From: Neoroseomonas soli
GTDB lineage: Bacteria; Pseudomonadota; Alphaproteobacteria; Acetobacterales; Acetobacteraceae
DNA: 64,000 nucleotides
Direction: 5' to 3'
Assembly (NCBI RefSeq): GCF_018129065.1
Contig: NZ_JAAEDM010000006.1
Coordinates: 1 to 64,000, forward strand
Of this stretch, positions 1 to 64,000 are shown piece after piece (within the stretch, counting starts at the first letter, position 1; each line of letters starts with the position of its first letter). Below the pieces are notes generated by a model that worked only from the letters and a program-made list of their open reading frames with translations, was not told the origin of the DNA and ran no database searches. A program made the translations under genes and the position numbers.

Positions 1-1
1 C

Positions 2-184
2 CAGCGGGCCGGCGTCGCCGCCATCGGCCTCGGTACGGTGATCCTGCTCGACGCCGCGCTCGGCCTCGCCTTCGCGGTCACCGGCCTCGCCGCCGCCCGC
101 GCGCCCCGCGGCGCGGTCGAGCAGGCCGTCGCCCTGCCGGTGCTGGCCTGGATGGCGGTGCTGCCCTTCCTCGTGCGACGCTAG
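2..184 (+). CDS. C-terminal end of a membrane protein (partial)
   Basis: An open frame enters from the left edge and ends at TAG 182-184, giving 60 residues. It holds two hydrophobic segments (about residues 3-30 and 40-57) separated by a short basic stretch, and ends in two arginines, so it looks like the last two membrane helices of a polytopic protein. UbiA-type prenyltransferases end in a similar way, but too little is visible to assign a family. dinB begins 4 bases downstream, so the two may be co-transcribed. Confidence 0.55.
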   Translation, partial: QRAGVAAIGLGTVILLDAALGLAFAVTGLAAARAPRGAVEQAVALPVLAWMAVLPFLVRR

Positions 185-188
185 CGCC

Positions 189-1457
189 ATGCCGGCGCTC
201 TGCCGCGACTGCCAGCACCGTGCCGAGACCGCCTTCACCCGCTGCCCCGCCTGCGGATCGCGGCGCACGATCGCGCACCCCGACCTGTTCCGCCTGACCG
301 TCGCGCATGTCGATTGCGACGCCTTCTACGCCAGCGTCGAGAAGCGCGACCGGCCGGAACTGCTGACCAGGCCCGTCATCGTCGGCGGCGGGAAGCGCGG
401 CGTCGTCGCCGCCTGCTGCTACATCGCGCGCACCCGTGGCGTGCGCAGCGCCATGCCGATGTTCAAGGCGCTGGCCGCCTGCCCGGACGCCGTGGTCATC
501 AAGCCGGACATCGCGAAATACGTCCGCGAGGGCCGCCGCATCCGCACCATGATGGAAGCGCTCACGCCGCTTGTGCAGCCCATGTCGATCGACGAGGCGG
601 TGCTCGACCTCGCGGGTACCGAGGCGCTGCACGGCGCCCCGCCCGCCGTGGTGCTGGCGCGCTTCGCCCTCGCGGTGGAACGGGAGGTCGGCGTCACCGT
701 CTCGGTCGGGCTTGCCGCCAACCGGCTGATGGCGAAGCTCGCGGCGGAGCGCGACAAGCCGCGCGGCTTCGCGGTGATCGGCGCGGACGAGGCCGCCGCC
801 TGGCTCGCGCCGCAGCCGGTTTCCGTGCTGCCCGGGGTCGGGCCGGCGCTGGCGAAGCGCCTGCAGGCGGCGGGGTTCTCGACCCTCGGGCAACTCGCTT
901 CGCTGGCGCCGCGGGAGGCGGCCCAGCGCTTCGGGGAGGACGGCCCATCGCTGGCCGCCCGCGCGCGCGGTGAGGATGCCCGCCGCGTCACCCCCGACCG
1001 CGAGACCAAGTCCATCAGCGCCGAGACCACCTTCGAGACGGACATCGCGGCGCGCGAGGCGCTGGAGGCGCCGCTCTGGCGCCTGTGCGAAAAGCTCGCC
1101 CGCCGGCTGAAGGAGAAGGACCTCGCCGCGGCCGGCGTGACGCTCAAGCTCAAGACCGCGGGTTTCGCCACGCGCACCCGCGCGGCCCGCCTGCCCCAGC
1201 CCACGCGCCTGCCGGAGGTGCTGTTTGCCGCCGCGAGGCCGATGCTGGCCAAGGAAGCGGACGGGACGGCCTTCCGGCTGATCGGGATCGGGGCGCAACC
1301 GCTGGCCCCGGCCGATCAGGCCGACCTCGGCGACCTGGCGGACCCCGAGGCGCCGAAGCGAGCCGCGCGCTGGGCGGCGGTGGAGGCGCTTCGCGCCAGG
1401 TTCGGGGACGACGCCATCGTGAAGGGCCGAGGCCTGAGGAAGCGCCCCGGGGAGTGA
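189..1457 (+). CDS. dinB: DNA polymerase IV (Y-family, DinB) with N-terminal zinc-finger motif
   Basis: Error-prone translesion polymerase of 422 residues. The catalytic acidic residues are visible in AHVDCDAFYASVE (Asp42) and in SIDEA (Asp135, Glu136). A helix-hairpin-helix region (LPGVGPALAKRL) and a little-finger domain follow. The first 25 residues carry two Cys-x-x-C pairs (C5/C8 and C19/C22), a short zinc-ribbon-like extension found on many alphaproteobacterial DinB proteins and absent from E. coli DinB. No LexA-type operator was recognised in the 4-base gap to the preceding gene. The assignment is secure. Confidence 0.95.
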   Translation: MPALCRDCQHRAETAFTRCPACGSRRTIAHPDLFRLTVAHVDCDAFYASVEKRDRPELLTRPVIVGGGKRGVVAACCYIARTRGVRSAMPMFKALAACPDAVVIKPDIAKYVREGRRIRTMMEALTPLVQPMSIDEAVLDLAGTEALHGAPPAVVLARFALAVEREVGVTVSVGLAANRLMAKLAAERDKPRGFAVIGADEAAAWLAPQPVSVLPGVGPALAKRLQAAGFSTLGQLASLAPREAAQRFGEDGPSLAARARGEDARRVTPDRETKSISAETTFETDIAAREALEAPLWRLCEKLARRLKEKDLAAAGVTLKLKTAGFATRTRAARLPQPTRLPEVLFAAARPMLAKEADGTAFRLIGIGAQPLAPADQADLGDLADPEAPKRAARWAAVEALRARFGDDAIVKGRGLRKRPGE

Positions 1458-1514
1458 TCCTTGGACCTGCCTTTCGCCATCAGTTTCCAAGGGATCAAAA
1501 AAGGGAGGGGGATT

Positions 1515-1536
1515 CGGGGGAGGTTCTCCTCCCCCG
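1515..1536. terminator. GC-rich hairpin between convergent genes
   Basis: Nine-base arms CGGGGGAGG and CCTCCCCCG enclose the loop TTCT, between the convergent ends of dinB (1457) and the JmjC gene (1541). An A-rich run lies just to the left (about 1497-1502), which on the minus strand reads as a T-rich tail, so it could terminate minus-strand transcripts. The same 22-base hairpin with similar flanks recurs at 6970-6991. Confidence 0.6.
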
Positions 1537-1540
1537 ACCT

Positions 1541-2719
1541 TCAAGCCCGTTCCAGCAGCCCGGCCCTGGCCAGCCTGCGGCAGAACTTCAGCGCCCCCTC
1601 GCCGAGTTCCTCCGCCGTGGCGCCATCCTCCAGCGCCTGCAGCCAATCGAGTTCCTGCGCGCTCAGCGTCTCCACCCCGCCATACCAGCGCAGGGCCGCG
1701 CCGCCTTCGGGAAGCGGGACCAGCGTGTGGTGCATGGTTTCCGACAGGCGCAGCCTGTCCATCGCCGCCGGCGGCCTCGTCGTCAGCGAGCGCCCGGGCA
1801 GGGAGAGCCGATCCTGCGTCACGCGGTCGAGCGCCGCGACCGCCAGCCGTTCCGCCAGGCCCGGCTTCGCCAGCGCGTCGAGCGCCGCGCGCAGCCTTGC
1901 CTCCACCGCCGCGACGCCGTCGGGTTCCGCCAGGCGCCAGGTCGGCATGGCGGCGCGCAGGGCGGGTTCCTCGGGTTCCAGGTCGGCGAGCAGTTGGCGC
2001 AGCATCTCGCCCAGTCCGGGTTCGAGCAGCCCGATGGTGATGTGCAGGGACGGATCGGCGCCTTCCTGTACCATCGCCTCGTGCATCACGCCGCGCGGCA
2101 GGTAGAGCGCGTCTCCAGGCGCCATGACCAATTCGTGCGCTTCGCCCTCGGTCGCGGCGTTGTTGGACCACGGCGTGTGGCGCGTCGGCGCGGCGTAGGG
2201 GATCGCGTCCCACACCCGCCACGCCTTGCGGCCGGAGACCTGCAGCACCAGCACGTCATGGGTGTCGAAATGCACGCGGAAGCCCTGCGCCCCCGGCGGC
2301 GTCATGTAGATGTTGGCCTGAACGCCGTGCAGGAAGGCCTTTTCCAGCCCGCGGCAGAAGCGCGCGAGCGGCGGATGGATCTCGTGGAACTGGGAGACGA
2401 CGAGGCTCGCCCCGTCGTCGTGGCGCGCGAGCAGCCGCGGCAGGTCCACGCGGTCGCTGCCATCCTCGAGGTATTCCTCGTGCGGCACCGCGGCGCTGCC
2501 CGTGCGCGCGCCGTCGGCCATCGAGACGCGCGGCGTGCGCGCCGCGTCGGTGCGCAGGAACGCGTCGAGGTCAGCAATGGAAAGCAGCCCGGCGTAGCGA
2601 TCGGGGTCGTTGCCCGGAAACATCCTCCAGGCCGTGCCTTCCCGGAGCGCGATGCCGTCCTCGAGGGACAGGGAACCGAAGGCGAGGGTCCAGGATCCCT
2701 CGGCAAGTGTCGTCGTCAT
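1541..2719 (-). CDS. JmjC/cupin-4 family Fe(II)/2-oxoglutarate oxygenase (RoxA/YcfD-like)
   Basis: A 392-residue protein resembling the bacterial ribosomal-oxygenase/JmjC family (cupin_4), whose characterised members hydroxylate arginine or histidine side chains of ribosomal proteins. The metal triad is intact: HFDTHD supplies His150 and Asp152, and LPRGVMHEA supplies His213. The C-terminal 80 residues look like the helical, winged-helix-like tail of that family. Its ATG overlaps the stop of the upstream repeat-protein gene (ATGA at 2716-2719) and is preceded by GGAAGGA, so it is the last gene of a coupled four-gene set. Family membership is seen in the sequence; that the repeat proteins are its substrates is inference from the coupling. 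Confidence 0.85.
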   Translation of the reverse strand: MTTTLAEGSWTLAFGSLSLEDGIALREGTAWRMFPGNDPDRYAGLLSIADLDAFLRTDAARTPRVSMADGARTGSAAVPHEEYLEDGSDRVDLPRLLARHDDGASLVVSQFHEIHPPLARFCRGLEKAFLHGVQANIYMTPPGAQGFRVHFDTHDVLVLQVSGRKAWRVWDAIPYAAPTRHTPWSNNAATEGEAHELVMAPGDALYLPRGVMHEAMVQEGADPSLHITIGLLEPGLGEMLRQLLADLEPEEPALRAAMPTWRLAEPDGVAAVEARLRAALDALAKPGLAERLAVAALDRVTQDRLSLPGRSLTTRPPAAMDRLRLSETMHHTLVPLPEGGAALRWYGGVETLSAQELDWLQALEDGATAEELGEGALKFCRRLARAGLLERA

Positions 2720-3150
2720 CTGATCCTTCCGCGGCCCGCGGCGTCGCGCGGGTCGCTGTCCGAATAGCCTGTATGGGGCCGACCGCGCCCGGCGCCGTCA
2801 CGCGGGTCGCTGTCGGAATAGCCGGTGCGGGGCCGCCCCCGTCCGGCCGAGTCGCGCGGATCGCTGTCCGATTGGCCCGTATAGGGCCTTCCGCGCCCGG
2901 CGGCATCCCGCGGGTCGCTGTCCGAGTAGCCGGTGCGGGGGCGGCCGCGGCCCGCGGCGTCGCGCGGATCGCTGTCGGAATATCCCGTCCGGGGGCGCCC
3001 ACGCCCGGCGGCATCCCTCGGGTCGCTGTCGGAATAGCCGGTCCGGGGCTGCGCCGTGGCTGCGGCTGGCGCGGCGGCGGCGGCAGGGACGGCGAAGACC
3101 AGCAGCCGCCGCCCGAGGCGGCTGCGGCGTGTGGTCTCGTCGTCGCTCAT
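2716..3150 (-). CDS. Tandem-repeat secreted protein, 18-residue D-x-D-P-x-D repeats (repeat protein C)
   Basis: A 144-residue protein of unrecognised function. Residues 1-20 are polar with a basic RLGRRLLVF stretch, followed by an alanine-rich hydrophobic segment ending in ATAQ, a likely signal peptide with a cleavage site near residue 34. The rest is six near-identical 18-residue repeats (RTGYSDSDPRDAAGRGRP). No other domain is present. The start lies 25 bases after the stop of the upstream paralogue with no strong ribosome-binding site, suggesting coupled translation, and the stop overlaps the JmjC gene. Paralogues are at 3176-3745 and 3856-4329. The regular repeats and preserved frame argue that it is real. 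Confidence 0.75.
   Translation of the reverse strand: MSDDETTRRSRLGRRLLVFAVPAAAAAPAAATAQPRTGYSDSDPRDAAGRGRPRTGYSDSDPRDAAGRGRPRTGYSDSDPRDAAGRGRPYTGQSDSDPRDSAGRGRPRTGYSDSDPRDGAGRGRPHTGYSDSDPRDAAGRGRIR
2719..3045 (-). repeat. Six in-frame 54-bp tandem repeats in repeat protein C
   Basis: Each unit encodes R/H/Y-T-G-Y/Q-S-D-S-D-P-R-D-x-A-G-R-G-R-P. Variation is limited to a few positions (first residue R, Y or H; Y to Q once; A/S/G after the last Asp). The three units nearest the N-terminus are identical in protein, which points to recent duplication or homogenisation. Confidence 0.9.
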
Positions 3151-3175
3151 GGCGGCGCCGGTGTGCCGCTGCGCG

Positions 3176-3745
3176 TCAGCGCCAGCCGCGGCCGCGGCCG
3201 GGCGCGTCGCCGGGGTCGTTGTCGGTCACGCCGCGCTGGCGCTGCCGCCAGCCGCTGCCGTAGCCGGACGGATCGCCGGGATCGCCGTCATTGATGCCGG
3301 TATAGGCGCGGCGCTGCGGTGCGCGGTTGCCGCGGCCATTGCCGGCGCCGTCGTTCGGGTCGGCATCGGTGATGCCAGTGCCGCGGCGATAGCCGCGGCC
3401 ATTGCCGGCGCCGTCGTTCGGGTCGGAATCGGTGATGCCGGTGCCGCGACGGTAGCCGCGGCCATTGCCGGCGCCGTCGTTCGGGTCGGAATCGGTGATG
3501 CCGGTGCCGCGACGGTAGCCGCCACGGCCATAGCCGGCGCCGTCGTTCGGGTCGGAATCGGTAAGGCCGGTGCGATACTGGACGGGCGTCGGCTCGATCG
3601 CCTTGGCAGCCGGTGCGATGGCCGCGGTCGCCGCAGCGCCACCGGCCGCGGCGAGGCGCAGGACCAGCAGGCGTCGCCCCAGGCCCCGTCCCTCATCCCG
3701 TTCCGTATCGCCAGGCGCTGCCTTCGCGACGTCCTTCTCCGTCAT
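3176..3745 (-). CDS. Tandem-repeat secreted protein with TGITDSDPNDGAG repeats (repeat protein B)
   Basis: A 189-residue protein taken from the ATG at 3745; an upstream in-frame ATG at 3775 would add ten residues unlike the paralogues. The N-terminus has an acidic start, then GLGRRLLVLR and an alanine-rich hydrophobic stretch, matching the head of the two neighbouring paralogues. From about residue 58 there are six repeats of the form TG-I/L-T-D-S/A-D-P-N-D-G-A-G-x-G-R-G, the last two more divergent (NDGDPGDPSG and TDNDPGDAPG). It ends in GRGRGWR, close to the end of repeat protein A. Function unknown. Confidence 0.75.
   Translation of the reverse strand: MTEKDVAKAAPGDTERDEGRGLGRRLLVLRLAAAGGAAATAAIAPAAKAIEPTPVQYRTGLTDSDPNDGAGYGRGGYRRGTGITDSDPNDGAGNGRGYRRGTGITDSDPNDGAGNGRGYRRGTGITDADPNDGAGNGRGNRAPQRRAYTGINDGDPGDPSGYGSGWRQRQRGVTDNDPGDAPGRGRGWR
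3179..3574 (-). repeat. Six tandem repeats in repeat protein B
   Basis: Units of about 60-63 bp encode RRGTGITDSDPNDGAGNGRG with small variations. Two central units are identical in protein. The last two units are degenerate, but all keep the D-x-D-P-x-D spacing and most keep the following Gly/Arg-rich segment. Confidence 0.9.
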
Positions 3746-3855
3746 GGCCTCGTGCACTCCATTTCCCCACGGCAATCATCGGCTCTCCGCGGCGGTTTCC
3801 GCAAGAGTCGTGAGGGAATGCTAAGTGCGCCGGCGCACAATGGCGCCGAAGCGTT

Positions 3856-4329
3856 TCACCAGCCGCGGCCGCGCCCCGGCGCATCGCGCGGGTCGCTATC
3901 CGATATCTGCCGGCGATAGCCTCCGCGGCCATAGCCCGCGCCGTCGCCGGGATCGGCGTCGGTGTAGCCGGTGCGTGCGCGGCCGCGGTAGCCGCCGCGG
4001 CCATAGCCCGCGCCGTCGCCGGGGTCGGAATCGTTCACGCCGGTGTAGACGCGGTTGCCGCGATAGCCGCCACGGCCCTGTCCGGCCCCGTCGTTCGGGT
4101 CGGCATCCGTGAGGCCGGTGCCGCGGCGATAGCCGCCGCGCCCAAAGCCCGGGCCGTCATTCGGGTCGGCGTCGGTGTAGCCGGTGCGTGCCGGCCCCGG
4201 GGCATAGACCGCCCCCCCCGGCGGCGGCATCACGCAGCCGGCCAGGGCCGAGCCCGCGACCCCAACGCCGGCGATGCGCAGCACCAGCATGCGGCGCCCA
4301 AGTCGCGGTCTGTCCTTGTCGTCTTCCAT
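3856..4329 (-). CDS. Tandem-repeat lipoprotein-like protein (repeat protein A)
   Basis: A 157-residue protein; ATG 4329 is chosen because GAGGAAGG lies 8 bases upstream (an in-frame ATG at 4347 lacks this). The head is PRLGRRMLVLR, then a hydrophobic segment ending in the lipobox SALAGC (Cys32), so this member is probably a lipoprotein whereas B and C look soluble after cleavage. Five repeats follow, TG-Y/L/V-T/N-D-A/S-D-P-N/G-D-G-x-G-x-GRGGYR, and the protein closes with SDSDPRDAPGRGRGW. It is the first gene of the minus-strand set A, B, C, JmjC oxygenase and is divergent from tctC. Confidence 0.75.
   Translation of the reverse strand: MEDDKDRPRLGRRMLVLRIAGVGVAGSALAGCVMPPPGGAVYAPGPARTGYTDADPNDGPGFGRGGYRRGTGLTDADPNDGAGQGRGGYRGNRVYTGVNDSDPGDGAGYGRGGYRGRARTGYTDADPGDGAGYGRGGYRRQISDSDPRDAPGRGRGW
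3859..4188 (-). repeat. Five tandem repeats in repeat protein A
   Basis: Units of roughly 60-75 bp encode the same core as in the two downstream genes, with linkers of varying length (for example RGNRVY and RGRAR) between units. The unit is more diverged within this gene than within B or C. Confidence 0.85.
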
Positions 4330-4492
4330 CAGTGCGGCCTTCCTCACGATTCACGGCATCCTCGCGGGGCACGCCCGTCGGGGCAAGTGCCGGGCGTGCC
4401 GCGGCGGCAAACAGGCGGTTTTGCCCTTGGCGGCCGCCATGGCCCGAGCGCAGACTCCACCCCACCACGAGGACAACGCCGGACCACCGAAC

Positions 4493-5455
4493 ATGACACA
4501 ACGCCGCACCCTTCTCGCCGCGACCGCTGCGCTCGGCCTCACGCCCGGACTGGCGCGCGCGCAGCAGCGCTTCGCCAGCATGTACATGTTCATCCCCGCC
4601 GGTCCCGGCGGCGGATGGGACGGCCTCGGCCGCGCGGTCGAGCAGGTGGCGCGCGGCGCCGGCCTGGTCGGCAGCTTCCAGTTCGAGAACGTGGGCGGCG
4701 CCGGCGGCACCGTGGGCCTGCCGCGCTTCGTCGCCCAGCGCCGCGGCCGCGGCGACGCGCTGATGGTCGGCGGCGCGGTGATGGTCGGCGCGGTGCTGAC
4801 CAACCGCACGCCCGTGGGCATCAAGGACGTGACGCCGATCGCGCGCATGACGACCGAACCCGGCGTCATCGTCGTGCCGGCGAATTCCGAGTTCCAGAAC
4901 CTGCGCGGCTTCCTCGATGCGCTGAAGGCCAATCCCGGCGCGGTCTCGGTCGGCGGCGGCAGCGCCGGCGGCATCGACCACATCACCCTCGGGCTGATGC
5001 TGAAGGCGCAGGGGCGCAACGCGCGCGAGGGATCCTATGTCGCCTTCGCCGGCGGCGGTCCGGCCCAGGCCGCGATCCTCGGCGCGCAGGTCAAGGCGGG
5101 CATCTCCGGCGTGTCGGAATTCTCCGAGCAGATCGCCGCGGGGCGGATGCGCGCGCTGGCGACCACCGGCGACACCCGCAGCCTGACAGGCGTGCCGACG
5201 CTGAAGGAAAGCGGCCTCGACATCGTCATCGGCAACTGGCGCGGGCTGTTCGGCGCGCCGGGCATCAACGCCGCGCAGCGCCAGGCGCTGGTGGACTTCA
5301 CCACCGCGCTGCACGCCCTGCCGGCGTGGCGGGACCTGATGAAGACGCGCGGCTGGGACGACGCCTTCCTGACCGGCACCGCCTTCGAGGAATTCCTCGC
5401 GCGCGACCAGCGCGAGACCGAGGCGGTACTCCGCGACATCGGCCTGGTGACGTGA
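4493..5455 (+). CDS. tctC: Tripartite tricarboxylate transporter substrate-binding protein (TctC/Bug family)
   Basis: Periplasmic solute receptor for the TctAB carrier encoded downstream. ATG 4493 gives 320 residues starting MTQRRTLLAATAALGL with a cleavage site near ARA-Q (residue 24). The open frame extends upstream to 4274, but that part does not look like protein. IPAGPGGGWD is the family's first ligand-binding loop, and NVGGAGGTVG is typical of Bug proteins. tctB follows one base after its stop. The substrate is unknown; characterised relatives bind citrate or other carboxylates. Confidence 0.9.
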   Translation: MTQRRTLLAATAALGLTPGLARAQQRFASMYMFIPAGPGGGWDGLGRAVEQVARGAGLVGSFQFENVGGAGGTVGLPRFVAQRRGRGDALMVGGAVMVGAVLTNRTPVGIKDVTPIARMTTEPGVIVVPANSEFQNLRGFLDALKANPGAVSVGGGSAGGIDHITLGLMLKAQGRNAREGSYVAFAGGGPAQAAILGAQVKAGISGVSEFSEQIAAGRMRALATTGDTRSLTGVPTLKESGLDIVIGNWRGLFGAPGINAAQRQALVDFTTALHALPAWRDLMKTRGWDDAFLTGTAFEEFLARDQRETEAVLRDIGLVT

Positions 5456-5456
5456 C

Positions 5457-5969
5457 GTGACGCGGCGCGGGGCGGACGCGGCCGACCTCGCCGCGGGCGT
5501 CTTCGTCCTGCTGCTCGGCGGCGTCGCGGTCTGGGCCGCGGGCGTCATCCCGACCACGCCGCTCTACGCGCAGGTCGGGCCGAAGGCGGTGCCCTATGTC
5601 GTGGGGGGCGGGCTCGCCGGGCTCGGCGTGCTGCTCGTCGCCGCCGCGCTGCGCGGAGGCTGGAGCGCGGACCTGCCCGAGGTGGCCGAAGCCGGGCCGC
5701 CCAATCCGCGCGCGCTCGGCTGGCTCGGCGGCGGGCTGGTCATGAACCTGCTGCTGATCGGGCCGCTGGGCTTTTCCCTCTCGGCGGCGGCGCAGTTCGT
5801 CTGCACTGCGCGGGCCTTCGGCAGCACGACGCCGGGGCGGGACGCGGCGATCGCGCTGGCGGTCTCGCTCGCCGCCTTCTTCCTGTTCGTGGAGGCGCTT
5901 GGCGTGAACATCGGTGCGGGTGTCCTGGAAGCTGCCATCCTGCGCGCCATCGGGCGCGAGGTGATCTGA
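5457..5969 (+). CDS. tctB: Tripartite tricarboxylate transporter small membrane subunit TctB
   Basis: A 170-residue integral membrane protein starting with GTG one base after the tctC stop. Four hydrophobic segments are visible, near residues 10-32, 45-65, 85-108 and 125-155, as expected for the four-helix TctB subunit. It forms the membrane complex with TctA. The next gene starts inside its stop codon (TGATG), so the unit is translationally coupled. Confidence 0.85.
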   Translation: MTRRGADAADLAAGVFVLLLGGVAVWAAGVIPTTPLYAQVGPKAVPYVVGGGLAGLGVLLVAAALRGGWSADLPEVAEAGPPNPRALGWLGGGLVMNLLLIGPLGFSLSAAAQFVCTARAFGSTTPGRDAAIALAVSLAAFFLFVEALGVNIGAGVLEAAILRAIGREVI

Positions 5970-6862
5970 TGCGGGCCTTCCGGTTCGTGACGGTGGACGT
6001 GTTCACCGAGCAGCGCTTCGGCGGCAATCAACTCGCCGTCTTTCCCGATGCGCGCGGGCTGAGCGACGCCGAGATGCAGGCGCTCGCCGCCGAGTTCAAC
6101 CTCAGCGAGACCACCTTCGTCCTGCCGCCGTCCGACCCGCACAACACCGCGCGCGTGCGCATCTTCAACCGCGTTGCCGAGATGCCCTTCGCCGGCCACC
6201 CCAACGTCGGCGCCGCCTACGTGCTGGGGCGGGAGGACGAGGAGGCGCACCGCGCCTACCGTTTCGAGGAGCCCGCGGGGCTCGTTGAGGTGGCCCTCGA
6301 ACGCGACGCGGAGGGGCGGGTCATCGGTGCGGAGGTGGCGGCGCCGCAGCCGCTCAGGGTCGGCGCCGAGCTGCCGGCCCGTATCGCCGCCGCCTGCGCC
6401 GGCATTCCCGAGGCGGAGGTGCTCACCCTGCGCCACGCGCCGACGCTTGCCTCGGATGGTGGCAACCATCGACTGCTGACGGAGGTGACGCCCGCCGGGC
6501 TCGCCGCCGCGGCGCCGGACCTCGGCGCATTCCGGCGGGCGGTCGCGGATTTCCCGTCGGAGACGCGCGGCTTCCTCTCGCTCTACATCTACTGCCGGGA
6601 CGGGGCGAAGGTCCGGGCGCGGATGTTCTCGCCGCTGACCGGCACCTGGGAGGACGCGGCGACCGGCAGCGCGGCGACACCGCTCGCGGGCTTCCTGCTG
6701 CGGCTCGGCGGCGGCTCGGAGGGCGCGTGGGAGATCATCCAGGGCGCGGAGATGGGGCGGCCGAGCCTGCTGCTGGCGCGGGCGAGGCGGCTCGCGGACG
6801 GTTATCGCGCGGCGGTGGGCGGGCGCTGCGTGCCCGTGCTGCGGGGCGAGGCGGTGCTGTGA
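5969..6862 (+). CDS. PhzF family isomerase/epimerase
   Basis: A 297-residue member of the PhzF/diaminopimelate-epimerase fold. The N-terminal signature FVTVDVFTEQRFGGNQLAVF, the catalytic glutamate in NLSETTFVLPP (Glu47) and the glycine-rich AGHPNVGAAYVLG are clear, as is the C-terminal TGSAATPLAGFLL motif. PhzF isomerises dihydrohydroxyanthranilate in phenazine synthesis, but most PhzF-like proteins have no known substrate and no phenazine genes are nearby. It lies inside the transporter operon between tctB and tctA, which suggests it acts on the imported compound. Confidence 0.88.
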   Translation: MRAFRFVTVDVFTEQRFGGNQLAVFPDARGLSDAEMQALAAEFNLSETTFVLPPSDPHNTARVRIFNRVAEMPFAGHPNVGAAYVLGREDEEAHRAYRFEEPAGLVEVALERDAEGRVIGAEVAAPQPLRVGAELPARIAAACAGIPEAEVLTLRHAPTLASDGGNHRLLTEVTPAGLAAAAPDLGAFRRAVADFPSETRGFLSLYIYCRDGAKVRARMFSPLTGTWEDAATGSAATPLAGFLLRLGGGSEGAWEIIQGAEMGRPSLLLARARRLADGYRAAVGGRCVPVLRGEAVL

Positions 6863-6874
6863 GGGCGACAAGGT

Positions 6875-6991
6875 CGGGGGGAGCGAACTCCCCCCGTATC
6901 CCCCCTCCTTCTTTCGATACTTTGCGGATCGCCGCAGGCGGTCCGCCCTGACAGAGAAGGGAGGGGGCTCGGGGGAGGTTCTCCTCCCCCG
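6875..6991. repeat. Pair of G-rich hairpins between phzF-like gene and tctA
   Basis: Two stem-loops stand in opposite orientation: CGGGGGGAG/CTCCCCCCG with loop CGAA at 6875-6896, and CGGGGGAGG/CCTCCCCCG with loop TTCT at 6970-6991. Between them, C-rich and G-rich arms (about 6897-6913 and 6955-6968) can also pair. The second hairpin is the same sequence as the one at 1515-1536. Because tctA lies downstream on the same strand, this may attenuate tctA rather than end the operon. Confidence 0.6.
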
Positions 6992-7019
6992 ACCTTATCT
7001 TCCTCGCGAAGGGTTTCGG

Positions 7020-8513
7020 ATGGACTCGATCTCGGGCCTGGCCCTCGGCTTCGGCAATGCCTTCTCCCTGGCGAACCTCGCCTGGGCCCTGCTCGGCTGC
7101 TTCCTCGGCACCGCGGTCGGCGTGCTCCCCGGCATCGGCCCGGCGCTGACCATCGCGCTGCTGCTGCCCATCACCTTCACGGTCAGCGCGACGGGTGCCT
7201 TCATCCTGTTCTGCGGCGTCTTCTACGGCGCGATGTATGGCGGCAGCACGACGTCGATCCTGTTGAACACGCCGGGCGAGAGCGGGTCGATCATCACCGC
7301 GCTCGAAGGGGCGAAGATGGCGCGCAACGGGCGCGCGGGGCCGGCGCTGGCGACATCCGCGATCGGGTCCTTCGTCGCCGGCACGGTGGGCACGCTCGGC
7401 ATCGCCTTCCTCGGGCCGGTGATCGTCGAATGGGCGCTGGTGCTGGGGCCGGCGGAATACTTCTCCCTGATGGTGCTGTGCTTCGTGACGGTGTCCGCGG
7501 TGCTGGGCTCCTCGGCGCTGCGGGGCATGACGTCGCTGTTCCTGGGGCTGCTGCTCGGGCTGGTGGGGATCGACCTGCAGACCGGCCAGCCGCGCCTGAC
7601 CTTCGGCGTGACGGAACTGCTGGACGGCGTGAACGTGGTGCTGGTCGCCGTCGCGCTGTTCGCTGTGGGGGAGGCGCTGCACATGGCCTGGCGCCACCAT
7701 GAGGGGAAGGTCGAGGTGCTCGAGGTCGGGCGCCTGATGCTGTCGAAGGAGGACCTGAAGCGGTCCTTCTGGCCCTGGATGCGCGGCGCGGGCCTCGGCT
7801 TCCCCTTCGGCGTCTTGCCGGCGGGCGGGACCGAGATGCCGACCATGCTGTCCTATTACGCTGAGCGGAAGCTGGTGAAGCCGGAACACCGGCACGAATT
7901 CGGCACGACCGGCGCGATCGAGGGCGTGGCCGGGCCGGAAGCCGCCAACAACGCGGCGGCGGCGGGCGTTCTCGTGCCGATGCTGACGCTAGGCCTGCCG
8001 ACCAGCGCGACGGCGGCGATCATGCTCTCGGCCTTCCAGTCCTATGGCATCAATCCCGGGCCGATGCTGTTCACGCAGCAGGCGGAGCTGGTGTGGACGC
8101 TGATTGCCTCGCTGTTCATCGCCAACGTCATGCTGGTGGTGCTGAACCTGCCGCTGGTCGGGCTCTGGGTGCGCATCCTCAAGGTCCCGGTGCCGCAGCT
8201 CTATGGCGGCATCCTGGTCTTCGCGACCATCGGCACCTACGGCATCTCGAACAGCGTGATGGACCTGGTGATCCTCTATGCGCTCGGCGTGGTGGCGATG
8301 TTCATGCGGCGCTTCGACTTCCCTGTGGCGCCGGTGGTGATCGGCATGATCCTGGGGCCGATGGCCGAACAGGCGCTGCGCCAGGCATTGACCATCAGCC
8401 AGGGCGACTGGACCACCTTCGTCACGCGGCCGGGCAGCGCGCTCATCCTGGCGCTGGCGGTGCTGGCGCTGGCGGGGCCGCGGATCTGGGCGGCGGTGGC
8501 GTCGCGGCGCTGA
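7020..8513 (+). CDS. tctA: Tripartite tricarboxylate transporter large permease TctA
   Basis: A 497-residue polytopic permease of the normal length for TctA. The family motif [20 protein letters not shown] is near residue 38, and a related motif ([20 protein letters not shown]) recurs near residue 303, reflecting the internal duplication. About ten to twelve hydrophobic segments are visible. It is the transport channel working with TctB and TctC, separated from tctB by the PhzF-like gene and a hairpin-rich spacer. Confidence 0.92.
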
Positions 8514-8564
8514 CCTGCCGATCGACGACGGGCCACGGTCCGCCGCGCGAGCATTGGAGAGCAC

Positions 8565-9197
8565 ATGTTCTACGAACCCCGCCTCGGCCACGGCCTGCCC
8601 TACGACCCGTTCAAGGCCATCGTCGCGCCGCGGCCGATCGGCTGGATCTCGACGGTGGACGCGCAGGGGCGGGCGAACCTCGCGCCCTACAGCTTCTTCA
8701 ACGCGGTGCATTCGCGCCCGCCCATGGTCGCCTTCACCAGCGAATCGATGAAGCACAGCGCGGCGAACGCGATCGCGACCGGGGAATTCGTGTTCAACCT
8801 CTGCACGCGCCCGCTGTTCGATGCGATGAACATCTCCTCCGGCGCGCACGCCGAAGGGGTGAACGAGTTCGAGGCCGCCGGGCTCGCGACGGCGCCCTGC
8901 CGGATCGTGAAGGTGCCGCGCATCGCGGCCTCGCCGGCCTCGTTCGAATGCCGCGTGGTGCATTCGATGCAGTTCCACGATGTGGAGGGCCACGCGCTCG
9001 AGGGCTGGATCATCATCGGCCAGGTGATGGGCGTGCACATCGACGAGGCGTTCATTCGCGATGGCCGCTTCGACACGGCGGCCGCGCAGCCGGTGGCCCG
9101 TTGCGGCTACCGCGACTACGCTGCGGTGACGGAGATGTTCGAGGCGCTGCGGCCGACCGATGGCGGAACCTACGTCGCGGGCCAGCGGGACCGCTGA
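8565..9197 (+). CDS. Flavin reductase family protein (FMN-binding split barrel)
   Basis: A 210-residue protein of the flavin reductase-like family. The FMN-site segment RPIGWISTVDAQGRANLAPYS near residue 24 and the FNAVHSRPPMVAF strand are characteristic. Such proteins reduce or bind FMN and often partner with a monooxygenase, or act alone on small substrates; no partner is adjacent here. It starts 51 bases after tctA and may be the last gene of that operon. Confidence 0.85.
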   Translation: MFYEPRLGHGLPYDPFKAIVAPRPIGWISTVDAQGRANLAPYSFFNAVHSRPPMVAFTSESMKHSAANAIATGEFVFNLCTRPLFDAMNISSGAHAEGVNEFEAAGLATAPCRIVKVPRIAASPASFECRVVHSMQFHDVEGHALEGWIIIGQVMGVHIDEAFIRDGRFDTAAAQPVARCGYRDYAAVTEMFEALRPTDGGTYVAGQRDR

Positions 9198-9209
9198 GCG
9201 CGGCGCCGC

Positions 9210-9310
9210 GAGCGGTTTTCGTTCGCGCCGGCTGACGGCGACCGCTCCGGGCGTTTGCTGTCGCGGGCACCTTCACCCAATCAGGTGATTCCACCTGATC
9301 GGGATATGCC
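9210..9310 (-). repeat. Composite hairpin repeat, copy 1 (stem type A)
   Basis: Hairpin I (AGCGGTTTTCGT ... ACCGCT, partly degenerate) is followed by a linker and hairpin II with stem type A, ATCAGGTGATTCCACCTGAT at 9280-9299. In the reverse direction it aligns with copies at 17461, 36165, 40759 and 53622. It follows the flavin reductase gene, convergent with nsrR. Members of this family lack a T-run. Confidence 0.75.
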
Positions 9311-9425
9311 CTGGCACGCTGCGGAGGAAAGCCCGATGCCGCGCTGATTGGCGTGCCTGGTGCGACGGTAAGAGCCTTGCCTGCGTCTGGCGGGGCGCTC
9401 GCCCGCCCCTGACGGCGTGACAGCG

Positions 9426-9860
9426 TCAGCCAGGCGGTCCGGCCGGTACGAGGGCAGCGATCGATGGCACGCAATCGGCCAGGGTCACGGACTCCAGTGC
9501 CCGGTAGAAGGCCACCTCGGCCCCCGCCAGAACGCCCTTCAGCCGGCAGTGCGGCGTCAGGCTGCAATGGCCGCCATCGTCCCGGAAGCATTCGACGATC
9601 GCCTGGCCGTGCTCCATCCGGCGCACCACCGCGCCGATGCTGATCCGCTCGGGCGGCAGGGCGAGAGTCACGCCCCCCTGCGCACCACGCATCGTGCGCA
9701 CCAGCCCCGCCGCGGACAGCGACTGCATCACCTTGTGCAGGTGATTGCGCGACAGGCCGAGCTCACGTGCCAGCAGCTCGGTCGAGAGGCAGCGTTCCGG
9801 CTCGGCGGCCAGGCGCATCAATGCCCGCAAGGCGAAGTCGGTGGCGGCGAGGAGGCGCAT
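9426..9860 (-). CDS. nsrR: Rrf2 family regulator, NsrR-like nitric-oxide sensor
   Basis: A 144-residue winged-helix Rrf2 protein with DNA-recognition helix LGLSRNHLHKVMQSL (about residues 35-49). Three cysteines (C91, C99, C105; CFRDDGGHCSLTPHCRLK) match the NsrR iron-sulfur ligands, with a slightly longer first spacing than in E. coli NsrR. It is divergent from the haemoglobin/RIC genes, and two identical inverted repeats lie in the shared promoter, so it probably represses both directions until NO damages its cluster. The NsrR assignment rests on the cysteines and the regulated genes. Confidence 0.88.
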   Translation of the reverse strand: MRLLAATDFALRALMRLAAEPERCLSTELLARELGLSRNHLHKVMQSLSAAGLVRTMRGAQGGVTLALPPERISIGAVVRRMEHGQAIVECFRDDGGHCSLTPHCRLKGVLAGAEVAFYRALESVTLADCVPSIAALVPAGPPG

Positions 9861-9876
9861 TGGGGTTGTCCTGAAT

Positions 9877-9893
9877 TGGTATTGACGATACCA
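9877..9893. promoter_or_regulatory. Probable NsrR operator 1
   Basis: TGGTAT-TGACG-ATACCA is a perfect 6-base inverted repeat with a 5-base spacer, 17 bases upstream of the nsrR start codon, so bound regulator would cover the nsrR leader (autoregulation). Confidence 0.7.
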
Positions 9894-9913
9894 GAATTCC
9901 GCGCCACGTTAAT

Positions 9914-9930
9914 TGGTATTGGAGATACCA
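9914..9930. promoter_or_regulatory. Probable NsrR operator 2, overlapping the haemoglobin ribosome-binding site
   Basis: TGGTAT-TGGAG-ATACCA has the same arms and spacer length as operator 1, 37 bases away. Its spacer contains GGAG (9921-9924), the ribosome-binding site of the haemoglobin gene whose ATG begins at 9933, so the operator ends 2 bases before the start codon. Confidence 0.7.
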
Positions 9931-9932
9931 GT

Positions 9933-10421
9933 ATGCAGCCCAGCGCCCCCATCCCCGAAGGACCGGCCCGCCGCGCAGCCCTGGCTGCCGAGATCGCGGC
10001 CGCGACCGGCCTGACCGAGGAAGGCATCGCCGCCCTGCTGCGCGACTTCTACGCCCGTGCCCGCGCCGATGACCTGCTCGGCCCGGTCTTCGCCCGTGTC
10101 ACGGACTGGGACCACCACATCGGCAGGGTCAGCGACTTCTGGTCCTCGGTGGCCTTGATGACAGGGCGTTACCACGGCCAGCCGATGCGCGCGCATTTCG
10201 GGATCGGCATCACGCCGGCGCATTTCGCCCGCTGGCTCGCGCTGTTCGCGGCCACCGCCGCCGAGCACTGCACCGAGGCCGGCGCCGCGCTGCTCGTCAC
10301 GCGCGCCCGCACCATCGCCAGCAGCCTCGAAATGGGCATCGCCGTCGCAGAGGGCGAACTGCCCGCGCGCCATCCGACTTCCCAGCGCCCCGCATCGGGC
10401 GGGGCAGGAGCCGAAGCATGA
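9933..10421 (+). CDS. Group III truncated haemoglobin
   Basis: A 162-residue globin-like protein resembling group III truncated haemoglobins: DFYARARADDLLGPVF, DFWSSVALMTGRYHGQP and the probable proximal-histidine segment ITPAHFARWLALF are visible. ATG 9933 is chosen for its GGAG 8 bases upstream and the operator; the frame is open far upstream to 9417 but that overlaps nsrR in antisense. The C-terminal 20 residues are an extra Pro/Ala-rich tail. It probably detoxifies or senses nitric oxide with the RIC protein, whose start overlaps its stop (ATGA, 10418-10421). Confidence 0.88.
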   Translation: MQPSAPIPEGPARRAALAAEIAAATGLTEEGIAALLRDFYARARADDLLGPVFARVTDWDHHIGRVSDFWSSVALMTGRYHGQPMRAHFGIGITPAHFARWLALFAATAAEHCTEAGAALLVTRARTIASSLEMGIAVAEGELPARHPTSQRPASGGAGAEA

Positions 10422-11086
10422 GCACCACCGCCACCGAGGGCTTCGCCGGACGCACCCTGTCCGACATCGCCGCCAACCTCCCGGGCGCCACCGCTGTCTT
10501 CCGCAAGCGGAAGATGGATTTCTGCTGTGGCGGCGGGGTGCCGCTCGCCGAGGCGGCGGCCGCCAAGGGCCTCGACCTGGCCTCCCTGGAGGCGGAGCTG
10601 GACGCCCTCGACAGCCGTGCCGCCCCTGCCGATGCCGAGCTGTCCACCGAGGCGCTGATCGGGCGCATCCTCGAGCGCTACCACGCCGTGCACCGGCGCG
10701 AACTGCCCGAACTCGCCCGCCTCGCCCGTCGCGTCGAGGCCGTCCATCGGCAGAACGCCCACGTCCCCGCCGGCCTCGCCGACCTGCTCGAGGAGATGGA
10801 GCACGAGCTGTCCAGCCACATGATGAAGGAGGAGCGCGTCCTCTTCCCGCTGATCCTGGCCGGGCACGGCGGCAGCGCCAGCGCCCCGATCGCCATGATG
10901 CGCCACGAACACGACGACCACGGCGCGCAGCTCGCGCAGATCATGGCGCTGACCGACGACGCCACCCCTCCCGAGGGTGCCTGCACCACGTGGCGCGCTC
11001 TCTACGCCGGCCTCCGCAAGTTCGCCGAGGACCTCACGGAGCACGTCCACCTCGAGAACAACGTGCTCTTCCCGCGCTTCGCATGA
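10418..11086 (+). CDS. RIC-type di-iron protein, iron-sulfur cluster repair (YtfE/ScdA/DnrN)
   Basis: A 222-residue repair protein for nitrosatively or oxidatively damaged iron-sulfur clusters. The N-terminal ScdA-like domain contains the double cysteine FCCGGG (C36, C37), and the hemerythrin-like domain carries the di-iron ligands in EHELSSHMMKEERVLFP, MMRHEHDDHG and HVHLENNVLFPRF. It is translationally coupled to the haemoglobin and controlled by the same operators, a standard NO-stress pair. Confidence 0.92.
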   Translation: MSTTATEGFAGRTLSDIAANLPGATAVFRKRKMDFCCGGGVPLAEAAAAKGLDLASLEAELDALDSRAAPADAELSTEALIGRILERYHAVHRRELPELARLARRVEAVHRQNAHVPAGLADLLEEMEHELSSHMMKEERVLFPLILAGHGGSASAPIAMMRHEHDDHGAQLAQIMALTDDATPPEGACTTWRALYAGLRKFAEDLTEHVHLENNVLFPRFA

Positions 11087-11172
11087 CGGCACGGTGAACA
11101 CTCCGGCGCCGGATTGAAGCCGGCGCCGCCTTCTGCGAGGGTGCCCGCGCCGCACCGCCCGGGAATCCTCGC

Positions 11173-12102
11173 ATGAGCACAGGACTGATCGCCCTGCTGG
11201 ACGATGTCGCCGCCATCGCCAAGGTGGCGGCGGCGTCGATCGACGACATCGCGGCGCATGCCGGCAAGGCGGGGGCGAAGGCGGCCGGCGTGGTGATCGA
11301 CGACGCGGCCGTCACGCCGCGCTACGTCGTCGGCTTCGATGCCTCCCGTGAACTGCCGATCATCGGGCGCATCGCCGTCGGGTCGCTGCGCAACAAGATC
11401 CTGGTCCTGCTGCCGGCGGCCCTCGCCCTTTCGGCCTTCGCGCCCTGGGCGATCACGCCGCTGCTCGTGCTCGGCGGCATCTACCTCTGCTTCGAGGGCA
11501 CGGAGAAGGTCGCCGAATGGCTCTTCCCCCACGCCGCGCACGACGAGGCACCCGCCGCGGCGGCGAGCGCCCAGCACCTCGAGGACACGCGCGTCGCCGG
11601 CGCGATCAAGACGGACTTCATCCTCTCGGCCGAGATCATGGCCATCACGCTCGCCTCGGTGCCCGATGCCGGCATCTGGACGCAGGCCGTGGTGCTGGCG
11701 CTGGTCGGCGTGGTGATCACCTTCCTCGTCTATGGCGTCGTCGCGATCATCGTGAAGGCGGACGACGCCGGCGTGGCGCTGGCGCGGCGCGACAACGGCG
11801 CGGCGCAGGCGATCGGGCGCTTGCTGGTGCGCGGGATGCCGGTGCTGCTGAAGGTGCTCTCCATCGTCGGCACGGCCGCGATGATCTGGGTTGGCGGCGG
11901 CATCATCCTGCATGGGCTGGAAGCCTTCGGCCTCGGCGCGCTGCCGCATCTGGTGCACGACATCGCGGCGATGGCGGGGGACGGCTTCGCGGCCTGGGTG
12001 GTGAATGCGGCGTTCGCGGGAATGGCGGGGCTCGTGATCGGCGCGCTGGCCATTCCCCTGATGACGCGCCTCGTGCTGCCGATGATGGGCAAGGGGCACT
12101 GA
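11173..12102 (+). CDS. DUF808 family inner-membrane protein (YedI-like)
   Basis: A 309-residue protein matching the DUF808/YedI family: a soluble N-terminus with LLDDVAAIAKVAAASIDD and AAGVVIDDAAVTPRYV, then about seven hydrophobic segments. The function of the family is not established. It starts 86 bases after the RIC gene without an obvious operator of its own and could be co-transcribed with it. Confidence 0.85.
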   Translation: MSTGLIALLDDVAAIAKVAAASIDDIAAHAGKAGAKAAGVVIDDAAVTPRYVVGFDASRELPIIGRIAVGSLRNKILVLLPAALALSAFAPWAITPLLVLGGIYLCFEGTEKVAEWLFPHAAHDEAPAAAASAQHLEDTRVAGAIKTDFILSAEIMAITLASVPDAGIWTQAVVLALVGVVITFLVYGVVAIIVKADDAGVALARRDNGAAQAIGRLLVRGMPVLLKVLSIVGTAAMIWVGGGIILHGLEAFGLGALPHLVHDIAAMAGDGFAAWVVNAAFAGMAGLVIGALAIPLMTRLVLPMMGKGH

Positions 12103-12546
12103 CGCCGGAAAGGGTCGGCGAAGACCGGCCTGTGCGCCGGAGAACCGGTTGCATGGTGGAGCAACCGGTTCGGCCTGTCGTTGCGGCCGGGCGTGGCCCA
12201 GGATGAGGGGCGGCTGCCTCATGGACCGGGCAGGCCTGGCGCAGGGACAAGGACCCTGCGCCCTGCGTTCGGCGCCATTCCGCCGCGCGATGTCCTGGCG
12301 CAGCATCGCCAGTCGGTCCTCCCCCTGCCGCTGAGGCAGCCGCGTTCGGCGCCACCACCACCGTGGAGAGCGACATCAGCGCCGCGCCCGCCGCCGGCGC
12401 CAGCAGTGCCCCCAGGGCATGCCGAAGCGAATCGCCGGTCAGCATCGCGCGGCGCAGGCCCAAGCGCATCGCCGGTCGGCATCCTGCGGCGCAGGCCGAT
12501 GGAACCCGAAATCGACCAGCGCAGCACACCTGATGCCAGGATGGTG
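12103..12546. other. Gap with a possible heavy-metal ATPase remnant
   Basis: No intact gene is supported here. On the minus strand about 12350-12465 reads AMLTGDSLRHALGALLAP followed by ALMSLSTVVVAPNA, which resembles the TGDN-type motif and the final helix (LSxxxMSLSSVSVVxNALRL) of copper-type P1B ATPases joined together, as after an internal deletion. A 38-40 bp imperfect direct repeat (about 12423-12460 and 12461-12500) covers the LRRxM-x-TGD segment. Frames shift on both sides. It could also be chance similarity in GC-rich DNA. Confidence 0.3.
12142..12171. terminator. Perfect 11-bp hairpin downstream of the DUF808 gene
   Basis: GAACCGGTTGC and GCAACCGGTTC flank the 8-base loop ATGGTGGA, 40 bases after the DUF808 stop codon. 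There is no T-run, so it may stabilise or end the transcript with help from a factor. Confidence 0.5.
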
Positions 12547-13680
12547 TCAGCGCGGACCGAGCACCTCCTCATTGTGCTCCCCGAGCCCCGGCGCGCCTCG
12601 CGCCGGGCGCGGCCGCTGGCGGTCGAAGCTGATCGGCAGCCCCACCACGCGCGGCCCGCCCCCGGGCAGGTCCTGCACGATCTCCACCGCGGCGAACTGC
12701 TCGCTCGCCACCACTTCCCGGATGTCGTTCACTGGCGAGCACGGCACGCCCGCCTTCTCCAGCGCCGCGATCCATTCGTCGCGCGGGCGCGTCTTCAGCA
12801 CCTCGGCGATCAGCGGGATCAGCACCGGCTTGTTGCGCACGCGGGCGGCGCCCTTGGCGAAGCGGTCGTCCGTCGCCCATTCGGGGTGGCCGAGCACCGC
12901 CGCGCAGCGCGTCCACAGCCGGTCGTTCCCGGCGGCCAGGCACAGCGGCCGGTCAGCGCAGTCGAACACTTGGTAGGGCACGATCACCGCGCCACCCGTG
13001 CCGTGGCGCTTCGGGATGTCCCCGGTGGCCAGGTGGTTGTTCACCTGGCCTTCGACCCAGTGCACCGCCGTCTCGAACAGAGAGGTGTCCACCAGCCCGC
13101 CGCGCCCCGTGATCTCCCGCCGCCGCAGCGCGCCGAGCGCACCGATCACGGTGAACATCCCCGTCGCCTTGTCGTTGATCGACGCGCCGCAGAAGGTCGG
13201 CGGGTCATCCGGGCGGCCGGTCACGCTCATCATCCCGCCATAGGCCTGCAGCAGCGGGTCGAAGCCGGGCCTCATCCTCATCGGCCCGCGGTCGCCGAAT
13301 GCCCAGATCGAGCAGTAGACCAGCCGCGGATGCCTCGCGAGCATCGCATCCGGCCCGATGCCGATCTCCTCCACCACGCCGGGGCGCAGGTTCTGGACCA
13401 GGATGTCGGCGGTCTCGCAGAGGCGGTGCAGCGCCTCGACGTCCTCGGCCTGCTTGAGGTCCAGCGTGATGGACCGCTTGTTGCGGTTCTGCCCGTGGAA
13501 ATAGAGCGAAGTGACGCCGTCCGCCGCGAAGGGCGGGCCCCAGCCGCGCGCGTCGTCGCCGCCCTCGGGCTTCTCCACCTTGATCACGTCCGCGCCCATG
13601 TCGGCCATGATGACGCCGGCGAGCGGCCCGGCCAGCGCCTGGCCCACCTCGATCACGCGCACCCCTTCAAGCGGCAGCAT
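12547..13680 (-). CDS. CaiB/BaiF family (class III) CoA-transferase
   Basis: A 377-residue class III CoA-transferase, an enzyme that moves CoA between carboxylic acids or acyl donors. LEGVRVIEVGQALAGPLAG at the N-terminus, ADMGADVIKVEKPEGGD, and GGLVDTSLFETAVHW (containing the family's catalytic Asp) are all present. ATG 13680 is chosen because GGGGGAG lies 5 bases upstream; the frame is open further but reads as non-protein. It is divergent from the MFS gene at 13787. The acyl substrate cannot be inferred. Confidence 0.9.
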   Translation of the reverse strand: MLPLEGVRVIEVGQALAGPLAGVIMADMGADVIKVEKPEGGDDARGWGPPFAADGVTSLYFHGQNRNKRSITLDLKQAEDVEALHRLCETADILVQNLRPGVVEEIGIGPDAMLARHPRLVYCSIWAFGDRGPMRMRPGFDPLLQAYGGMMSVTGRPDDPPTFCGASINDKATGMFTVIGALGALRRREITGRGGLVDTSLFETAVHWVEGQVNNHLATGDIPKRHGTGGAVIVPYQVFDCADRPLCLAAGNDRLWTRCAAVLGHPEWATDDRFAKGAARVRNKPVLIPLIAEVLKTRPRDEWIAALEKAGVPCSPVNDIREVVASEQFAAVEIVQDLPGGGPRVVGLPISFDRQRPRPARGAPGLGEHNEEVLGPR

Positions 13681-13786
13681 CCAGTCTCCCCCCATCTGCT
13701 TCGCGCGCCACGATAGGGCGCCGCGCCGAAGGCGGCGAGACGGGCAGGGGGCTGGCGCGTCCGCGGGATCCCCGGCCATATCGGGC

Positions 13787-14950
13787 ATGATCTCCGCTTC
13801 CCGGAATCGCTGGGCCGAACTCGGCATACTCGCAGCATCCCGCGTTGCCATGGGCGCGCAGTTCCAGGTGGTCGGCGCGCTCGGCCCCTTGCTGATCGGG
13901 GCACTCGCAGCGGACTGGACGGAGCTCGGCACGCTGATCGGTGCCTATTCGCTGGCCGGCGTCGCGGTGGCCCTTCCGGCGGGCTGGGTGATGGCGCGGC
14001 TCGGGGACCGGCGGGTGCTGCTCGCGGGGGTCGGGTTGATGGCGGTGGGCGGCGTGGTGCTGGCGCTCGCGCCGGGGTTCGCGGTGGCGCTGGCGGGACG
14101 GCTGGTTTCCGGCATCGGCGGTGCGCTGCTCGCCATCGCCTGCGCCAAGATGGTGCTGGACCGGTTCTCGGGCGCTTCGCTCGCGCCGGCGCTCGGGCTG
14201 ATGCTCATGGCCTGGCCTTGCGGCATCGGCTTCGCCCTGCTGGTGCTGCCGCTGCTGGCCGGGGACTGGCGCGCGGGGCTGTGGCTATCCGCTGCCGCCT
14301 GCGCGGCGTCCTTCCTGCCGCTGTGGTGGGCGCTGCCGCGCGGTGACGGGGCGGGCGCGACGCCGCCGCGGCGCGGGGGGCTGCTCGCGGGCGAATGGGC
14401 GCCGTTGCTCTCGGCCGGCACGGTCTGGGGCTTCTACAACGCGGCCTATGTCGTCGCGCTGGGCTTCGCGCCGGCGTTCCTGGTGGCGCGCGGCTGGCCC
14501 GCGGAACAGGCGGGGGCCGCCACCTCCCTCATCGGCTTCGCCATCCTGCCGCTGTTGCCGATGGGCGGCGCCCTGGCCGAGCGCGCCGGGCGACCGGTGG
14601 CGGTGACCGTCGCCTGCATGCTCGGCATGGCAGGGTGCCTGCTCGCGGTGGTCGCGGGGCTTTCCCCTTGGGTCTTCCTGACCCTGTTCGGCGTGCTGAC
14701 GGCGCCGCCGGCCTCCTTGGTGATGGCGATGGTCGGGCGTGCGCTCTCCCCCGCCAGCCGGGCCTTCGGCATGGGGGTGCATTACACGCTGTTCTACGGG
14801 GCGCTCGCCCTGCTGCCGCCGCTCGCGGGGCTCGCGCGGGACGTCAGCGGCGCACCTGCCGCGCCGCTGTGGGCGGGGGTGGGCTTCCTCGGTATCGCGC
14901 TTGGGGCGCTGGCCATGTATCTGCGCATTGCACCGAGGACCGCCGGATGA
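13787..14950 (+). CDS. MFS transporter
   Basis: A 387-residue major-facilitator carrier with about twelve hydrophobic segments and the loop 2-3 motif [16 protein letters not shown]. It resembles cyanate/nitroimidazole-type (CynX/NimT) MFS proteins in size and layout, but the substrate is unknown. The start at 13787 gives an N-terminus of normal length. Its stop overlaps the start of the acyltransferase gene (ATGA at 14947). Confidence 0.85.
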
Positions 14951-15600
14951 CCGCGCCGCCCGACCCGGACACGCTGCATCCCGTTCCCGGCGACACCGGC
15001 ACGGTGTTCCTGCGGCCACTGCTCGCGAGGCATCAGCAGGTCACCAACGTCAGCGCGGGCGCGTATTCCTACTATCACGACCATGAGGACCCGCTGCGCT
15101 TCCTCGAGCGCTGCGTGAGGTACAATTTCGGCTTCGGCAGCCTCTCGATCGGGCGCTACTGCGCCATCGCGCACCGTGCGACCTTCCTGATGCCGGGCGC
15201 GAACCACGCCATGGCCGGACCCTCCACCTTCCCCTTCGGCATCCTCGGTGGATCCTTCGGGGAGGCGTTGCCGCTCGCGGAGTACCCCTGGCGTGGCGGC
15301 GGGCCGATCATGGTCGGACACGATGTCTGGCTGGGCACGGAATGCTTGGTGCTGCCGGGCGTGACCATCGGCCACGGCGCGGTCGTCGCCGCCCGCGCGG
15401 TGGTGACGCGGGATGTGCCGCCTTATGCCGTAGTGGCCGGCAATCCGGCCCGCGTGGTCCGCATGCGCTACGACGAGGCAGCGGTCAAACGCCTGCTCCG
15501 CCTCGCGTGGTGGGATTGGCCGGCCGAGCAGGTCGCGCGCGCCGTGCCCGCCCTGGTGAAGGGCGACGTCGCGGCGCTCGAAGCCTTCATTCCCGCCTGA
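14947..15600 (+). CDS. CatB-related O-acetyltransferase (left-handed beta-helix)
   Basis: A 217-residue hexapeptide-repeat acyltransferase like the xenobiotic (Vat/CatB) acetyltransferases. The hallmarks are [10 protein letters not shown], a short beta-helix ([16 protein letters not shown]), the NHAM segment with the probable catalytic histidine, and the C-terminal [19 protein letters not shown] and [11 protein letters not shown]. It is coupled to the preceding MFS gene. Actual antibiotic modification is not implied, because many members act on unknown small alcohols. Its last 14 bases overlap the convergent phosphatase gene. Confidence 0.88.
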
Positions 15601-16258
15601 GCACCCCGTCAACCAGGCGGTCGGCCCAGGCCTTGCTGCGGAATTCGGCGCGCAGCGCGTCCTCCGAATAGTCTTCCCGTACCCAGTCGAGGAAGGGCTT
15701 CGGTCCCTTTTCCCGGACGAAGGCCGCATAGGCGCGGAAGAAGGCGTCCAGGATGCCGGTGCGCGCCGCCGCCACATGGCCGTAGCGCAACGAGAGCTGG
15801 TCGCAGGCTGCCTCGACCGGGCGGCCCTGCGCCAGCAGCCAGATCCCCGCGGCGAGCCCGGTGCGGTCGGCGCCCGACTTGCAGTGGATCAGTGCCGGCT
15901 CCTCCATGCGCGCGAAGATGCCCGCGAGGCGCAGCACACGGTCCTTGTGCGGCGCCCCGCGGCTCTCGAGCGGCGCGTCGATGTGCTCGAGGCCGAGATC
16001 CGCCGCCGCCTGGCGCCCGAGCGCGTCGGAGCCGCAGGCCTCCCGGTGGCCGCGCAGGTTGATGACAGTGCGGATGCCGTGGCGCCGCACCGCCTGCTCC
16101 AGCTGCCAGGGCGTCGGGTGGTTCGAACGATAGAGGCGGCCGCTTTCGACCACGCCCCAGTTGCGCCAGCCGAGGCGGAGCAGGGCATGGTCGATGAAGA
16201 GGGAATTGAGCCAGGCGGCCCGACGGGCACCAGGCGCGGTGAGGTCGCGCACGGACAT
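15587..16258 (-). CDS. Tyrosine/dual-specificity phosphatase family protein
   Basis: A 223-residue phosphatase with the P-loop signature [10 protein letters not shown] (HC-x5-R-T) around residue 125 and an upstream general-acid region near [21 protein letters not shown] matches bacterial tyrosine phosphatase-like proteins. ATG 16258 begins [10 protein letters not shown]; the longer open frame upstream is not protein-like. The substrate (phosphotyrosine, phosphoinositide or other) cannot be told. Confidence 0.88.
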
Positions 16259-17060
16259 GAGGGGTGGGGTTATGCCTGCTCGGGGGCGACGGAGAAAGGG
16301 CGCGGGAGAAGGCTGTCCGACCGCCGTCATGCCTGACGCTCCGGAGCGGGCGGCATGGCTGACAGTCTCCGGGTCGTGTTCCTGTCCTCCGCGGTGGCCG
16401 TGCCGGGCCGTTGCGGGGGGGGGCAGGAAGCGCTTGCGGCGGCGATCGGCCCCCCGCGCGAGGTCGATCGCCATGAACCGGGCCGGCCATCGCCGCTTGG
16501 CAACGCCAGCAGCCCGAGCGGCTCGTCCACGGCGCCTGGCCGATGAACGGCGTCCCGTCCCGCCACTCGATCTCGCCCTTGCCATGCACTTGGCGATCGG
16601 ACGTTCCCGCCGCCGACGACCTTCATCGCGTGATCCGTGAAATGAAGGCTGCAATCTGGCGACGGCTGGTGTGGCGCGCGATGCCTGCCACCGTGCCGGG
16701 GCTGTCGTCCACGAAGTCCACCTGCCGCTCGCGCATCGATGTGATGCGGCGATCGCGCTCGTCGGGGCTGACCGGGAACAGCGGCATGGAAGGAAGGGTT
16801 GAGGATCACGAGGCGGGCGGAAATGGCACCTGAAGTTGAAGCCGCCACGGTGCGGCCCCATATCAGGGCTGCCATGTGGTCAGCTGTGATTCATTGCCGT
16901 CGCCCGCGTCACGCGGGCACCTTGATCGCGGGCGTCTAGCCCCGGGTCTTATCGCACGCGTATCTGCCGCGCGGGCCCGGGGACACCCAGCAGAAACGAA
17001 ACAAGTGTGCGGTCGCCGCGAAACACGGCGCCGTGCGTTCTGCATGGAGGACAACCATAC
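16259..17060. other. 800-bp stretch without a confident gene
   Basis: The minus strand holds short protein-like pieces broken by stops and shifts: a 54-codon ORF at 16623-16787 (beginning MPLFPVSPDERDRRIT) and a fragment containing GKGEIEWRDGTPFIG just downstream in another frame. A run of nine G (about 16415-16423) lies between frames. This looks like the decayed remains of one or two small genes, but no family was recognised. The right-hand end (about 16900-17060) is the leader of the next gene. Confidence 0.35.
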
Positions 17061-17249
17061 ATGACGATGAACAAGTTCACGGAGCACACCAGCTCGGACG
17101 CAGCGGAGACCGCGCTCGCGGCGGAAGCACGATTGGACGCGGCGCTGGCGGATACCTTTCCCGCCAGCGATCCGGTGGCGATCACGGTGAGCGAGCCGCC
17201 CCGGCGCGAGCCTGGCAGCGCGTCGCGCGCCGCCCGGAGCCCCCGATGA
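17061..17249 (+). CDS. Small conserved-type protein with DTFPASDP motif
   Basis: A 62-residue hydrophilic protein starting MTMNKFTEHT, with GGAGG about 9 bases upstream. The central LDAALADTFPASDPVAI motif is common in short alphaproteobacterial proteins of unknown function. No signal peptide or membrane segment is seen. Its stop overlaps the start of the next small gene (ATGA at 17246). Confidence 0.65.
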   Translation: MTMNKFTEHTSSDAAETALAAEARLDAALADTFPASDPVAITVSEPPRREPGSASRAARSPR

Positions 17250-17422
17250 CCGGGGATACCGGGCGCGCCGTCTCCAGCCCGCCGCATGGCGGCTTCGGAG
17301 ACGGCGCGGCGGCGGAGGCACGCTGGATGCGCGGGCTGATCGTCGGCGTGCTGCTGCTGGCGGGGCTCGCCGCGCACGTATTGCTGCGATGGTGGCCGCC
17401 ATTGGCGGGCCAGCCTGGCTGA
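17246..17422 (+). CDS. Small single-span membrane protein
   Basis: A 58-residue protein with one hydrophobic segment (GLIVGVLLLAGLAAHVLL, about residues 29-46) and a short C-terminal tail. It is too small for a family call. It is supported mainly by the overlap with the upstream gene and by the clean membrane segment. Confidence 0.5.
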   Translation: MTGDTGRAVSSPPHGGFGDGAAAEARWMRGLIVGVLLLAGLAAHVLLRWWPPLAGQPG

Positions 17423-17460
17423 GCCGGCGCGGCGGCAGACGATCTGCGCGACGCACTGCT

Positions 17461-17564
17461 TGAGCAGATCCCGATCAGGTGGAATCACCTGATCGGGTGA
17501 AGTTGCTCCCAGGAATGAGGACCTGGAGCGGTGTCCGTGAGCCCAGGCGAACGGAAACCGCTCT
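17461..17564 (+). repeat. Composite hairpin repeat, copy 2 (stem type A)
   Basis: GAGCAGATC leads into hairpin II ATCAGGTGGAATCACCTGAT (17474-17493), then GTGAAG, a linker, and hairpin I from GAGCGGTGTCCGT to ACGGAAACCGCTC. This is the most complete forward copy of the family. Confidence 0.85.
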
Positions 17565-17902
17565 GGCGGCGTTGCGCTCCTTAGCCTCGTTTCCGGAGAG
17601 GGCAGGGCGAGGAGACGGTAACGCATTCCACTGAACCCGGACGGCGCGCCCCGTGCGCGCGCCTGGTCCCGGGTCAGATGACGCGCGCCCCCCGCGCCCC
17701 GGGGACGCTTTCCGAAAGTGATCGAGTGATACGCCCGGCATCATTGCCGGGCGTATCCGCATGCGAGGCCAGTGGGTCAGCAGGGGCCTTCGGATTCCCG
17801 CCTTTCGGAAGGCTCGTCGGCCCGTCGCCGGCAGGCAGCCGGGAAGCGCAGGGCGGTTCGCCCGGGGCGATGGTGGCAAGGCAAGGAGAGGAGGTGTGAC
17901 GA
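17565..17902. other. Leader region upstream of the MscS gene, with a 13-bp perfect hairpin
   Basis: No gene is supported here. GATACGCCCGGCA (17728-17740) and TGCCGGGCGTATC (17745-17757) form a perfect stem with a 4-base loop, and a short CTTTC/GAAAG hairpin lies just upstream at 17708-17718. The region ends in a strong Shine-Dalgarno (AGGAGAGGAGGT, 17884-17895). Confidence 0.5.
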
Positions 17903-18025
17903 TTGGAGATCGGGTTCCGCGTCGCGGAGATATTCATCGGCCGCGCCCTGGCGGGCAATCGGATGGCGTTCGTACCGAACGGCGCGCTGACGAGGCGCGG
18001 TCGCGTGCGGGCGCCGGGGCGGTGA
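17903..18025 (+). CDS. Possible 40-residue leader protein, TTG start, coupled to the MscS gene
   Basis: A 40-residue ORF (LEIGFRVAEIFIGRALAG then RMAFVPNGALTRRGR) begins with TTG 8 bases after the strong Shine-Dalgarno that would otherwise have no suitably spaced start. Its TGA overlaps the GTG of the MscS gene (18022-18025). The sequence is amphipathic then basic and is more protein-like than the competing frame. Function unknown; it may simply deliver ribosomes to the MscS start. Confidence 0.45.
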   Translation: MEIGFRVAEIFIGRALAGNRMAFVPNGALTRRGRVRAPGR

Positions 18026-18978
18026 CGACGCTAGGCCGGATCGCCTCGCCCCTGGCGGTGACGCTGGCGAGCGTGGGCCTGCTGGTCGGCCGCCCCCTTG
18101 CCATGAGCGCCCTCGGCGTCCCGGAACCCGGGCCGGACGGGCTGCACGTGCTCCGGCTGCTGCTCGGCACGTCGGCCTATTTCGGCGCCGCCTGGCTTGC
18201 CACGCGGCTCGCCGGGCTCGTCCTGTCCGGGGGCGGCCGGGGCCGTCGGCAGCGGTCACCGAGGCTGCTGCAGGATCTGCTCGCCGCGGCCGTCTTCGCT
18301 GCCGCCGCGCTGGCGACGATCGCGCTGGTGTTCGAGGGGTCGGTTCTCGGCGCGGCCGCCACCTCCGGCGTCATCGTCGCCGTGCTCGGCTTCTCGCTGC
18401 GCGGGGTCATGGCCGACGTCTTCGCCGGCATCGCCTTGGGCCTCGAGCGGGCGTATCGCATCGGCGACTGGGTCGGGATCGAGGGCGGGCCGAGCGGGCG
18501 GGTGGTCGAGATCAACTGGCGCGCGACGCGCATCGAGACGCTCGACAGGATCCAGGCCGTCGTGCCGAACGGGCGGATCGCGCAGCAGCGCGTCACCAAC
18601 TACAGCGCCCCGCGCCCGCACTACCGCCAGCAGGTGCGCCTCACGCTCGACCACGCGCTGCCCGCAGTGGAGGCCAAGCGGCTGCTCGCCGAGGCCGCGG
18701 CCGCGACGCCCCAGGTGCTGCCCACGCCCGCACCCGATGCACGGCTGGTTGCCCACGAACCCGATGGCCTGGTCTACGTGGTGCGCTACTGGGTGCCGAG
18801 CTTCGCCGACGAGATCGACTGCCGCGACGCGGTACTGACCGCGGTGGATGGCGCCCTCCGGCGACGGGCGGTGCCGGCGCCGCACCAGCGGCACCGGCTG
18901 CGCCTCGAGCAGCCGGACGGCAGGGCGACCGTGGACGCGCTGACGATGCTGCGGCCGGGCCCGGGATCGGCGTCGTGA
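18022..18978 (+). CDS. MscS family mechanosensitive ion channel
   Basis: A 318-residue small-conductance mechanosensitive channel. Two or three N-terminal helices precede the pore-lining helix and beta domain: VIVAVLGFSLRGVMADVFAG, then RIGDWVGIEGGPSGRVVEIN and NWRATRIETLDRIQAVVPNG are canonical. GTG 18022 overlaps the stop of the leader ORF; an in-frame GTG at 17896 lies too close to the Shine-Dalgarno and adds a non-protein-like stretch. It protects against hypo-osmotic shock. Confidence 0.88.
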   Translation: MTTLGRIASPLAVTLASVGLLVGRPLAMSALGVPEPGPDGLHVLRLLLGTSAYFGAAWLATRLAGLVLSGGGRGRRQRSPRLLQDLLAAAVFAAAALATIALVFEGSVLGAAATSGVIVAVLGFSLRGVMADVFAGIALGLERAYRIGDWVGIEGGPSGRVVEINWRATRIETLDRIQAVVPNGRIAQQRVTNYSAPRPHYRQQVRLTLDHALPAVEAKRLLAEAAAATPQVLPTPAPDARLVAHEPDGLVYVVRYWVPSFADEIDCRDAVLTAVDGALRRRAVPAPHQRHRLRLEQPDGRATVDALTMLRPGPGSAS

Positions 18979-18990
18979 CGAGGAACCGGG

Positions 18991-19091
18991 GCGGCTTCCG
19001 TGAGCCCGGGCGAACGGAAACCGCTCCAGCCACGTTTGAGCGGGCATCTTCACGCATACGGCTGGAACCAGCCGTATGCGATCCGCTCTAG
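18991..19091 (-). repeat. Composite hairpin repeat, copy 3 (stem type B)
   Basis: Hairpin I (GCGGCTTCCGTGAGCC ... GGAAACCGC) is followed by hairpin II with stem type B at 19053-19080: arms CGCATACGGCTGG and CCAGCCGTATGCG. The flanks match the type A copies (GCATCTTCA on one side, GATCCGCTCTAG on the other). The terminal TAG is the stop of the MFS gene at 19088. The loop of hairpin I is inverted relative to copy 5. Confidence 0.85.
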
Positions 19092-20335
19092 CCCCGTACC
19101 GGCCGCACCGTCGCCAGGATGGCGGCACCGACACCGAGGAAGACCAGCACCGTCGCCATGCCGGCGCGCTGGCTGCCCGTCGCCGCGGTGACGCCGGCCA
19201 GCACCGCCGGGCCCAGGAAGCCGGTGATGCGGCCGGACAGTGCGAAGAGGCCGAAATGCAACGTGACCTCCCCCTCCGGCGCCATGCGTGCCATCAGCGT
19301 GCGGGACGCCGCCTGCGCCGGCCCCATGAAGATGCCGAGCGCCATCGCCAGGCCCCAGAACCAGGCCTTGGTGTCGGCCATCAGCAGTGCTGCGCCGAGC
19401 ACGACCATCGCGACCAGCGCCACCATCACCGTGGGTTTCGAGCCCAGCCGGTCCTCGAGCAGCCCGAAACCGGCCGCACCGGTACCGGCGGTGACGTTCA
19501 GGGCGATGCCGAAAAGCAGGATCTCCTCGAACGCCATCCCGTGGACGCCGGCGGCGTAGATGGCGCCGAAGGCGAACAGGGTGTTCAGCCCATCCGTGTA
19601 GAAGAGCCGCGCGATCAGGAAGCGCAGCATGTCGGGCCGGGCGGGCAGGCCGCGCACCAGGTGGCGCGTCTCGGCGACGCAGGTGGCGACGGCCTGCTGC
19701 ATGGGCAGGCGCTCGCCCGGCGGGTCCGGCACCGCGAGCAGCACCGGCCAGGCGAAGACCACCGTCCAGGCCGCGACCAGCAGGGCGGTGGCGCGCACAT
19801 GCTCCGACGCGCCGCGGTCGAGGCCGAAGAGGGCGGGGTTCGGCTGCACGAGCAGCACCAGCGCGACGCCCAGGCAGGCGAGCCCGCCCGCATAGCCCAG
19901 CCCCCAGGCGAGGCCCGAGACGCGCCCCATGTGCTCCGGCGTCGTCACCTCCGGCAGCATCGAGTTGTAGAATACGGTCCCGAGCTCGAAGGCGATGGTG
20001 GCGAGCCCGACGCAGACCAGGGCCCAGAGGGTCCAGGACGGGTCGGGCTCGGCGTACCAGGTCAGGCCGGTGAAGACGGCGGTGCAGAAGGTGCAGGCCG
20101 CGAGCAGCGAGCGCCGGTGCCCGCCGCGATCCGCGATGGCGCCCAGCAGCGGGGAGAGGATGGCGATGGCGAGGGCGGAGGCGGTTTGCATCCACCCCCA
20201 TTGCGCCTGCCCCGTGGCCGGGTCCGGTGCGATGCCCTGGGAGAAATAGGCCGCGATCACGAAGGTCGATACGACGGTCGGGAAGGCGCTGTTCGCCCAG
20301 TCGAAGGTGGCCCAGGCGATCGCCTTGCGGTTCAT
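19088..20335 (-). CDS. MFS transporter, UMF1/Atg22-like
   Basis: A 415-residue carrier beginning MNRKAIAWATFDWANSAF, the signature start of the Atg22/UMF1 group of MFS proteins, with about twelve helices and the loop AIADRGGHRRSLLA. The longer open frame (to 20623) runs into repeat DNA and is not used. Substrate unknown; yeast Atg22 exports amino acids from the vacuole. The gene is bracketed by the only two type B repeats of the window. Confidence 0.87.
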   Translation of the reverse strand: MNRKAIAWATFDWANSAFPTVVSTFVIAAYFSQGIAPDPATGQAQWGWMQTASALAIAILSPLLGAIADRGGHRRSLLAACTFCTAVFTGLTWYAEPDPSWTLWALVCVGLATIAFELGTVFYNSMLPEVTTPEHMGRVSGLAWGLGYAGGLACLGVALVLLVQPNPALFGLDRGASEHVRATALLVAAWTVVFAWPVLLAVPDPPGERLPMQQAVATCVAETRHLVRGLPARPDMLRFLIARLFYTDGLNTLFAFGAIYAAGVHGMAFEEILLFGIALNVTAGTGAAGFGLLEDRLGSKPTVMVALVAMVVLGAALLMADTKAWFWGLAMALGIFMGPAQAASRTLMARMAPEGEVTLHFGLFALSGRITGFLGPAVLAGVTAATGSQRAGMATVLVFLGVGAAILATVRPVRG

Positions 20336-20542
20336 GTCGCCTCCGGTGCCGCAAGCGCCGGCATCGCGCAAGGCGGAATCGCGGGGAAGGAGGCGGGACC
20401 CGGGAAGAAGTTGCCCTTCGGCACCCGCCTTGTCGCGAAGCGGATGGTCCGCCCGCGGTCCGCGGGAGCCGGCATCGGGTGCCCGCGATCGTCGCATGCC
20501 GGCATGGGGCGGCGCGGCGCTTGCATCCGCCGGATGACCGCT

Positions 20543-20610
20543 CTCGCCATGCCTGAGCGAGCATCTGCACGCATACGGCTGATTCCAGCCGTATGCGATC
20601 TGTTCTAGCG
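20543..20610 (-). repeat. Composite hairpin repeat, copy 4 (stem type B, hairpin II only)
   Basis: GAGCGAGCATCTGC leads into arms CGCATACGGCTG and CAGCCGTATGCG (20572-20599), then ATCTGTTCTAG. Hairpin I is missing. It has the same orientation as copy 3 on the other side of the MFS gene. Confidence 0.8.
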
Positions 20611-20640
20611 TGCCGCGGGCCACACCGGAGGCAGCACGCC

Positions 20641-21591
20641 ATGACCGACGACCCGCGCTGGCAGCCGAGCCTGCGCTATCCCGACCCTGCGATCGTCGCG
20701 CTCGACCCTTCCTTCCGGAAGTACCACCTGCCGCTGTCGGCCGTGGAACGTCTCTACCATGGCACGCGCTGGGGGGAGGGCCCGGTCTGGCTCGGCGACG
20801 CGCGCTGCCTGCTGTGGTCGGACATCCCCAACAACCGCGTTCTGAAATGGGAGGAGGAGACCGGCGCCGTCTCCGCCTGGCGCAAGCCGTCCGGCAATGC
20901 CAATGGCCACACCCGCGACCGCCAGGGCCGCATCGTCGCCTGCGAGCACGGCGGGCGCCGCGTGGTGCGCTTCGAGCACGACGGTTCCATCACCGTCATC
21001 GCCAACCACTACCAGGGCAAGCGGCTGAACAGCCCGAACGACGTGGTGGTGAAGTCCGACGGCTCGATCTGGTTCACCGACCCGCCCTTCGGCATCCTCG
21101 GCTTTTATGAGGGCGAGAGGCACGCGCCCGAACTGCCGCCCACCAACGTCTATCGCGTGGATGGCGCGACGGGGGAGATCACCTGCGTCGCCGACGACAT
21201 CAACCACCCGAACGGCCTCGCCTTCAGCCCGGACGAGAGCATCCTCTACGTCGTCGAGAGCCGCGCCGAGCCGCGCAACATCCTCGCCTATGACGTGGAC
21301 GACGCGACGCTGCGCAACCGCCGCATCTTCATCTCCGGCCAGGCGGGGGAGACGCCGGACGGCTTCCGCGTGGACGTGGACGGCAACCTCTGGTGCGGCT
21401 GGGGAATGTCGGCGGCACTGGATGGCGTGCGTGTGTTCAACAGCGCCGGCGCGCCGATCGGGCACATCCACCTGCCGGAACGCTGCGCCAATCTCTGCTT
21501 CGGCGGAAGGCACCGGAACCGCCTGTTCATGGCGGCGGCGCAGTCGCTCTACAGCCTCTACGTGAATACGCAGGGGGTGGCAGGCGGCTGA
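20641..21591 (+). CDS. SMP-30/gluconolactonase family protein
   Basis: A 316-residue six-bladed beta-propeller of the SMP-30/gluconolactonase/LRE family, metal-dependent lactonases of sugar-acid metabolism. EGPVWLGDARCLLWSDIPNN (N-terminal metal-ligand Glu), LNSPNDVVVKSDGSIWFTDP and HPNGLAFSPDE carry the conserved ligand residues. ATG 20641 follows GGAGG. No signal peptide is seen, so it is probably cytoplasmic. It stands alone between divergent and convergent neighbours. Confidence 0.9.
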   Translation: MTDDPRWQPSLRYPDPAIVALDPSFRKYHLPLSAVERLYHGTRWGEGPVWLGDARCLLWSDIPNNRVLKWEEETGAVSAWRKPSGNANGHTRDRQGRIVACEHGGRRVVRFEHDGSITVIANHYQGKRLNSPNDVVVKSDGSIWFTDPPFGILGFYEGERHAPELPPTNVYRVDGATGEITCVADDINHPNGLAFSPDESILYVVESRAEPRNILAYDVDDATLRNRRIFISGQAGETPDGFRVDVDGNLWCGWGMSAALDGVRVFNSAGAPIGHIHLPERCANLCFGGRHRNRLFMAAAQSLYSLYVNTQGVAGG

Positions 21592-21600
21592 GCTGCGCCG

Positions 21601-21942
21601 TCAGCCCGCGGCGGGAAGGCTCGCCGCGGGCACGCGCACCGTCATGCCGAGCAGGCGAAAGGAATGGCTCTTGCCGTGCCCGTCGAGGTTCAGCGCGCCG
21701 TTCACCCCGCCTTCCAGCGCATCGTCCACGATGAAGTTGAAGGCGTGGATCAGCGGCAGGTCGTAGCGCCGGCACCGCGTCGCGCCGCGATGGCGGAACA
21801 GGGCGAGCACGCGTTCCTCCGTGACCTGTTCCGCGAGCAGCGGATACAGCACCGGATCATAGGGCATGAGCGAGAGGTTCACCCGGTTGCCCTTGTCCCC
21901 CGCGCGGCTGTGCGCGACGCGGTGCAGGGGAACCTCGACCAT
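21601..21942 (-). CDS. AtuA-like small protein
   Basis: A 113-residue protein resembling the small AtuA-associated domain (VPLHRVAHSRAGDKGNRVNLSLM). In some genomes this domain is fused to AtuA; here it is separate and last in the run. ATG 21942 is used. A GTG at 21960 overlaps the AtuA stop, has GGGAGG well placed upstream and would add six residues, so it is a serious alternative start. It probably forms a complex with the AtuA protein. Confidence 0.8.
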   Translation of the reverse strand: MVEVPLHRVAHSRAGDKGNRVNLSLMPYDPVLYPLLAEQVTEERVLALFRHRGATRCRRYDLPLIHAFNFIVDDALEGGVNGALNLDGHGKSHSFRLLGMTVRVPAASLPAAG

Positions 21943-21950
21943 CGTGTTGT

Positions 21951-23330
21951 TCAGTTCCACAGCCGTGCCTCCCGCACCGTGACCTCGGTCGGCACCATCT
22001 CCCGCGGCACGAGGAAGGACCGCGTCAGGATGCGCGGTGTCACGCGCCAGCGCGCGCCGGACGTTCCCGCCGTGCCGCAGCAGAGCATCGCCAGAACCTC
22101 CCGCGATGCCTGGTCGGCATCGTCGCGCGTCGTCGCCTCCACCGCGAGGCGGATGCGGATATCGGGTGGTTCCGGCCCGTCGTAGGAGCGCCACAGCGCG
22201 CCGTCGTCGGAATCATGCACGGCGGAAACGCCGATCAGGTCCGCCCGCGCGCGCCGCGCAAGGCCGCGTTGCTTCACGCGCTGCAACAGCACATCCGCCG
22301 TGGCGCGGGCGCGGGCCAGGGCGTTGGGGCCGGCGACGGAGACCTCGCCCTCGCCGAGCCAGGAGCCCTCGTAGCAGGCGGTCACCTTCAGGCGCTCCGG
22401 CCGTGCATGGCCCTGCACGCCGCGCAGCGCGACGCGGTCCTTGCCGGCCTGTTCCATGGTCACGCCGGTGATGTCCATGACCACGTCCGGCGTCAGGTAG
22501 GCGGCGGGATCGTGCAGTTCATAGAGCAACTGCTCCTTGACGCTGCGCAGGTCCACGAGGCCGCCGGTGTCCTCCGCCTTGGTCACCAGCAGGGATCCGT
22601 CACGGCCGACCTCGGCGATGGGGAAGCCGATATTGGCGGGGTCGGGGATGTCCTTGAATCCGGGATCCCAGAAGACGCCGCCCGTCAGTTGCGACCCACA
22701 CTCCAGCAAATGCCCGCAAGCCGCACCGACGGCGAGGTTCCGCCAGTCATCCTCCGGCCAGCCGAAGTGATGCATCAGCGGGGCGATGGCGAGCGAAGGA
22801 TCGGAGGTGCGCCCGGCTACCACCACCTGCGCGCCCTGCGCCAGCGCCCGTGCCAGCGGCGCCGCGCCGATGTAGGCGTTGGCGGACACCAGCGTCCACG
22901 CCGACATGTCGAGGCCGGCATCCGCCTCATGCACCGGCAAGGCGTTCAGATCGACGCTGCCCGAGACATCATCCCCGGTGACGACCCCGATGCGCAGTTC
23001 CGGCAGGCCGAGCCGCCGTGCCAGCCGTGCCACGCAGCGCGCTGCCGCCATGGGGTTGGCGGCGCCGAAATTGCCGAGGATCGGAATGCCGGCGCGCGCG
23101 CAATCCGCCAGGATCGGTTCCAGCAGGCGTTCGAGCATCGGCTCGTAGCCCGCATCGGGGTCGCGGCGCTTCTCGATCTGCGCCAGCGCGATGGTGCGCT
23201 CGGCCAGGCATTCGAAGAACAGCGCGGCGGGCAGGCCGCGGCGCACCAGCGTGCGCACCACGGGCGGGGCCGCGTCGATGCGGTCGCCCGAGAAGCCGGA
23301 CGCATTGCCGACGAGAAACAGGTCGCTCAT
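21951..23330 (-). CDS. AtuA family protein (acyclic terpene utilisation, DUF1446)
   Basis: A 459-residue AtuA-family protein. GNASGFSGDRIDA at the start, GNFGAANPMAAARCVARLAR, VVAGRTSDPSLAIAPLMHHF and ECGSQLTGGVFWDPGFKDIP are family hallmarks. AtuA was named from citronellol/geraniol catabolism in Pseudomonas, but its biochemical role is not clear and no other atu genes are nearby. ATG 23330 overlaps the stop of the upstream PLP enzyme (ATGA). Confidence 0.87.
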   Translation of the reverse strand: MSDLFLVGNASGFSGDRIDAAPPVVRTLVRRGLPAALFFECLAERTIALAQIEKRRDPDAGYEPMLERLLEPILADCARAGIPILGNFGAANPMAAARCVARLARRLGLPELRIGVVTGDDVSGSVDLNALPVHEADAGLDMSAWTLVSANAYIGAAPLARALAQGAQVVVAGRTSDPSLAIAPLMHHFGWPEDDWRNLAVGAACGHLLECGSQLTGGVFWDPGFKDIPDPANIGFPIAEVGRDGSLLVTKAEDTGGLVDLRSVKEQLLYELHDPAAYLTPDVVMDITGVTMEQAGKDRVALRGVQGHARPERLKVTACYEGSWLGEGEVSVAGPNALARARATADVLLQRVKQRGLARRARADLIGVSAVHDSDDGALWRSYDGPEPPDIRIRLAVEATTRDDADQASREVLAMLCCGTAGTSGARWRVTPRILTRSFLVPREMVPTEVTVREARLWN

Positions 23331-24505
23331 GCGCAGCATTCCTTCAGCACCGCGGCGAGCAGCGGCAGGTCGTCATCATCGAGCGCGATCGGGTTCACCG
23401 CCAGCACGCCGCGGCGGATGCGCGAGGCATCCAGATGCACCGCCGGGTCGCGCGCGCGCAAGGCGGCTTCGGCGCGCACGGCAGCGGCGCGGTCGGGGAG
23501 GCGCAGTTCCAGCAAAGGCAGGCCGGGCTTGGCGCCATCGTGCACCAGGACCGCGCCGGGTACGGCGGCGCGCAGTGCCTCCAGCCGCGCCGTCCAGCGC
23601 GCAGTGCGCGCTGCGGGGTCCTCTGCTGCGAAGCGCAACAGCGCGACGATCAGGCCGACGATCTCCTCCTTCCCCGCCTTCGCCGCCCGGCCGATGCCGT
23701 GGTGCGGCAGGAACCGCAACTGGTTGAGCGCGGCGAATTCCGCCGGCGCGACGAACTGCGCCTCCGGCAGGTCGAGGTCGAGCATCTGCACTAGCGCGGA
23801 GGCCACCAGGTCGCGCCGGCCGGCGAGAATGCCCGATGCCTGCGGGCCGCCGAGCGCCTTGCCGCCGGAGAAGCACACCAAGTCGGCGCCTTCCGCGATG
23901 AAGCGCCGCAGATTCGCCGCGGGCGGCAACTGCGCCGCGGCATCCACCAGCACCGGAACGCCGCGCGCATGCGCCACGCGCACGACATCGGGCAGCGAAG
24001 GTTCCGCATTCTCGCCGGCCAGGTGGAAGACGGCGGCGGTGCGGTCGGTGATGGCCTCCGCGACCTCGCCCGCGCTCGCATCTCGCACGCCGGGGCCGGA
24101 GAAGCGGTCGGGGATGCCGACCTCGACGACATGCCCGCCGGCGGCGCGCAGGGCGCGGTCGTACATGTTGCGCTGGCTGCGCACGACGACGAACTCGTTG
24201 GGGAGACCGGCGCTGTCCGGCAGCCGGTTCATCGCCGCGGGGTCGAGCCGCGCCATGCAGGCCGCTGCGCCGAGCAGCAGCGCCGCCGCCGCGCCCCCGG
24301 TGACGATGCCGGCCTCTGCCCCGGTCGCCGTCGCGATGGCGCGGGAGGCAGCGGCCTGGAGGTCATGCATCTCCACGCAGGCGCGGGATGCCTCGGCCAT
24401 GGCGGCGAGCACGTCCGGCGCCATCAGCCCGCCGGACAACCGCGTGTTCGTGCCATATGCGTTGATGATCCGCCTCACCCCGAGGCGCACGTAGATATCG
24501 CTCAT
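23327..24505 (-). CDS. SelA-like PLP-dependent enzyme (aminotransferase class V fold)
   Basis: A 392-residue fold-type I PLP enzyme close to the SelA / D-glucosaminate-6-phosphate ammonia-lyase group. GVRRIINAYGTNTRLSGG opens the protein, VTGGAAAALLLGAAACM is the phosphate-binding region, and the cofactor lysine lies in CFSGGKALGGPQASG. It is not a true selenocysteine synthase, since it is shorter and has no selenium-gene context. Its start overlaps the stop of the Na/Pi carrier and its stop overlaps the AtuA start. It may act on a substrate shared with AtuA. Confidence 0.82.
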   Translation of the reverse strand: MSDIYVRLGVRRIINAYGTNTRLSGGLMAPDVLAAMAEASRACVEMHDLQAAASRAIATATGAEAGIVTGGAAAALLLGAAACMARLDPAAMNRLPDSAGLPNEFVVVRSQRNMYDRALRAAGGHVVEVGIPDRFSGPGVRDASAGEVAEAITDRTAAVFHLAGENAEPSLPDVVRVAHARGVPVLVDAAAQLPPAANLRRFIAEGADLVCFSGGKALGGPQASGILAGRRDLVASALVQMLDLDLPEAQFVAPAEFAALNQLRFLPHHGIGRAAKAGKEEIVGLIVALLRFAAEDPAARTARWTARLEALRAAVPGAVLVHDGAKPGLPLLELRLPDRAAAVRAEAALRARDPAVHLDASRIRRGVLAVNPIALDDDDLPLLAAVLKECCA

Positions 24506-26166
24506 GCCGGATGCAGCCCTTCCTCCGGTGGCTCGGTCAGCCGCGTCGGGCGCAGCGCGCCGATGCGTTCGAGCAGTGGATGCGCCGTTGCCGCGAGATG
24601 CCCGCCGACGCGCTTGAGGTCCCGCACCACTTCCAGCAGCAGCCCCGCGCTCGCCACGGCGGCCGGCTCGGCGGCGAGGGCGAAGCGGCGTGCCGTTTCG
24701 GCCTCCTCCACGCGCATGCGTTCCTTCTCCTCGATCAGGCGCCGGGCCGCCGCGACGTCTTCCCGCATGAAGGCGGCGACAGCGAGCTGAAGCTGCTCCA
24801 GCCCGCGGGCATGCACCGCCTCGATCGAGGCCATCATCTCCGGATCGAGCGCCACCCCCGCCTTCGCCCATTTCGCCGCGACGCGGGCCAGGCTGCGTTC
24901 CAGCACATCCCCCGCGCTTTCGAGGTTGATGGCGAAGGTCTGGATCTCGGCGACGCGGCGACGCTCCTCGTCGCCGAGGGTCTCCGGCCCGAGCGCCGCG
25001 AGATAGGCCTGCACGCCGCGGTTCAGCCGGTCCACCACCTCGTTCAGCCGCGCGACGCGGCGGCCGAGGTCGCGGTCCTCGGAGCGGAAGCCGGCGGCGA
25101 TGGCGCGCAACATCTCCTCCAGCGCATCAGCCTGCCGCAGCGCCTCCCGTTCCGCATTCGCCAGCGCGACGGGCGGCGTGCCGAGCGCCGCATCGTCGAG
25201 GTAGCGCGGCGCCGCGGGGTCGCTGCCGGCCGCCCGGTCCGGCAGGACGCGTTCCAGCAGCCGCGCGAAGCCGGGCAGCAGCGGCATCGCCGCAAGCGCC
25301 AGCACCAGGTTGAAGGCCAGATGCGCATTGGCCACCAGCCGCGCGGGCGACGGATCGACGGCGGCCAGCGCAGCGGCAACCCAAGGCAATGCTGCCATCA
25401 CCATGACGGCGCCGATCAGCCGGTTCACCACATTGCCAAGCGGCACACGCAGCCGCGCCGGATCCGAGCGATCCCCGCCAAGCAGCGGATTGAAGGCGCT
25501 GCCGATATTCGCCCCGACCACCATCGCGATCGCCGCATCCGCCCCGATGACGCCGCCCGCATGCAGCGAGGCGACGAACAGCACCGCTGCCACCGAGGCA
25601 TGCATCGCCCAGGCGAGCACGGCCGCGATCAGAAGGTTCGCCAAGGGATTTTCGGAGAGCGCCGCCAGCACCGCGCGCAGCGCCGGCGAATGCTCGACCG
25701 GCGCGACCGTGGTCTGCATCAGTTCCAGCGCGAGCAGCATCAGCCCGAGCCCGATCGACGCCCGGCCCAGGTCGCGCCGGCGCGACTGCTCCCCGCCGCG
25801 GAAGGCGACGACGCCCAGCAGGATCAGCAACGGCGCCACCGCCGAGACGTCGAAGGAGAAGAGCTGCACGATCAGCGCCGTGCCGACATTGGCGCCGAGC
25901 ATCGCCGCGAGCCCCGGCACCAGCGCCACCGCACCGGCGGCGCAGAACGACGCGACCATGAAGGCGGTGGCCGTGCTGCTCTGAAGAAGCGATGTCACCA
26001 GCAGCCCCGCCGCGAAGCCGCGCCGGCGGTTCGACAGCGCGGTGCCGAGTCTCTGCCGCAACCGGGTGCCGTAGGCGCGCATGATGCCCGACTGCACCAT
26101 GTGCAGGCCCCAGAGGAGCAGCGCGGCCTCCCCCGCCACTTCGATCAGCGTCCAGATGCCAGCCAT
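24502..26166 (-). CDS. Na+/phosphate cotransporter family protein with PhoU-like domain
   Basis: A 554-residue NptA/YjbB-type carrier. The N-terminal half has duplicated hydrophobic repeats with the QSSTAT motif (SLLQSSTATAFMVASF) and GANVGTAL; the second repeat has GANIGSAF. The C-terminal 200 residues are helical and PhoU-like. It moves phosphate (often outward) or other anions with sodium. It lies 19 bases after glpK and overlaps the SelA-like gene. Confidence 0.88.
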   Translation of the reverse strand: MAGIWTLIEVAGEAALLLWGLHMVQSGIMRAYGTRLRQRLGTALSNRRRGFAAGLLVTSLLQSSTATAFMVASFCAAGAVALVPGLAAMLGANVGTALIVQLFSFDVSAVAPLLILLGVVAFRGGEQSRRRDLGRASIGLGLMLLALELMQTTVAPVEHSPALRAVLAALSENPLANLLIAAVLAWAMHASVAAVLFVASLHAGGVIGADAAIAMVVGANIGSAFNPLLGGDRSDPARLRVPLGNVVNRLIGAVMVMAALPWVAAALAAVDPSPARLVANAHLAFNLVLALAAMPLLPGFARLLERVLPDRAAGSDPAAPRYLDDAALGTPPVALANAEREALRQADALEEMLRAIAAGFRSEDRDLGRRVARLNEVVDRLNRGVQAYLAALGPETLGDEERRRVAEIQTFAINLESAGDVLERSLARVAAKWAKAGVALDPEMMASIEAVHARGLEQLQLAVAAFMREDVAAARRLIEEKERMRVEEAETARRFALAAEPAAVASAGLLLEVVRDLKRVGGHLAATAHPLLERIGALRPTRLTEPPEEGLHPA

Positions 26167-26185
26167 GCCCGTGTCCCGTCCTGGC

Positions 26186-27679
<1,494 letters not shown>

Positions 27680-27731
27680 GCGGTGGCGTTCCTCTCCGGG
27701 ACGCAGGATAGTCGCGCTTCGGAGGAATGAC

Positions 27732-28430
27732 ATGCCCGTCACGCTCTACGACCTGTGCGGCGCCGACCCGGCGCGGCGCTTCAGCCCCTATTGCTGGCGG
27801 ACGCGGCTCGCGCTCGCGCACAAGGGGTTCGAGGTGGAGACCATCCCCTGGCGCTTCCGCGAGCGCGCCACGATCACCGCGCACGGGGCGGAGAAGGTGC
27901 CGGTGATCCTCGACGGCGGCCGCGCCGTATCGGATTCCTGGCGCATCGCCGAATACCTCGAGGACACCTACCCGGAGCGGCCCTCCCTCTTCGGCGGCGA
28001 GGGCGGGCGGGCGCTGGCGCGGTTCCTGAACGGCTGGGCGGATGCGGCGCTGGTGGGCGGCATGGCGCGGCTCGTCGTCTCCGACATCCCGGCGCTGCTC
28101 GACCCGGAGGACGCCGCCTATTTCATCGAGAGCCGGGAGGCACGCTACGCCCGGACGCTCCCCGAGGTGACGGCCGGGCGGGAGACGACGGTCGCCGCCT
28201 TCCGCGAGACATTGGTGCCGCTGCGCCTGGCACTGCGCCGCGCGCCCTTCCTGCACGGCGACGCGCCGGGCTACGGCGACGCCGTCGTCTTCGGCCCCTT
28301 CCAGTGGGCGCGCTGCGTCAGCCCCTTCCCGGTGCTCGAGCCTTCCGACCCCGTGCATGCCTGGCGGGAGCGGATGCTCGACGCCTATGGCGGCATCGCG
28401 CGCGCCGCGCCGGCCTTCGCGGAGGCGTGA
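27732..28430 (+). CDS. Glutathione S-transferase family protein
   Basis: A 232-residue GST-like protein with a thioredoxin-like N-terminal domain ([19 protein letters not shown], with Ser/Cys at the glutathione site) and [26 protein letters not shown], then an all-helical C-terminal domain. It resembles the beta-etherase/LigE-like and related alphaproteobacterial GSTs in layout. It is divergent from glpK (52-base gap). Substrate unknown. Confidence 0.87.
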
Positions 28431-28499
28431 GGGGCGCACGCGACGCTTGCATCGCGACGACGAAACGGGGCCCGATGGCGCACAGACAGGGAGGCTCCC

Positions 28500-29048
28500 G
28501 TGCGCCGTCATGCCCTTTTCGCCGCACTCGGCGGCCTGGCCGTACTCGTCCCCGCCGCGCTGGCCCAGCCGCGGGCGTATACGCCCGGGCCGCAGAACAT
28601 CGAACTGCCGGCCGACTGGCATGCCCGCTTCGTCCGCTACTCCACGATCGACAACCGGAACCGCAAGATCATCCGCAACATCTACATCAATCCGGAGGCC
28701 TTCGCCGCGCTGCAGCCCGGCCAGCCGATGCCCTACGGGTCGCTGGTGATCCTCGCGGACCAGCGCGCGCGGCTGGACGCGCAGGGCACTCCGCTGCTCG
28801 ACGCCAATGGCCGCTTCATCCCGGAGCCCGCCTTCATCGGCATCAACGTGCAGCAGAAGGAACGCGGCTGGGGCGAGGGCTACGGCCCCGACCTGCGCAA
28901 CGGCGAATGGGAATACGCCCGCTTCAGCCCCGCCGACGGCAGCCGCCTGTCCGGCCCGCTGAACGCCTGCTTCACCTGCCACCTGCAGAACCGCGCGCAG
29001 CAGGACTTCACCTTCACCACCTGGGACTACGCCAACCGCAGCCGCTGA
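28500..29048 (+). CDS. Cytochrome P460 family protein
   Basis: A 182-residue periplasmic haem protein. A signal peptide (about residues 1-22, ending ALA-Q) precedes the P460 domain, with PADWHARFVRYSTIDN and a single haem-attachment site CFTCH (residues 157-161) near the C-terminus. P460 cytochromes oxidise hydroxylamine or NO in nitrifiers and methanotrophs, while the many relatives in heterotrophs have no assigned role. GTG 28500 follows GGGAGG. The amidohydrolase gene starts 13 bases downstream. Confidence 0.87.
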   Translation: MRRHALFAALGGLAVLVPAALAQPRAYTPGPQNIELPADWHARFVRYSTIDNRNRKIIRNIYINPEAFAALQPGQPMPYGSLVILADQRARLDAQGTPLLDANGRFIPEPAFIGINVQQKERGWGEGYGPDLRNGEWEYARFSPADGSRLSGPLNACFTCHLQNRAQQDFTFTTWDYANRSR

Positions 29049-29061
29049 GAGGACCGACGCC

Positions 29062-30510
29062 ATGCCCGCACCGCTGCTGATCCGCGACGCCGCCTGGGCC
29101 GTGGTGTGGGATGGGCCGGCGCGGCGGCACGCCTATGCGCACGGCATGGATGTGCTGCTGCGGGATGGCCGCATCGCCGCCATCGCCCACCACGACCCCG
29201 ACGCGCCGCTGCCACCGGGCGCCGAGGTGGTGGATGGCCGCCGCCTGCTGGTGATGCCGGGCCTGGTGAACATCCACACCCACCCGACGACCGAGCCCGC
29301 CGGCCGCGGCGTGCGCGAGGACCACGGCGTGCCCGAACAGCAGATGACCGGGTTGTTCGAGCGATTGCAGGCTTTCCGCCTCGACCAGCAGGGGCAGGCG
29401 GCGGCGATGCGCCTGGCCTATGCCGAGCTGATGTCGGCCGGGGTGACGAGCGTGGTGGACCTCTCGCCGCCGTTCCCCGAATGGCTCGGCATCATGCGCG
29501 AGAGCGGCCTGCGCGTCTGGGCCGGCCCGGGCTATGCCGCCGCGCACTGGGGCATGTCGGCACCGCAGACCGTCACCTGGATGTGGAACCGGGAGAACGC
29601 ACGCACGCAGTTCGAGGCCGCCAAGCGCGTGATGAAGGAGGCCGAGGCCGACAATTCCGGCCGGCTGCACGGCATCGTCTTCCCTGCCCAGATCGACACG
29701 GTCGAGGAGGACATGCTGCGCGAATCCGTCGCCTATGCCGGCGAGACGGGCCGCCCCTTCACCACCCACATCGCCCAGGCCGTGGTGGAGGTGCGGGAGA
29801 TGATCCGCCGCCACGGCGTCACGCCGATCCAATGGGCGGCCTCGATCGGGCTGCTGACGCCGCGCTCGATCCTCGGCCATGCGATCTTCGTGGACGAGCA
29901 TGCCTCCATCGGCTGGCACACCGCGAAGGACATCGGCCTGGTGGCGGAACACGGCGCGACGGTGGCGCATTGCCCGTCCCCCTTCGCGCGCTACGGCGAG
30001 CACCTGAAGCATTTCGGCAAGTACCGCGCGCGTGGCGTGAACATGGGCTTCGGCACCGACTGTGCACCGCACAACCTGATCGAGGAGATGCGGCTCGCGA
30101 TCCTGCTCGCGCGCAACGCGGTGCGGGACGTGGCGGCGGCGGACACCGGCAGCGTGTTCCACGCCGCGACGGTGGGCGGGGCGGAGGCATTGGGGCGGCC
30201 CGATCTCGGGCGGCTCGAGAAGGGGGCGGCGGCCGATGTGGTGCTGGTGGACCTCGCGCACCCGCTGATGAACCCGCCGCGCGACCCGCTGCGCGCGCTG
30301 GTGTTCCATGCCGCGGACCGCGCGGTGAAGCGGGTGGTGGTGGCGGGGGAGACGGTCTTCGCGGATGGCCGCACGACGCGGCTCGACGTCGCGGAGGCCG
30401 CCGGAATCCTGGCGGAGAGCCAGGCGAGGATGCTGCGGGACGCCCGCGGGCGGGATTATCGCGGCCGCAGCGGGGACGAGATCGCGCCCCTGTCGCTGCC
30501 GCTGCACTGA
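29062..30510 (+). CDS. Amidohydrolase family protein (TrzN/AtzA/guanine deaminase-like)
   Basis: A 482-residue metal-dependent hydrolase of the amidohydrolase superfamily. Metal ligands lie in LVNIHTHPTTE (HxH), FTTHIAQ, LGHAIFVDEH and FGTDCAPHN. The layout matches chlorohydrolase/deaminase members that act on triazines, guanine or adenosine derivatives. The substrate is not deducible. It is probably co-transcribed with the cytochrome P460 gene 13 bases upstream. Confidence 0.88.
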   Translation: MPAPLLIRDAAWAVVWDGPARRHAYAHGMDVLLRDGRIAAIAHHDPDAPLPPGAEVVDGRRLLVMPGLVNIHTHPTTEPAGRGVREDHGVPEQQMTGLFERLQAFRLDQQGQAAAMRLAYAELMSAGVTSVVDLSPPFPEWLGIMRESGLRVWAGPGYAAAHWGMSAPQTVTWMWNRENARTQFEAAKRVMKEAEADNSGRLHGIVFPAQIDTVEEDMLRESVAYAGETGRPFTTHIAQAVVEVREMIRRHGVTPIQWAASIGLLTPRSILGHAIFVDEHASIGWHTAKDIGLVAEHGATVAHCPSPFARYGEHLKHFGKYRARGVNMGFGTDCAPHNLIEEMRLAILLARNAVRDVAAADTGSVFHAATVGGAEALGRPDLGRLEKGAAADVVLVDLAHPLMNPPRDPLRALVFHAADRAVKRVVVAGETVFADGRTTRLDVAEAAGILAESQARMLRDARGRDYRGRSGDEIAPLSLPLH

Positions 30511-30972
30511 TCAGCGGGCGGCGCGCTCAGCCTCGAGCGCGGCGGCCAGTTGCTCCAGGTAGCGCCGCAGCTTGCCAGCGCGGCGCTCCCCGATGCGCCC
30601 GGCGACGCGTGCCTCGGCCTCGGCGCTGAGCGCGAGCAGGGCCGCGAGCACGCCTTGCCCCTTCGCCGTCAGGCGCACGATGCGCGCGCGCCCGTCGGCC
30701 GGATCGGGGGTACTCGTCAGATGCCCGGCGGCGGCGAGGCCATCGACCAGGTAGGCCATGGATTGCTTGGTCATGCCGGCGCGCTCGGCGAGCGTGGTCA
30801 GGCGGGAACCATCCGGCCCGATGTGGCGGAACACAGCGGAATGGGCCGGACGGATCTCGGGATAGCCGCGAGCGGCGAGGCCGCCGTAGACCTCCCGCTG
30901 AAGGGCCTCGTAGGACAGGCGGAGCAGGGCACCCAGGGTGCGGCGCTGCTCGGTGACGGGACGGGAATCCAT
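30511..30972 (-). CDS. MarR family transcriptional regulator
   Basis: A 153-residue winged-helix regulator. SRLTTLAERAGMTKQSMAYLVDGL is the recognition region and STPDPADGRARIVRLTAKG the wing, both standard for MarR. Its ATG lies 8 bases from an inverted repeat in the promoter it shares with the SnoaL-like gene, so it probably represses both. The ligand is unknown. Confidence 0.9.
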   Translation of the reverse strand: MDSRPVTEQRRTLGALLRLSYEALQREVYGGLAARGYPEIRPAHSAVFRHIGPDGSRLTTLAERAGMTKQSMAYLVDGLAAAGHLTSTPDPADGRARIVRLTAKGQGVLAALLALSAEAEARVAGRIGERRAGKLRRYLEQLAAALEAERAAR

Positions 30973-30980
30973 GGCTCTTG

Positions 30981-31007
30981 TTGACAGATGGTCAGTCGTT
31001 CTGTCAA
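30981..31007. promoter_or_regulatory. Probable MarR operator
   Basis: TTGACAGA and TCTGTCAA form a perfect 8-base inverted repeat with an 11-base spacer in the divergent promoter. A weaker related half-site pair (TGTCAG ... TGACG, about 31013-31029) follows towards the SnoaL-like gene. The area is much more AT-rich than its surroundings. Confidence 0.65.
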
Positions 31008-31044
31008 TAAATTGTCAGTCAATATGACGAAAAGGACGCCCCCC

Positions 31045-31443
31045 ATGGACGCCATCGCCCGCAATCTCGCCGTGGTCGACGCCCATATCCGCGACGAGGC
31101 GCGCGATCCCTCCCTGGTGATGGACCTCTACACCGACGACATCGTGCTGGAGATGCCGACACGCGGCCTGACGCTGACCAGCAAGCCGGCGATCGAGGCC
31201 AATTACCGCGCGATGTTCGGCGCCATCGCGGAGGTCGAGATCGCCCCGGGCACCCGCTTCGCCACCGAGGACCATGTCGTGGACGACTGCACCGTGCGCT
31301 TCCGCCTGGTGGGCGAAGGCATGGCGAATGCGCCGCTCCCGGTCGGCAGCCGGGTGGAGTTGCGCCTGCTCCACCTCTTCGCCATGCGGGACGGGCGCAT
31401 CGCCAGGGAGACGGTCTATGAAGGCTGGCGGCGCATCGGCTGA
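31045..31443 (+). CDS. SnoaL-like / NTF2-fold protein
   Basis: A 132-residue small alpha+beta-barrel protein (MDLYTDDIVLEMPTRGL and LLHLFAMRDGRIARETVYEG are typical). Such folds serve as cyclases, isomerases or binding proteins. ATG 31045 is favoured by AAAGGA about 9 bases upstream; an in-frame ATG at 31024 is the alternative. It is under the MarR-type operator. Its last 28 bases overlap the convergent gene at 31416. Confidence 0.8.
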   Translation: MDAIARNLAVVDAHIRDEARDPSLVMDLYTDDIVLEMPTRGLTLTSKPAIEANYRAMFGAIAEVEIAPGTRFATEDHVVDDCTVRFRLVGEGMANAPLPVGSRVELRLLHLFAMRDGRIARETVYEGWRRIG

Positions 31444-31982
31444 ACCGGGGTGTCGCCCAGCACCGTGAGCGTCGCCCCGGCGAGCCGGCGAAAGCGTGCG
31501 CGGCGTCGCGCAATGGGCAGCCAGTCGTAGAGGAAGATCTCGGCCGGGCGCCACAATGCGACCCAGCCGAGAATCACAAGGCTTTCCTGCGCGATGCGCG
31601 CGGCCCCGATCGCTTCCCCTTCCGGTGCGAGCGTGACGGCGAGCGCCAGGCAGGCGGAAAGGATGGCCAGCCCGATCACCAGCGCGTGCCGGCCTGAGCG
31701 GAAGTTCTCCCGAATCTGGCGTGCGGCGGCATCGGCACGGTGGGCGAAGAAGGCGCGGAGCGAGTCCGGGATGGAAGCGGCGGCCGGAGTGGCGGCTTCC
31801 GCGGCCGGCAGGTGAACCAGGATCGCCAGCGGCGCATGCGCGGGAAGGTCCTCCACCCAGTCGAGGATATATTGCTCGGCATCCGGCGCCAGGTCGCCCT
31901 CCCGGAAGGGAGCCGGGTCGAGCGTGTTGAAGAGCTGCGCCGCGGTTGAAAGCCGCAACTCGATGCTTGCCGCCCCGCTCAT
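31416..31982 (-). CDS. Conserved-type membrane protein, function unknown
   Basis: A 188-residue protein with a soluble N-terminal part (APDAEQYILDWVEDLPAHAP) and two C-terminal hydrophobic segments (about residues 98-118 and 130-150), ending in the motif WRPAEIFLYDWLPIARRRARF seen in many short proteobacterial membrane proteins. Its start overlaps the stop of alanine dehydrogenase by 4 bases, so it is co-translated with ald. Confidence 0.65.
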   Translation of the reverse strand: MSGAASIELRLSTAAQLFNTLDPAPFREGDLAPDAEQYILDWVEDLPAHAPLAILVHLPAAEAATPAAASIPDSLRAFFAHRADAAARQIRENFRSGRHALVIGLAILSACLALAVTLAPEGEAIGAARIAQESLVILGWVALWRPAEIFLYDWLPIARRRARFRRLAGATLTVLGDTPVQPMRRQPS

Positions 31983-33085
31983 CCTGGCAGCGAGGCGACC
32001 GGCAGGCCCAGCGCGCCCGCCACCGCCGGATGCGTCACCGCGCCTGCATGCACGTTCACCCCGGCGGCGAGGTGCGGGTTGTCCGCCGCGGCCCGCTGCC
32101 ACCCCTTGTCGGCAATCTGCAGGGTGAAGGGCAGCGTCGCGTTGTTCAGCGCCACCGCGGATGTGCGCGCCACCGCGCCGGGCATGTTCGTCACGCAGTA
32201 ATGCACCACGCCGTCGACGACATAGGTCGGCTCGGCATGCGTGGTGGGGCGGGAGGTCTCGAAGCAGCCGCCCTGGTCGATGGCGACATCCACCATGACG
32301 CTGCCGGGGCGCATGCGCGCGACGGTCTGGCGTGAGACCAGCCGCGGCGCGGCGGCACCGGGCACCAGCACGGCGCCGATCACCAGGTCGGCCTCGAGCA
32401 CCGTGCCCTCGACCGCGTCGCGCGTGGCGAAGAGCGTGTCGACCATGCCGTTGAACTCGACATCGAGCGCGTGCAGCACGCGCGGGTTGCTGTCGAGCAC
32501 CGTGACATGCGCACGCATGCCGGCGGCGATCCGCGCCGCGTTCGATCCCACCATCCCGCCGCCGATGATCGCCACGCGCCCCGAAGGAACGCCCGGCACG
32601 CCGGAGAGCAGGATGCCCGCGCCGCCGGCCTCCTTCTCCAGGCAACGGGCGCCGACCTGCACGGCCATGCGGCCGGCGACCTCGCTCATCGGCGCGAGCA
32701 GCGGCAGGCCGCCCTGCGGGTCGGTGACTGTCTCATAGGCGATGGCGGTGCAGCCGGATGCCATCAGGCCCTTCGTCTGCGCCGGGTCCGGGGCGAGGTG
32801 GAGGTAGGTGAAAAGCACCTGGCCGGGCTTCAGCCGCGCCCATTCATGGGGCTGCGGCTCCTTCACCTTCACGATGAGTTCGGCCTCGGCGAAGATCGTG
32901 GCGGCGTCGGGCGCGATGCGGGCGCCGGCGGCGATATAGGCCTCGTCCGGGAAGCCGATGGCCGCACCGGCATTGGTCTCGACCACCACCTCATGGCCGT
33001 GCAGCGTCAGTTCGCGGACCGATCCGGGCACCAGGCCCACGCGGTACTCGTGGACCTTCACTTCCTTCGGCACACCGATTCGCAT
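31979..33085 (-). CDS. ald: Alanine dehydrogenase
   Basis: A 368-residue NAD-dependent enzyme for reversible deamination of L-alanine to pyruvate and ammonia. [20 protein letters not shown] opens the protein, the NAD loop is [20 protein letters not shown], and [20 protein letters not shown] is the conserved C-terminal part. The catalytic Lys and His fall in VKVKEPQP and [10 protein letters not shown]. Length matches the family (about 371). Confidence 0.94.
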
Positions 33086-33100
33086 CGATCCCTCCGTTCG

Positions 33101-33451
33101 TTACCTGGCCGGCAGGAAGATGAACACGACGGCAGCCACAAGGCACGCTCCGGCTGCGAGGAAGTTCCAACGCAGCGTCTCCCCCAGGAAGGTGACGCTG
33201 AACACGGCGAAGACGAGCAGCGTGATCGCTTCCTGCATCACCTTGAGCTGCTGGCCCGTGAAGGCGCCTGCCGTGAACCCGATCCGGTTGGCCGGCACCG
33301 CGAGGCAGTATTCCAACAGCGCGATGCCCCAGGACACGAGGATGGCGAGCCAGAGCGGCCAGTGCGGCGCCTTGAGGTGCCCATACCAGGCAAAGGTCAT
33401 CAGCACGTTGGAGAAGAGCAGCAGCAGGGGCGTCAGCAGCCAGGGCGACAT
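33101..33451 (-). CDS. DMT/DUF486 family membrane protein
   Basis: A 116-residue protein with four hydrophobic segments, matching the DUF486 family of small drug/metabolite transporter-like proteins: SNVLMTFAWYGHLK, ALLEYCLAVPANRIG and QLKVMQEAITLLVFAVFS are characteristic. Function unknown. ATG 33451 gives the family's usual length; the frame is open upstream but is not used. It ends 15 bases before the ald start on the same strand and so may lead the ald operon. Confidence 0.85.
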   Translation of the reverse strand: MSPWLLTPLLLLFSNVLMTFAWYGHLKAPHWPLWLAILVSWGIALLEYCLAVPANRIGFTAGAFTGQQLKVMQEAITLLVFAVFSVTFLGETLRWNFLAAGACLVAAVVFIFLPAR

Positions 33452-33698
33452 GGCCCGCGTCCTTTTCGGCGGTGATCGGGTGCCATCCTGCCAGGGCCGC
33501 CGCGGCGCGCCAGCGGGGGAAATCCGCCTCGGCGGCGCCGGCTTGCGAGGGCATGACATGTCGAACGGTCGCGGCACGAGAAATCACCCGCCGCCCTTCC
33601 ACAGGGCCGGGCCGGATGCCACCTGTCGGGCGAGGTGACCCCTGCCGTCCAACATCACCCTGCTGCCGCTGCCGCCGAAATAGCCCGAGGTGACCGTC

Positions 33699-33914
33699 AT
33701 GAAGACAGCCCGGCAGTCCACGCGCGACCGGTCTCATCGGTTCGAGGCGCGCGACGTAGTGCTCATGGTCGGGGCGACCGCCCCGGAAATGCTCACGATC
33801 GGCGAAACGGCTTCGCGATCCGGGGTCGCCGGGCCAATAGTCGTATCCATCCGGGATATGCTCGCGTCCTCGACTTCTGCAACGCCCCTCAGGGCATCGC
33901 GCAGGAGGAAATAA
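33699..33914 (+). CDS. Hypothetical 71-residue ORF
   Basis: An ORF starting MKTARQSTRDRSHRFEARDV with GAGG 8 bases upstream and the next ORF 4 bases beyond its stop. No family was recognised; the middle (VVLMVGATAPEMLTIGE) is mildly hydrophobic and the end is rich in Arg/Ser/Thr. The opposite strand is also open here. It is supported only by spacing and ribosome-binding site. Confidence 0.35.
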   Translation: MKTARQSTRDRSHRFEARDVVLMVGATAPEMLTIGETASRSGVAGPIVVSIRDMLASSTSATPLRASRRRK

Positions 33915-33918
33915 GCAG

Positions 33919-34149
33919 ATGTGCATGCGATGCGCGCGTGGCCAAGGCGACGGACCAATCCAGCGCGAACGGATCCTGCAGTTGTTGGCCCTCATCGAGC
34001 ACCCAGATGCGCTTCCGGCAGATGCGGCCTTGCGCATCGGCCAGGACCTTCTCGTGCTGACACGGCCGCATGAAGCGGGGTTTCGGTGTGATCTTCCGGC
34101 CGCGCCCGAGTCCGGAACCGGCATTGACCTACGAAGGAGGCAGTCATGA
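33919..34149 (+). CDS. Hypothetical 76-residue ORF coupled to the M20 hydrolase gene
   Basis: It starts MCMRCARGQGDG (a Cys-x-x-Cys pair) 10 bases after a strong AGGAGG and stops inside the start of the next gene (ATGA at 34146-34149). The body contains ILQLLALIEHPDALPADAAL, a plausible amphipathic helix. No family was recognised. Good initiation signals and the overlap make it somewhat more credible than its neighbour. Confidence 0.4.
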   Translation: MCMRCARGQGDGPIQRERILQLLALIEHPDALPADAALRIGQDLLVLTRPHEAGFRCDLPAAPESGTGIDLRRRQS

Positions 34150-35435
34150 ATGTGAGCACTGCGCCCGCCCTCGTCTTGCCCGAGCCGTCCGATGAACTGC
34201 TCGCACAGCTCGAAGGCATCTACCGGGACATTCACGCGCATCCTGAACTGTCCATGCAGGAGCTCCGCACCGCGGGCATCGCGGCTTCCTGGCTTCGCGA
34301 CGCGGGCTACGAGGTGACGGAAGGCGTCGGCGGCACCGGTGTCGTCGGCCTGCTCCGCAACGGCGACGGGCCCACGGTGCTCTTGCGCGCCGACATGGAC
34401 GCCCTGCCGATCCGGGAGAGCACGGGTCTCCCCTACGCCAGCAGCGAGACGGGCACGGACCGCTTCGGGCAGGCCACGTCGATCGCGCATTCCTGCGGGC
34501 ATGACATGCATGTCGCCTGGCTGATGGGCGCGACACGCATCCTCTCGGAAAGTCGAGGGAACTGGCACGGCACGGTCATGGCCGTCTTCCAGCCGGGCGA
34601 GGAAACCGGCCAGGGTGCCCGCGCGATGATCGAGGACGGCATGGTCAAGCGCTTCCCGAAGCCCGACGTCACCCTCGGCCAGCATGTGATGCCGCTATCC
34701 GCCGGCCGGATCGGCTGGCGGACCGGGACGGTGCTCTCGGCCGGGGACAGTTGGGAAGTCACGCTATTCGGGCGCGGCGCCCATGGTTCGATGCCGCAGA
34801 AGAGCATCGATCCGGTGGTCATGGCCGCATCGGCGGTGATGCGGCTGCAGACGGTGGTGTCGCGGGAAGTGGCGATGACGGATTCCGCCGTGGTGACCGT
34901 CGGCACGCTGAGCGCGGGCATGAACGAGAACGTCATTCCCGACCGGGCGCTGCTGCGCCTCAACGTCCGCACCTTCAAGGACCAGGTGCGCAACCGCGTC
35001 CTGTCGGCGATCAGGCGCATCCTGGAAGCGGAAGCGGCCGCCTCGGGCGCCCCCAGGCCGCCCGAGTTCTCCGTGCTGAGCGAGTTCCCGCCGACACGCA
35101 ACGACGAGGCCGCCACCCGGAAGGTCGTCGCCGCGCTCGAGCGCCGGTTCGGTGCGGATAGGCTGGCGGAAATCGGTCCCGCGACGGCGAGCGAGGATTT
35201 CGGACTGTTCGGCGCCGCCTGGAACGTGCCGGTGGTCTTCTGGATGATCGGCGGCATCGATCCGGCCATCTACGCGAAGGCAGCGGAAGCAGGACGGCTC
35301 GACGAGCTTCCGGCGAACCACGCGCCCGACTTCGCGCCGGTCATCGACCCGACGCTGCGCACGGGAATCGAGGCGATGCTCGCGGCGGCCGGCGCCTGGA
35401 TCTGTCCGCCCTCCTCCGACGCGCACGCGCACTGA
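34146..35435 (+). CDS. M20 family amidohydrolase (hippurate / N-acyl amino acid hydrolase type)
   Basis: A 429-residue zinc-dependent hydrolase of the M20D group. RDIHAHPELSMQE, LRADMDALPI, SCGHDMHVAWLMG and FQPGEETGQGARAMIEDG carry the metal ligands and catalytic Glu; the dimerisation domain contains GRGAHGSMPQKSIDP. Members cleave N-acyl or N-aromatic amino acids. AAGGAGG precedes the ATG. It is followed by a TRIC-type channel gene 14 bases on. Confidence 0.9.
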   Translation: MNVSTAPALVLPEPSDELLAQLEGIYRDIHAHPELSMQELRTAGIAASWLRDAGYEVTEGVGGTGVVGLLRNGDGPTVLLRADMDALPIRESTGLPYASSETGTDRFGQATSIAHSCGHDMHVAWLMGATRILSESRGNWHGTVMAVFQPGEETGQGARAMIEDGMVKRFPKPDVTLGQHVMPLSAGRIGWRTGTVLSAGDSWEVTLFGRGAHGSMPQKSIDPVVMAASAVMRLQTVVSREVAMTDSAVVTVGTLSAGMNENVIPDRALLRLNVRTFKDQVRNRVLSAIRRILEAEAAASGAPRPPEFSVLSEFPPTRNDEAATRKVVAALERRFGADRLAEIGPATASEDFGLFGAAWNVPVVFWMIGGIDPAIYAKAAEAGRLDELPANHAPDFAPVIDPTLRTGIEAMLAAAGAWICPPSSDAHAH

Positions 35436-35449
35436 CGGCTGCGGATCAG

Positions 35450-36100
35450 ATGGTCGAGACCGCGCACAGCCCCTTCGTGAAGGACCTGATCACGGTCCTC
35501 GACTGGGGGGGGACCTTCATCTTCGCCCTGAGCGGCGGGCTGCTCGGCGTGAAGAAGAGGTTCGACCTGTTCGGCGTCCTGTTCCTGTCCTTCGTGGTCG
35601 CCGTCGTCGGCGGGATCACCCGCGACCTCCTGATCGGCGCCGTGCCCCCCGCGGCGATCACCGAGATCCATTACTTCCTGATCGCGATCGTCGGCGGCCT
35701 CGTGACCTTCTGGTGGTATCCCAGCCTGACGCTGCTTCAGCGCAAGATCCTCGTCCTGGACGCGGTCGGGCTGGGGCTCTTCGCGGTGATCGGGGCGCAG
35801 AAGGCGATCGACTTCGGCATCAACCCGCTGATGGCCGGCATACTGGGCATGCTCACGGGGATCGGCGGCGGGATGCTGCGCGACCTTCTCGCCGGCGAGG
35901 TCCCCTTCGTGCTGAAAGGGGACATCTACGCGCTGGCCGCGCTGACCGGCGGCGCGGTCGTCTCGATCGGCCATGTCATGGCCATCTCGCCGTCCATTTC
36001 CATGCTGCTGGGCGCGGCCGCGTGCATCCTCCTCCGCCTCCTGGCGATCTTCCGGGGATGGCGTGCGCCTGTCGCGCGATGGGGCGGGGACCACGATTAG
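35450..36100 (+). CDS. TRIC/UPF0126 family cation channel-like membrane protein
   Basis: A 216-residue protein with seven hydrophobic segments and an internal duplication: FALSGGLLGVKKRFDLFGV and GGITRDLLIG in the first half, LFAVIGAQKAIDFGINPLMA and GIGGGMLRDLLAGEVP in the second. Such bacterial homologues of trimeric intracellular cation channels conduct K+; the physiological role in bacteria is not clear. Confidence 0.88.
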   Translation: MVETAHSPFVKDLITVLDWGGTFIFALSGGLLGVKKRFDLFGVLFLSFVVAVVGGITRDLLIGAVPPAAITEIHYFLIAIVGGLVTFWWYPSLTLLQRKILVLDAVGLGLFAVIGAQKAIDFGINPLMAGILGMLTGIGGGMLRDLLAGEVPFVLKGDIYALAALTGGAVVSIGHVMAISPSISMLLGAAACILLRLLAIFRGWRAPVARWGGDHD

Positions 36101-36164
36101 GAACGGCCGGCGGCCCCGCAGCCTCGTCGTGGCGCCAGGTTCGACGAAGGCGGGTAGGGGGGGC

Positions 36165-36269
36165 AGAGCGGTTTCCGTTCGCCCCGGTTCACGAACACCG
36201 CTCCAGGCCGTTGTCTTGCGAGCATCTTCATCCGCTCAGGTGATTCCACCTGATCGGGATCTGCTCTAA
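36165..36269 (-). repeat. Composite hairpin repeat, copy 5 (stem type A)
   Basis: GAGCGGTTTCCGTTCGCC ... CACCGCTCC (hairpin I), a linker with GCGAGCATCTTCA, then TCAGGTGATTCCACCTGA (hairpin II, 36236-36253) and GATCTGCTCTAA. The TAG on the minus strand (36266-36268) is the stop codon of the epoxide hydrolase-like gene. Confidence 0.85.
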
Positions 36270-37375
36270 CTCCCCGCGACCTTCAGGAAATCCAGCAGCA
36301 GCGCGACCGTCTCCGCCGGCTTCTCCTGCTGCACCCAGTGCCCCGCGCCGGGCACGAGATGCGTCCCGCGCCAGTCCGCGGAGGCCTCCGTCTCCATCTT
36401 CCGCAGCGCGCCGGGAGCCTGCTGCACGCCCCAGTCGCGCGCGCCGCCGATGAAGCAGGCCGGCACCTCGATGCGCTTTCCGGCGAAGGCTTCCATCTCC
36501 ATGTTCGTGCCGGTGAAGCGTGTGCGGTACCAGTTCAGCCCGCCCTGGAAGCCGCTGCGGCCGTATTCCTGCGCGTAGATCGCGACCTCGTCGTCCGTCA
36601 GCCAGGCGCTGGCGGTAGCAGGCATCTCGTGCGCCACCGTCTGCGGCATGGTCTCGTGCAGGTCCATCACGTAGTAGGTCGGCAGCTTCGCGAGTTCCTC
36701 CGCGGTCCAGCCCTTCAGCGGGAAGACGTCGTTGCCGGCCCAGTCGCCGCTCTTGTGGTGGTAGTAGGCGCGGAAGAAGGCCGGCAGGCCCTGCGGCGCG
36801 GCCATCAGGTCCCCATTGGCCGGGCGCGTCGCATAGTACCAGTGGTAATGCTTGCGCGGCCGGGCCAGCGCCGCGAGGTCCTGCGCGATGTCCGCCACCG
36901 GCGCGCGATGCGCGGCGCCGATCGATGGCGGCCCGGCGAAGGGCGCGCTCATCAACGCGACGCGACGGAACACGTCGGGCCGCACCAATGCGCAATGCGC
37001 CGCGACGGGCGAGCCGAAATCATGCCCGATCACCGCATGCAGCCGCTCGATGCCGAGCGCGCCGAGCAACGCCAACTGGTCGCGGATCAGGTTGAGCAGT
37101 GCGAAGGGCCGCAGTTCCGCGTCATAGGCGTCGTTCCAGCCCATGGTGCGGCCATAGCCGCGCTGGTCCGGCGCGACGACGTGGAAGCCGGCCGCCGCCA
37201 GCGGCAGCATCACCTTGCGCCAGGAATAGGCGAGTTCGGGGAAGCCGTGCAGCAGCAGCAGCGCCGGGCGCCCGGCCTCGCCGGCCTCCAGCACGTGCAT
37301 CGTCAGACCGTTGATGCCCTCGACCATCCGCGAGCGGATGCCGGCGGGCAGCGTGGCGTGGCGCAGCGGGTCCAT
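36266..37375 (-). CDS. Alpha/beta hydrolase, epoxide hydrolase-like
   Basis: A 369-residue alpha/beta-hydrolase. LLLLHGFPELAYSWRKVM is the oxyanion HGxP motif, VIGHDFGSPVAAHCA contains the nucleophile Asp, and the C-terminal GAGHWVQQEKP provides the catalytic His; a cap domain with lid Tyr residues (GGLNWYRTRF) fits soluble epoxide hydrolases. The stop codon lies in a composite repeat. Confidence 0.87.
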   Translation of the reverse strand: MDPLRHATLPAGIRSRMVEGINGLTMHVLEAGEAGRPALLLLHGFPELAYSWRKVMLPLAAAGFHVVAPDQRGYGRTMGWNDAYDAELRPFALLNLIRDQLALLGALGIERLHAVIGHDFGSPVAAHCALVRPDVFRRVALMSAPFAGPPSIGAAHRAPVADIAQDLAALARPRKHYHWYYATRPANGDLMAAPQGLPAFFRAYYHHKSGDWAGNDVFPLKGWTAEELAKLPTYYVMDLHETMPQTVAHEMPATASAWLTDDEVAIYAQEYGRSGFQGGLNWYRTRFTGTNMEMEAFAGKRIEVPACFIGGARDWGVQQAPGALRKMETEASADWRGTHLVPGAGHWVQQEKPAETVALLLDFLKVAGS

Positions 37376-37476
37376 GGCGTTCTCTCCTCCGTTGCCGCCA
37401 TCCGGCCCGCGAAGCGCGGCGCGATCAAGCCCCCGCGCGTTTGACGCGCCGCGCCGCTGCGACGAATCTCCGCGCC

Positions 37477-39000
37477 ATGCGGGATGGAATCGCCTGGTCG
37501 AACGACCTTCTCACCCTCGCCGCGCGCTTCGGGGACCGTATCGCGGTCACCGATGGCGCGGCGACCTTGTCCTATCGCGCGCTCGCGGAGCGTGCCCATG
37601 CGCTGGGCCATCGGCTGCGCGCGGCGGGTGTCGCGCCCGGTGCGCCGGTCGCCTCGCTGGTGCCGAACGGCTGCGACGCGCCCTGGGTCAGCGCCGGCCT
37701 GACCATCGCCGGCGTGGCGGAGGTCCCGATCAACGCCGCATCGACCGATGCGGAACTCGGCTGGTTCGCGGAACTCACGGGGTTCCGGCGCATCCTCGCG
37801 CACCGCGCGCAGGCGGGGCGGCTCGCCGCGCTCGGCTTCGAACCCTGGGCGATCGAGGACATCGCGCCGGACCCCGCACCCGCGCCGTTGCCGCCGGTCC
37901 CGGCCGAGGCCTGGGGCCGCATCCTCTTCACCTCCGGCACCACGGGCCGGCCCAAGGCCATCGTGCACACCCATGGCGGGCGCTGGACCGCGCATCTGCT
38001 GCAACGCGCCGTGCTGCCCTTCACGCCTGGTCCCGGCGACCGCGTGCTCCTGATGACGCCCTTCGTCCACGGTGCCTCGCTCATCGCCGCCGCCTGGCTC
38101 GAACAGGGCGGCGAGGTGGTGCTGCAGGATGGCGTGCGCGCCGATCGCGTGGCGCCGATCCTGGACGCCGGGCCCTCCGCGATCTTCGCCCCGCCGACGG
38201 TGCTGGCGAAGATCCTCTCGCTGTTCCCGGGCCGGCGGTTCGAGGGCGTGCGCTGCATCTTCACCGGCACCTCGACGCTCTCGCGCGAACTCTGGCGCCG
38301 CGCGGCGGAGGCCTTCGGCCCGGTGGTCCGCATCACCTACGGCATGAGCGAGTGCTTCAACCCCATCTGCGTGCTCGAGCCGCCGGAGGTCGCCGAGGCG
38401 ATGGCCGAGGCGGATGACGGCCTCGGCGCGAACCTGGGCTGGCCCGCCCCCGGCGTCGAGATCGCCATCCGCGCCGAGGACGGCACCCCCCTGCCGCCGG
38501 GCGAACCGGGCGAGATCCATCTCCGTGCCCGCCACATGGCCGCGGGCACCATCACCGGCGCGGGCTTCGCCGCGCGCCCGCCCGGCGGATGGCACCGCAC
38601 GGGGGATCTCGGCGTCATCGACGCGCGCGGGCGGTTGCGCCTCTCGGGCCGCGCGGCGGACCTGATGAAATCCGGCGGCTACCGCGTCCATCCGGGGGAG
38701 ATCGAGGCGGTGCTGGACGGCGCCGCGGGCGGCCGCGTCATCTGCGTGCTTGGCCTGCCCTCCGACTATTGGGGGGAGGTGATCGTCGCCGTCGCCGAGG
38801 CCCCGCCCGAGGACTGGGTCACCGAGGCCGAGACGCGAATCGCCGCGCTGGCCCGCCACAAGCGCCCGCGTGCCTGGCTCGCCCTGCCGGAACTGCCGCG
38901 CAACGCGCAAGGCAAGGTGGTGCGCGCCCGGGTGCGGGAGGCCGTCCTCGCCGCCCATGTGCTGGAGGACGGACCGCACCCACGGATTGTGGCGCGATAG
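37477..39000 (+). CDS. AMP-dependent acyl-CoA synthetase/ligase
   Basis: A 507-residue member of the ANL (acyl-CoA ligase) superfamily. LFTSGTTGRPKAIVHTHGG is the P-loop, ITYGMSECFN the A5-type motif, WHRTGDLGVIDARGRLRLSG the A7/A8 region, and the C-terminal NAQGKVVRARVRE carries the catalytic Lys. ATG 37477 is preferred; a TTG at 37441 would add 12 residues. It activates a carboxylic acid of unknown identity to its CoA ester. Confidence 0.9.
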   Translation: MRDGIAWSNDLLTLAARFGDRIAVTDGAATLSYRALAERAHALGHRLRAAGVAPGAPVASLVPNGCDAPWVSAGLTIAGVAEVPINAASTDAELGWFAELTGFRRILAHRAQAGRLAALGFEPWAIEDIAPDPAPAPLPPVPAEAWGRILFTSGTTGRPKAIVHTHGGRWTAHLLQRAVLPFTPGPGDRVLLMTPFVHGASLIAAAWLEQGGEVVLQDGVRADRVAPILDAGPSAIFAPPTVLAKILSLFPGRRFEGVRCIFTGTSTLSRELWRRAAEAFGPVVRITYGMSECFNPICVLEPPEVAEAMAEADDGLGANLGWPAPGVEIAIRAEDGTPLPPGEPGEIHLRARHMAAGTITGAGFAARPPGGWHRTGDLGVIDARGRLRLSGRAADLMKSGGYRVHPGEIEAVLDGAAGGRVICVLGLPSDYWGEVIVAVAEAPPEDWVTEAETRIAALARHKRPRAWLALPELPRNAQGKVVRARVREAVLAAHVLEDGPHPRIVAR

Positions 39001-39100
39001 CCGCAATGGCGCCTTCGTGCGCGGCGAGCGGCGGTATCGCGCTTGTCCCGCCGCGCATCAGGCGGAATGATCCGGCCAGCCCAAATCCGGAGGATTCGAT

Positions 39101-39574
39101 ATGTTTTCTAGACGTTTGCTTGCCGGCGCGGCGGTGGTCGCGGCACTCGGCGCCGGCGGCGTGGCGGCGCAGAACTACAACATGCCGCCATCCTTCGGGA
39201 CGGCGAACCTGCGCTTCAACTTCCAGCCCGACCCCTTCGTGGTGAACGTGACCGCCGGCGGGAACATCGCCGCCGAGCGCATCGGCGGGCCGGGCTGCGT
39301 GGGCGCGATCGCCCAGGCGCCCGACGTGCGGCTGAACTACCAGGCGGGCGGCGGGCTGCCGCTCTACATCGCGGCGCAATCGCGCTTCGACGTCACGCTG
39401 GTGGTCAACCTGCCGAACGGGCAATGGGTCTGCAACGACGACTTCATCGGCACCCATGCGGGCATGGTCTTCAGCCAGCCCCTGTCCGGCCAGTACGACA
39501 TCTGGATCGGCCATTACGACCGCGGCCGCGGCGTGCCGGCGCAGCTCATCATCTCGGAAGTGCCGCCGCGCTGA
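39101..39574 (+). CDS. Secreted beta-rich protein, function unknown
   Basis: A 157-residue protein with a signal peptide (MFSRRLLAGAAVVAALGAG, cleavage near VAA-Q) and a mature part made of beta strands: FQPDPFVVNVTAGGNI, YIAAQSRFDVTLVVNLPNG and GQYDIWIGHYDRG resemble the pre-peptidase-type or S1-protease-associated C-terminal beta-sandwich. Two Cys (about residues 66 and 111) may form a disulfide. No catalytic triad is visible. Confidence 0.72.
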   Translation: MFSRRLLAGAAVVAALGAGGVAAQNYNMPPSFGTANLRFNFQPDPFVVNVTAGGNIAAERIGGPGCVGAIAQAPDVRLNYQAGGGLPLYIAAQSRFDVTLVVNLPNGQWVCNDDFIGTHAGMVFSQPLSGQYDIWIGHYDRGRGVPAQLIISEVPPR

Positions 39575-39783
39575 CGGCAGGCGCGGCAGCCGCGGAGGTG
39601 CCGCGCCTGCCGCACCCCGGCCTGCAATGTGGCCGCCGCGAATGCTGCGGCGGCGCGCATCGCGAGCCCTGCCCGGGTCGCCTCGCGGCGCGCGGCATGC
39701 CCTTGCGGCGCGTCGCGCGGCGTGCTGAGTGACGCACAATTGATCGCGGGGGATCACCCCGCTGCCGGGAAGGGAATGTCAGC

Positions 39784-40761
39784 ATGAAGATTGCCCGCCG
39801 CCACGCGCTCGCTCTGGCCGCCTCGACGCTCTCGCTGCCCGGTATCGCCGCGGCGCAGGCGCCCTGGCCCAACCGTCCGATCCGCATGGTCATTCCCTGG
39901 CCGCCGGGGCAGGCGACCGACCTCGCGGGCCGCGTCATGGCGCAGCACCTGCAGGACCGGCTCGGCGTGCCGGTGGTGCCGGAGAACCGCGCCGGGGCCG
40001 GCGGCACCATCGGCACCGACGCGGTCGCGAAGGCGGCGCCGGACGGCTACACCATCCTTGCCGCTTCCTCCGGGCCGGTGACCATCGCACCGCTGCTGCA
40101 GCGCGTGCCCTTCGATGCCGAGAAGGACCTCGCGCCGGTCGCTATGATGGGCATCTCGCCCTACCTGCTGGTGGTGAAGCCGGACTTCCCGGCGCGCACG
40201 ACGCAGGAATTCATCGCCCTGCTGCGGGCCCGGCCGGGGCATTACACCTTCGGCTCCTCCGGCACCGCGGCGACGGCGCACCTGATCGCCGAGGCCTTCA
40301 ACGCCCGCGCCCGGGTCGAGGCGCTGCACGTCCCCTTCCAGGGCAGTTCGCCTTCGATGACGGCGCTGATGGGCGGGCAGATCCACTACAGCATCGAGAC
40401 CCTGGCGGCGACCAACCCGCTGGTGCGCCAGGGCAACCTGCGCGCGCTCGGCATCTCGCTGGCCGGCGGCAGTTCGCTGGCGCCGGGCGTGGAGCCCTTC
40501 GCGCGGGTGCCGGGGCTGGAAGGCTTCGACGCCGGCGCCTGGCTTGGCGTCATGGTGCCGGGCGGCACGCCGCGCCCGATCGTCGATCGCCTGGCGGCCG
40601 AGGTGGCGACGGGCGTCGCCGACCCCGCCGTGCGCGGCCGCATCGAGAGCATCAGCGTCGAGCCGATCGCCCGCGGGTCGGATGATTTCGCGGCCTATCT
40701 GCGCGGGCAGCGCGAGCTGTTCCAGAACATCATCCGCAGCGCGAACATCCGGCTCGATTAG
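39784..40761 (+). CDS. Bug family (TctC-like) substrate-binding protein, orphan
   Basis: A 325-residue periplasmic binding protein with signal peptide (cleavage near AAA-Q). WPNRPIRMVIPWPPGQATD and PENRAGAGGTIGTDAVAKAA are the family ligand loops. No tctA/tctB lies beside it. The TAG stop belongs to the composite repeat that follows. Good Shine-Dalgarno (GGGAAGGGA) upstream. Confidence 0.9.
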   Translation: MKIARRHALALAASTLSLPGIAAAQAPWPNRPIRMVIPWPPGQATDLAGRVMAQHLQDRLGVPVVPENRAGAGGTIGTDAVAKAAPDGYTILAASSGPVTIAPLLQRVPFDAEKDLAPVAMMGISPYLLVVKPDFPARTTQEFIALLRARPGHYTFGSSGTAATAHLIAEAFNARARVEALHVPFQGSSPSMTALMGGQIHYSIETLAATNPLVRQGNLRALGISLAGGSSLAPGVEPFARVPGLEGFDAGAWLGVMVPGGTPRPIVDRLAAEVATGVADPAVRGRIESISVEPIARGSDDFAAYLRGQRELFQNIIRSANIRLD

Positions 40762-40864
40762 AGCAGGTCCCGATCAGGTCGAATCACCTGATCGGGTGGA
40801 GATGCCCGCGAAAACAATACCCGGGATCGAGTTCCGTGAGCCCGGGCGCATGGAAACCGATCCA
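40759..40864 (+). repeat. Composite hairpin repeat, copy 6 (stem type A)
   Basis: TAGAGCAGGTCC, hairpin II ATCAGGTCGAATCACCTGAT (40773-40792; the G to C change falls in the loop), GGAGATGCCCGCG, and a degenerate hairpin I. A further partial hairpin I arm (GCGAACGAAAACCGCTCC, 40951-40968) lies 90 bases on, so a second damaged copy may be nested here. Confidence 0.8.
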
Positions 40865-40987
40865 GGAGATCCCGGCCGGGCCGGATCTCCCGAACGCAGC
40901 TCGGGATGCCTGCGGCACCAAAAGCCTGGAGGGGGCGCCGTAGCCCCGTGCGAACGAAAACCGCTCCAGGACCGGGCGGCCGGCGCG

Positions 40988-41227
40988 TCAGCCGAAGGCG
41001 CGCAGACCCGCCCGCACGCCGAACCAGATCGGCACCCAGAGCATCAGGGACAGCAGGACGGCGATCACCAGCCGCGCCGCCGGCGGCCAAGTCCCGAACC
41101 GGGCCCACAACGAGGCGGTGAGGGAGACACCGGCCTGCTCCGCATCGGCCGCGACGACGGTGGCGGGGGGGCAGGTCGGCGGCGATGCCATCTCAGGCGT
41201 GGTGACGCCCCTCTTGCTGCTGCTCAT
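40988..41227 (-). CDS. Small membrane protein, function unknown
   Basis: A 79-residue protein starting MSSSKRGVTTPEM with AAGGGGG just upstream, a Pro/Ala-rich segment, and one hydrophobic helix (LVIAVLLSLMLWVPIWF) before a short basic tail. The open frame extends to 41401 but the longer N-terminus is not protein-like. No family recognised. Confidence 0.55.
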   Translation of the reverse strand: MSSSKRGVTTPEMASPPTCPPATVVAADAEQAGVSLTASLWARFGTWPPAARLVIAVLLSLMLWVPIWFGVRAGLRAFG

Positions 41228-41282
41228 AGCCCCCTTGCGCAGATTTCTCACGGGTACGTTATCCCGAATGGTTTCGCGTGGG

Positions 41283-41302
41283 GCGAGCATAAAAAAGCTC
41301 GC
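41283..41302. terminator. Hairpin in an AT-rich spacer
   Basis: GCGAGC and GCTCGC flank the loop ATAAAAAA in an unusually AT-rich spacer (41228-41437). It may mark the leader of the small membrane gene on the minus strand or the end region of the UbiH-like gene transcript. Confidence 0.35.
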
Positions 41303-41437
41303 AATCCACGATTCTTGCGCATCCGGCACGTGCATCAGCCGTGGATGCCCGGGAATCTTGGCCTCGAAGCAGGATAACGAGCCCGGAACATGACGGTCCA
41401 TACATAAATTTCGCGTATTGCGCGAGTCCGCAGCGGC

Positions 41438-43216
<1,779 letters not shown>

Positions 43217-43227
43217 GGCGGCGTCCC

Positions 43228-44595
43228 ATGACCGGAAAGGAAGAGACGACTGTGAAGCGCATGCTCGCGCGCTGCGGCCTGGCCGCGGCCACCCTGATGC
43301 TGGCCGCGGCGCCGGCCTTCGCGCAGGACGCCAAGGTGGACACCGGCGACGCGGCCTGGATGCTGACCTCCACCGCGCTCGTGCTGATGATGACCATCCC
43401 CGGCGTGGCGCTCTTCTATGCGGGCATGGTCCGCAAGAAGAACGTGCTGGCGACGATGATGCAGTCCTTCTTCATCTGCGCGCTGGTGACGGTGCTGTGG
43501 ATGGTGGCGGGCTATTCGATCGCCTTCGGCGACGGCGGCACCTACGGCGCCTATGTGGGGGACTTCTCGAAGTTCCTGCTCGCCGGCCTCTCGGAGAACT
43601 GGGACAAGCCCTTCACCCTGGGCACCGGCGACGGGGCGGTCGCCTTCACCATCCCCGAGAGCGTCTTCCTGACCTTCCAGATGACCTTCGCGATCATCAC
43701 CGCGGCGCTGATCACCGGCGCGGTGGCGGACCGCATGAAGTTCTCGGCGCTGGTGCTCTTCGTCTCGTTGTGGACGCTGCTGATCTACTCCCCGATCGCG
43801 CATTGGGTGTGGCATCCGAATGGCTGGCTCTTCGGCCTCGGCGCGCTCGACTTCGCGGGTGGCACGGTGGTGCACATCAATGCGGGTGTCGCGGGCCTGG
43901 TGGCCGCGCTCGTGCTCGGCAAGCGCGTGGGCTACGGCAGCGAGAACATGGCGCCGTTCAACCTCGGCCTGGCAGTTGTCGGCGCCGCCCTGCTCTGGGT
44001 GGGCTGGTTCGGCTTCAATGCCGGCTCGGCGGGCTCCTCGGGCGGCGGCCGCGCGGGCATGGCCATGCTGGTGACGCAGATCGCCGCCGGCAGCGCGGTG
44101 CTCTCCTGGACCGTCGCGGAATGGGTGATCAAGGGGAAGCCCTCGGTGCTCGGCGCCATCTCGGGTGCGGTGGCGGGGCTGGTCGCCATCACCCCCGCGG
44201 CGGGTTTCGTGCTGCCGGGCTCGGCGCTGATCATCGGCCTGGCGGCGGGTCTCGCGGGCCTGTGGGGCGCGACGGCGCTCAAGCACGCGCTCGGCTACGA
44301 CGACAGCCTCGACGCCTTCGGCGTGCACGGCATCTGCGGCATCGTCGGGGCGCTGCTGGTGGGCTTCCTGGCCTATGGTCCGCTCTCGGCGACCACCGCG
44401 GCGCCGGAGGGTTCGGCCGGCGGCATGGAGCAGTTCATCAAGCAGCTCTATGCGGTCGGTGCGACGCTCGCCTTCACGGCGGTGGGCACGTTCATCCTGC
44501 TCAAGATCGTGGACGCCATCGTCGGCCTGCGCGTGAGCGAGGAAGAGGAGCGCGAGGGTCTCGACGTGACGCTGCACGGGGAACGCATCAACTGA
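43228..44595 (+). CDS. amtB: Ammonium transporter
   Basis: A 455-residue Amt channel with a cleavable signal (ending AFA-Q) and eleven membrane segments. VALFYAGMVRKKN, the DFAGGTVVHINAGVAGLVAA signature with the first pore His, and FGVHGICGIVGALLVG with the second pore His are all present. ATG 43228 is used; a GTG at 43252 with AAGGAAGAG upstream is also possible. Begins 11 bases after glnK. Confidence 0.94.
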   Translation: MTGKEETTVKRMLARCGLAAATLMLAAAPAFAQDAKVDTGDAAWMLTSTALVLMMTIPGVALFYAGMVRKKNVLATMMQSFFICALVTVLWMVAGYSIAFGDGGTYGAYVGDFSKFLLAGLSENWDKPFTLGTGDGAVAFTIPESVFLTFQMTFAIITAALITGAVADRMKFSALVLFVSLWTLLIYSPIAHWVWHPNGWLFGLGALDFAGGTVVHINAGVAGLVAALVLGKRVGYGSENMAPFNLGLAVVGAALLWVGWFGFNAGSAGSSGGGRAGMAMLVTQIAAGSAVLSWTVAEWVIKGKPSVLGAISGAVAGLVAITPAAGFVLPGSALIIGLAAGLAGLWGATALKHALGYDDSLDAFGVHGICGIVGALLVGFLAYGPLSATTAAPEGSAGGMEQFIKQLYAVGATLAFTAVGTFILLKIVDAIVGLRVSEEEEREGLDVTLHGERIN

Positions 44596-44623
44596 TGTCG
44601 GCCTGAAGGCGGGGGACGGCGAC

Positions 44624-44649
44624 GGGCGCGGAGGGCGACCTCCGCGCCC
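44624..44649 (+). terminator. Terminator-like hairpin after amtB
   Basis: GGGCGCGGAGG and CCTCCGCGCCC form a perfect 11-bp stem with loop GCGA, 29 bases after the amtB stop codon. No T-run follows. Confidence 0.6.
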
Positions 44650-44742
44650 GAAGCATTTCCGCCTTCTGTCGCAAGGGCGAGCGCGAACACCTTCGCCATG
44701 ACCCGGATGTCCTCCGGGCACAGCGGTCGGTTCGAGCCGATG

Positions 44743-45153
44743 CTACATCCCGAGGCCGCCGTCCGGCTCGCCGCGCATCTCGGTGAAGACCGTCCTTGCG
44801 GTGATCATCGCCTCGCGCACCGCCGGCAGGCCGATATATCCGCTGAGGTGCAGCAGCGCCTCGGACAGTTCGTCCTCCGTCCAGCCCGCGCGGCGCGCCA
44901 TGCGCAGGTGGATGGCCAGTTCCGGCCAGGCATGGGTGGCGGTGTCCGAGACCACGCAGATCAGCGTCCGCGTCTTCAGGTCGAGGCCCGGGCGGTCCCA
45001 CAGCATCGCGAAGACCGCTTCGCGCGCGTAGTCGCCGAACTTCTCCATGAGCGGGTCGTCATAGACGCCCTTCGCCATGCGTTCGACCGTGGCCGCGCCC
45101 ATCAGGCGGCGCCGCATCGCGTCGCCGCGCTGCCAGAGTTCGCTCTTGGGCAT
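44743..45153 (-). CDS. Carboxymuconolactone decarboxylase family protein
   Basis: A 136-residue member of the CMD/AhpD-like family. LDLKTRTLICVVSDTATHAW and ELAIHLRMARRAGWTEDELS match PcaC-type proteins; the Cys-x-x-Cys pair of the peroxidase branch is absent. Aromatic-degradation genes are not nearby, so a true decarboxylase role is uncertain. It is on the same strand as the two peroxidase-like proteins upstream but 61 bases away. Confidence 0.85.
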   Translation of the reverse strand: MPKSELWQRGDAMRRRLMGAATVERMAKGVYDDPLMEKFGDYAREAVFAMLWDRPGLDLKTRTLICVVSDTATHAWPELAIHLRMARRAGWTEDELSEALLHLSGYIGLPAVREAMITARTVFTEMRGEPDGGLGM

Positions 45154-45214
45154 GTCCGTTCCCCCTGTTCCGTCCCGGCGCGAGCCTAGGCCCGGCCGGA
45201 CGGGAGGGGAAACG

Positions 45215-45808
45215 TCAGGCTTTCGTCGCCGGTTCCCCGAGCGAGAGCATCAGCCGGTTCGCCCAGTTGAAGAAGGCCGCGCCCTGGATGATGTCGGAGA
45301 TCGCCAGGTCGTCCATGCCCGTCGCGCGCAGCCGCTGCACATGCTCCGGCCCGAAGGTCATGGGGATCGCGGTCAGCGCGACGGAAGCGGCGACGATGGC
45401 GTTCCAGCGCTCGCCGAGATCGGCGCCGACGCCTTCCGCCAGCAGCCGGTCCACATCCGCCTCGCGCTTCGCATAGGTCGAGGCGAAGCGCGCATGGACC
45501 GAGGCGCAGTAGATGCAGCCGTTGAAGCGCGACACCGCGGCGGCGGCGAGTTCGCGATCCGCGCGCGGCGCGCCGGCATCGGTGTTGTAGAAGATGTCCT
45601 TGTCGGTGCGCGTGCGGTGCTCGAGCGCATCGGGATCGCGCGCCAGCAGCCGGAAATAATCGGACTTCGCGCGCGCCGGATCAACCAGCGCGGCGATGTG
45701 CTTCTCGGTCAGCTCGGCCTCGGCGAGCGGCTCGAGCCAGGGCAGCCAGTCGAGATGGTCGCGGGTGAAGACGTTCGGCGCGGTGCGGGGCTGGATGGTG
45801 TCGGGCAT
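45215..45808 (-). CDS. Alkylhydroperoxidase-domain protein, Avi_7169-like
   Basis: A 197-residue AhpD-fold protein. SRFNGCIYCASVHARFA holds the redox Cys-x-x-Cys with the neighbouring His, and ARDPDALEHRTRTDKDIFYN is typical of the Avi_7169 group. This group is found with a CMD-domain partner (Avi_7170 type), a luciferase-like monooxygenase and a peptide-type ABC transporter, as here. It probably removes peroxide formed by the monooxygenase (inferred). Confidence 0.87.
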   Translation of the reverse strand: MPDTIQPRTAPNVFTRDHLDWLPWLEPLAEAELTEKHIAALVDPARAKSDYFRLLARDPDALEHRTRTDKDIFYNTDAGAPRADRELAAAAVSRFNGCIYCASVHARFASTYAKREADVDRLLAEGVGADLGERWNAIVAASVALTAIPMTFGPEHVQRLRATGMDDLAISDIIQGAAFFNWANRLMLSLGEPATKA

Positions 45809-45824
45809 GGCGTGGGTCCCGGGG

Positions 45825-46412
45825 TCAGGGCGTCGCGGCCAGCACGCGCAGGCCGGCGACGACGCGGATCTGGAAGGCGAGGAAGGAGACGAGCTGCGAC
45901 AGCGTGACGATGGCATCCGTCGTCCAGCCTGCCTCGGCCAGCGGGCGGAAGCGGTCCGCCGCTGCGTCGCGCGGGTGGAAGACGAGGAAATGGGCATGCG
46001 CGAAGGCCGCCTCCAGCCGCTTGCCGAGCGCGGCGGCGACGGGGGCGGACAGCGCGAAGGTCGGCGCGGGCGTGTCCTCCGCGTTCAGTGGGCCGGGCGG
46101 GAAATGGCCCTTGGGGCCTTCCGCGAGGGTTTCGACCACCGCCAGCGCGACGGCCTTGACCAGCGCCGTGCCGCCATGCTGGGCAAGCCCCGCGGCGTAG
46201 TGCGGGTGCGTCGCCTCCGCGCGGTGCAGCCCGGTGACATAGGCGGCGACGGCGAAGCGCTCGGCGATGCTGACATCGCCGGGTTCGGCGGGCAGCAGCA
46301 GCGATTGGTAGCTGGCCTCGGCATGGGTGCGCGCCGCCGGGCGTCGCGCGCGCGCGGCGTCCAGCGCGGAGCCGGGCACGATGCTGGCCAGGGTGTCGAT
46401 CAGGTCCGTCAC
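45825..46412 (-). CDS. CMD-domain protein, Avi_7170-like
   Basis: A 195-residue protein beginning DLIDTLASIVPGSALDAARA, matching the Avi_7170-type CMD proteins, the usual partner of the downstream Avi_7169-type protein. It has the helical AhpD-like fold but no Cys-x-x-Cys, so it may be structural or bind substrate. It lies 16 bases upstream of its partner. Confidence 0.85.
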   Translation of the reverse strand: MTDLIDTLASIVPGSALDAARARRPAARTHAEASYQSLLLPAEPGDVSIAERFAVAAYVTGLHRAEATHPHYAAGLAQHGGTALVKAVALAVVETLAEGPKGHFPPGPLNAEDTPAPTFALSAPVAAALGKRLEAAFAHAHFLVFHPRDAAADRFRPLAEAGWTTDAIVTLSQLVSFLAFQIRVVAGLRVLAATP

Positions 46413-46443
46413 GGGTACGGTGTTCCCTCGGATGATGTCGTTG

Positions 46444-47481
46444 TCAGGCGACGCGACGCGCCGCCTCGGCCGGTTCGCGCCGCCAGCCGAAGGCGGGTGC
46501 GACGCCCTCGGCCATCAGCTCGATCGAGCGCAGGATATGCGGATGCGGCGGATCCACCGAATGCACCTGCACGGCGAGCTCCGTCGCGCGGTCCAGGATG
46601 CGGTCGGTGCGCAGCGAGGCGATCACCTCCTCCACCGTTCCGAGATGCACGTCCTGCCGGCGGATCATTTCCTCGACCGGCGGACATTCGGCGGGCGCGC
46701 GGCCGAGCGAGGCAAGCCGCGCATGGTGGCGGCGCAGGCCGGTCGCGGCGAAGCGCAAGGCATCCTCATGCCGGTCGGCAACGAAGACCGAGCGCGAGGC
46801 AAGGATGCGCGGCGCCACGCCGGCCGGCAGCGCGGCGAGATAGGCATCCACCATAGGGTCCTGGATGTCGGAGAGCGCCGCATCCGGCGCCTCCTTCGGC
46901 CGCGGCTGCGTACGCGAGAGCAGCAGCCCCGCGCCCAGGCGCCCTGCCGCGCGTGCGCCATCCACCGAGAAGGTCGCGTACCACAGCCGGTCGAGCAGCG
47001 CGGGATGCGCCGGATAGACACGATCCCCGCCCTTCAGCGCTTCGCCGGCGAGCGCGCCGGTCAGTTCCGCGAGCTTGTCGGCGAAGATCGTGCGCCGGTC
47101 GGCATCCTTGAGGCCGAAGGCCGCGAAGGCCTCCGGATTGCCGCCGGAGCCGACACCGAGTTCGAGCCGCCCGCCCGAGATCAGATCGAGCACCGTCGCA
47201 TCCTCCGCAACGCGGATCGGCATTTCCATCGGCAGGGTGACGATGCCGGTGCCAAGCCGGATGCGCGACGTCAACGCCGCGACCTGGGCGAGGAAGACGA
47301 AGGGGGAGGGGAGTCCGCCCTCGGCTTCGTGAAAGTGGTGCTGGGCGATCCAGGCGCTCTCGAAGCCCTGCGCTTCGGCGTGGCGGATCTGCGCGAGCGC
47401 GAGACGGTAACGCTCCGCGGCGCCGCCCTCGTCGAGAAGCCGGGTGAAGAAGCCGAGCCGCAGCCCGCGTGCCATCGTCAT
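46444..47481 (-). CDS. FMN-dependent luciferase-like monooxygenase (KPN_01858-like)
   Basis: A 345-residue flavin-dependent monooxygenase of the bacterial luciferase fold. ESAWIAQHHFHEAEGGLPSP, LTSRIRLGTGIVTLPMEMPI and GGRLELGVGSGGNPEAFAAF are diagnostic. The start overlaps the stop of the ABC ATPase gene by 4 bases. It needs reduced flavin; the only flavin reductase seen is far away (8565). The substrate is probably whatever the ABC system imports. Confidence 0.88.
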   Translation of the reverse strand: MTMARGLRLGFFTRLLDEGGAAERYRLALAQIRHAEAQGFESAWIAQHHFHEAEGGLPSPFVFLAQVAALTSRIRLGTGIVTLPMEMPIRVAEDATVLDLISGGRLELGVGSGGNPEAFAAFGLKDADRRTIFADKLAELTGALAGEALKGGDRVYPAHPALLDRLWYATFSVDGARAAGRLGAGLLLSRTQPRPKEAPDAALSDIQDPMVDAYLAALPAGVAPRILASRSVFVADRHEDALRFAATGLRRHHARLASLGRAPAECPPVEEMIRRQDVHLGTVEEVIASLRTDRILDRATELAVQVHSVDPPHPHILRSIELMAEGVAPAFGWRREPAEAARRVA

Positions 47482-49145
47482 TCCGCTGCCTTCCTTGCCT
47501 CGTCCGTCATGCCCGGGATCGCCGCGATCAGCTCGCGAGCGTAGTTGGATTCGGGCGCCTGGAACACCTGCTCCGTCGCGCCGGATTCCACCACGCGCCC
47601 GTCGCGCATGACCGAGACGGTGTCGGCGATCAGCCGCACCACCGCGAGGTCGTGCGAGACGAAGACGTAGGTGAGGCCCAGGTCCTGCTGCAACTCGTCG
47701 AGCAGTTCCAGGATGCGCGCCTGCACCGTGACGTCGAGGGCGGAGACCGCCTCGTCCAGCACTACGACGCGCGGGCGCAGCACCAGGGCGCGGGCGATGG
47801 CCACGCGCTGGCGCTGCCCGCCCGAGAGCGCCGCCGGCGGCCGTGTCAGCACGGAATCCGGCAGGCCGACCCGTTCGATGATGGCGCGCACCTGGCGTTC
47901 GCGCTCCGCCTTCGGGATGGGCTCGAAGTTGCGCAGCGGTTCCTCGACGATCCCGGCGATGGTCTGGCGCGGGTCGAGCGAGGCGAAGGGATTCTGGAAC
48001 ACCAGCTGCACCTGACGGCGGAACTGGCGCAGCGGCTCGCCGGACAGGCATGCGACGTCGGTTTCGCCAACCAGCACTCGGCCCGCGGTCGGGCGCAGGA
48101 AGCCGGCGATGCAACGCGCCGTCGTCGTCTTGCCCGAACCGGATTCGCCGACCAGCGCGTGGGTGGTGCCGGCGCGCACCTCGAACCCGACATCGTCCAC
48201 GGCGCGGAAGAGGCGGCCGCGCTCGCCCGGCACGGGATACTCCTGCACCAGCGTCTCGACCTTCAAGGCGATGCCGGTGGCGCCCGAGACCGGTGGCCGC
48301 GCGCGCGGCGTGGCGAGCGACGGCGCATCCTGCAGCAGTTGCCGGGTATAGGCGCTGCGCGGGGCGGCCAGCACCTGGCGCACCGGGCCGGCTTCCTGCA
48401 CCGCACCGTTGCGCAGCACCACCACGCGGTCGGCGCGGTCAGTCGCGACGCCGAGATCGTGCGTCACCAGCAGGACGGAGGTCCCGTCCTCCCGCCGCAA
48501 TTCATCGATCAGGTCGAGGATGCGGCGCTGCACGGTCACGTCAAGCGCGCTGGTCGGCTCGTCCGCCACGATCAGCCCGGGGCGAAGCGCGACGGCGATG
48601 GCGATCAGCACGCGCTGGCGCATGCCGCCGGACAGCTGGTGCGGATACTGCCCCGCGCGCATCTCCGCGGGCTCGAGGCCGACGCGGCTCAGCAGGTCCA
48701 GCACGCGCTCGCGGATGAGGCTGCGATCGCGTTCGCCGTGGATCTCGAGGATCTCGGCGATCTGCGCGCCGATGGTGCGCACGGGGTTCAGCGAGGTGGT
48801 CGGGTCCTGCGGGATCAGGCTGATGCGCGCGCCGCGCAGCGCGGTGAGGCGCTTCTCCGGCCAGCGGGAGATGCCGGCCCCGTCCAGCCGGATGGCGCCA
48901 CGTTCGATGGCACCGTTGGCCGGCAGAAGGCCGAGCACCGCCTGCGCCGTGGTCGTCTTGCCGGAACCGGATTCACCCACCAGCGCCAGCACTTCTCCCG
49001 GCGCGATCGAGAACGACACGCCGTCCACGACGCGACGGACGCTCCCGCCGCTCGCATAGCGGACGGCGAGGTCCTCCACCTCGAGCAGCGGCGCGACGGT
49101 GGTCGCGGGTGCCGGCGCGAGGCGCGGCGCGATATCGATTTTCAT
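47478..49145 (-). CDS. ABC transporter ATPase, two fused nucleotide-binding domains (Opp/Dpp type)
   Basis: A 555-residue fusion of DppD-like and DppF-like ATPases. Both halves have Walker A (GESGSGKTTT), an ABC signature (LSGGMRQR, LSGGQRQR), and Walker B (LIVADEPTSALD, VVVLDEAVSALD). In the second Walker B the residue after Glu is Ala rather than Pro. ATG 49145 overlaps the permease stop. It powers the uptake system encoded just upstream. Confidence 0.92.
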   Translation of the reverse strand: MKIDIAPRLAPAPATTVAPLLEVEDLAVRYASGGSVRRVVDGVSFSIAPGEVLALVGESGSGKTTTAQAVLGLLPANGAIERGAIRLDGAGISRWPEKRLTALRGARISLIPQDPTTSLNPVRTIGAQIAEILEIHGERDRSLIRERVLDLLSRVGLEPAEMRAGQYPHQLSGGMRQRVLIAIAVALRPGLIVADEPTSALDVTVQRRILDLIDELRREDGTSVLLVTHDLGVATDRADRVVVLRNGAVQEAGPVRQVLAAPRSAYTRQLLQDAPSLATPRARPPVSGATGIALKVETLVQEYPVPGERGRLFRAVDDVGFEVRAGTTHALVGESGSGKTTTARCIAGFLRPTAGRVLVGETDVACLSGEPLRQFRRQVQLVFQNPFASLDPRQTIAGIVEEPLRNFEPIPKAERERQVRAIIERVGLPDSVLTRPPAALSGGQRQRVAIARALVLRPRVVVLDEAVSALDVTVQARILELLDELQQDLGLTYVFVSHDLAVVRLIADTVSVMRDGRVVESGATEQVFQAPESNYARELIAAIPGMTDEARKAAE

Positions 49146-49975
49146 GTCCGGCGCGCCCCCAGGCTGCGGCTGATGCGTTCGGCGGAAAGCACAACGGCCA
49201 GCACGACGACGCCCGGCGTGCAGGTCAGCCACCAGGCGGTGGCGAGGAAGTCCCGCCCCTCCGCGATCAGCAGCCCCCATTCCGGCGTCGGCGGCGGCGC
49301 CCCGTAGCCAAGGAAGCCGAGCGTCGAGAGCGCGAGGATCGCCGAACCGAACTGCAAAGCCGCCAGCGCCAGCACCGAGGTCAACGCGTTCGGCAGCACA
49401 TGCCGCCACAGCACCGCGAGGAAGCGCCCGCCGCTGCCGAAGGCGGCCTCGACATATTCCGCGCGGCGCACGCGCAGCACCTCGGACCGCGACAGGCGGG
49501 CGAAATGCGCCACGGAGACGAAGCCCACCGCGATCGCCGCGTTGATCGACCCGAAGCCGAGCAGGATGATGACGGACAGCGAGAGCAGCAACGACGGGAT
49601 CGCCAGCAGCGTATCGACCAGCCGCATCACAGCCGCGTCGACGATGCCACCGCGCGCACCCGCCAGCAGGCCGAGCGTCGTGCCGAACACCAGCCCGACG
49701 CTGACCGCGAGAAAGGCGCCGAGCAGCGATTCCCGTGCGCCATGGATCACGCGCGCGAGCATGTCGCGCCCCAGCCCGTCCGTGCCCAGCGGATGCTCCA
49801 GGCTCGGCGCTTCAAGCTGGCGACCGGCGATGCCCTGCAGGGGATCCTGCCAGGCGAAGAGGCCGGGCACGACCGCCCAGGCAAGCACCAGCCCGACCAC
49901 GGCCCAGGCCAGCGTCAGCCCGAGCGGCGGCAGGCGCACCGGCACGACGCCGGCCACGGGGTTCGCGCCGCTCAT
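49142..49975 (-). CDS. ABC transporter permease, DppC-like
   Basis: A 277-residue inner-membrane permease. HPLGTDGLGRDMLARVIHGA is the typical DppC/OppC N-terminal loop, and EYVEAAFGSGGRFLAVLWRH is the EAA motif that contacts the ATPase. Six hydrophobic segments are seen. It overlaps both neighbours by 4 bases. Confidence 0.92.
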   Translation of the reverse strand: MSGANPVAGVVPVRLPPLGLTLAWAVVGLVLAWAVVPGLFAWQDPLQGIAGRQLEAPSLEHPLGTDGLGRDMLARVIHGARESLLGAFLAVSVGLVFGTTLGLLAGARGGIVDAAVMRLVDTLLAIPSLLLSLSVIILLGFGSINAAIAVGFVSVAHFARLSRSEVLRVRRAEYVEAAFGSGGRFLAVLWRHVLPNALTSVLALAALQFGSAILALSTLGFLGYGAPPPTPEWGLLIAEGRDFLATAWWLTCTPGVVVLAVVLSAERISRSLGARRT

Positions 49976-50913
49976 GCCGCACCTGCCGGGCGCACGGCCA
50001 GCCGCGGGTCGAGCAGCGGCAGCAGCAGGTCCACCGCCAGGCTGATCGCCACGAAGGCGACGGCCGAGAGCACCACGATCGCCTGCAGCACCGCCACGTC
50101 CTGGTTCGCGACCGCCTGCTGCGTCAGTCCGCCGAGGCCGCTCAGGCCGAAGACGGTCTCGGTCACCACCGCGCCGCCCAGCAACTCGCCGAACAGCACG
50201 CCGGCCATGGTCAGGGTCGATGGCAGCGCATTGCGCGCGACGTGGCGCCACAGCACCCAGGCATGGGTTGCCCCCTTGGCGCGCGCGACGGCGACGAAGG
50301 GCTCGTTGAGCACCGTGTCGATGTTGCGGATCAGCACCTGCGCCAGCGGGGCGGAGATCGGCACGGCCAGCGTCAGCACCGGAAGGATCAGTTCCTCCCA
50401 CGGTTCCGGCGCGATCACCGAGACCAGGCCGAGCTGGAAGGAAAACACCTGGATCAGCATGATGCCGAGCCAGAAGACCGGCACCGCCACGAAGAAGGGC
50501 GGCATCGAGCGCGCGAAGCCGCGCACCCAGCCGAAGCCGAGCTGGCTCAGCACCGCAAGCAAGATCGCGAGCAGGCTCGCCACGCCAAAGGCCAGCGAGG
50601 CGAGCAGCAGTGTCGGCGGGATGTTCTCCGCCAGCAGCCTGGCCACGGGCACCCCGGCGCGGATCGAATACCCGAATTCGCCGGAGAGGAAATTGCCCAG
50701 CGTGTGCAGGTATTGCTGCCAGAGCGGCGCATCGGCGCCGTAGGCGATGCGCAGCTCCGCGATCTGGTCCGCCGTCAGCCCCATCGTGGAATCGAGGAAC
50801 TTGATCAGCACCGCATCGCCCGGCAGCGCCTGCAACAGCGCGAAGGCGACGGTGAAGGCGGCCAGCAGCACCAGCAGCGACTGGCCGAGGCGCTGCGCGA
50901 GATGCCGGCTCAT
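49972..50913 (-). CDS. ABC transporter permease, DppB-like
   Basis: A 313-residue permease with the DppB/OppB layout: N-terminal helix, ALLQALPGDAVL, and the EAA loop PFVAVARAKGATHAWVLWRH. It forms the channel with the DppC-like subunit. Start and stop both overlap neighbouring genes by 4 bases. Confidence 0.92.
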   Translation of the reverse strand: MSRHLAQRLGQSLLVLLAAFTVAFALLQALPGDAVLIKFLDSTMGLTADQIAELRIAYGADAPLWQQYLHTLGNFLSGEFGYSIRAGVPVARLLAENIPPTLLLASLAFGVASLLAILLAVLSQLGFGWVRGFARSMPPFFVAVPVFWLGIMLIQVFSFQLGLVSVIAPEPWEELILPVLTLAVPISAPLAQVLIRNIDTVLNEPFVAVARAKGATHAWVLWRHVARNALPSTLTMAGVLFGELLGGAVVTETVFGLSGLGGLTQQAVANQDVAVLQAIVVLSAVAFVAISLAVDLLLPLLDPRLAVRPAGAA

Positions 50914-52547
50914 CGCGCGGCGAGCCAGGCGCCGTAGAAGCTCGGCCGGCCGACCGCCTCGAAGCCGAAGCCACGCAGGCGTGGGGCGGCGGCGAAGACC
51001 TGCGGCTCCTCGAAGATCGGGATCACATAGGCCTGGTCGAGGACGTAGCGCTGCACATCCCCCACCAGCGCGAGGCGCTTCGCCCGGTCGGGTTCGGAGG
51101 CAATGGCGTCGAGCAGGCCGTTCAGCCGCGCGTCGTTGAACGACTGCACGCGCTGGCTGACGCCGCCGGTCTGCAGCAGCGCGTTGCGCGTCAGCGGGTG
51201 GTACTGGCTGCGGATCACGTCCGGGTCCGCGCGGCCGACCATGGCCGGCGCGACCGGCGTCTTCGCGGGATCGAGGCTGTCCACCACGCGGCTGCCGGCA
51301 TCGCCCGCGAGCACATTCAGTCGCACGCCGACGCGCGCCCATTGCTGCGCGACGAGTTGCAGCGTGTCCTTGTTGCGCGGCTGGGGCGGCGATTCATAGG
51401 CGGTGAGCACCAGCTCCCGCCCATCCTTCTGCCGCACGCCCTGCGGGCCGAGGGTCCAGCCTGCTTCCTCGAGCAGCCGCACCGCCTGCCGCGGGTCGTA
51501 GGTCAACCGGTCCGCGAGGTTCACGTGACCCTGCGCGGTGGACGCGATGATCGACGTGGCCCGCGGGTAGTTGGGCGAGAACAGCGTGTCCACGATCTCC
51601 TGCGCATTGGTCGCGTAGCGCAGGGCCTGGCGCACGCGGATGTCGGCGACCAGCGGGTTGTCGGGGCGGAAGACGACGCTGTTGTTCACGCCGCGCGTGG
51701 ACGGCGCGAAGATCTGGAAGCCGCGCGACTGCACACGGCCTTCGTCATAGGCCTGGATCTGGCGGATGACATGCGCCTGGCCGGAGAGCAGCGCGCCGAT
51801 GCGCACGCTGTCCTCGCCGCTGACGATGATGCGGATGGTGTCGAGCAGCGCGCGCCCCTGGTGCGGGTGCTGCTTCGGCCCCCAGGCGTAGTCCTGCCGC
51901 GCGTTCAGCACGAGTTCCCGCCCCAGCACCTGCCGCGCCACCACGAAGGGGCCGGAGCCGATGATCTTCGTCGCATCGCCGAGCTGGTCGAAGGGCAGCG
52001 CCAGCGTGCGCAGGGAGACGAGGCCGGAGCCGATCACCGAGGTCCCTTGCAGGAACCCAGGCGAGGGCGCGCGGAAGTGGAAGCGCACCGTCAGCGGGTC
52101 GATGACCTCGCTGCGCAGGTAGTTGGTGATGACCTCCGAGACCGGGTGCCGCAGTTCGCGATTGCCGAGACCGAAGGTGTCGAAGTTCCTCGCCACGGCC
52201 TCCGCGTTCAGCGGTGTGCCGTCGGAGAAGGTGACGCCGGGGCGGATGCGGAACACGTATTCCGTGGCGTCGGCGCTGACCGTCCAGCTTTCCGCGATCC
52301 AGGGCTCGATCTCGAGCGTCTGCGGGTTCTGGTAGGTCAGCTTGTCCGTGATCTGATTCAGCACGCCGCCATTCGGGTAGAAGCCGCCGGCGGGCGGATA
52401 CAGGTTCGTGTAGGTCTGCTGCTCCAGGTAGATCAGCGTGCCGCCGCGCACCGGCGCGGCCTGCGCGAAGGCATCCCGCGCGCACATCGCGCCGAGAACC
52501 GACAGGATGGCGGGTGCGGCGAGAAGGTTGCGACGGGTGGTGGACAT
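50910..52547 (-). CDS. ABC transporter substrate-binding protein, family 5 (KPN_01854-like)
   Basis: A 545-residue extracytoplasmic receptor of the peptide/nickel (SBP family 5) type, first gene of the transport operon. A signal peptide ending in AFA-Q is seen, then RGGTLIYLEQQTYTNLYPPA, EPWIAESWTVSADATEYVFR and LRYATNAQEIVDTLF. The partner set (fused ATPase, luciferase-like enzyme, Avi_7169/7170 proteins) matches the KPN_01854-KPN_01858 arrangement. The ligand is unknown. Confidence 0.9.
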   Translation of the reverse strand: MSTTRRNLLAAPAILSVLGAMCARDAFAQAAPVRGGTLIYLEQQTYTNLYPPAGGFYPNGGVLNQITDKLTYQNPQTLEIEPWIAESWTVSADATEYVFRIRPGVTFSDGTPLNAEAVARNFDTFGLGNRELRHPVSEVITNYLRSEVIDPLTVRFHFRAPSPGFLQGTSVIGSGLVSLRTLALPFDQLGDATKIIGSGPFVVARQVLGRELVLNARQDYAWGPKQHPHQGRALLDTIRIIVSGEDSVRIGALLSGQAHVIRQIQAYDEGRVQSRGFQIFAPSTRGVNNSVVFRPDNPLVADIRVRQALRYATNAQEIVDTLFSPNYPRATSIIASTAQGHVNLADRLTYDPRQAVRLLEEAGWTLGPQGVRQKDGRELVLTAYESPPQPRNKDTLQLVAQQWARVGVRLNVLAGDAGSRVVDSLDPAKTPVAPAMVGRADPDVIRSQYHPLTRNALLQTGGVSQRVQSFNDARLNGLLDAIASEPDRAKRLALVGDVQRYVLDQAYVIPIFEEPQVFAAAPRLRGFGFEAVGRPSFYGAWLAAR

Positions 52548-52841
52548 CCTGGCTCCTGGCGCTCGTGGCGAGGTCGTAACACCCGAGCCTAGGCAGCAGC
52601 CAAATCTCTTCGCAACTGCGAGATGACTTTTTCCAAAGCAATCACCAGCCGTGGATCAGCGTTTCTCCAATACTCGTGAAGCATGGTTGAAATTTGTGCA
52701 GGCGCCTGCGTGCCCGCGCAGCAATCCGGCGGGGACGAGGCGAGTCGAGGCGGCTTCCGACCCGTTCACGCCGCCTGTGGGAGCGGCGTCGTCTCTCCGC
52801 TAGCCTGCCCCCGGAAACCACCACGGGGAAACGCCGCCTCC
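52548..52841. promoter_or_regulatory. Divergent promoter region between ABC operon and enoyl-CoA hydratase gene
   Basis: This spacer is markedly AT-richer than its surroundings at 52600-52700. An imperfect palindrome centred near 52614 (ATCTC ... GAGAT, with TCGCA and TGCGA inside) could be a regulator site for the ABC operon. No gene is supported here. Confidence 0.4.
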
Positions 52842-53624
52842 ATGTCAGACATCGAGCAGAGCCGCGCCGACGGCATCGTGACGCTGCGCCTCAATCGGCC
52901 CGATCGGCTGAACGCTTTCTCCGACGCGATGCTCGACGGGTTGCAGCAGGCGCTCGCCGATGTCGCCACCGATCCCGATGTCGGCGCCGTCATCCTGACC
53001 GGCGCGGGGCGCGCCTTCTGCGCGGGTGGCGACGTGAAGTCGATGGAAGGGCGCGCGACGCGCGGCCCCGAACACCGGATCGAGGTGCTGGGCCACAAGC
53101 ACCGCCTGGTCACGACGATCCGCCGCTCGCCCAAGGTCATCATCGCCATGGTGAACGGGCCGGCCTTCGGCGCCGGGCTGAACCTCGCGCTCGCCTGCGA
53201 CTTCCGCATCGCGGCCGCCTCCGCGCGCTTCGGCACCGCCTTCGTGAAGATCGGCTTCGCCGGCGACTTCGGCGGGTCCTATTTGCTGCAGAAGCTGGTC
53301 GGCGCGGGCAAGGCGCGGGAACTCTACATGCTCGGCGAACAGTTCACGGCGCAGGAGGCGCTGGCCTGGGGCGCCGTGACGCGCGTCGTGCCGGACGAGG
53401 AACTGGAAGCCGCGACACTCGACTTCGCGCGCCGGCTTTCGGCGCTGCCCGGCCTCGCGCATGCCTACATGAAGCGGAATTTCCTCGCTGCCGAGGCGGG
53501 CACGCTGCAGGACGTGCTGGACCTCGAGGCGACGCACCAGGCACGCCTTTCCGCCACCGAGGACCACAAGGAAGCGACGCGCGCCTTTGTCGAAAAGCGC
53601 GCGCCCGTGTTCCGGCGCCGTTAG
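52842..53624 (+). CDS. Enoyl-CoA hydratase/isomerase family protein
   Basis: A 260-residue crotonase-fold enzyme. The oxyanion-hole segments are LTGAGRAFCAGGDVKSM and VIIAMVNGPAFGAGLNLALA; the second catalytic position typical of hydratases (Glu) is occupied by the region FVKIGFAGDFGGSYLLQKLV, where Asp is seen, as in some isomerase-like members. So hydration is not certain. Its TAG stop lies in a composite repeat. Confidence 0.88.
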   Translation: MSDIEQSRADGIVTLRLNRPDRLNAFSDAMLDGLQQALADVATDPDVGAVILTGAGRAFCAGGDVKSMEGRATRGPEHRIEVLGHKHRLVTTIRRSPKVIIAMVNGPAFGAGLNLALACDFRIAAASARFGTAFVKIGFAGDFGGSYLLQKLVGAGKARELYMLGEQFTAQEALAWGAVTRVVPDEELEAATLDFARRLSALPGLAHAYMKRNFLAAEAGTLQDVLDLEATHQARLSATEDHKEATRAFVEKRAPVFRRR

Positions 53625-53716
53625 AGCAGATCCCGATCAGGTGGAATCGCCTGATCGAGTGAAGATGCTCGCAGAAACAAAGGCCTGGGGCGGTGTCCGT
53701 GAGCCGAGGCGCTCTA
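53622..53716 (+). repeat. Composite hairpin repeat, copy 7 (stem type A)
   Basis: TTAGAGCAGATCCC, hairpin II ATCAGGTGGAATCGCCTGAT (53636-53655), GTGAAGATGCTCGC, and a shortened hairpin I ending GCGCTCTAG. The left TAG is the stop of the enoyl-CoA hydratase gene and the right end (CTA, 53714-53716) the stop of the convergent dioxygenase gene, so the element fills the entire space. Confidence 0.85.
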
Positions 53717-54445
53717 GGCGCCGGGCACGCCCCCGCGCTTCCAGGTCAGCACCAGCACGTCGCGGCAGGACGGCAGCGCCGGATCGGCCGGCGCCACCGG
53801 GGATACGCCGTGCTTCACCCGCGGGTCATCCACCAGCGCGGCGTCCAGCGGGTCCTGCAGCACGAACTGCGCGAGGCGGTTGCCGGCATCGTCCTCGATC
53901 ACCGTCTCGCCGCCGACCAGGTTGGTGCGCGCGATCATGCCGATCAGCACGAAATCCACGCCGTCATGGTGCACGCCTTCCGGCGTGGGATAGCCGGGGG
54001 CGCCGGCGGCGGCCTCGATGCGGAACTGGTGCGCCTCGACGAACCAGGATTGCGGGCCGTGCAGCGCATCGGCCATCGACCGGCCGAGGTCGAGCAGCGC
54101 CACCAGCGGCGCGGAAGCGCCGATCTCGTCTTCCATCGGCGCGAACCAGCGGTCCAGGCCGCCGTTCAACGTGTTGTGCACCACCGCCTGGAAATGCGGG
54201 CGGTGCTCGCCGCGCCGATGGCCCGGCACGCCGGGCTCGGCGGAGAAATTGGCGATGCGCCGGCGCCGGTAGCGGCCGCCATCGGCCATGAAGGCGTCCG
54301 TCTCCAGCCGGTTCCAGGAGGCGAAGAAGGGCGCGAGCGCCGCCACGCGCCCCGCCTCGCCCATCAGCGCCGTCATGGTCGTGCCCGGCACGCGGGCGAA
54401 GCCGCGCGCAGCGAGTTCCGCCAGGGGACCTGCGGGAACGGTCAT
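53714..54445 (-). CDS. 2OG-Fe(II) dioxygenase family protein
   Basis: A 243-residue protein matching the small 2OG-Fe dioxygenase family that includes amino-acid hydroxylases such as isoleucine dioxygenase. The metal motif is GVHHDGVDFVLIGM (HxD), and the distal His is in DPRVKHGVSPV; the substrate-side HFQAVVHNTLNGG is typical. ATG 54445 overlaps the stop of the lutA-like gene by 4 bases. The substrate is not known. Confidence 0.85.
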   Translation of the reverse strand: MTVPAGPLAELAARGFARVPGTTMTALMGEAGRVAALAPFFASWNRLETDAFMADGGRYRRRRIANFSAEPGVPGHRRGEHRPHFQAVVHNTLNGGLDRWFAPMEDEIGASAPLVALLDLGRSMADALHGPQSWFVEAHQFRIEAAAGAPGYPTPEGVHHDGVDFVLIGMIARTNLVGGETVIEDDAGNRLAQFVLQDPLDAALVDDPRVKHGVSPVAPADPALPSCRDVLVLTWKRGGVPGA

Positions 54446-55215
54446 GTGCCTCCTCCCTCGCCGATCGGCGCGACTTCGTTCGTCATGCCTGCCAGCACCT
54501 CCGCCACGTGGCGCACGCGCACCGGGCTGCCTTCGCGCTTCAGGCGGCCGGCCATGTTCAGCAGGCAGCCCAGGTCGCCGGCGAGCAGCGTGGCCGCACC
54601 CGTCGCCTGCACGTCGCGGCACTTGTCGGTGACCATGCGCGTCGAGATGTCCGGATACTTCACGCAGAAGGTGCCGCCGAAGCCGCAGCAGATCTCGGGG
54701 TCGGCCATCTCGGCCAGGGTCAGCCCCTCGACGGTGGCGAGCAGCGCGCGCGGCTGCGCCTTCACGCCCATCTCCCGCAGGCCGGAGCAGGAATCGTGAT
54801 AGGTCACGCTGCCCTGGTAGCGCGCGTCCACCTTCGCCACGCCCATCACGTCGGTCAGGAACGACACCAGCTCATGCGTCCGCTCCGCCAGCGCCTCGGC
54901 CTTGGCGCGGTATTGCGGGTCGTCCTCGAACAGGGACGGGTAGTGGTGCGCGATCATCCCCGCGCAGGAACCCGAGGGCGCGACCACGTGGTCGAAGCCC
55001 TGGAAGGCATCGACCACGGCGCGCGCCAGGTCCTTCGCGGTGGCGCGGTCGCCGGAATTGTAGGCCGGCTGGCCGCAGCAGGTCTGCGTCGCCGGCACCT
55101 CCACCTGGCATCCCGCCTGCTCGAGCAGGCGGAGCGCGGCGAAGCCCACGCTCGGCCGGTAAAGGTCGACGAGGCAGGTGACGAACAGCGCGACGCGCGG
55201 CTTGGCCTGGGACAT
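54442..55215 (-). CDS. lutA: (Fe-S)-binding protein, lactate utilisation protein A
   Basis: A 257-residue LutA/YkgE-type protein with two CCG domains: LFVTCLVDLYRPSVG with QTCCGQPAYNSGD, and YHDSCSGLREMG with EICCGFGGTFCVKYP. It is one of the three subunits of the LutABC L-lactate oxidising complex. Unusually it is not beside lutB and lutC (61339-63526, other strand) but coupled to a 2OG-Fe dioxygenase gene. Confidence 0.9.
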   Translation of the reverse strand: MSQAKPRVALFVTCLVDLYRPSVGFAALRLLEQAGCQVEVPATQTCCGQPAYNSGDRATAKDLARAVVDAFQGFDHVVAPSGSCAGMIAHHYPSLFEDDPQYRAKAEALAERTHELVSFLTDVMGVAKVDARYQGSVTYHDSCSGLREMGVKAQPRALLATVEGLTLAEMADPEICCGFGGTFCVKYPDISTRMVTDKCRDVQATGAATLLAGDLGCLLNMAGRLKREGSPVRVRHVAEVLAGMTNEVAPIGEGGGT

Positions 55216-55273
55216 GGGAAGGAGAATAGGCAGGCCCCTTGCCCGCGGACAGCCCCCGCCGCGCGCGGCCCTG

Positions 55274-56242
55274 CTATTCGACGCGGATGCCCGCCTGGCG
55301 CACCACCCGGCCCCATTTCTCGCCTTCCGCGCGGATGAAGGCGGCGAGTTCCTCCGGGCTGGAGGCGGCGCCGTCCACCCCCGCGCCTTCCAGGCGCTGG
55401 GCCACCGGGCGATGGGCGATCGCTTCCCGCACCGACTGGGACAGGCGCTGCACCACCGGCGCCGGCGTGCCGGCAGGCGCCATGACGCAGCCCCAGGAGG
55501 TCGCCTCCGCCTGCGGATAGCCGGATTCGGCGATGGACGGGACGTTCGGGATCAGCGGATGGCGCCGCGGGCCGGTGGCGGCGAGCGCCGTGACCTGCCC
55601 CGCGGTGATGCTGCCCGCCGCGCCGGCGATCTGCATCAGCATCATCTCGATATTGCCGGCCACCAGGTCGTTCACCGCGGCGCCCGAGCCGCGATAGGGC
55701 ACGTGCACCATGTCGAGCCCCGCCTGCTGGCGGAACAGCTCCGCCGCCGTATGGGTCGATGCGCCATGGCCCGAGGAGCCGAAGGAGAACTTCCCCGGAT
55801 TGGCCTTCGCCAGCGCGACGAAGTCCGCGAGCGTGCGCACGTTCAGCCTGTTGGTCACGACGATGACCATGTCCGCCGTATAGGCCATCGAGACGGGCGC
55901 GAGGTCGCGGTCCGGGTCGAAGGCCATCTGGCGGTAGATGTGCTTGTTGGTGGACAGCAGCCCGGTCACGCCCATCAGGATGGTGTGCCCGTCGGGCGGC
56001 GCCTTGGCGACGAGATCCCCGCCGATGTTGCCGCCCGAACCGCCACGGTTCTCGACGATCACCGGCTGGCCCAGCGTCTCGCCCATGCGGTCGGCGATGA
56101 TGCGCGCGGCGACGTCGGTGCTGCCGCCGGCGACGAAGGGCACGATGAAGCGGATCGGGCGGTTGGGCGCCCAGGCGGCCTGCGCATGGGCGCGGGCGAA
56201 GGGCGCGGCGAGGCCGGCCGCGAGCAGGATGCGGCGATGCAT
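55274..56242 (-). CDS. Bug family (TctC-like) substrate-binding protein, orphan
   Basis: A 322-residue periplasmic binding protein with signal peptide (cleavage near AHA-Q). PNRPIRFIVPFVAGGSTDVA and VENRGGSGGNIGGDLVAKAP are the family loops. It has no transporter genes nearby. It lies 58 bases downstream of the lutA start, on the same strand, and could lead that operon. Confidence 0.9.
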   Translation of the reverse strand: MHRRILLAAGLAAPFARAHAQAAWAPNRPIRFIVPFVAGGSTDVAARIIADRMGETLGQPVIVENRGGSGGNIGGDLVAKAPPDGHTILMGVTGLLSTNKHIYRQMAFDPDRDLAPVSMAYTADMVIVVTNRLNVRTLADFVALAKANPGKFSFGSSGHGASTHTAAELFRQQAGLDMVHVPYRGSGAAVNDLVAGNIEMMLMQIAGAAGSITAGQVTALAATGPRRHPLIPNVPSIAESGYPQAEATSWGCVMAPAGTPAPVVQRLSQSVREAIAHRPVAQRLEGAGVDGAASSPEELAAFIRAEGEKWGRVVRQAGIRVE

Positions 56243-56420
56243 GGAGTTCCTCCGGCAATGGTTGGGGCGCAGACTACGTATCCACCGCCGCTCGGCAAGG
56301 CGGCGCGACGCGGCGGGCAGCGGCGATCGCGGAATGGCTGTCGAAGGTTGCTGCGGGCGCTGGTCCCCTTGGCCGGCGCGCGGCTGCCCCGGCAGCCCGC
56401 GCGCGGTGATGCCGGGCGGC

Positions 56421-57278
56421 TCAGTTCAGCCGCTGGCGCAGTTCTGCCGTCAGCGCCCGGATGCGGGCTGCCGCCTCGCCCTCCGGCACCAGTTCCAGGA
56501 AGCGGTCGAGGCTGGCCAGCGCCGCGCCGATGCGTTCGAGTCGCTGGTTCATCAGCCCGGCCTCGCGCCACAACACCGCCGCGTCGGGCGCGAGGCGCAG
56601 CATGTCCTCCGTGCAGGCGAGCGCCCCCTTGAGGTCGCCCGCCTTCAGCCGCCGCAGCTTGATGTTGTTCTGCAGGCGCAGCAGCACCTCGCGCTTCGAC
56701 ATGGGGCGCAGCAGGCCGGGGCGGAGTTCCGCCGCCTCCCCCTCCATGCGCTTCAGCAGGGCGCGCAGCACCGGCGCTTCGAGCGACTGGCCGCCGGCGA
56801 AGACGTCCACCAGCACCTGCCCGCGGGGGCCTTCGAGGGCCAGCAGGAAATGCCCCGGGAAGTCGACGCCATGCGCGCCCCAGCCGGCCGCCTCGGCGGC
56901 ATGCAGCCAGAGGATGCCAAGTGCGACCGGCAGGCCGCGCCCGCGCTCGAGCACGCGGATCAGGTTGGCGTTCGCCAGGTCGTCATAGGTCTCGGCATCG
57001 CCCGCGAGGCCGAAGCGCCCATGCAGCAGGTGGGCGAGCGCGGCGCGCCGGGCCTCGGGGTCGCCGCCATCGGCCACGGGGTCGCCGGCCGCGGCCTCCA
57101 CCGCGCCGCGGGCGACGGCGGTCAGCAGGGCGGCGGCCTCCCGCCAATCGGCGTCGGGCGCGTCCACGCGGGCGAATTGCAGCGCGATGGCCGCGAGGTC
57201 GAGTTCGGCATCCGGCAACTGGCCTGCGGCATCGAGCGCGGCGCGGGCCTCGTCCTGGGGGGCGGGCGGCATGGCCAT
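56421..57278 (-). CDS. SirB1 family protein with transglutaminase-like and TPR regions
   Basis: A 285-residue protein of the SirB1/YchA type. LRVLERGRGLPVALGILWLHA-like text (residues 106-125) followed by GAHGVDFPGHFLLALEG is the conserved SirB1 core, a transglutaminase-like fold that lacks the catalytic Cys; the last 70 residues form TPR-like helices (LKGALACTEDMLRLAPDAAV). Role unknown. ATG 57278 (MAMPPAPQD) is preferred to 57293. Confidence 0.85.
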   Translation of the reverse strand: MAMPPAPQDEARAALDAAGQLPDAELDLAAIALQFARVDAPDADWREAAALLTAVARGAVEAAAGDPVADGGDPEARRAALAHLLHGRFGLAGDAETYDDLANANLIRVLERGRGLPVALGILWLHAAEAAGWGAHGVDFPGHFLLALEGPRGQVLVDVFAGGQSLEAPVLRALLKRMEGEAAELRPGLLRPMSKREVLLRLQNNIKLRRLKAGDLKGALACTEDMLRLAPDAAVLWREAGLMNQRLERIGAALASLDRFLELVPEGEAAARIRALTAELRQRLN

Positions 57279-57422
57279 AGTCTCGCGGGGCAAGCGGGCG
57301 GCATCAAGGCGTTGGGTGGCGTCTTGTTCCGCGAAACATTTTTCCGTTTTCGAGAACCTTCCGAAGCCTTAACGTCCCGTCCGGGTGCGCCGTCCTGCCC
57401 AGGGACAACCAGCGAGGGAATC

Positions 57423-58118
57423 ATGCCGTCCAGGTCCAAACTGCCGCGTCAGGCATCGCCTGTCGCGGCCCTGCTCGGCTTGCTGGTGTTGGCCGGCTGC
57501 GGGAGCGCCCTTTCGGACAGCATGGCCCTCGGAGGGGATCCGCGCCCGAATCCCTATGCGGGGGTGATCACCGTATCCTCGGAGCCACCCGGCGCGCGCT
57601 GCGTGGTGACCAAGGCCGCGGACGGCGCCCAGGTGGCCGAGATCGCCACCCCGGGCCAGGTCCCCCTGCCGCGCAGCACCGCGATTGTCGAGGCGCGCTG
57701 CTCCGGCCCTGCCCGCATGGACACGACTGCCGTCATTCGACCGGTACGCGATTTCGCGGCGGGGGTTCACCATCCGCAGCCGGTCGGCACCGGCGCGGTG
57801 CAGAACGCGGTCGTGGTCCGCACGGGGTCCACCCGCCGCTACAACGACGTGACCGTCCACCTGCCGCCGGTGCCCTTCGCCTCGGCCGAGGCGCGCGACG
57901 CCTGGTTTGCCGAGCGCGCCGACGCGATGCGCCGCGAGGCGGCACCCGCCATCGCCCGCGCGCGCCGCGCCTCGAATGCCACGATCGACACGGCCGAGGA
58001 GCTGGAACGCTACCTGGCCGAGGATCTGGCGCGGCTCGGACAGCAGAAGGCCGCGGCGACCATCGAGGCGCCGATCGTCGAGCCGCAGCGCCAGCCTGTG
58101 CCGCCGCGGCGCCGGTGA
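57423..58118 (+). CDS. Lipoprotein with PEGA-like domain
   Basis: A 231-residue protein with signal sequence and lipobox LLVLAGC (Cys26). ITVSSEPPGARCVVT resembles a PEGA-type beta domain, and the C-terminal 70 residues are helical and charged (EARDAWFAERADAMRREAAP). It ends in a Pro/Arg-rich tail. It probably sits in the outer membrane facing the periplasm. Divergent from the SirB1-like gene; function unknown. Confidence 0.72.
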   Translation: MPSRSKLPRQASPVAALLGLLVLAGCGSALSDSMALGGDPRPNPYAGVITVSSEPPGARCVVTKAADGAQVAEIATPGQVPLPRSTAIVEARCSGPARMDTTAVIRPVRDFAAGVHHPQPVGTGAVQNAVVVRTGSTRRYNDVTVHLPPVPFASAEARDAWFAERADAMRREAAPAIARARRASNATIDTAEELERYLAEDLARLGQQKAAATIEAPIVEPQRQPVPPRRR

Positions 58119-58125
58119 GGTGACG

Positions 58126-58148
58126 GGCGGGGGACGACCTCCCCCGCC
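58126..58148. terminator. Hairpin between convergent lipoprotein and fasciclin genes
   Basis: GGCGGGGGA and TCCCCCGCC flank the loop CGACC. It resembles the G-rich hairpins at 1515 and 6875 in position and composition. Confidence 0.55.
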
Positions 58149-58169
58149 GCAGGCCCCGTGGGGCGGGCC

Positions 58170-58676
58170 TCAGCCGGGGATGAGCGCGCCCTGCAGGATG
58201 TGGATCACGCCGTTGCTGCACAGCAGGTTCGGCCGGACGATGCTGGCCGAGGCACCTGACGGCGCCGCCCCCGCGCGGGCCGCCTGGACGCGCGGCTCGG
58301 TCGCGGAGCCGCCGACCATCACCACGTCGATGCCGCTGAGCATCCGCACGCGGTTGCCGCGGGCCTGGATGTCCGGCGTGCGCAGTCGGCCGCCGGCGAT
58401 GAAGTTCCGCAGGCTCGCCGCGCCGCCATTGCGGAACTGCTCGGAGGTCGCGGCCCAGGCCAGGTTGGTCGGGGCGAAGACGGTGTAGGGCCCGGGGCCG
58501 TTCAGGAGATCGGCCAGCTCGGCGCGGCGCAGCGCGCTGCGGAAATCCGAGACGTCCGGCTGCGTGCCGAGCACGTCCATGATCGGGAAGCGGCCGTCCA
58601 GGGTCACGGGGCTTTCGCAGGCGGACAGCAACAGGGCACCGCCGCCGGCGGCGAAGAGGGAACGACGCGTGATCAC
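58170..58676 (-). CDS. Fasciclin-domain lipoprotein
   Basis: A 168-residue protein with lipobox LLLSAC (Cys19) and a single fasciclin domain: GPYTVFAPTNLAWAATSEQF and the C-terminal SNGVIHILQGALIPG are the conserved segments. Such domains mediate adhesion or surface binding. GTG 58676 has AAGGAGAAGC upstream. Confidence 0.87.
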   Translation of the reverse strand: MITRRSLFAAGGGALLLSACESPVTLDGRFPIMDVLGTQPDVSDFRSALRRAELADLLNGPGPYTVFAPTNLAWAATSEQFRNGGAASLRNFIAGGRLRTPDIQARGNRVRMLSGIDVVMVGGSATEPRVQAARAGAAPSGASASIVRPNLLCSNGVIHILQGALIPG

Positions 58677-58774
58677 CGGCGCTTCTCCTTGTAAGGGTGC
58701 GAATCGGGCCCCGAAGGAGGGGCGCGGCCTTTTCGCGCCCCGGACGGCGTACCGCAAGCCCCGAGACGGTCCCG

Positions 58775-59617
58775 TCACGGAAGGGCGGCGAAGCGTTCCA
58801 GCACCGGCAGCAGGTGCGGGCGCAGGGCGGCGTAGTCCTCGCTCATCGGAAAATGGCCGAGGCCCGGCATGATGACGGCCTCCGCCCCCGGAATGGCGGC
58901 GGCGGTGGCGAGCGTGTCCTCCGGCCGGCAGGAATAGTCGTATTCGCCGGTGAGCAGCGCGACGGGGCACCGGGCCGTGTCGATGCGGGCCAGTTTCGGG
59001 CGCAGGTCGCCCTCTCCCTTGTAGAAGTGCAGGTCGCCGCGGAAGACGCCGGGGCCGCCCTGCATGTAGTGCCACAGCGTCTCCCAGCGGTCGGCATCGG
59101 GGGCGGTGGGGGCGATCAGGCCGGAGACCACGGCGGCGCAGACCTCCCCGCCCTGGGTGTGCGGGTGGTGCAGCCATTCCGTATCGTAATAGGGCGCGAC
59201 GAAGGCCGAGGATTGCAGGCCGACCACGGCGCGGACGGCATCCGCATGGTCCGCGGCGAGGTCGAGCACGATGCGCCCGCCGATCGAGCACCCCATCACC
59301 ACCGGGCGATCCAGGCCCAGCGCACTGGACACCGCCAGCGCCATGCCTGTGTAGGCGGCGGTGGTCAGGCGGTACTCGCCCCCCTGCCAGCCCTCGGGCG
59401 GGGAAGACTTGCCGTGCCAGGGCATGTCGAAGGCGATGCAGCGGAAGCGGGAGGTCACCGCCGCGTCGTTCATCAGGTGCCGCCACTGGCGGCCGTCGCT
59501 GCCGGCGGTGTGCAGCAGCAGCAGGGGCACGCCCTGACCGGTTTCCTCGAAATAGACCCGGTGCGGGCGGGTTTCGAGGTCGAGCCGCAGGTAGCGGCCG
59601 ATGACGGGCTCGATCAC
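58775..59617 (-). CDS. Alpha/beta hydrolase
   Basis: A 280-residue hydrolase. LLLLHTAGSDGRQWRHLM is the oxyanion region, VVMGCSIGGRIVLDLAA holds the nucleophile Ser (GCSIGG), and GLGHFPMSED the catalytic His. GTG 59617 overlaps the stop of the SCP2-like gene (GTGA). A role in cleaving an ester or C-C bond of an imported compound is possible but unproven. Confidence 0.85.
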   Translation of the reverse strand: MIEPVIGRYLRLDLETRPHRVYFEETGQGVPLLLLHTAGSDGRQWRHLMNDAAVTSRFRCIAFDMPWHGKSSPPEGWQGGEYRLTTAAYTGMALAVSSALGLDRPVVMGCSIGGRIVLDLAADHADAVRAVVGLQSSAFVAPYYDTEWLHHPHTQGGEVCAAVVSGLIAPTAPDADRWETLWHYMQGGPGVFRGDLHFYKGEGDLRPKLARIDTARCPVALLTGEYDYSCRPEDTLATAAAIPGAEAVIMPGLGHFPMSEDYAALRPHLLPVLERFAALP

Positions 59618-59979
59618 GCGGCGGACTCCCGCAGCAGGGCGAAGACGCCCTTGAACCAGAACAGATGCGCCATGAAGGGCTGGACGTCGCCTTCCACCTG
59701 CAGCGCGCCCTGGCGCATCAGCGCCATCAGGTCGTGCCAGCCGGGCGGCGGCGGCGATTGCAGGAACTTTTCCAGCCCCGCCGGGTCGAAGCGCAGTGCC
59801 AGGTCGTAGCGCGGCATGATGGCGGGCGCGGCCTCGGCGCGGACCAGCGCACCGTCGCGGACCGACAGGATCCAGCGGCGTTCCCCGGCCTCGACCAGGA
59901 CCTCGGCGGTCAGGTGCCGCCCCCAGCGCGCGAGGCCGGGCGTGGCGGCGACGCGCGCCGGCAGGGCGGCGAGGTTCAC
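59614..59979 (-). CDS. SCP2 sterol-binding-domain-like protein
   Basis: A 121-residue protein with the SCP2-like layout (RWILSVRDGALVRAE, YDLALRFDPAGLEKFL, QGALQVEGDVQPFMAHLFWF). Such domains bind hydrophobic molecules. GTG 59979 overlaps the stop of the binding-protein gene (GTGA), and its own stop overlaps the hydrolase start, so it is the middle of a three-gene coupled set. Confidence 0.72.
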   Translation of the reverse strand: MNLAALPARVAATPGLARWGRHLTAEVLVEAGERRWILSVRDGALVRAEAAPAIMPRYDLALRFDPAGLEKFLQSPPPPGWHDLMALMRQGALQVEGDVQPFMAHLFWFKGVFALLRESAA

Positions 59980-61211
59980 GTGCGCACCATCGCGCAGCCG
60001 CCATCGGCCATCGGGCGGAAGGCCTGGGCGGCGGGGATGGAGCGCAGGCGCTTGTAGTAATCCCAGGGGCCGCGGCTTTCCTCCGGCGCCTTCACCTGGA
60101 ACAGGTGCATGTCGTGGATCTTGCGGCCATCCGCGCGCACTTCCCCGCGGCCGAAAAGCGGGTCGTCGGTCGGCATCTCCTTCATCCGCCGCACCGCCGC
60201 CGCGCCGTTCGCCTTGGCTTCCGCCACGCCGAGGCTTTCCACCGCCTTGAGGTAGTGCAGCACGGCGGAATAGGTGCCGGCATGGATCTGCGTCGGGCGG
60301 ATGCCGCGGTTCTGCGGGTGGAAGCGCTCCGTGAAGGCGCGGGTGCCGTCCGTCAGGTCCCAGTAGAAGCTGTCGGTCATCACCAGGCCCTGGCCCGCCT
60401 GGAGGCCCACGCCATGCACGTCCGGGATCTGCAACAGCAGGCCCGCGAGGCGCATGCCGCGCCGCGTCAGGCCGAATTCCGCCGCCTGCTTGATGCAGTT
60501 GATGGTGTCCGACCCCGCATTGGCGAGGCCGAGCACCTTCGCCCGGCTCGCCTGCGCCTGCAGCAGGAAGGAGGAGAAGTCGGTGGTGCCCGGGAAGGGA
60601 TAGCGCGCCTGGCCGAGCACCCGCCCGCCGGCCGCGGTCACGAAGCCGCCCGTGTCGCGTTCCAGCGCATGGCCGAAGGCGTAGTCGGCGGTCAGGAAGA
60701 ACCAGCTGTCCCCGCCTTCCTGCACCAGCGCCGTGCCGGTGCCGTGGGCCAGCGCCCAGGTGTCGTAGGTCCAGTGGATGTGGTTCGGCCCGCAGGCGCG
60801 GCCCGTGAGGTCGGAGGCGGCAGGGCCCGTATAGAGCGCGACCTTGTTCTTCTCCCGCACCACCTCGCCCATCGCCAGGGCCAGCGCCGAGAGCGGCACG
60901 TCGAGGATGCAATCCACGCCTTCCCGGTCGTACCAGGACCGCGCGATGGACATGCCGACATCGGCACGGTTCTGGTTGTCGGCGGAAATCAGCTCGACGC
61001 GGATGCCGGGGCGGGTGCGGGTGAAGTCCTCGATGGCCATGCGGGCGGCGGTCACGGAACCCTGTCCGGTATTGTCGGAATAGGGGCCCGACATGTCCGA
61101 CAGGACCCCGAGCTTGATGGAGGGCGCCTGGGCGCGGGCCGGGCGCAGGCCTGCAACGGACAGGGCGCCACCGGCGGCGAGCGCCGCGCGGCGGGACAGC
61201 AGGTTGGCCAT
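59976..61211 (-). CDS. ABC transporter substrate-binding protein, branched-chain amino acid (Liv) type
   Basis: A 411-residue periplasmic receptor with signal sequence RRAALAAGGALSVAGLRPAR (cleavage near ARA-Q). IKLGVLSDMSGPYSDNTGQG and ELISADNQNRADVGMSIARS match Liv-type binding proteins used for amides, urea or aromatic acids. ATG 61211 has a ribosome-binding site (GGAAGGAA). No Liv permeases or ATPases are in the window. Confidence 0.9.
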   Translation of the reverse strand: MANLLSRRAALAAGGALSVAGLRPARAQAPSIKLGVLSDMSGPYSDNTGQGSVTAARMAIEDFTRTRPGIRVELISADNQNRADVGMSIARSWYDREGVDCILDVPLSALALAMGEVVREKNKVALYTGPAASDLTGRACGPNHIHWTYDTWALAHGTGTALVQEGGDSWFFLTADYAFGHALERDTGGFVTAAGGRVLGQARYPFPGTTDFSSFLLQAQASRAKVLGLANAGSDTINCIKQAAEFGLTRRGMRLAGLLLQIPDVHGVGLQAGQGLVMTDSFYWDLTDGTRAFTERFHPQNRGIRPTQIHAGTYSAVLHYLKAVESLGVAEAKANGAAAVRRMKEMPTDDPLFGRGEVRADGRKIHDMHLFQVKAPEESRGPWDYYKRLRSIPAAQAFRPMADGGCAMVRT

Positions 61212-61338
61212 GGACGATTCCTTCCTTATCTGGATTAAGCCTAGACGGGTCATCGCATCCCGCAACCCCGCCGCTGTGCCGGCGGCGCGTTCCGGCTACA
61301 TTGGCCGCCGACCGGCCCGACCACGCTGAGGATGTCCC

Positions 61339-62766
61339 TTGGTTCAGATCACCTCCCCTGCCTTCAAACAGAACGCCGCGCGCGCGCTCGCCGATGCCGG
61401 GTTGCAGAAGGCGCTCGGCAAGGCGAAGGGCGCCTTCCTGCAACGCCGCGCCGAGGCCGTCGCGCGCCTGCCGGAGTTCGAGCAGCTCCGCGACATCGGG
61501 CGCGACATCAAGAACCACACGCTGGCGAACCTCGACTTCTACCTCGAGACCTTCGCGGCGAACGTGGAACGCGCCGGGGGTAAGGTGCACTGGTGCTCGA
61601 CGGCCGAGGACGCCCGCGCCGCCGTGCTGGAGATCTGCCGCCAGGCGGGCGCGAGGACCGTCACCAAGGGCAAGTCGATGATCTCCGAGGAGATCGGGAT
61701 CAACGACCACCTGGAGAAGCACGGCATCACGCCGGTCGAGACCGACCTCGGCGAATACATCATCCAGCTCCGCAAGGAGCATCCGTCCCACATCATCGCG
61801 CCCGCCTTCCACCTCAACCGCGAGGACTGGGAGGCCGATTTCCGCCGCATGCACACGGACCTGCCGGCGGACCGCGTGTTCAACGAGCGGCGCGACATCC
61901 TGGCCGAGGCGCGCACCAAGCTGCGCCAGCGCTTCATCGCCGCCGATGTCGGCATCACCGGTGCGAACTTCCTGATCGCGGAAACCGGGTCGTCCGTGAT
62001 CGTGACGAACGAGGGCAATGGCGACCTGACGCAGACGCTGCCGCGCGTGCACATCGCGCTCGCATCCATCGAGAAGGTGGTGCCGACGCTGGAAGACGCG
62101 ACTTCCCTGCTGCGGCTGCTGGCGCGGTCGGCGACCGGGCAGGATTTCTCCGTCTATACGACCTTCAGCACGGGGGCGCGGCGGCCGGGTGATCTCGACG
62201 GGCCGGAGGAATACCACGTCGTCCTGCTCGACAACGGCCGGACCAACATGATCGGGTCCGAGTTCCAGGAGATGCTGCGCTGCATCCGCTGCGCCGCCTG
62301 CATGAACCACTGCCCGGTCTACGGCGTGACCGGCGGGCATGCCTATGGCTGGGTCTATCCGGGGCCGATGGGCGCGGTGCTGACGCCCTCCTTGATCGGC
62401 GTGGACAAGGCGGGGCACCTGCCGAATGCCTCCACCTTCTGCGGCAAGTGCGAGAGCGTCTGCCCGGTGAAGATCCCGCTGCCCAAGATGATGCGCCACT
62501 GGCGCGAGCGGGAATTCGAACGGCACCTGACGCCCGCTGGGGTGCGCCGCGGACTCGGCGTCTGGGCCTGGTTCGCGAAGCGGCCCGGCGCCTATCGGCT
62601 GGCGACGAAGACGGCGATCGGCGCGCTGTCGCTGCTCGCGCGCGGCAAGGGCGCCTTCCGGTCCCTGCCGCTCGCCGGCGGCTGGACCAAGGGGCGCGAC
62701 CTGCCGGCGCCGGAGCCGGGCGGTACCTTCATGGCCCGCTACGCCAAGATGCAGCGGGGGCGGTGA
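61339..62766 (+). CDS. lutB: Lactate utilisation protein B (iron-sulfur, LUD domain)
   Basis: A 475-residue LutB. The LUD domain (GKSMISEEIGINDHLEKHGI, GITGANFLIAETGSSVIVTN) is followed by two 4Fe-4S clusters (CIRCAACMNHCPVYG; FCGKCESVCPVKIPLPKM) and the C-terminal LutB domain. TTG 61339 with GAGGA upstream is the start; an ATG at 61332 is in another frame. Divergent from the Liv-type binding protein gene. Confidence 0.93.
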   Translation: MVQITSPAFKQNAARALADAGLQKALGKAKGAFLQRRAEAVARLPEFEQLRDIGRDIKNHTLANLDFYLETFAANVERAGGKVHWCSTAEDARAAVLEICRQAGARTVTKGKSMISEEIGINDHLEKHGITPVETDLGEYIIQLRKEHPSHIIAPAFHLNREDWEADFRRMHTDLPADRVFNERRDILAEARTKLRQRFIAADVGITGANFLIAETGSSVIVTNEGNGDLTQTLPRVHIALASIEKVVPTLEDATSLLRLLARSATGQDFSVYTTFSTGARRPGDLDGPEEYHVVLLDNGRTNMIGSEFQEMLRCIRCAACMNHCPVYGVTGGHAYGWVYPGPMGAVLTPSLIGVDKAGHLPNASTFCGKCESVCPVKIPLPKMMRHWREREFERHLTPAGVRRGLGVWAWFAKRPGAYRLATKTAIGALSLLARGKGAFRSLPLAGGWTKGRDLPAPEPGGTFMARYAKMQRGR

Positions 62767-62770
62767 GGGC

Positions 62771-63526
62771 ATGAGCAAGGACGCGATCCTCGGCGCCATC
62801 CGTCGTGGGCTGAAGCGCGGGCCGCTACCCGCCGACCAGCGCGCCATGCTGGACGGGCGCCTCGCCACCCATCCGCGCCACCTGATCCCACAGCGTTCGC
62901 GCGTGTCGCGGCCGGAGCAGGTCGCGCTGTTCGTCCGCAACGTCGAGAAGGAGTTCGGCTCGGTCACGCGCGTGGCCGATGCGAAGGACATCCCGGGCGC
63001 GGTGGCGGACTACCTGGCGGCACAGAATCTCGCGCCACGCTTCGTGCTGGCGCCGAACCCGGAACTCCAGGAACTGCCCTGGTCCGACAAGCCGATGCTG
63101 GAATTCGAGGCGCGGCGCGCGCAGCCGAGCGACGCCGTCTCCGTCCAGCACGGCTATGCCGCCATCGCCGAGACCGGCACGCTGATGCTGCCCTCCGATC
63201 CTGCGCGGCCGACCACGCTGAACATCCTGGCGGAGACGGAGATTGTCGTGCTCCGCGCTTCCCGCATCGCCGGCGCGTACGAGGAAGCCTGGGACCTGCT
63301 GCGCGCGGAACGCACCGACGCGGTGACCGGCGGCTTCATGCCGCGCAACGTCATGCTGGTGACCGGCCCATCCCGCAGCGCCGACATCGAGCAGACGCTC
63401 GAACTCGGCGCGCACGGCCCGCGGCGATTGCACATCGTGCTGCTGGATGATGATCCCGCCGCGCGGAGCGCGGACGATCCCACGGCGCGGAGCGCCAACG
63501 ACCCCGCCGCGCCGCCGACCCCCTGA
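62771..63526 (+). CDS. lutC: Lactate utilisation protein C (LUD domain)
   Basis: A 251-residue LutC. DAVSVQHGYAAIAETGTLML is the LUD core and TGPSRSADIEQTLELGAHGP the conserved C-terminal segment. It ends in an unusual 24-residue tail with three short repeats (DDPAARSA, DDPTARSA, NDPAAPPT). With LutA (54442) and LutB it oxidises L-lactate to pyruvate. Confidence 0.92.
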   Translation: MSKDAILGAIRRGLKRGPLPADQRAMLDGRLATHPRHLIPQRSRVSRPEQVALFVRNVEKEFGSVTRVADAKDIPGAVADYLAAQNLAPRFVLAPNPELQELPWSDKPMLEFEARRAQPSDAVSVQHGYAAIAETGTLMLPSDPARPTTLNILAETEIVVLRASRIAGAYEEAWDLLRAERTDAVTGGFMPRNVMLVTGPSRSADIEQTLELGAHGPRRLHIVLLDDDPAARSADDPTARSANDPAAPPTP

Positions 63527-63529
63527 ACC

Positions 63530-64000
63530 ATGCCCCGCCGCCTCCGCGGCCTGTCGGAGGCCGATCGCGCCCTCTGGCGTGCCTATGCCGCCGAGATCGT
63601 GCCGCTGCCGGGGCACGAGTTGGCGCCGGAACCCGCGCCGCCCATGCCGGTCGTCGCCGCGTCCACCCTGGCCGCGCCATCCGCGCCGCCCCTGCCGCCG
63701 GCGCGTTGGGCGCCGCCCCCCATCGCGGTGAACGCGCCGCCCGCTGGGCTGGACGACCGCCGCTGGCGCGACCTGCGTCGCGGGAAGCTCAAGCCCGAGC
63801 GCACGCTGGACCTGCACGGCCGCCGCGCGCAGGACGCGCATGCGGCTGTCCATGCCTTCCTCGCCGGTGCCTTCGCGGACGGATTGCGCTGCGTCGCCGT
63901 CATCACCGGCCGGGGTTCCTCGCCCGAGGGCGGCGTGCTGCGGCGTGAACTGCCACACTGGCTGAACGCCCCGGACTTGCGCCGCATCCTGCTCGGCGCC
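63530..64000 (+). CDS. Smr/MutS2-domain protein (partial, cut by window end)
   Basis: ATG 63530, 3 bases after lutC; open to the end of the window (157 residues). A Pro/Ala-rich linker precedes the Smr domain: LKPERTLDLHGRRAQDAHAA and AVITGRGSSPEGGVLRRELP. Such proteins (DUF/Smr type) are nucleases or RNA-binding; the small alphaproteobacterial version has no known role. Confidence 0.85.
   Translation, partial: MPRRLRGLSEADRALWRAYAAEIVPLPGHELAPEPAPPMPVVAASTLAAPSAPPLPPARWAPPPIAVNAPPAGLDDRRWRDLRRGKLKPERTLDLHGRRAQDAHAAVHAFLAGAFADGLRCVAVITGRGSSPEGGVLRRELPHWLNAPDLRRILLGA

Follow-up and report, generated by a model that had tools for sequence, protein, structure and literature searches.

A JmjC_2 oxygenase encoded with repeat proteins bearing export-type signals: a candidate RiPP-like modification module in Alphaproteobacteria

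Near the start of the window (the whole stretch of 64,000 nucleotides of Neoroseomonas soli DNA that was analysed), three minus-strand genes for repeat proteins precede a complete gene for a JmjC_2 oxygenase, and the last of them overlaps it by an ATGA. This raises the question as to whether the oxygenase acts on the repeat proteins encoded beside it, or is a ribosomal-protein hydroxylase that happens to lie next to them. The gene order and the overlap given in the original prediction were confirmed from the open reading frames and the sequence (Table 1). A GTG start at 4347 for repeat gene 1 was not kept; the ATG at 4329, preceded by GAGGAAGG, is preferred as the most likely start. Promoter and terminator scans found nothing, and no constant third gene was seen in seven longer named loci, as judged from sequence starts. 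Several of these seven have a TctC/PhzF-type neighbourhood upstream, and their downstream genes vary. Orphan repeat genes, away from the oxygenase, are found elsewhere in the same genome.

Table 1. Positions in the window of the genes, predicted signals and oxygenase sites of the Neoroseomonas soli locus. A slash in a signal marks the putative cleavage site.
Feature	Position	Strand	Description and basis
Repeat protein 1 gene	3856..4329	minus	157 aa, 5 units, predicted lipoprotein; translation and lipobox LAGC
Repeat protein 2 gene	3176..3745	minus	189 aa, 6 units; translation and match to repeat HMM A3
Repeat protein 3 gene	2716..3150	minus	144 aa, 6 units; translation and shuffle test
JmjC_2 (ROX-type) Fe(II)/2-oxoglutarate oxygenase P0001	1541..2719	minus	392 aa, complete; proposed modifying enzyme
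ATGA overlap of repeat gene 3 stop and oxygenase start	2716..2719	minus	sequence
Twin-arginine-type lipoprotein signal, repeat protein 1 (RLGRRMLVLR ... LAG/C)	4237..4329	minus	predicted; translation, by eye
Leader and twin-arginine-type signal, repeat protein 2 (GLGRRLLVLR ... AKA/I)	3599..3745	minus	predicted; translation and family-wide motif, cleavage site by eye
N-terminal twin-arginine-type signal, repeat protein 3 (RLGRRLLVF ... ATA/Q)	3052..3150	minus	predicted; translation and family-wide motif, cleavage site by eye
Oxygenase H150-x-D152 iron-binding motif	2264..2272	minus	invariant columns of alignments A1, A2 and A4
Oxygenase third iron ligand H213	2081-2083	minus	invariant alignment column
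Oxygenase 2OG-binding K165	2225-2227	minus	invariant alignment column
Oxygenase C-terminal winged-helix domain, RiPP-recognition-element (RRE) fold, residues 312-392	1544..1786	minus	AlphaFold2 and VIA

The predicted repeat, D-x-D-P-x-D-x-x-G, which belongs to an Asp-, Gly- and Arg-rich unit, is present in 5, 6 and 6 copies in repeat proteins 1, 2 and 3 (mean count in shuffled controls at most 0.0045, with 2000 shuffles per protein), but the full unit is longer, D-x-D-P-x-D-x-x-G-x-G-R. Its invariant residues are encoded by mixed synonymous codons (16 units), so the repeats did not arise by recent tandem copying at the DNA level. Repeat proteins carry up to 14 units of the form [T/S]-D-x-D-(loop)-D-x-x-G-x-G-R, and in a set of 75 such proteins Arg follows G-x-G in 391 of 412 units. 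Calcium-binding families were considered for the repeats, and no Pfam family matched the three window proteins at E-values up to 1; in NCBIfam one of the three showed a single weak match, below the cut-off, to a Tat-target model, and neither collection matched a Nif11 leader domain in the three. A related oxygenase in genome G886 adjoins a Nif11-leader gene.

The check put forward in the original prediction, that the repeat family should co-occur with the oxygenase clade, bore out the coupling in family, class and phylum samples. In the family sample (200 genomes), where the clade comprises best matches of at least 41% identity to P0001, the repeat HMM was found in 27/27 genomes with the clade vs 2/173 without it, and in 1/17 genomes with only the other JmjC_2 type. 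The class sample (385 genomes) has repeats in G000 and in nine of 11 other clade genomes, and in 0/373 of the remainder, while all six repeat-positive genomes of the phylum sample (398 genomes) have the clade; the sampled genomes are related, and Fisher p values overstate the independence of such counts. Genome G106 (97% complete) carries repeats without a clade oxygenase, none being present in its regions inspected; G177 does so too, but its repeat genes run off the contig end. Repeat genes missing beside orthologues would have spoken against the coupling, and 48 of 51 distinct clade loci have a repeat gene next to the oxygenase, no more than 1.1 kb away. At these loci, as in RiPP systems, a ribosomally made precursor is encoded beside an enzyme, and we infer its modification by that neighbour. 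At 23 of 26 positive family-sample loci the stop codon of the last repeat gene either overlaps the oxygenase or is at most 68 nt from it, and several loci have two or three adjacent repeat genes. Loci L032 and L067 have an oxygenase without an adjoining repeat gene, and in L055, where the contig is short and the frames are damaged, a one-unit remnant just upstream of the oxygenase is all that is left. The module also occurs in distant families.

Other JmjC_2 loci, including the second copy in this genome, do not have even one repeat unit nearby (0/30 distinct loci, scanned with a looser repeat pattern, since short repeat genes at L111-L114 had escaped a stricter one). These counts bear directly on the idea of a ribosomal-protein hydroxylase placed beside export proteins by chance. 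The Pfam family and the overall fold are those of NO66, MINA53 and YcfD, as this idea would have it, but with repeats at 48/51 clade loci and 0/30 others, and co-occurrence in three samples, we rejected chance adjacency together with the plain ribosomal-hydroxylase reading, which we regard as extremely improbable. More generally, the conserved coupling to repeats, as read from the genomes, argues against a ribosomal-protein hydroxylase function (uL16 Arg, uL2/eL27 His).

The trees point the same way, in that the oxygenase is set apart from its own genome's second JmjC_2 paralogue and from most repeat-less JmjC_2 oxygenases, as opposed to grouping with them. In a tree that leaves out near-duplicates, 19 no-repeat enzymes separate from the rest at 100/99; two further no-repeat enzymes (L121 and L122) join the repeat-linked part, though weakly. 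The trees leave out L115 and some other loci, which the motif used for selection missed. E. coli RoxA, when included, sits on a very long branch, which leaves the rooting of the repeat-linked group uncertain. A plasmid collection gave 44 records, 39 of them from Streptomyces, all distant relatives, with none covering 80% of the query.

What kind of enzyme is this? The oxygenase matches Pfam JmjC_2 (E 1.2e-26, 93.1 bits vs a cut-off of 22), and among solved structures its nearest sequence matches are to NO66/MINA53 (best E 5e-20), followed by YcfD (best E 2.7e-7). The earlier label "RoxA/YcfD-like" is loose, as both sequence and fold are nearer to NO66/MINA53. The Fe triad (H150, D152 and H213) and the 2OG ligand K165 are invariant in 17 clade sequences (alignment A4), with roles assigned by correspondence to H133/D135/H196/R148 of YcfD_RM as given in part of PMC5862935. 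The full-length model has a mean pLDDT of only 71 and poor rmsd, and only its ranking of structural matches was used. The C-terminal domain (AlphaFold2 pLDDT 91) gives VIA Z-scores of 9.6 with MINA53, 8.7 with a lasso-peptide RRE bound to its leader (6jx3_B) and 8.3 with PqqD (5sxy). Foldseek searches with the isolated domain gave weak E-values (best 0.03; no match reached 0.001), and it has no match among the Pfam RRE families. MINA53 and NO66, whose substrates are ribosomal proteins, have the RRE-like fold too, so the fold does not single out a RiPP function. The enzyme shares with the ROX group (JmjC_2/PF08007: NO66, MINA53, YcfD/RoxA) the catalytic domain, the Fe and 2OG ligands and the overall order of domains down to the C-terminal winged helix; it differs from them in forming a distinct group and in being encoded with putatively exported proteins whose repeats are nearly His-free, whereas the second JmjC_2 copy of Neoroseomonas soli comes without repeats.

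At the N-termini of the repeat proteins, a twin-arginine (RR) motif is present in 70/75 precursors by regex, pointing to twin-arginine-type export signals, and signal-peptidase-like sites (AxA or lipobox), candidate points of leader removal, were seen by eye and regex; some precursors, repeat protein 1 among them (LAGC), have a lipobox. Among 12 precursors scanned with the NCBIfam Tat model TIGR01409, only those of L112 and L058 score above the cut-off, which none of the window's three proteins reaches. A leader motif, L-x-D/E-x-x-I, is present in 13/75 precursors and absent from the three window proteins. We also considered that the repeat proteins serve the oxygenase as partners or regulators, for example by binding it and steering what it does to a ribosomal protein or some other target. 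Coupling alone cannot tell a partner from a substrate, and some repeat genes are far from the oxygenase; on the other hand, export-type signals mean that the precursors would leave the cytoplasm, and their many units, with runs of two or three neighbouring genes at several loci, fit substrates better than a stoichiometric regulator. We consider a partner role very unlikely.

Our preferred explanation, which we think probable, is a RiPP-like module in which the oxygenase oxidises the repeats in the cytoplasm before Tat export. The repeat proteins would be RiPP-like precursors and the oxygenase their dedicated modifying enzyme in a two-component protein-modification module. In each precursor an N-terminal leader would also serve for Tat-type export, with the repeats behind it as core. 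The RRE-fold domain of the oxygenase probably docks the leader, and the JmjC_2 site would oxidise one residue per repeat. The modified protein would then be Tat-exported to the periplasm or, if lipidated, anchored in the envelope, where metal or polymer binding is our guess for its role.

Which residue would be oxidised? ROX enzymes are known to act on Arg or His residues of ribosomal proteins, as in the uL16 peptide ...AEVRMGKGKG (described in part of PMC5862935). The repeat part contains 38 His and 12 Lys among 8773 residues, and because His is so rare we rejected His hydroxylation, by analogy with NO66/MINA53, as the main reaction. Our somewhat favoured guess is the near-invariant Arg of G-x-G-R, with one of the invariant Asp residues as a possible but weaker guess. 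The D-x-D-...-D loops resemble acidic metal-binding loops. A variant of the preferred reading with Asp as the target would have repeats that bind Ca2+ or another metal, with beta-hydroxylation of an invariant Asp tuning the binding. The loops occur in every counted unit, as the search pattern specifies, but their spacing differs from that of typical EF-hand or TSP3 loops, which counts against this variant, as do the missing Pfam match for the window's three repeat proteins and the fact that Arg is nearly invariant too. Even with a JmjC-fold enzyme, FIH, described as hydroxylating L-Asp in a passage of PMC9814778, we consider it unlikely.

With module and substrates unchanged, the oxygenase could also carry out another kind of oxidation in place of simple hydroxylation, for example crosslinking or desaturation, giving an end product without a plain +16 Da shift. 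The type of reaction cannot be read from sequence, and a reference cited in PMC12710340 has an alpha-ketoglutarate-dependent RiPP macrocyclisation in its title; in favour of this reading, too, short distant repeat proteins have Cys and Trp within or next to their units. However, the closest solved relatives (NO66, MINA53 and YcfD) are titled hydroxylases, with some NO66 entries titled demethylases, and we hold such an outcome to be quite unlikely.

How does the module compare with described systems? It resembles bufferins and other RiPPs with signal-peptide leaders (MNIO/DUF692), which are exported precursors modified by an iron oxygenase. These use another enzyme family and another export signal and are not known to have D-x-D...G-x-G-R repeats. 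The JmjC-domain hydroxylases BipG/BpmG of biphenomycin biosynthesis and the related cupin-like PbsQ hydroxylate ornithine, according to parts of PMC12707348 and PMC12257519; these are likewise JmjC or cupin-like 2OG hydroxylases in a RiPP cluster, acting on an Arg-derived residue. As described there, they belong to multi-enzyme antibiotic clusters with arginase, MNIO and radical SAM enzymes, whereas here a single enzyme accompanies long repeat proteins with export-type signals. Also comparable are the JmjC/PF08007 proteins with RRE-like domains mentioned in PMC12710340, whose bacterial homologues occur in RiPP-like contexts and which share Pfam family, RRE-like fold and context with the module; the passages concerned name neither a substrate nor a repeat family for them, and neither a Tat signal nor a mechanism. 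The original statement that no such system had been described holds in so far as a description of the oxygenase-repeat module was not found in the open-access literature searched, but has to be qualified by this mention of related enzymes.

Taken as a whole, an oxygenase beside putatively exported repeat proteins in many Alphaproteobacteria suggests a dedicated system for decorating proteins before export. Whether these form a new class of repeat proteins, oxidised at many sites by a NO66/MINA53-like oxygenase with a leader-binding RRE winged helix and exported by Tat, seems to us an evenly balanced proposition. JmjC_2 oxygenases are known as ribosomal-protein hydroxylases, and a clade tied to repeat proteins would add a new class of substrate; if true, the family of ribosomal oxygenases would have a dedicated non-ribosomal substrate. 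The system would be small, with two genes and many sites per substrate, and testable. It would explain in functional terms why the JmjC_2 family has an RRE-like domain, and would point to a new bacterial route for decorating envelope proteins. If true, it would also hint at an origin of the eukaryotic ribosomal oxygenases from RiPP enzymes that modify peptides.

Three repeat genes followed by an overlapping oxygenase gene had been claimed for the window, and its minus-strand open reading frames confirm this arrangement. The D-x-D-P-x-D-x-x-G motif occurs five or six times in each repeat protein, versus at most once per shuffle (2000 shuffles each). Synonymous codons are mixed at the repeated residues of 16 window units (D-x-D-P-x-D-x-x-G-x-G-R), so conservation is at the amino-acid level. 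No Pfam family matched the three proteins, and NCBIfam gave a single weak Tat-target (twin-arginine export) match, with none of them above the cut-off of the Tat model. A neighbourhood like the presumed transporter and PhzF-like genes upstream is seen again in several relatives. The same genome carries more repeat-protein genes, on contig C100 (locus L011, 4307-4936, plus strand) and at the ends of contigs C9 (L014) and C90 (L013), with no oxygenase seen adjoining; their products may be modified in trans.

Features of the module and its flanks in the window
Feature	Position	Strand	Basis or remark
Repeat gene 1	3856-4329	-	translation
Repeat gene 2	3176-3745	-	translation
Repeat gene 3	2716-3150	-	translation
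Oxygenase, 392 aa	1541-2719	-	downstream of three repeat genes; ATG overlaps stop of last repeat gene
Presumed DinB-like DNA polymerase with N-terminal CxxC...CxxC stretch	189-1457	+	convergent with module
Presumed TctC/TctB/TctA-type transporter genes and PhzF-like gene	4274-8513		divergent, upstream of module

The central question is whether repeats and oxygenase belong together. In a family sample of 200 genomes (102 genera), 44 had matches to the window's oxygenase, P0001, at 1e-10: 27 genomes, spread over 14 genera, with its clade (best match at least 41% identical) and 17 with only the other, paralogous JmjC_2 type (at most 39%). The repeat HMM A3 was positive in 29 genomes, namely 27/27 clade genomes versus 2/173 others, so that the predicted co-occurrence holds. 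In one of these two, G177, the repeat genes run off the contig end and an oxygenase could be missing there; in the other, G106, none was found in the regions fetched around the repeat genes, including the last 318 bases past one of them. Same-strand repeat genes lie upstream of the oxygenase at 26 of the 27 clade loci, and at 23 of those 26 the last repeat stop overlaps it or lies at most 68 nt away; L018 has a separate ORF in between (gap 1060 nt), and L032 has no adjoining repeat gene, with one elsewhere in its genome (G005). At the 11 loci of named genomes, two of them duplicates of family-sample loci, repeat genes adjoin the oxygenase in 10; at the remaining one, L055, the contig is short and its frames are damaged, and a remnant of one unit lies 12 bases ahead of the oxygenase match. 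At L040 (G088), with a repeat gene adjoining, the oxygenase match is split across two overlapping frames, possibly by a frameshift or assembly error. On G095:C7 and G152:C1 the other JmjC_2 paralogue lies about 3 kb or less from the repeat-linked oxygenase, with a repeat gene near.

Among 385 genomes of the class, the clade (E below 1e-60) was present in the window's genome and 11 others, and the repeat HMM matched the window's genome, 9 of these 11 and 0/373 of the remainder, in G202 and G346 on contigs other than the oxygenase's. A repeat gene adjoins the oxygenase in 10 of the 11 (exception L067), the repeats often being of the variant form T-D-S-D-[ST]-G-x-x-x-D-x-x-G-x-G-R-G. A phylum sample of 398 genomes added four clade genomes (G867, G863, G738, G763), in which short, divergently transcribed proteins with one or two units adjoin the oxygenase; the repeat HMM A5 detects two of the four. 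All clade members found in the samples searched are from Alphaproteobacteria, and modules with both parts occur in seven families by assigned labels (f1, f4, f13, f16, f23, f63, f128). Repeat genes, whose absence next to orthologues was to speak against the original prediction, are present at 48 (34 + 10 + 4) of 51 distinct clade loci (36 from the family sample and named genomes, 11 and 4), counts that leave out the second clade copy of G523. At 30 other distinct JmjC_2 loci, including the second copy of the window's genome (C148) and that of G474, not even one unit was found in the flanking 1.5 kb or so, or as far as the contig end. The coupling of repeats and oxygenase is real and conserved.

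In an oxygenase tree of 61 rows, with E. coli RoxA left out, 19 no-repeat enzymes split from the rest (support 100/99); L032 and L067 fall in the repeat-linked part, which L121 and L122, without repeats, join weakly. The repeat label changes 4 times on the tree versus 18.8 when shuffled. With RoxA included (63 rows), 17 no-repeat rows group together (90/98) and the RoxA branch is very long. Given that branch and the weak attachment of L121 and L122, a single repeat-linked clade is likely but not settled.

P0001 matches Pfam JmjC_2 (E 1.2e-26). It had been labelled RoxA/YcfD-like; in both sequence and fold the solved structures nearest to it are those of NO66 and MINA53, and YcfD comes next. 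H150, D152, H213 and K165 are unchanged across 17 aligned clade sequences, and correspond to the Fe triad and 2-oxoglutarate (2OG)-binding residue described for YcfD_RM in part of PMC5862935. Modelled alone, the C-terminal domain (pLDDT 91) has beta strands followed by three helices. Its top structural match is the MINA53 winged helix (Z 9.6), and it also matches the RiPP recognition element (RRE) of a lasso-peptide system with leader (Z 8.7, 68 residues, 1.9 A), PqqD (Z 8.3) and the TbiB1 RRE (Z 8.2); YcfD_RM's own domain reached just Z 3.9 in the same comparison, and Foldseek E-values were weak (best 0.03). The modelled RRE-like fold fits leader recognition and is no proof of it, because MINA53 and NO66 share it.

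We collected 75 distinct precursors with 412 units; duplicates among the repeat proteins were removed by comparing the last 60 residues, and the set still includes some contig-cut proteins and near-duplicates. Asp and Gly are presupposed by the search pattern, and therefore the Arg count alone is informative: Arg follows G-x-G in 391 of the 412, while the 8773 residues of the repeat part include 38 His and 12 Lys. A regular-expression search found an RR motif in 70 precursors; the five negatives include three contig-cut proteins and the window's own RRM. By the same means, a lipobox-like motif was found in 20, and L-[TSRK]-[DE]-x-[DEQ]-I ahead of RR in 13, one of them a near-duplicate. The NCBIfam Tat model scored above cut-off for 2 of 12 scanned precursors, L112 and L058.

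The proposed, unproven reaction is modification of the repeats by the oxygenase. Arg is the favoured target by analogy: the Arg that YcfD hydroxylates in uL16 lies in ...VRMGKGKG (PMC5862935, in part), and the near-invariant Arg of the repeats has a similar Gly-rich context; the main alternative is Asp. The Fe(II)/2OG-requiring oxygenase would act in the cytoplasm ahead of Tat export of the precursor, the simplest order given a cytoplasmic enzyme of this kind, a twin-arginine-type export signal and the RRE-fold domain.

Among the closest known systems are the biphenomycin-type RiPP pathways, where passages of PMC12707348 and PMC12257519 describe JmjC-type hydroxylases, BipG/BpmG and the related PbsQ, with ornithine as substrate. 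The original prediction knew of no described system. Our searches of an open-access library turned up no description of a repeat and JmjC_2 oxygenase module, and the coupling is apparently undescribed; the wider claim needs qualifying, as part of PMC12710340 notes, for fish and algae, fusions of PF08007 with RRE-like domains, with the closest bacterial homologues in RiPP-like contexts. In G886, a JmjC_2 oxygenase outside the clade cut (L115; E 5.8e-49 to P0001) adjoins a Nif11-leader RiPP precursor (2641-2925, minus strand; Pfam 4.8e-10, above cut-off). This locus is possibly a second JmjC_2 RiPP type, and its Nif11 neighbour hints at a broader link between JmjC_2 oxygenases and RiPPs.
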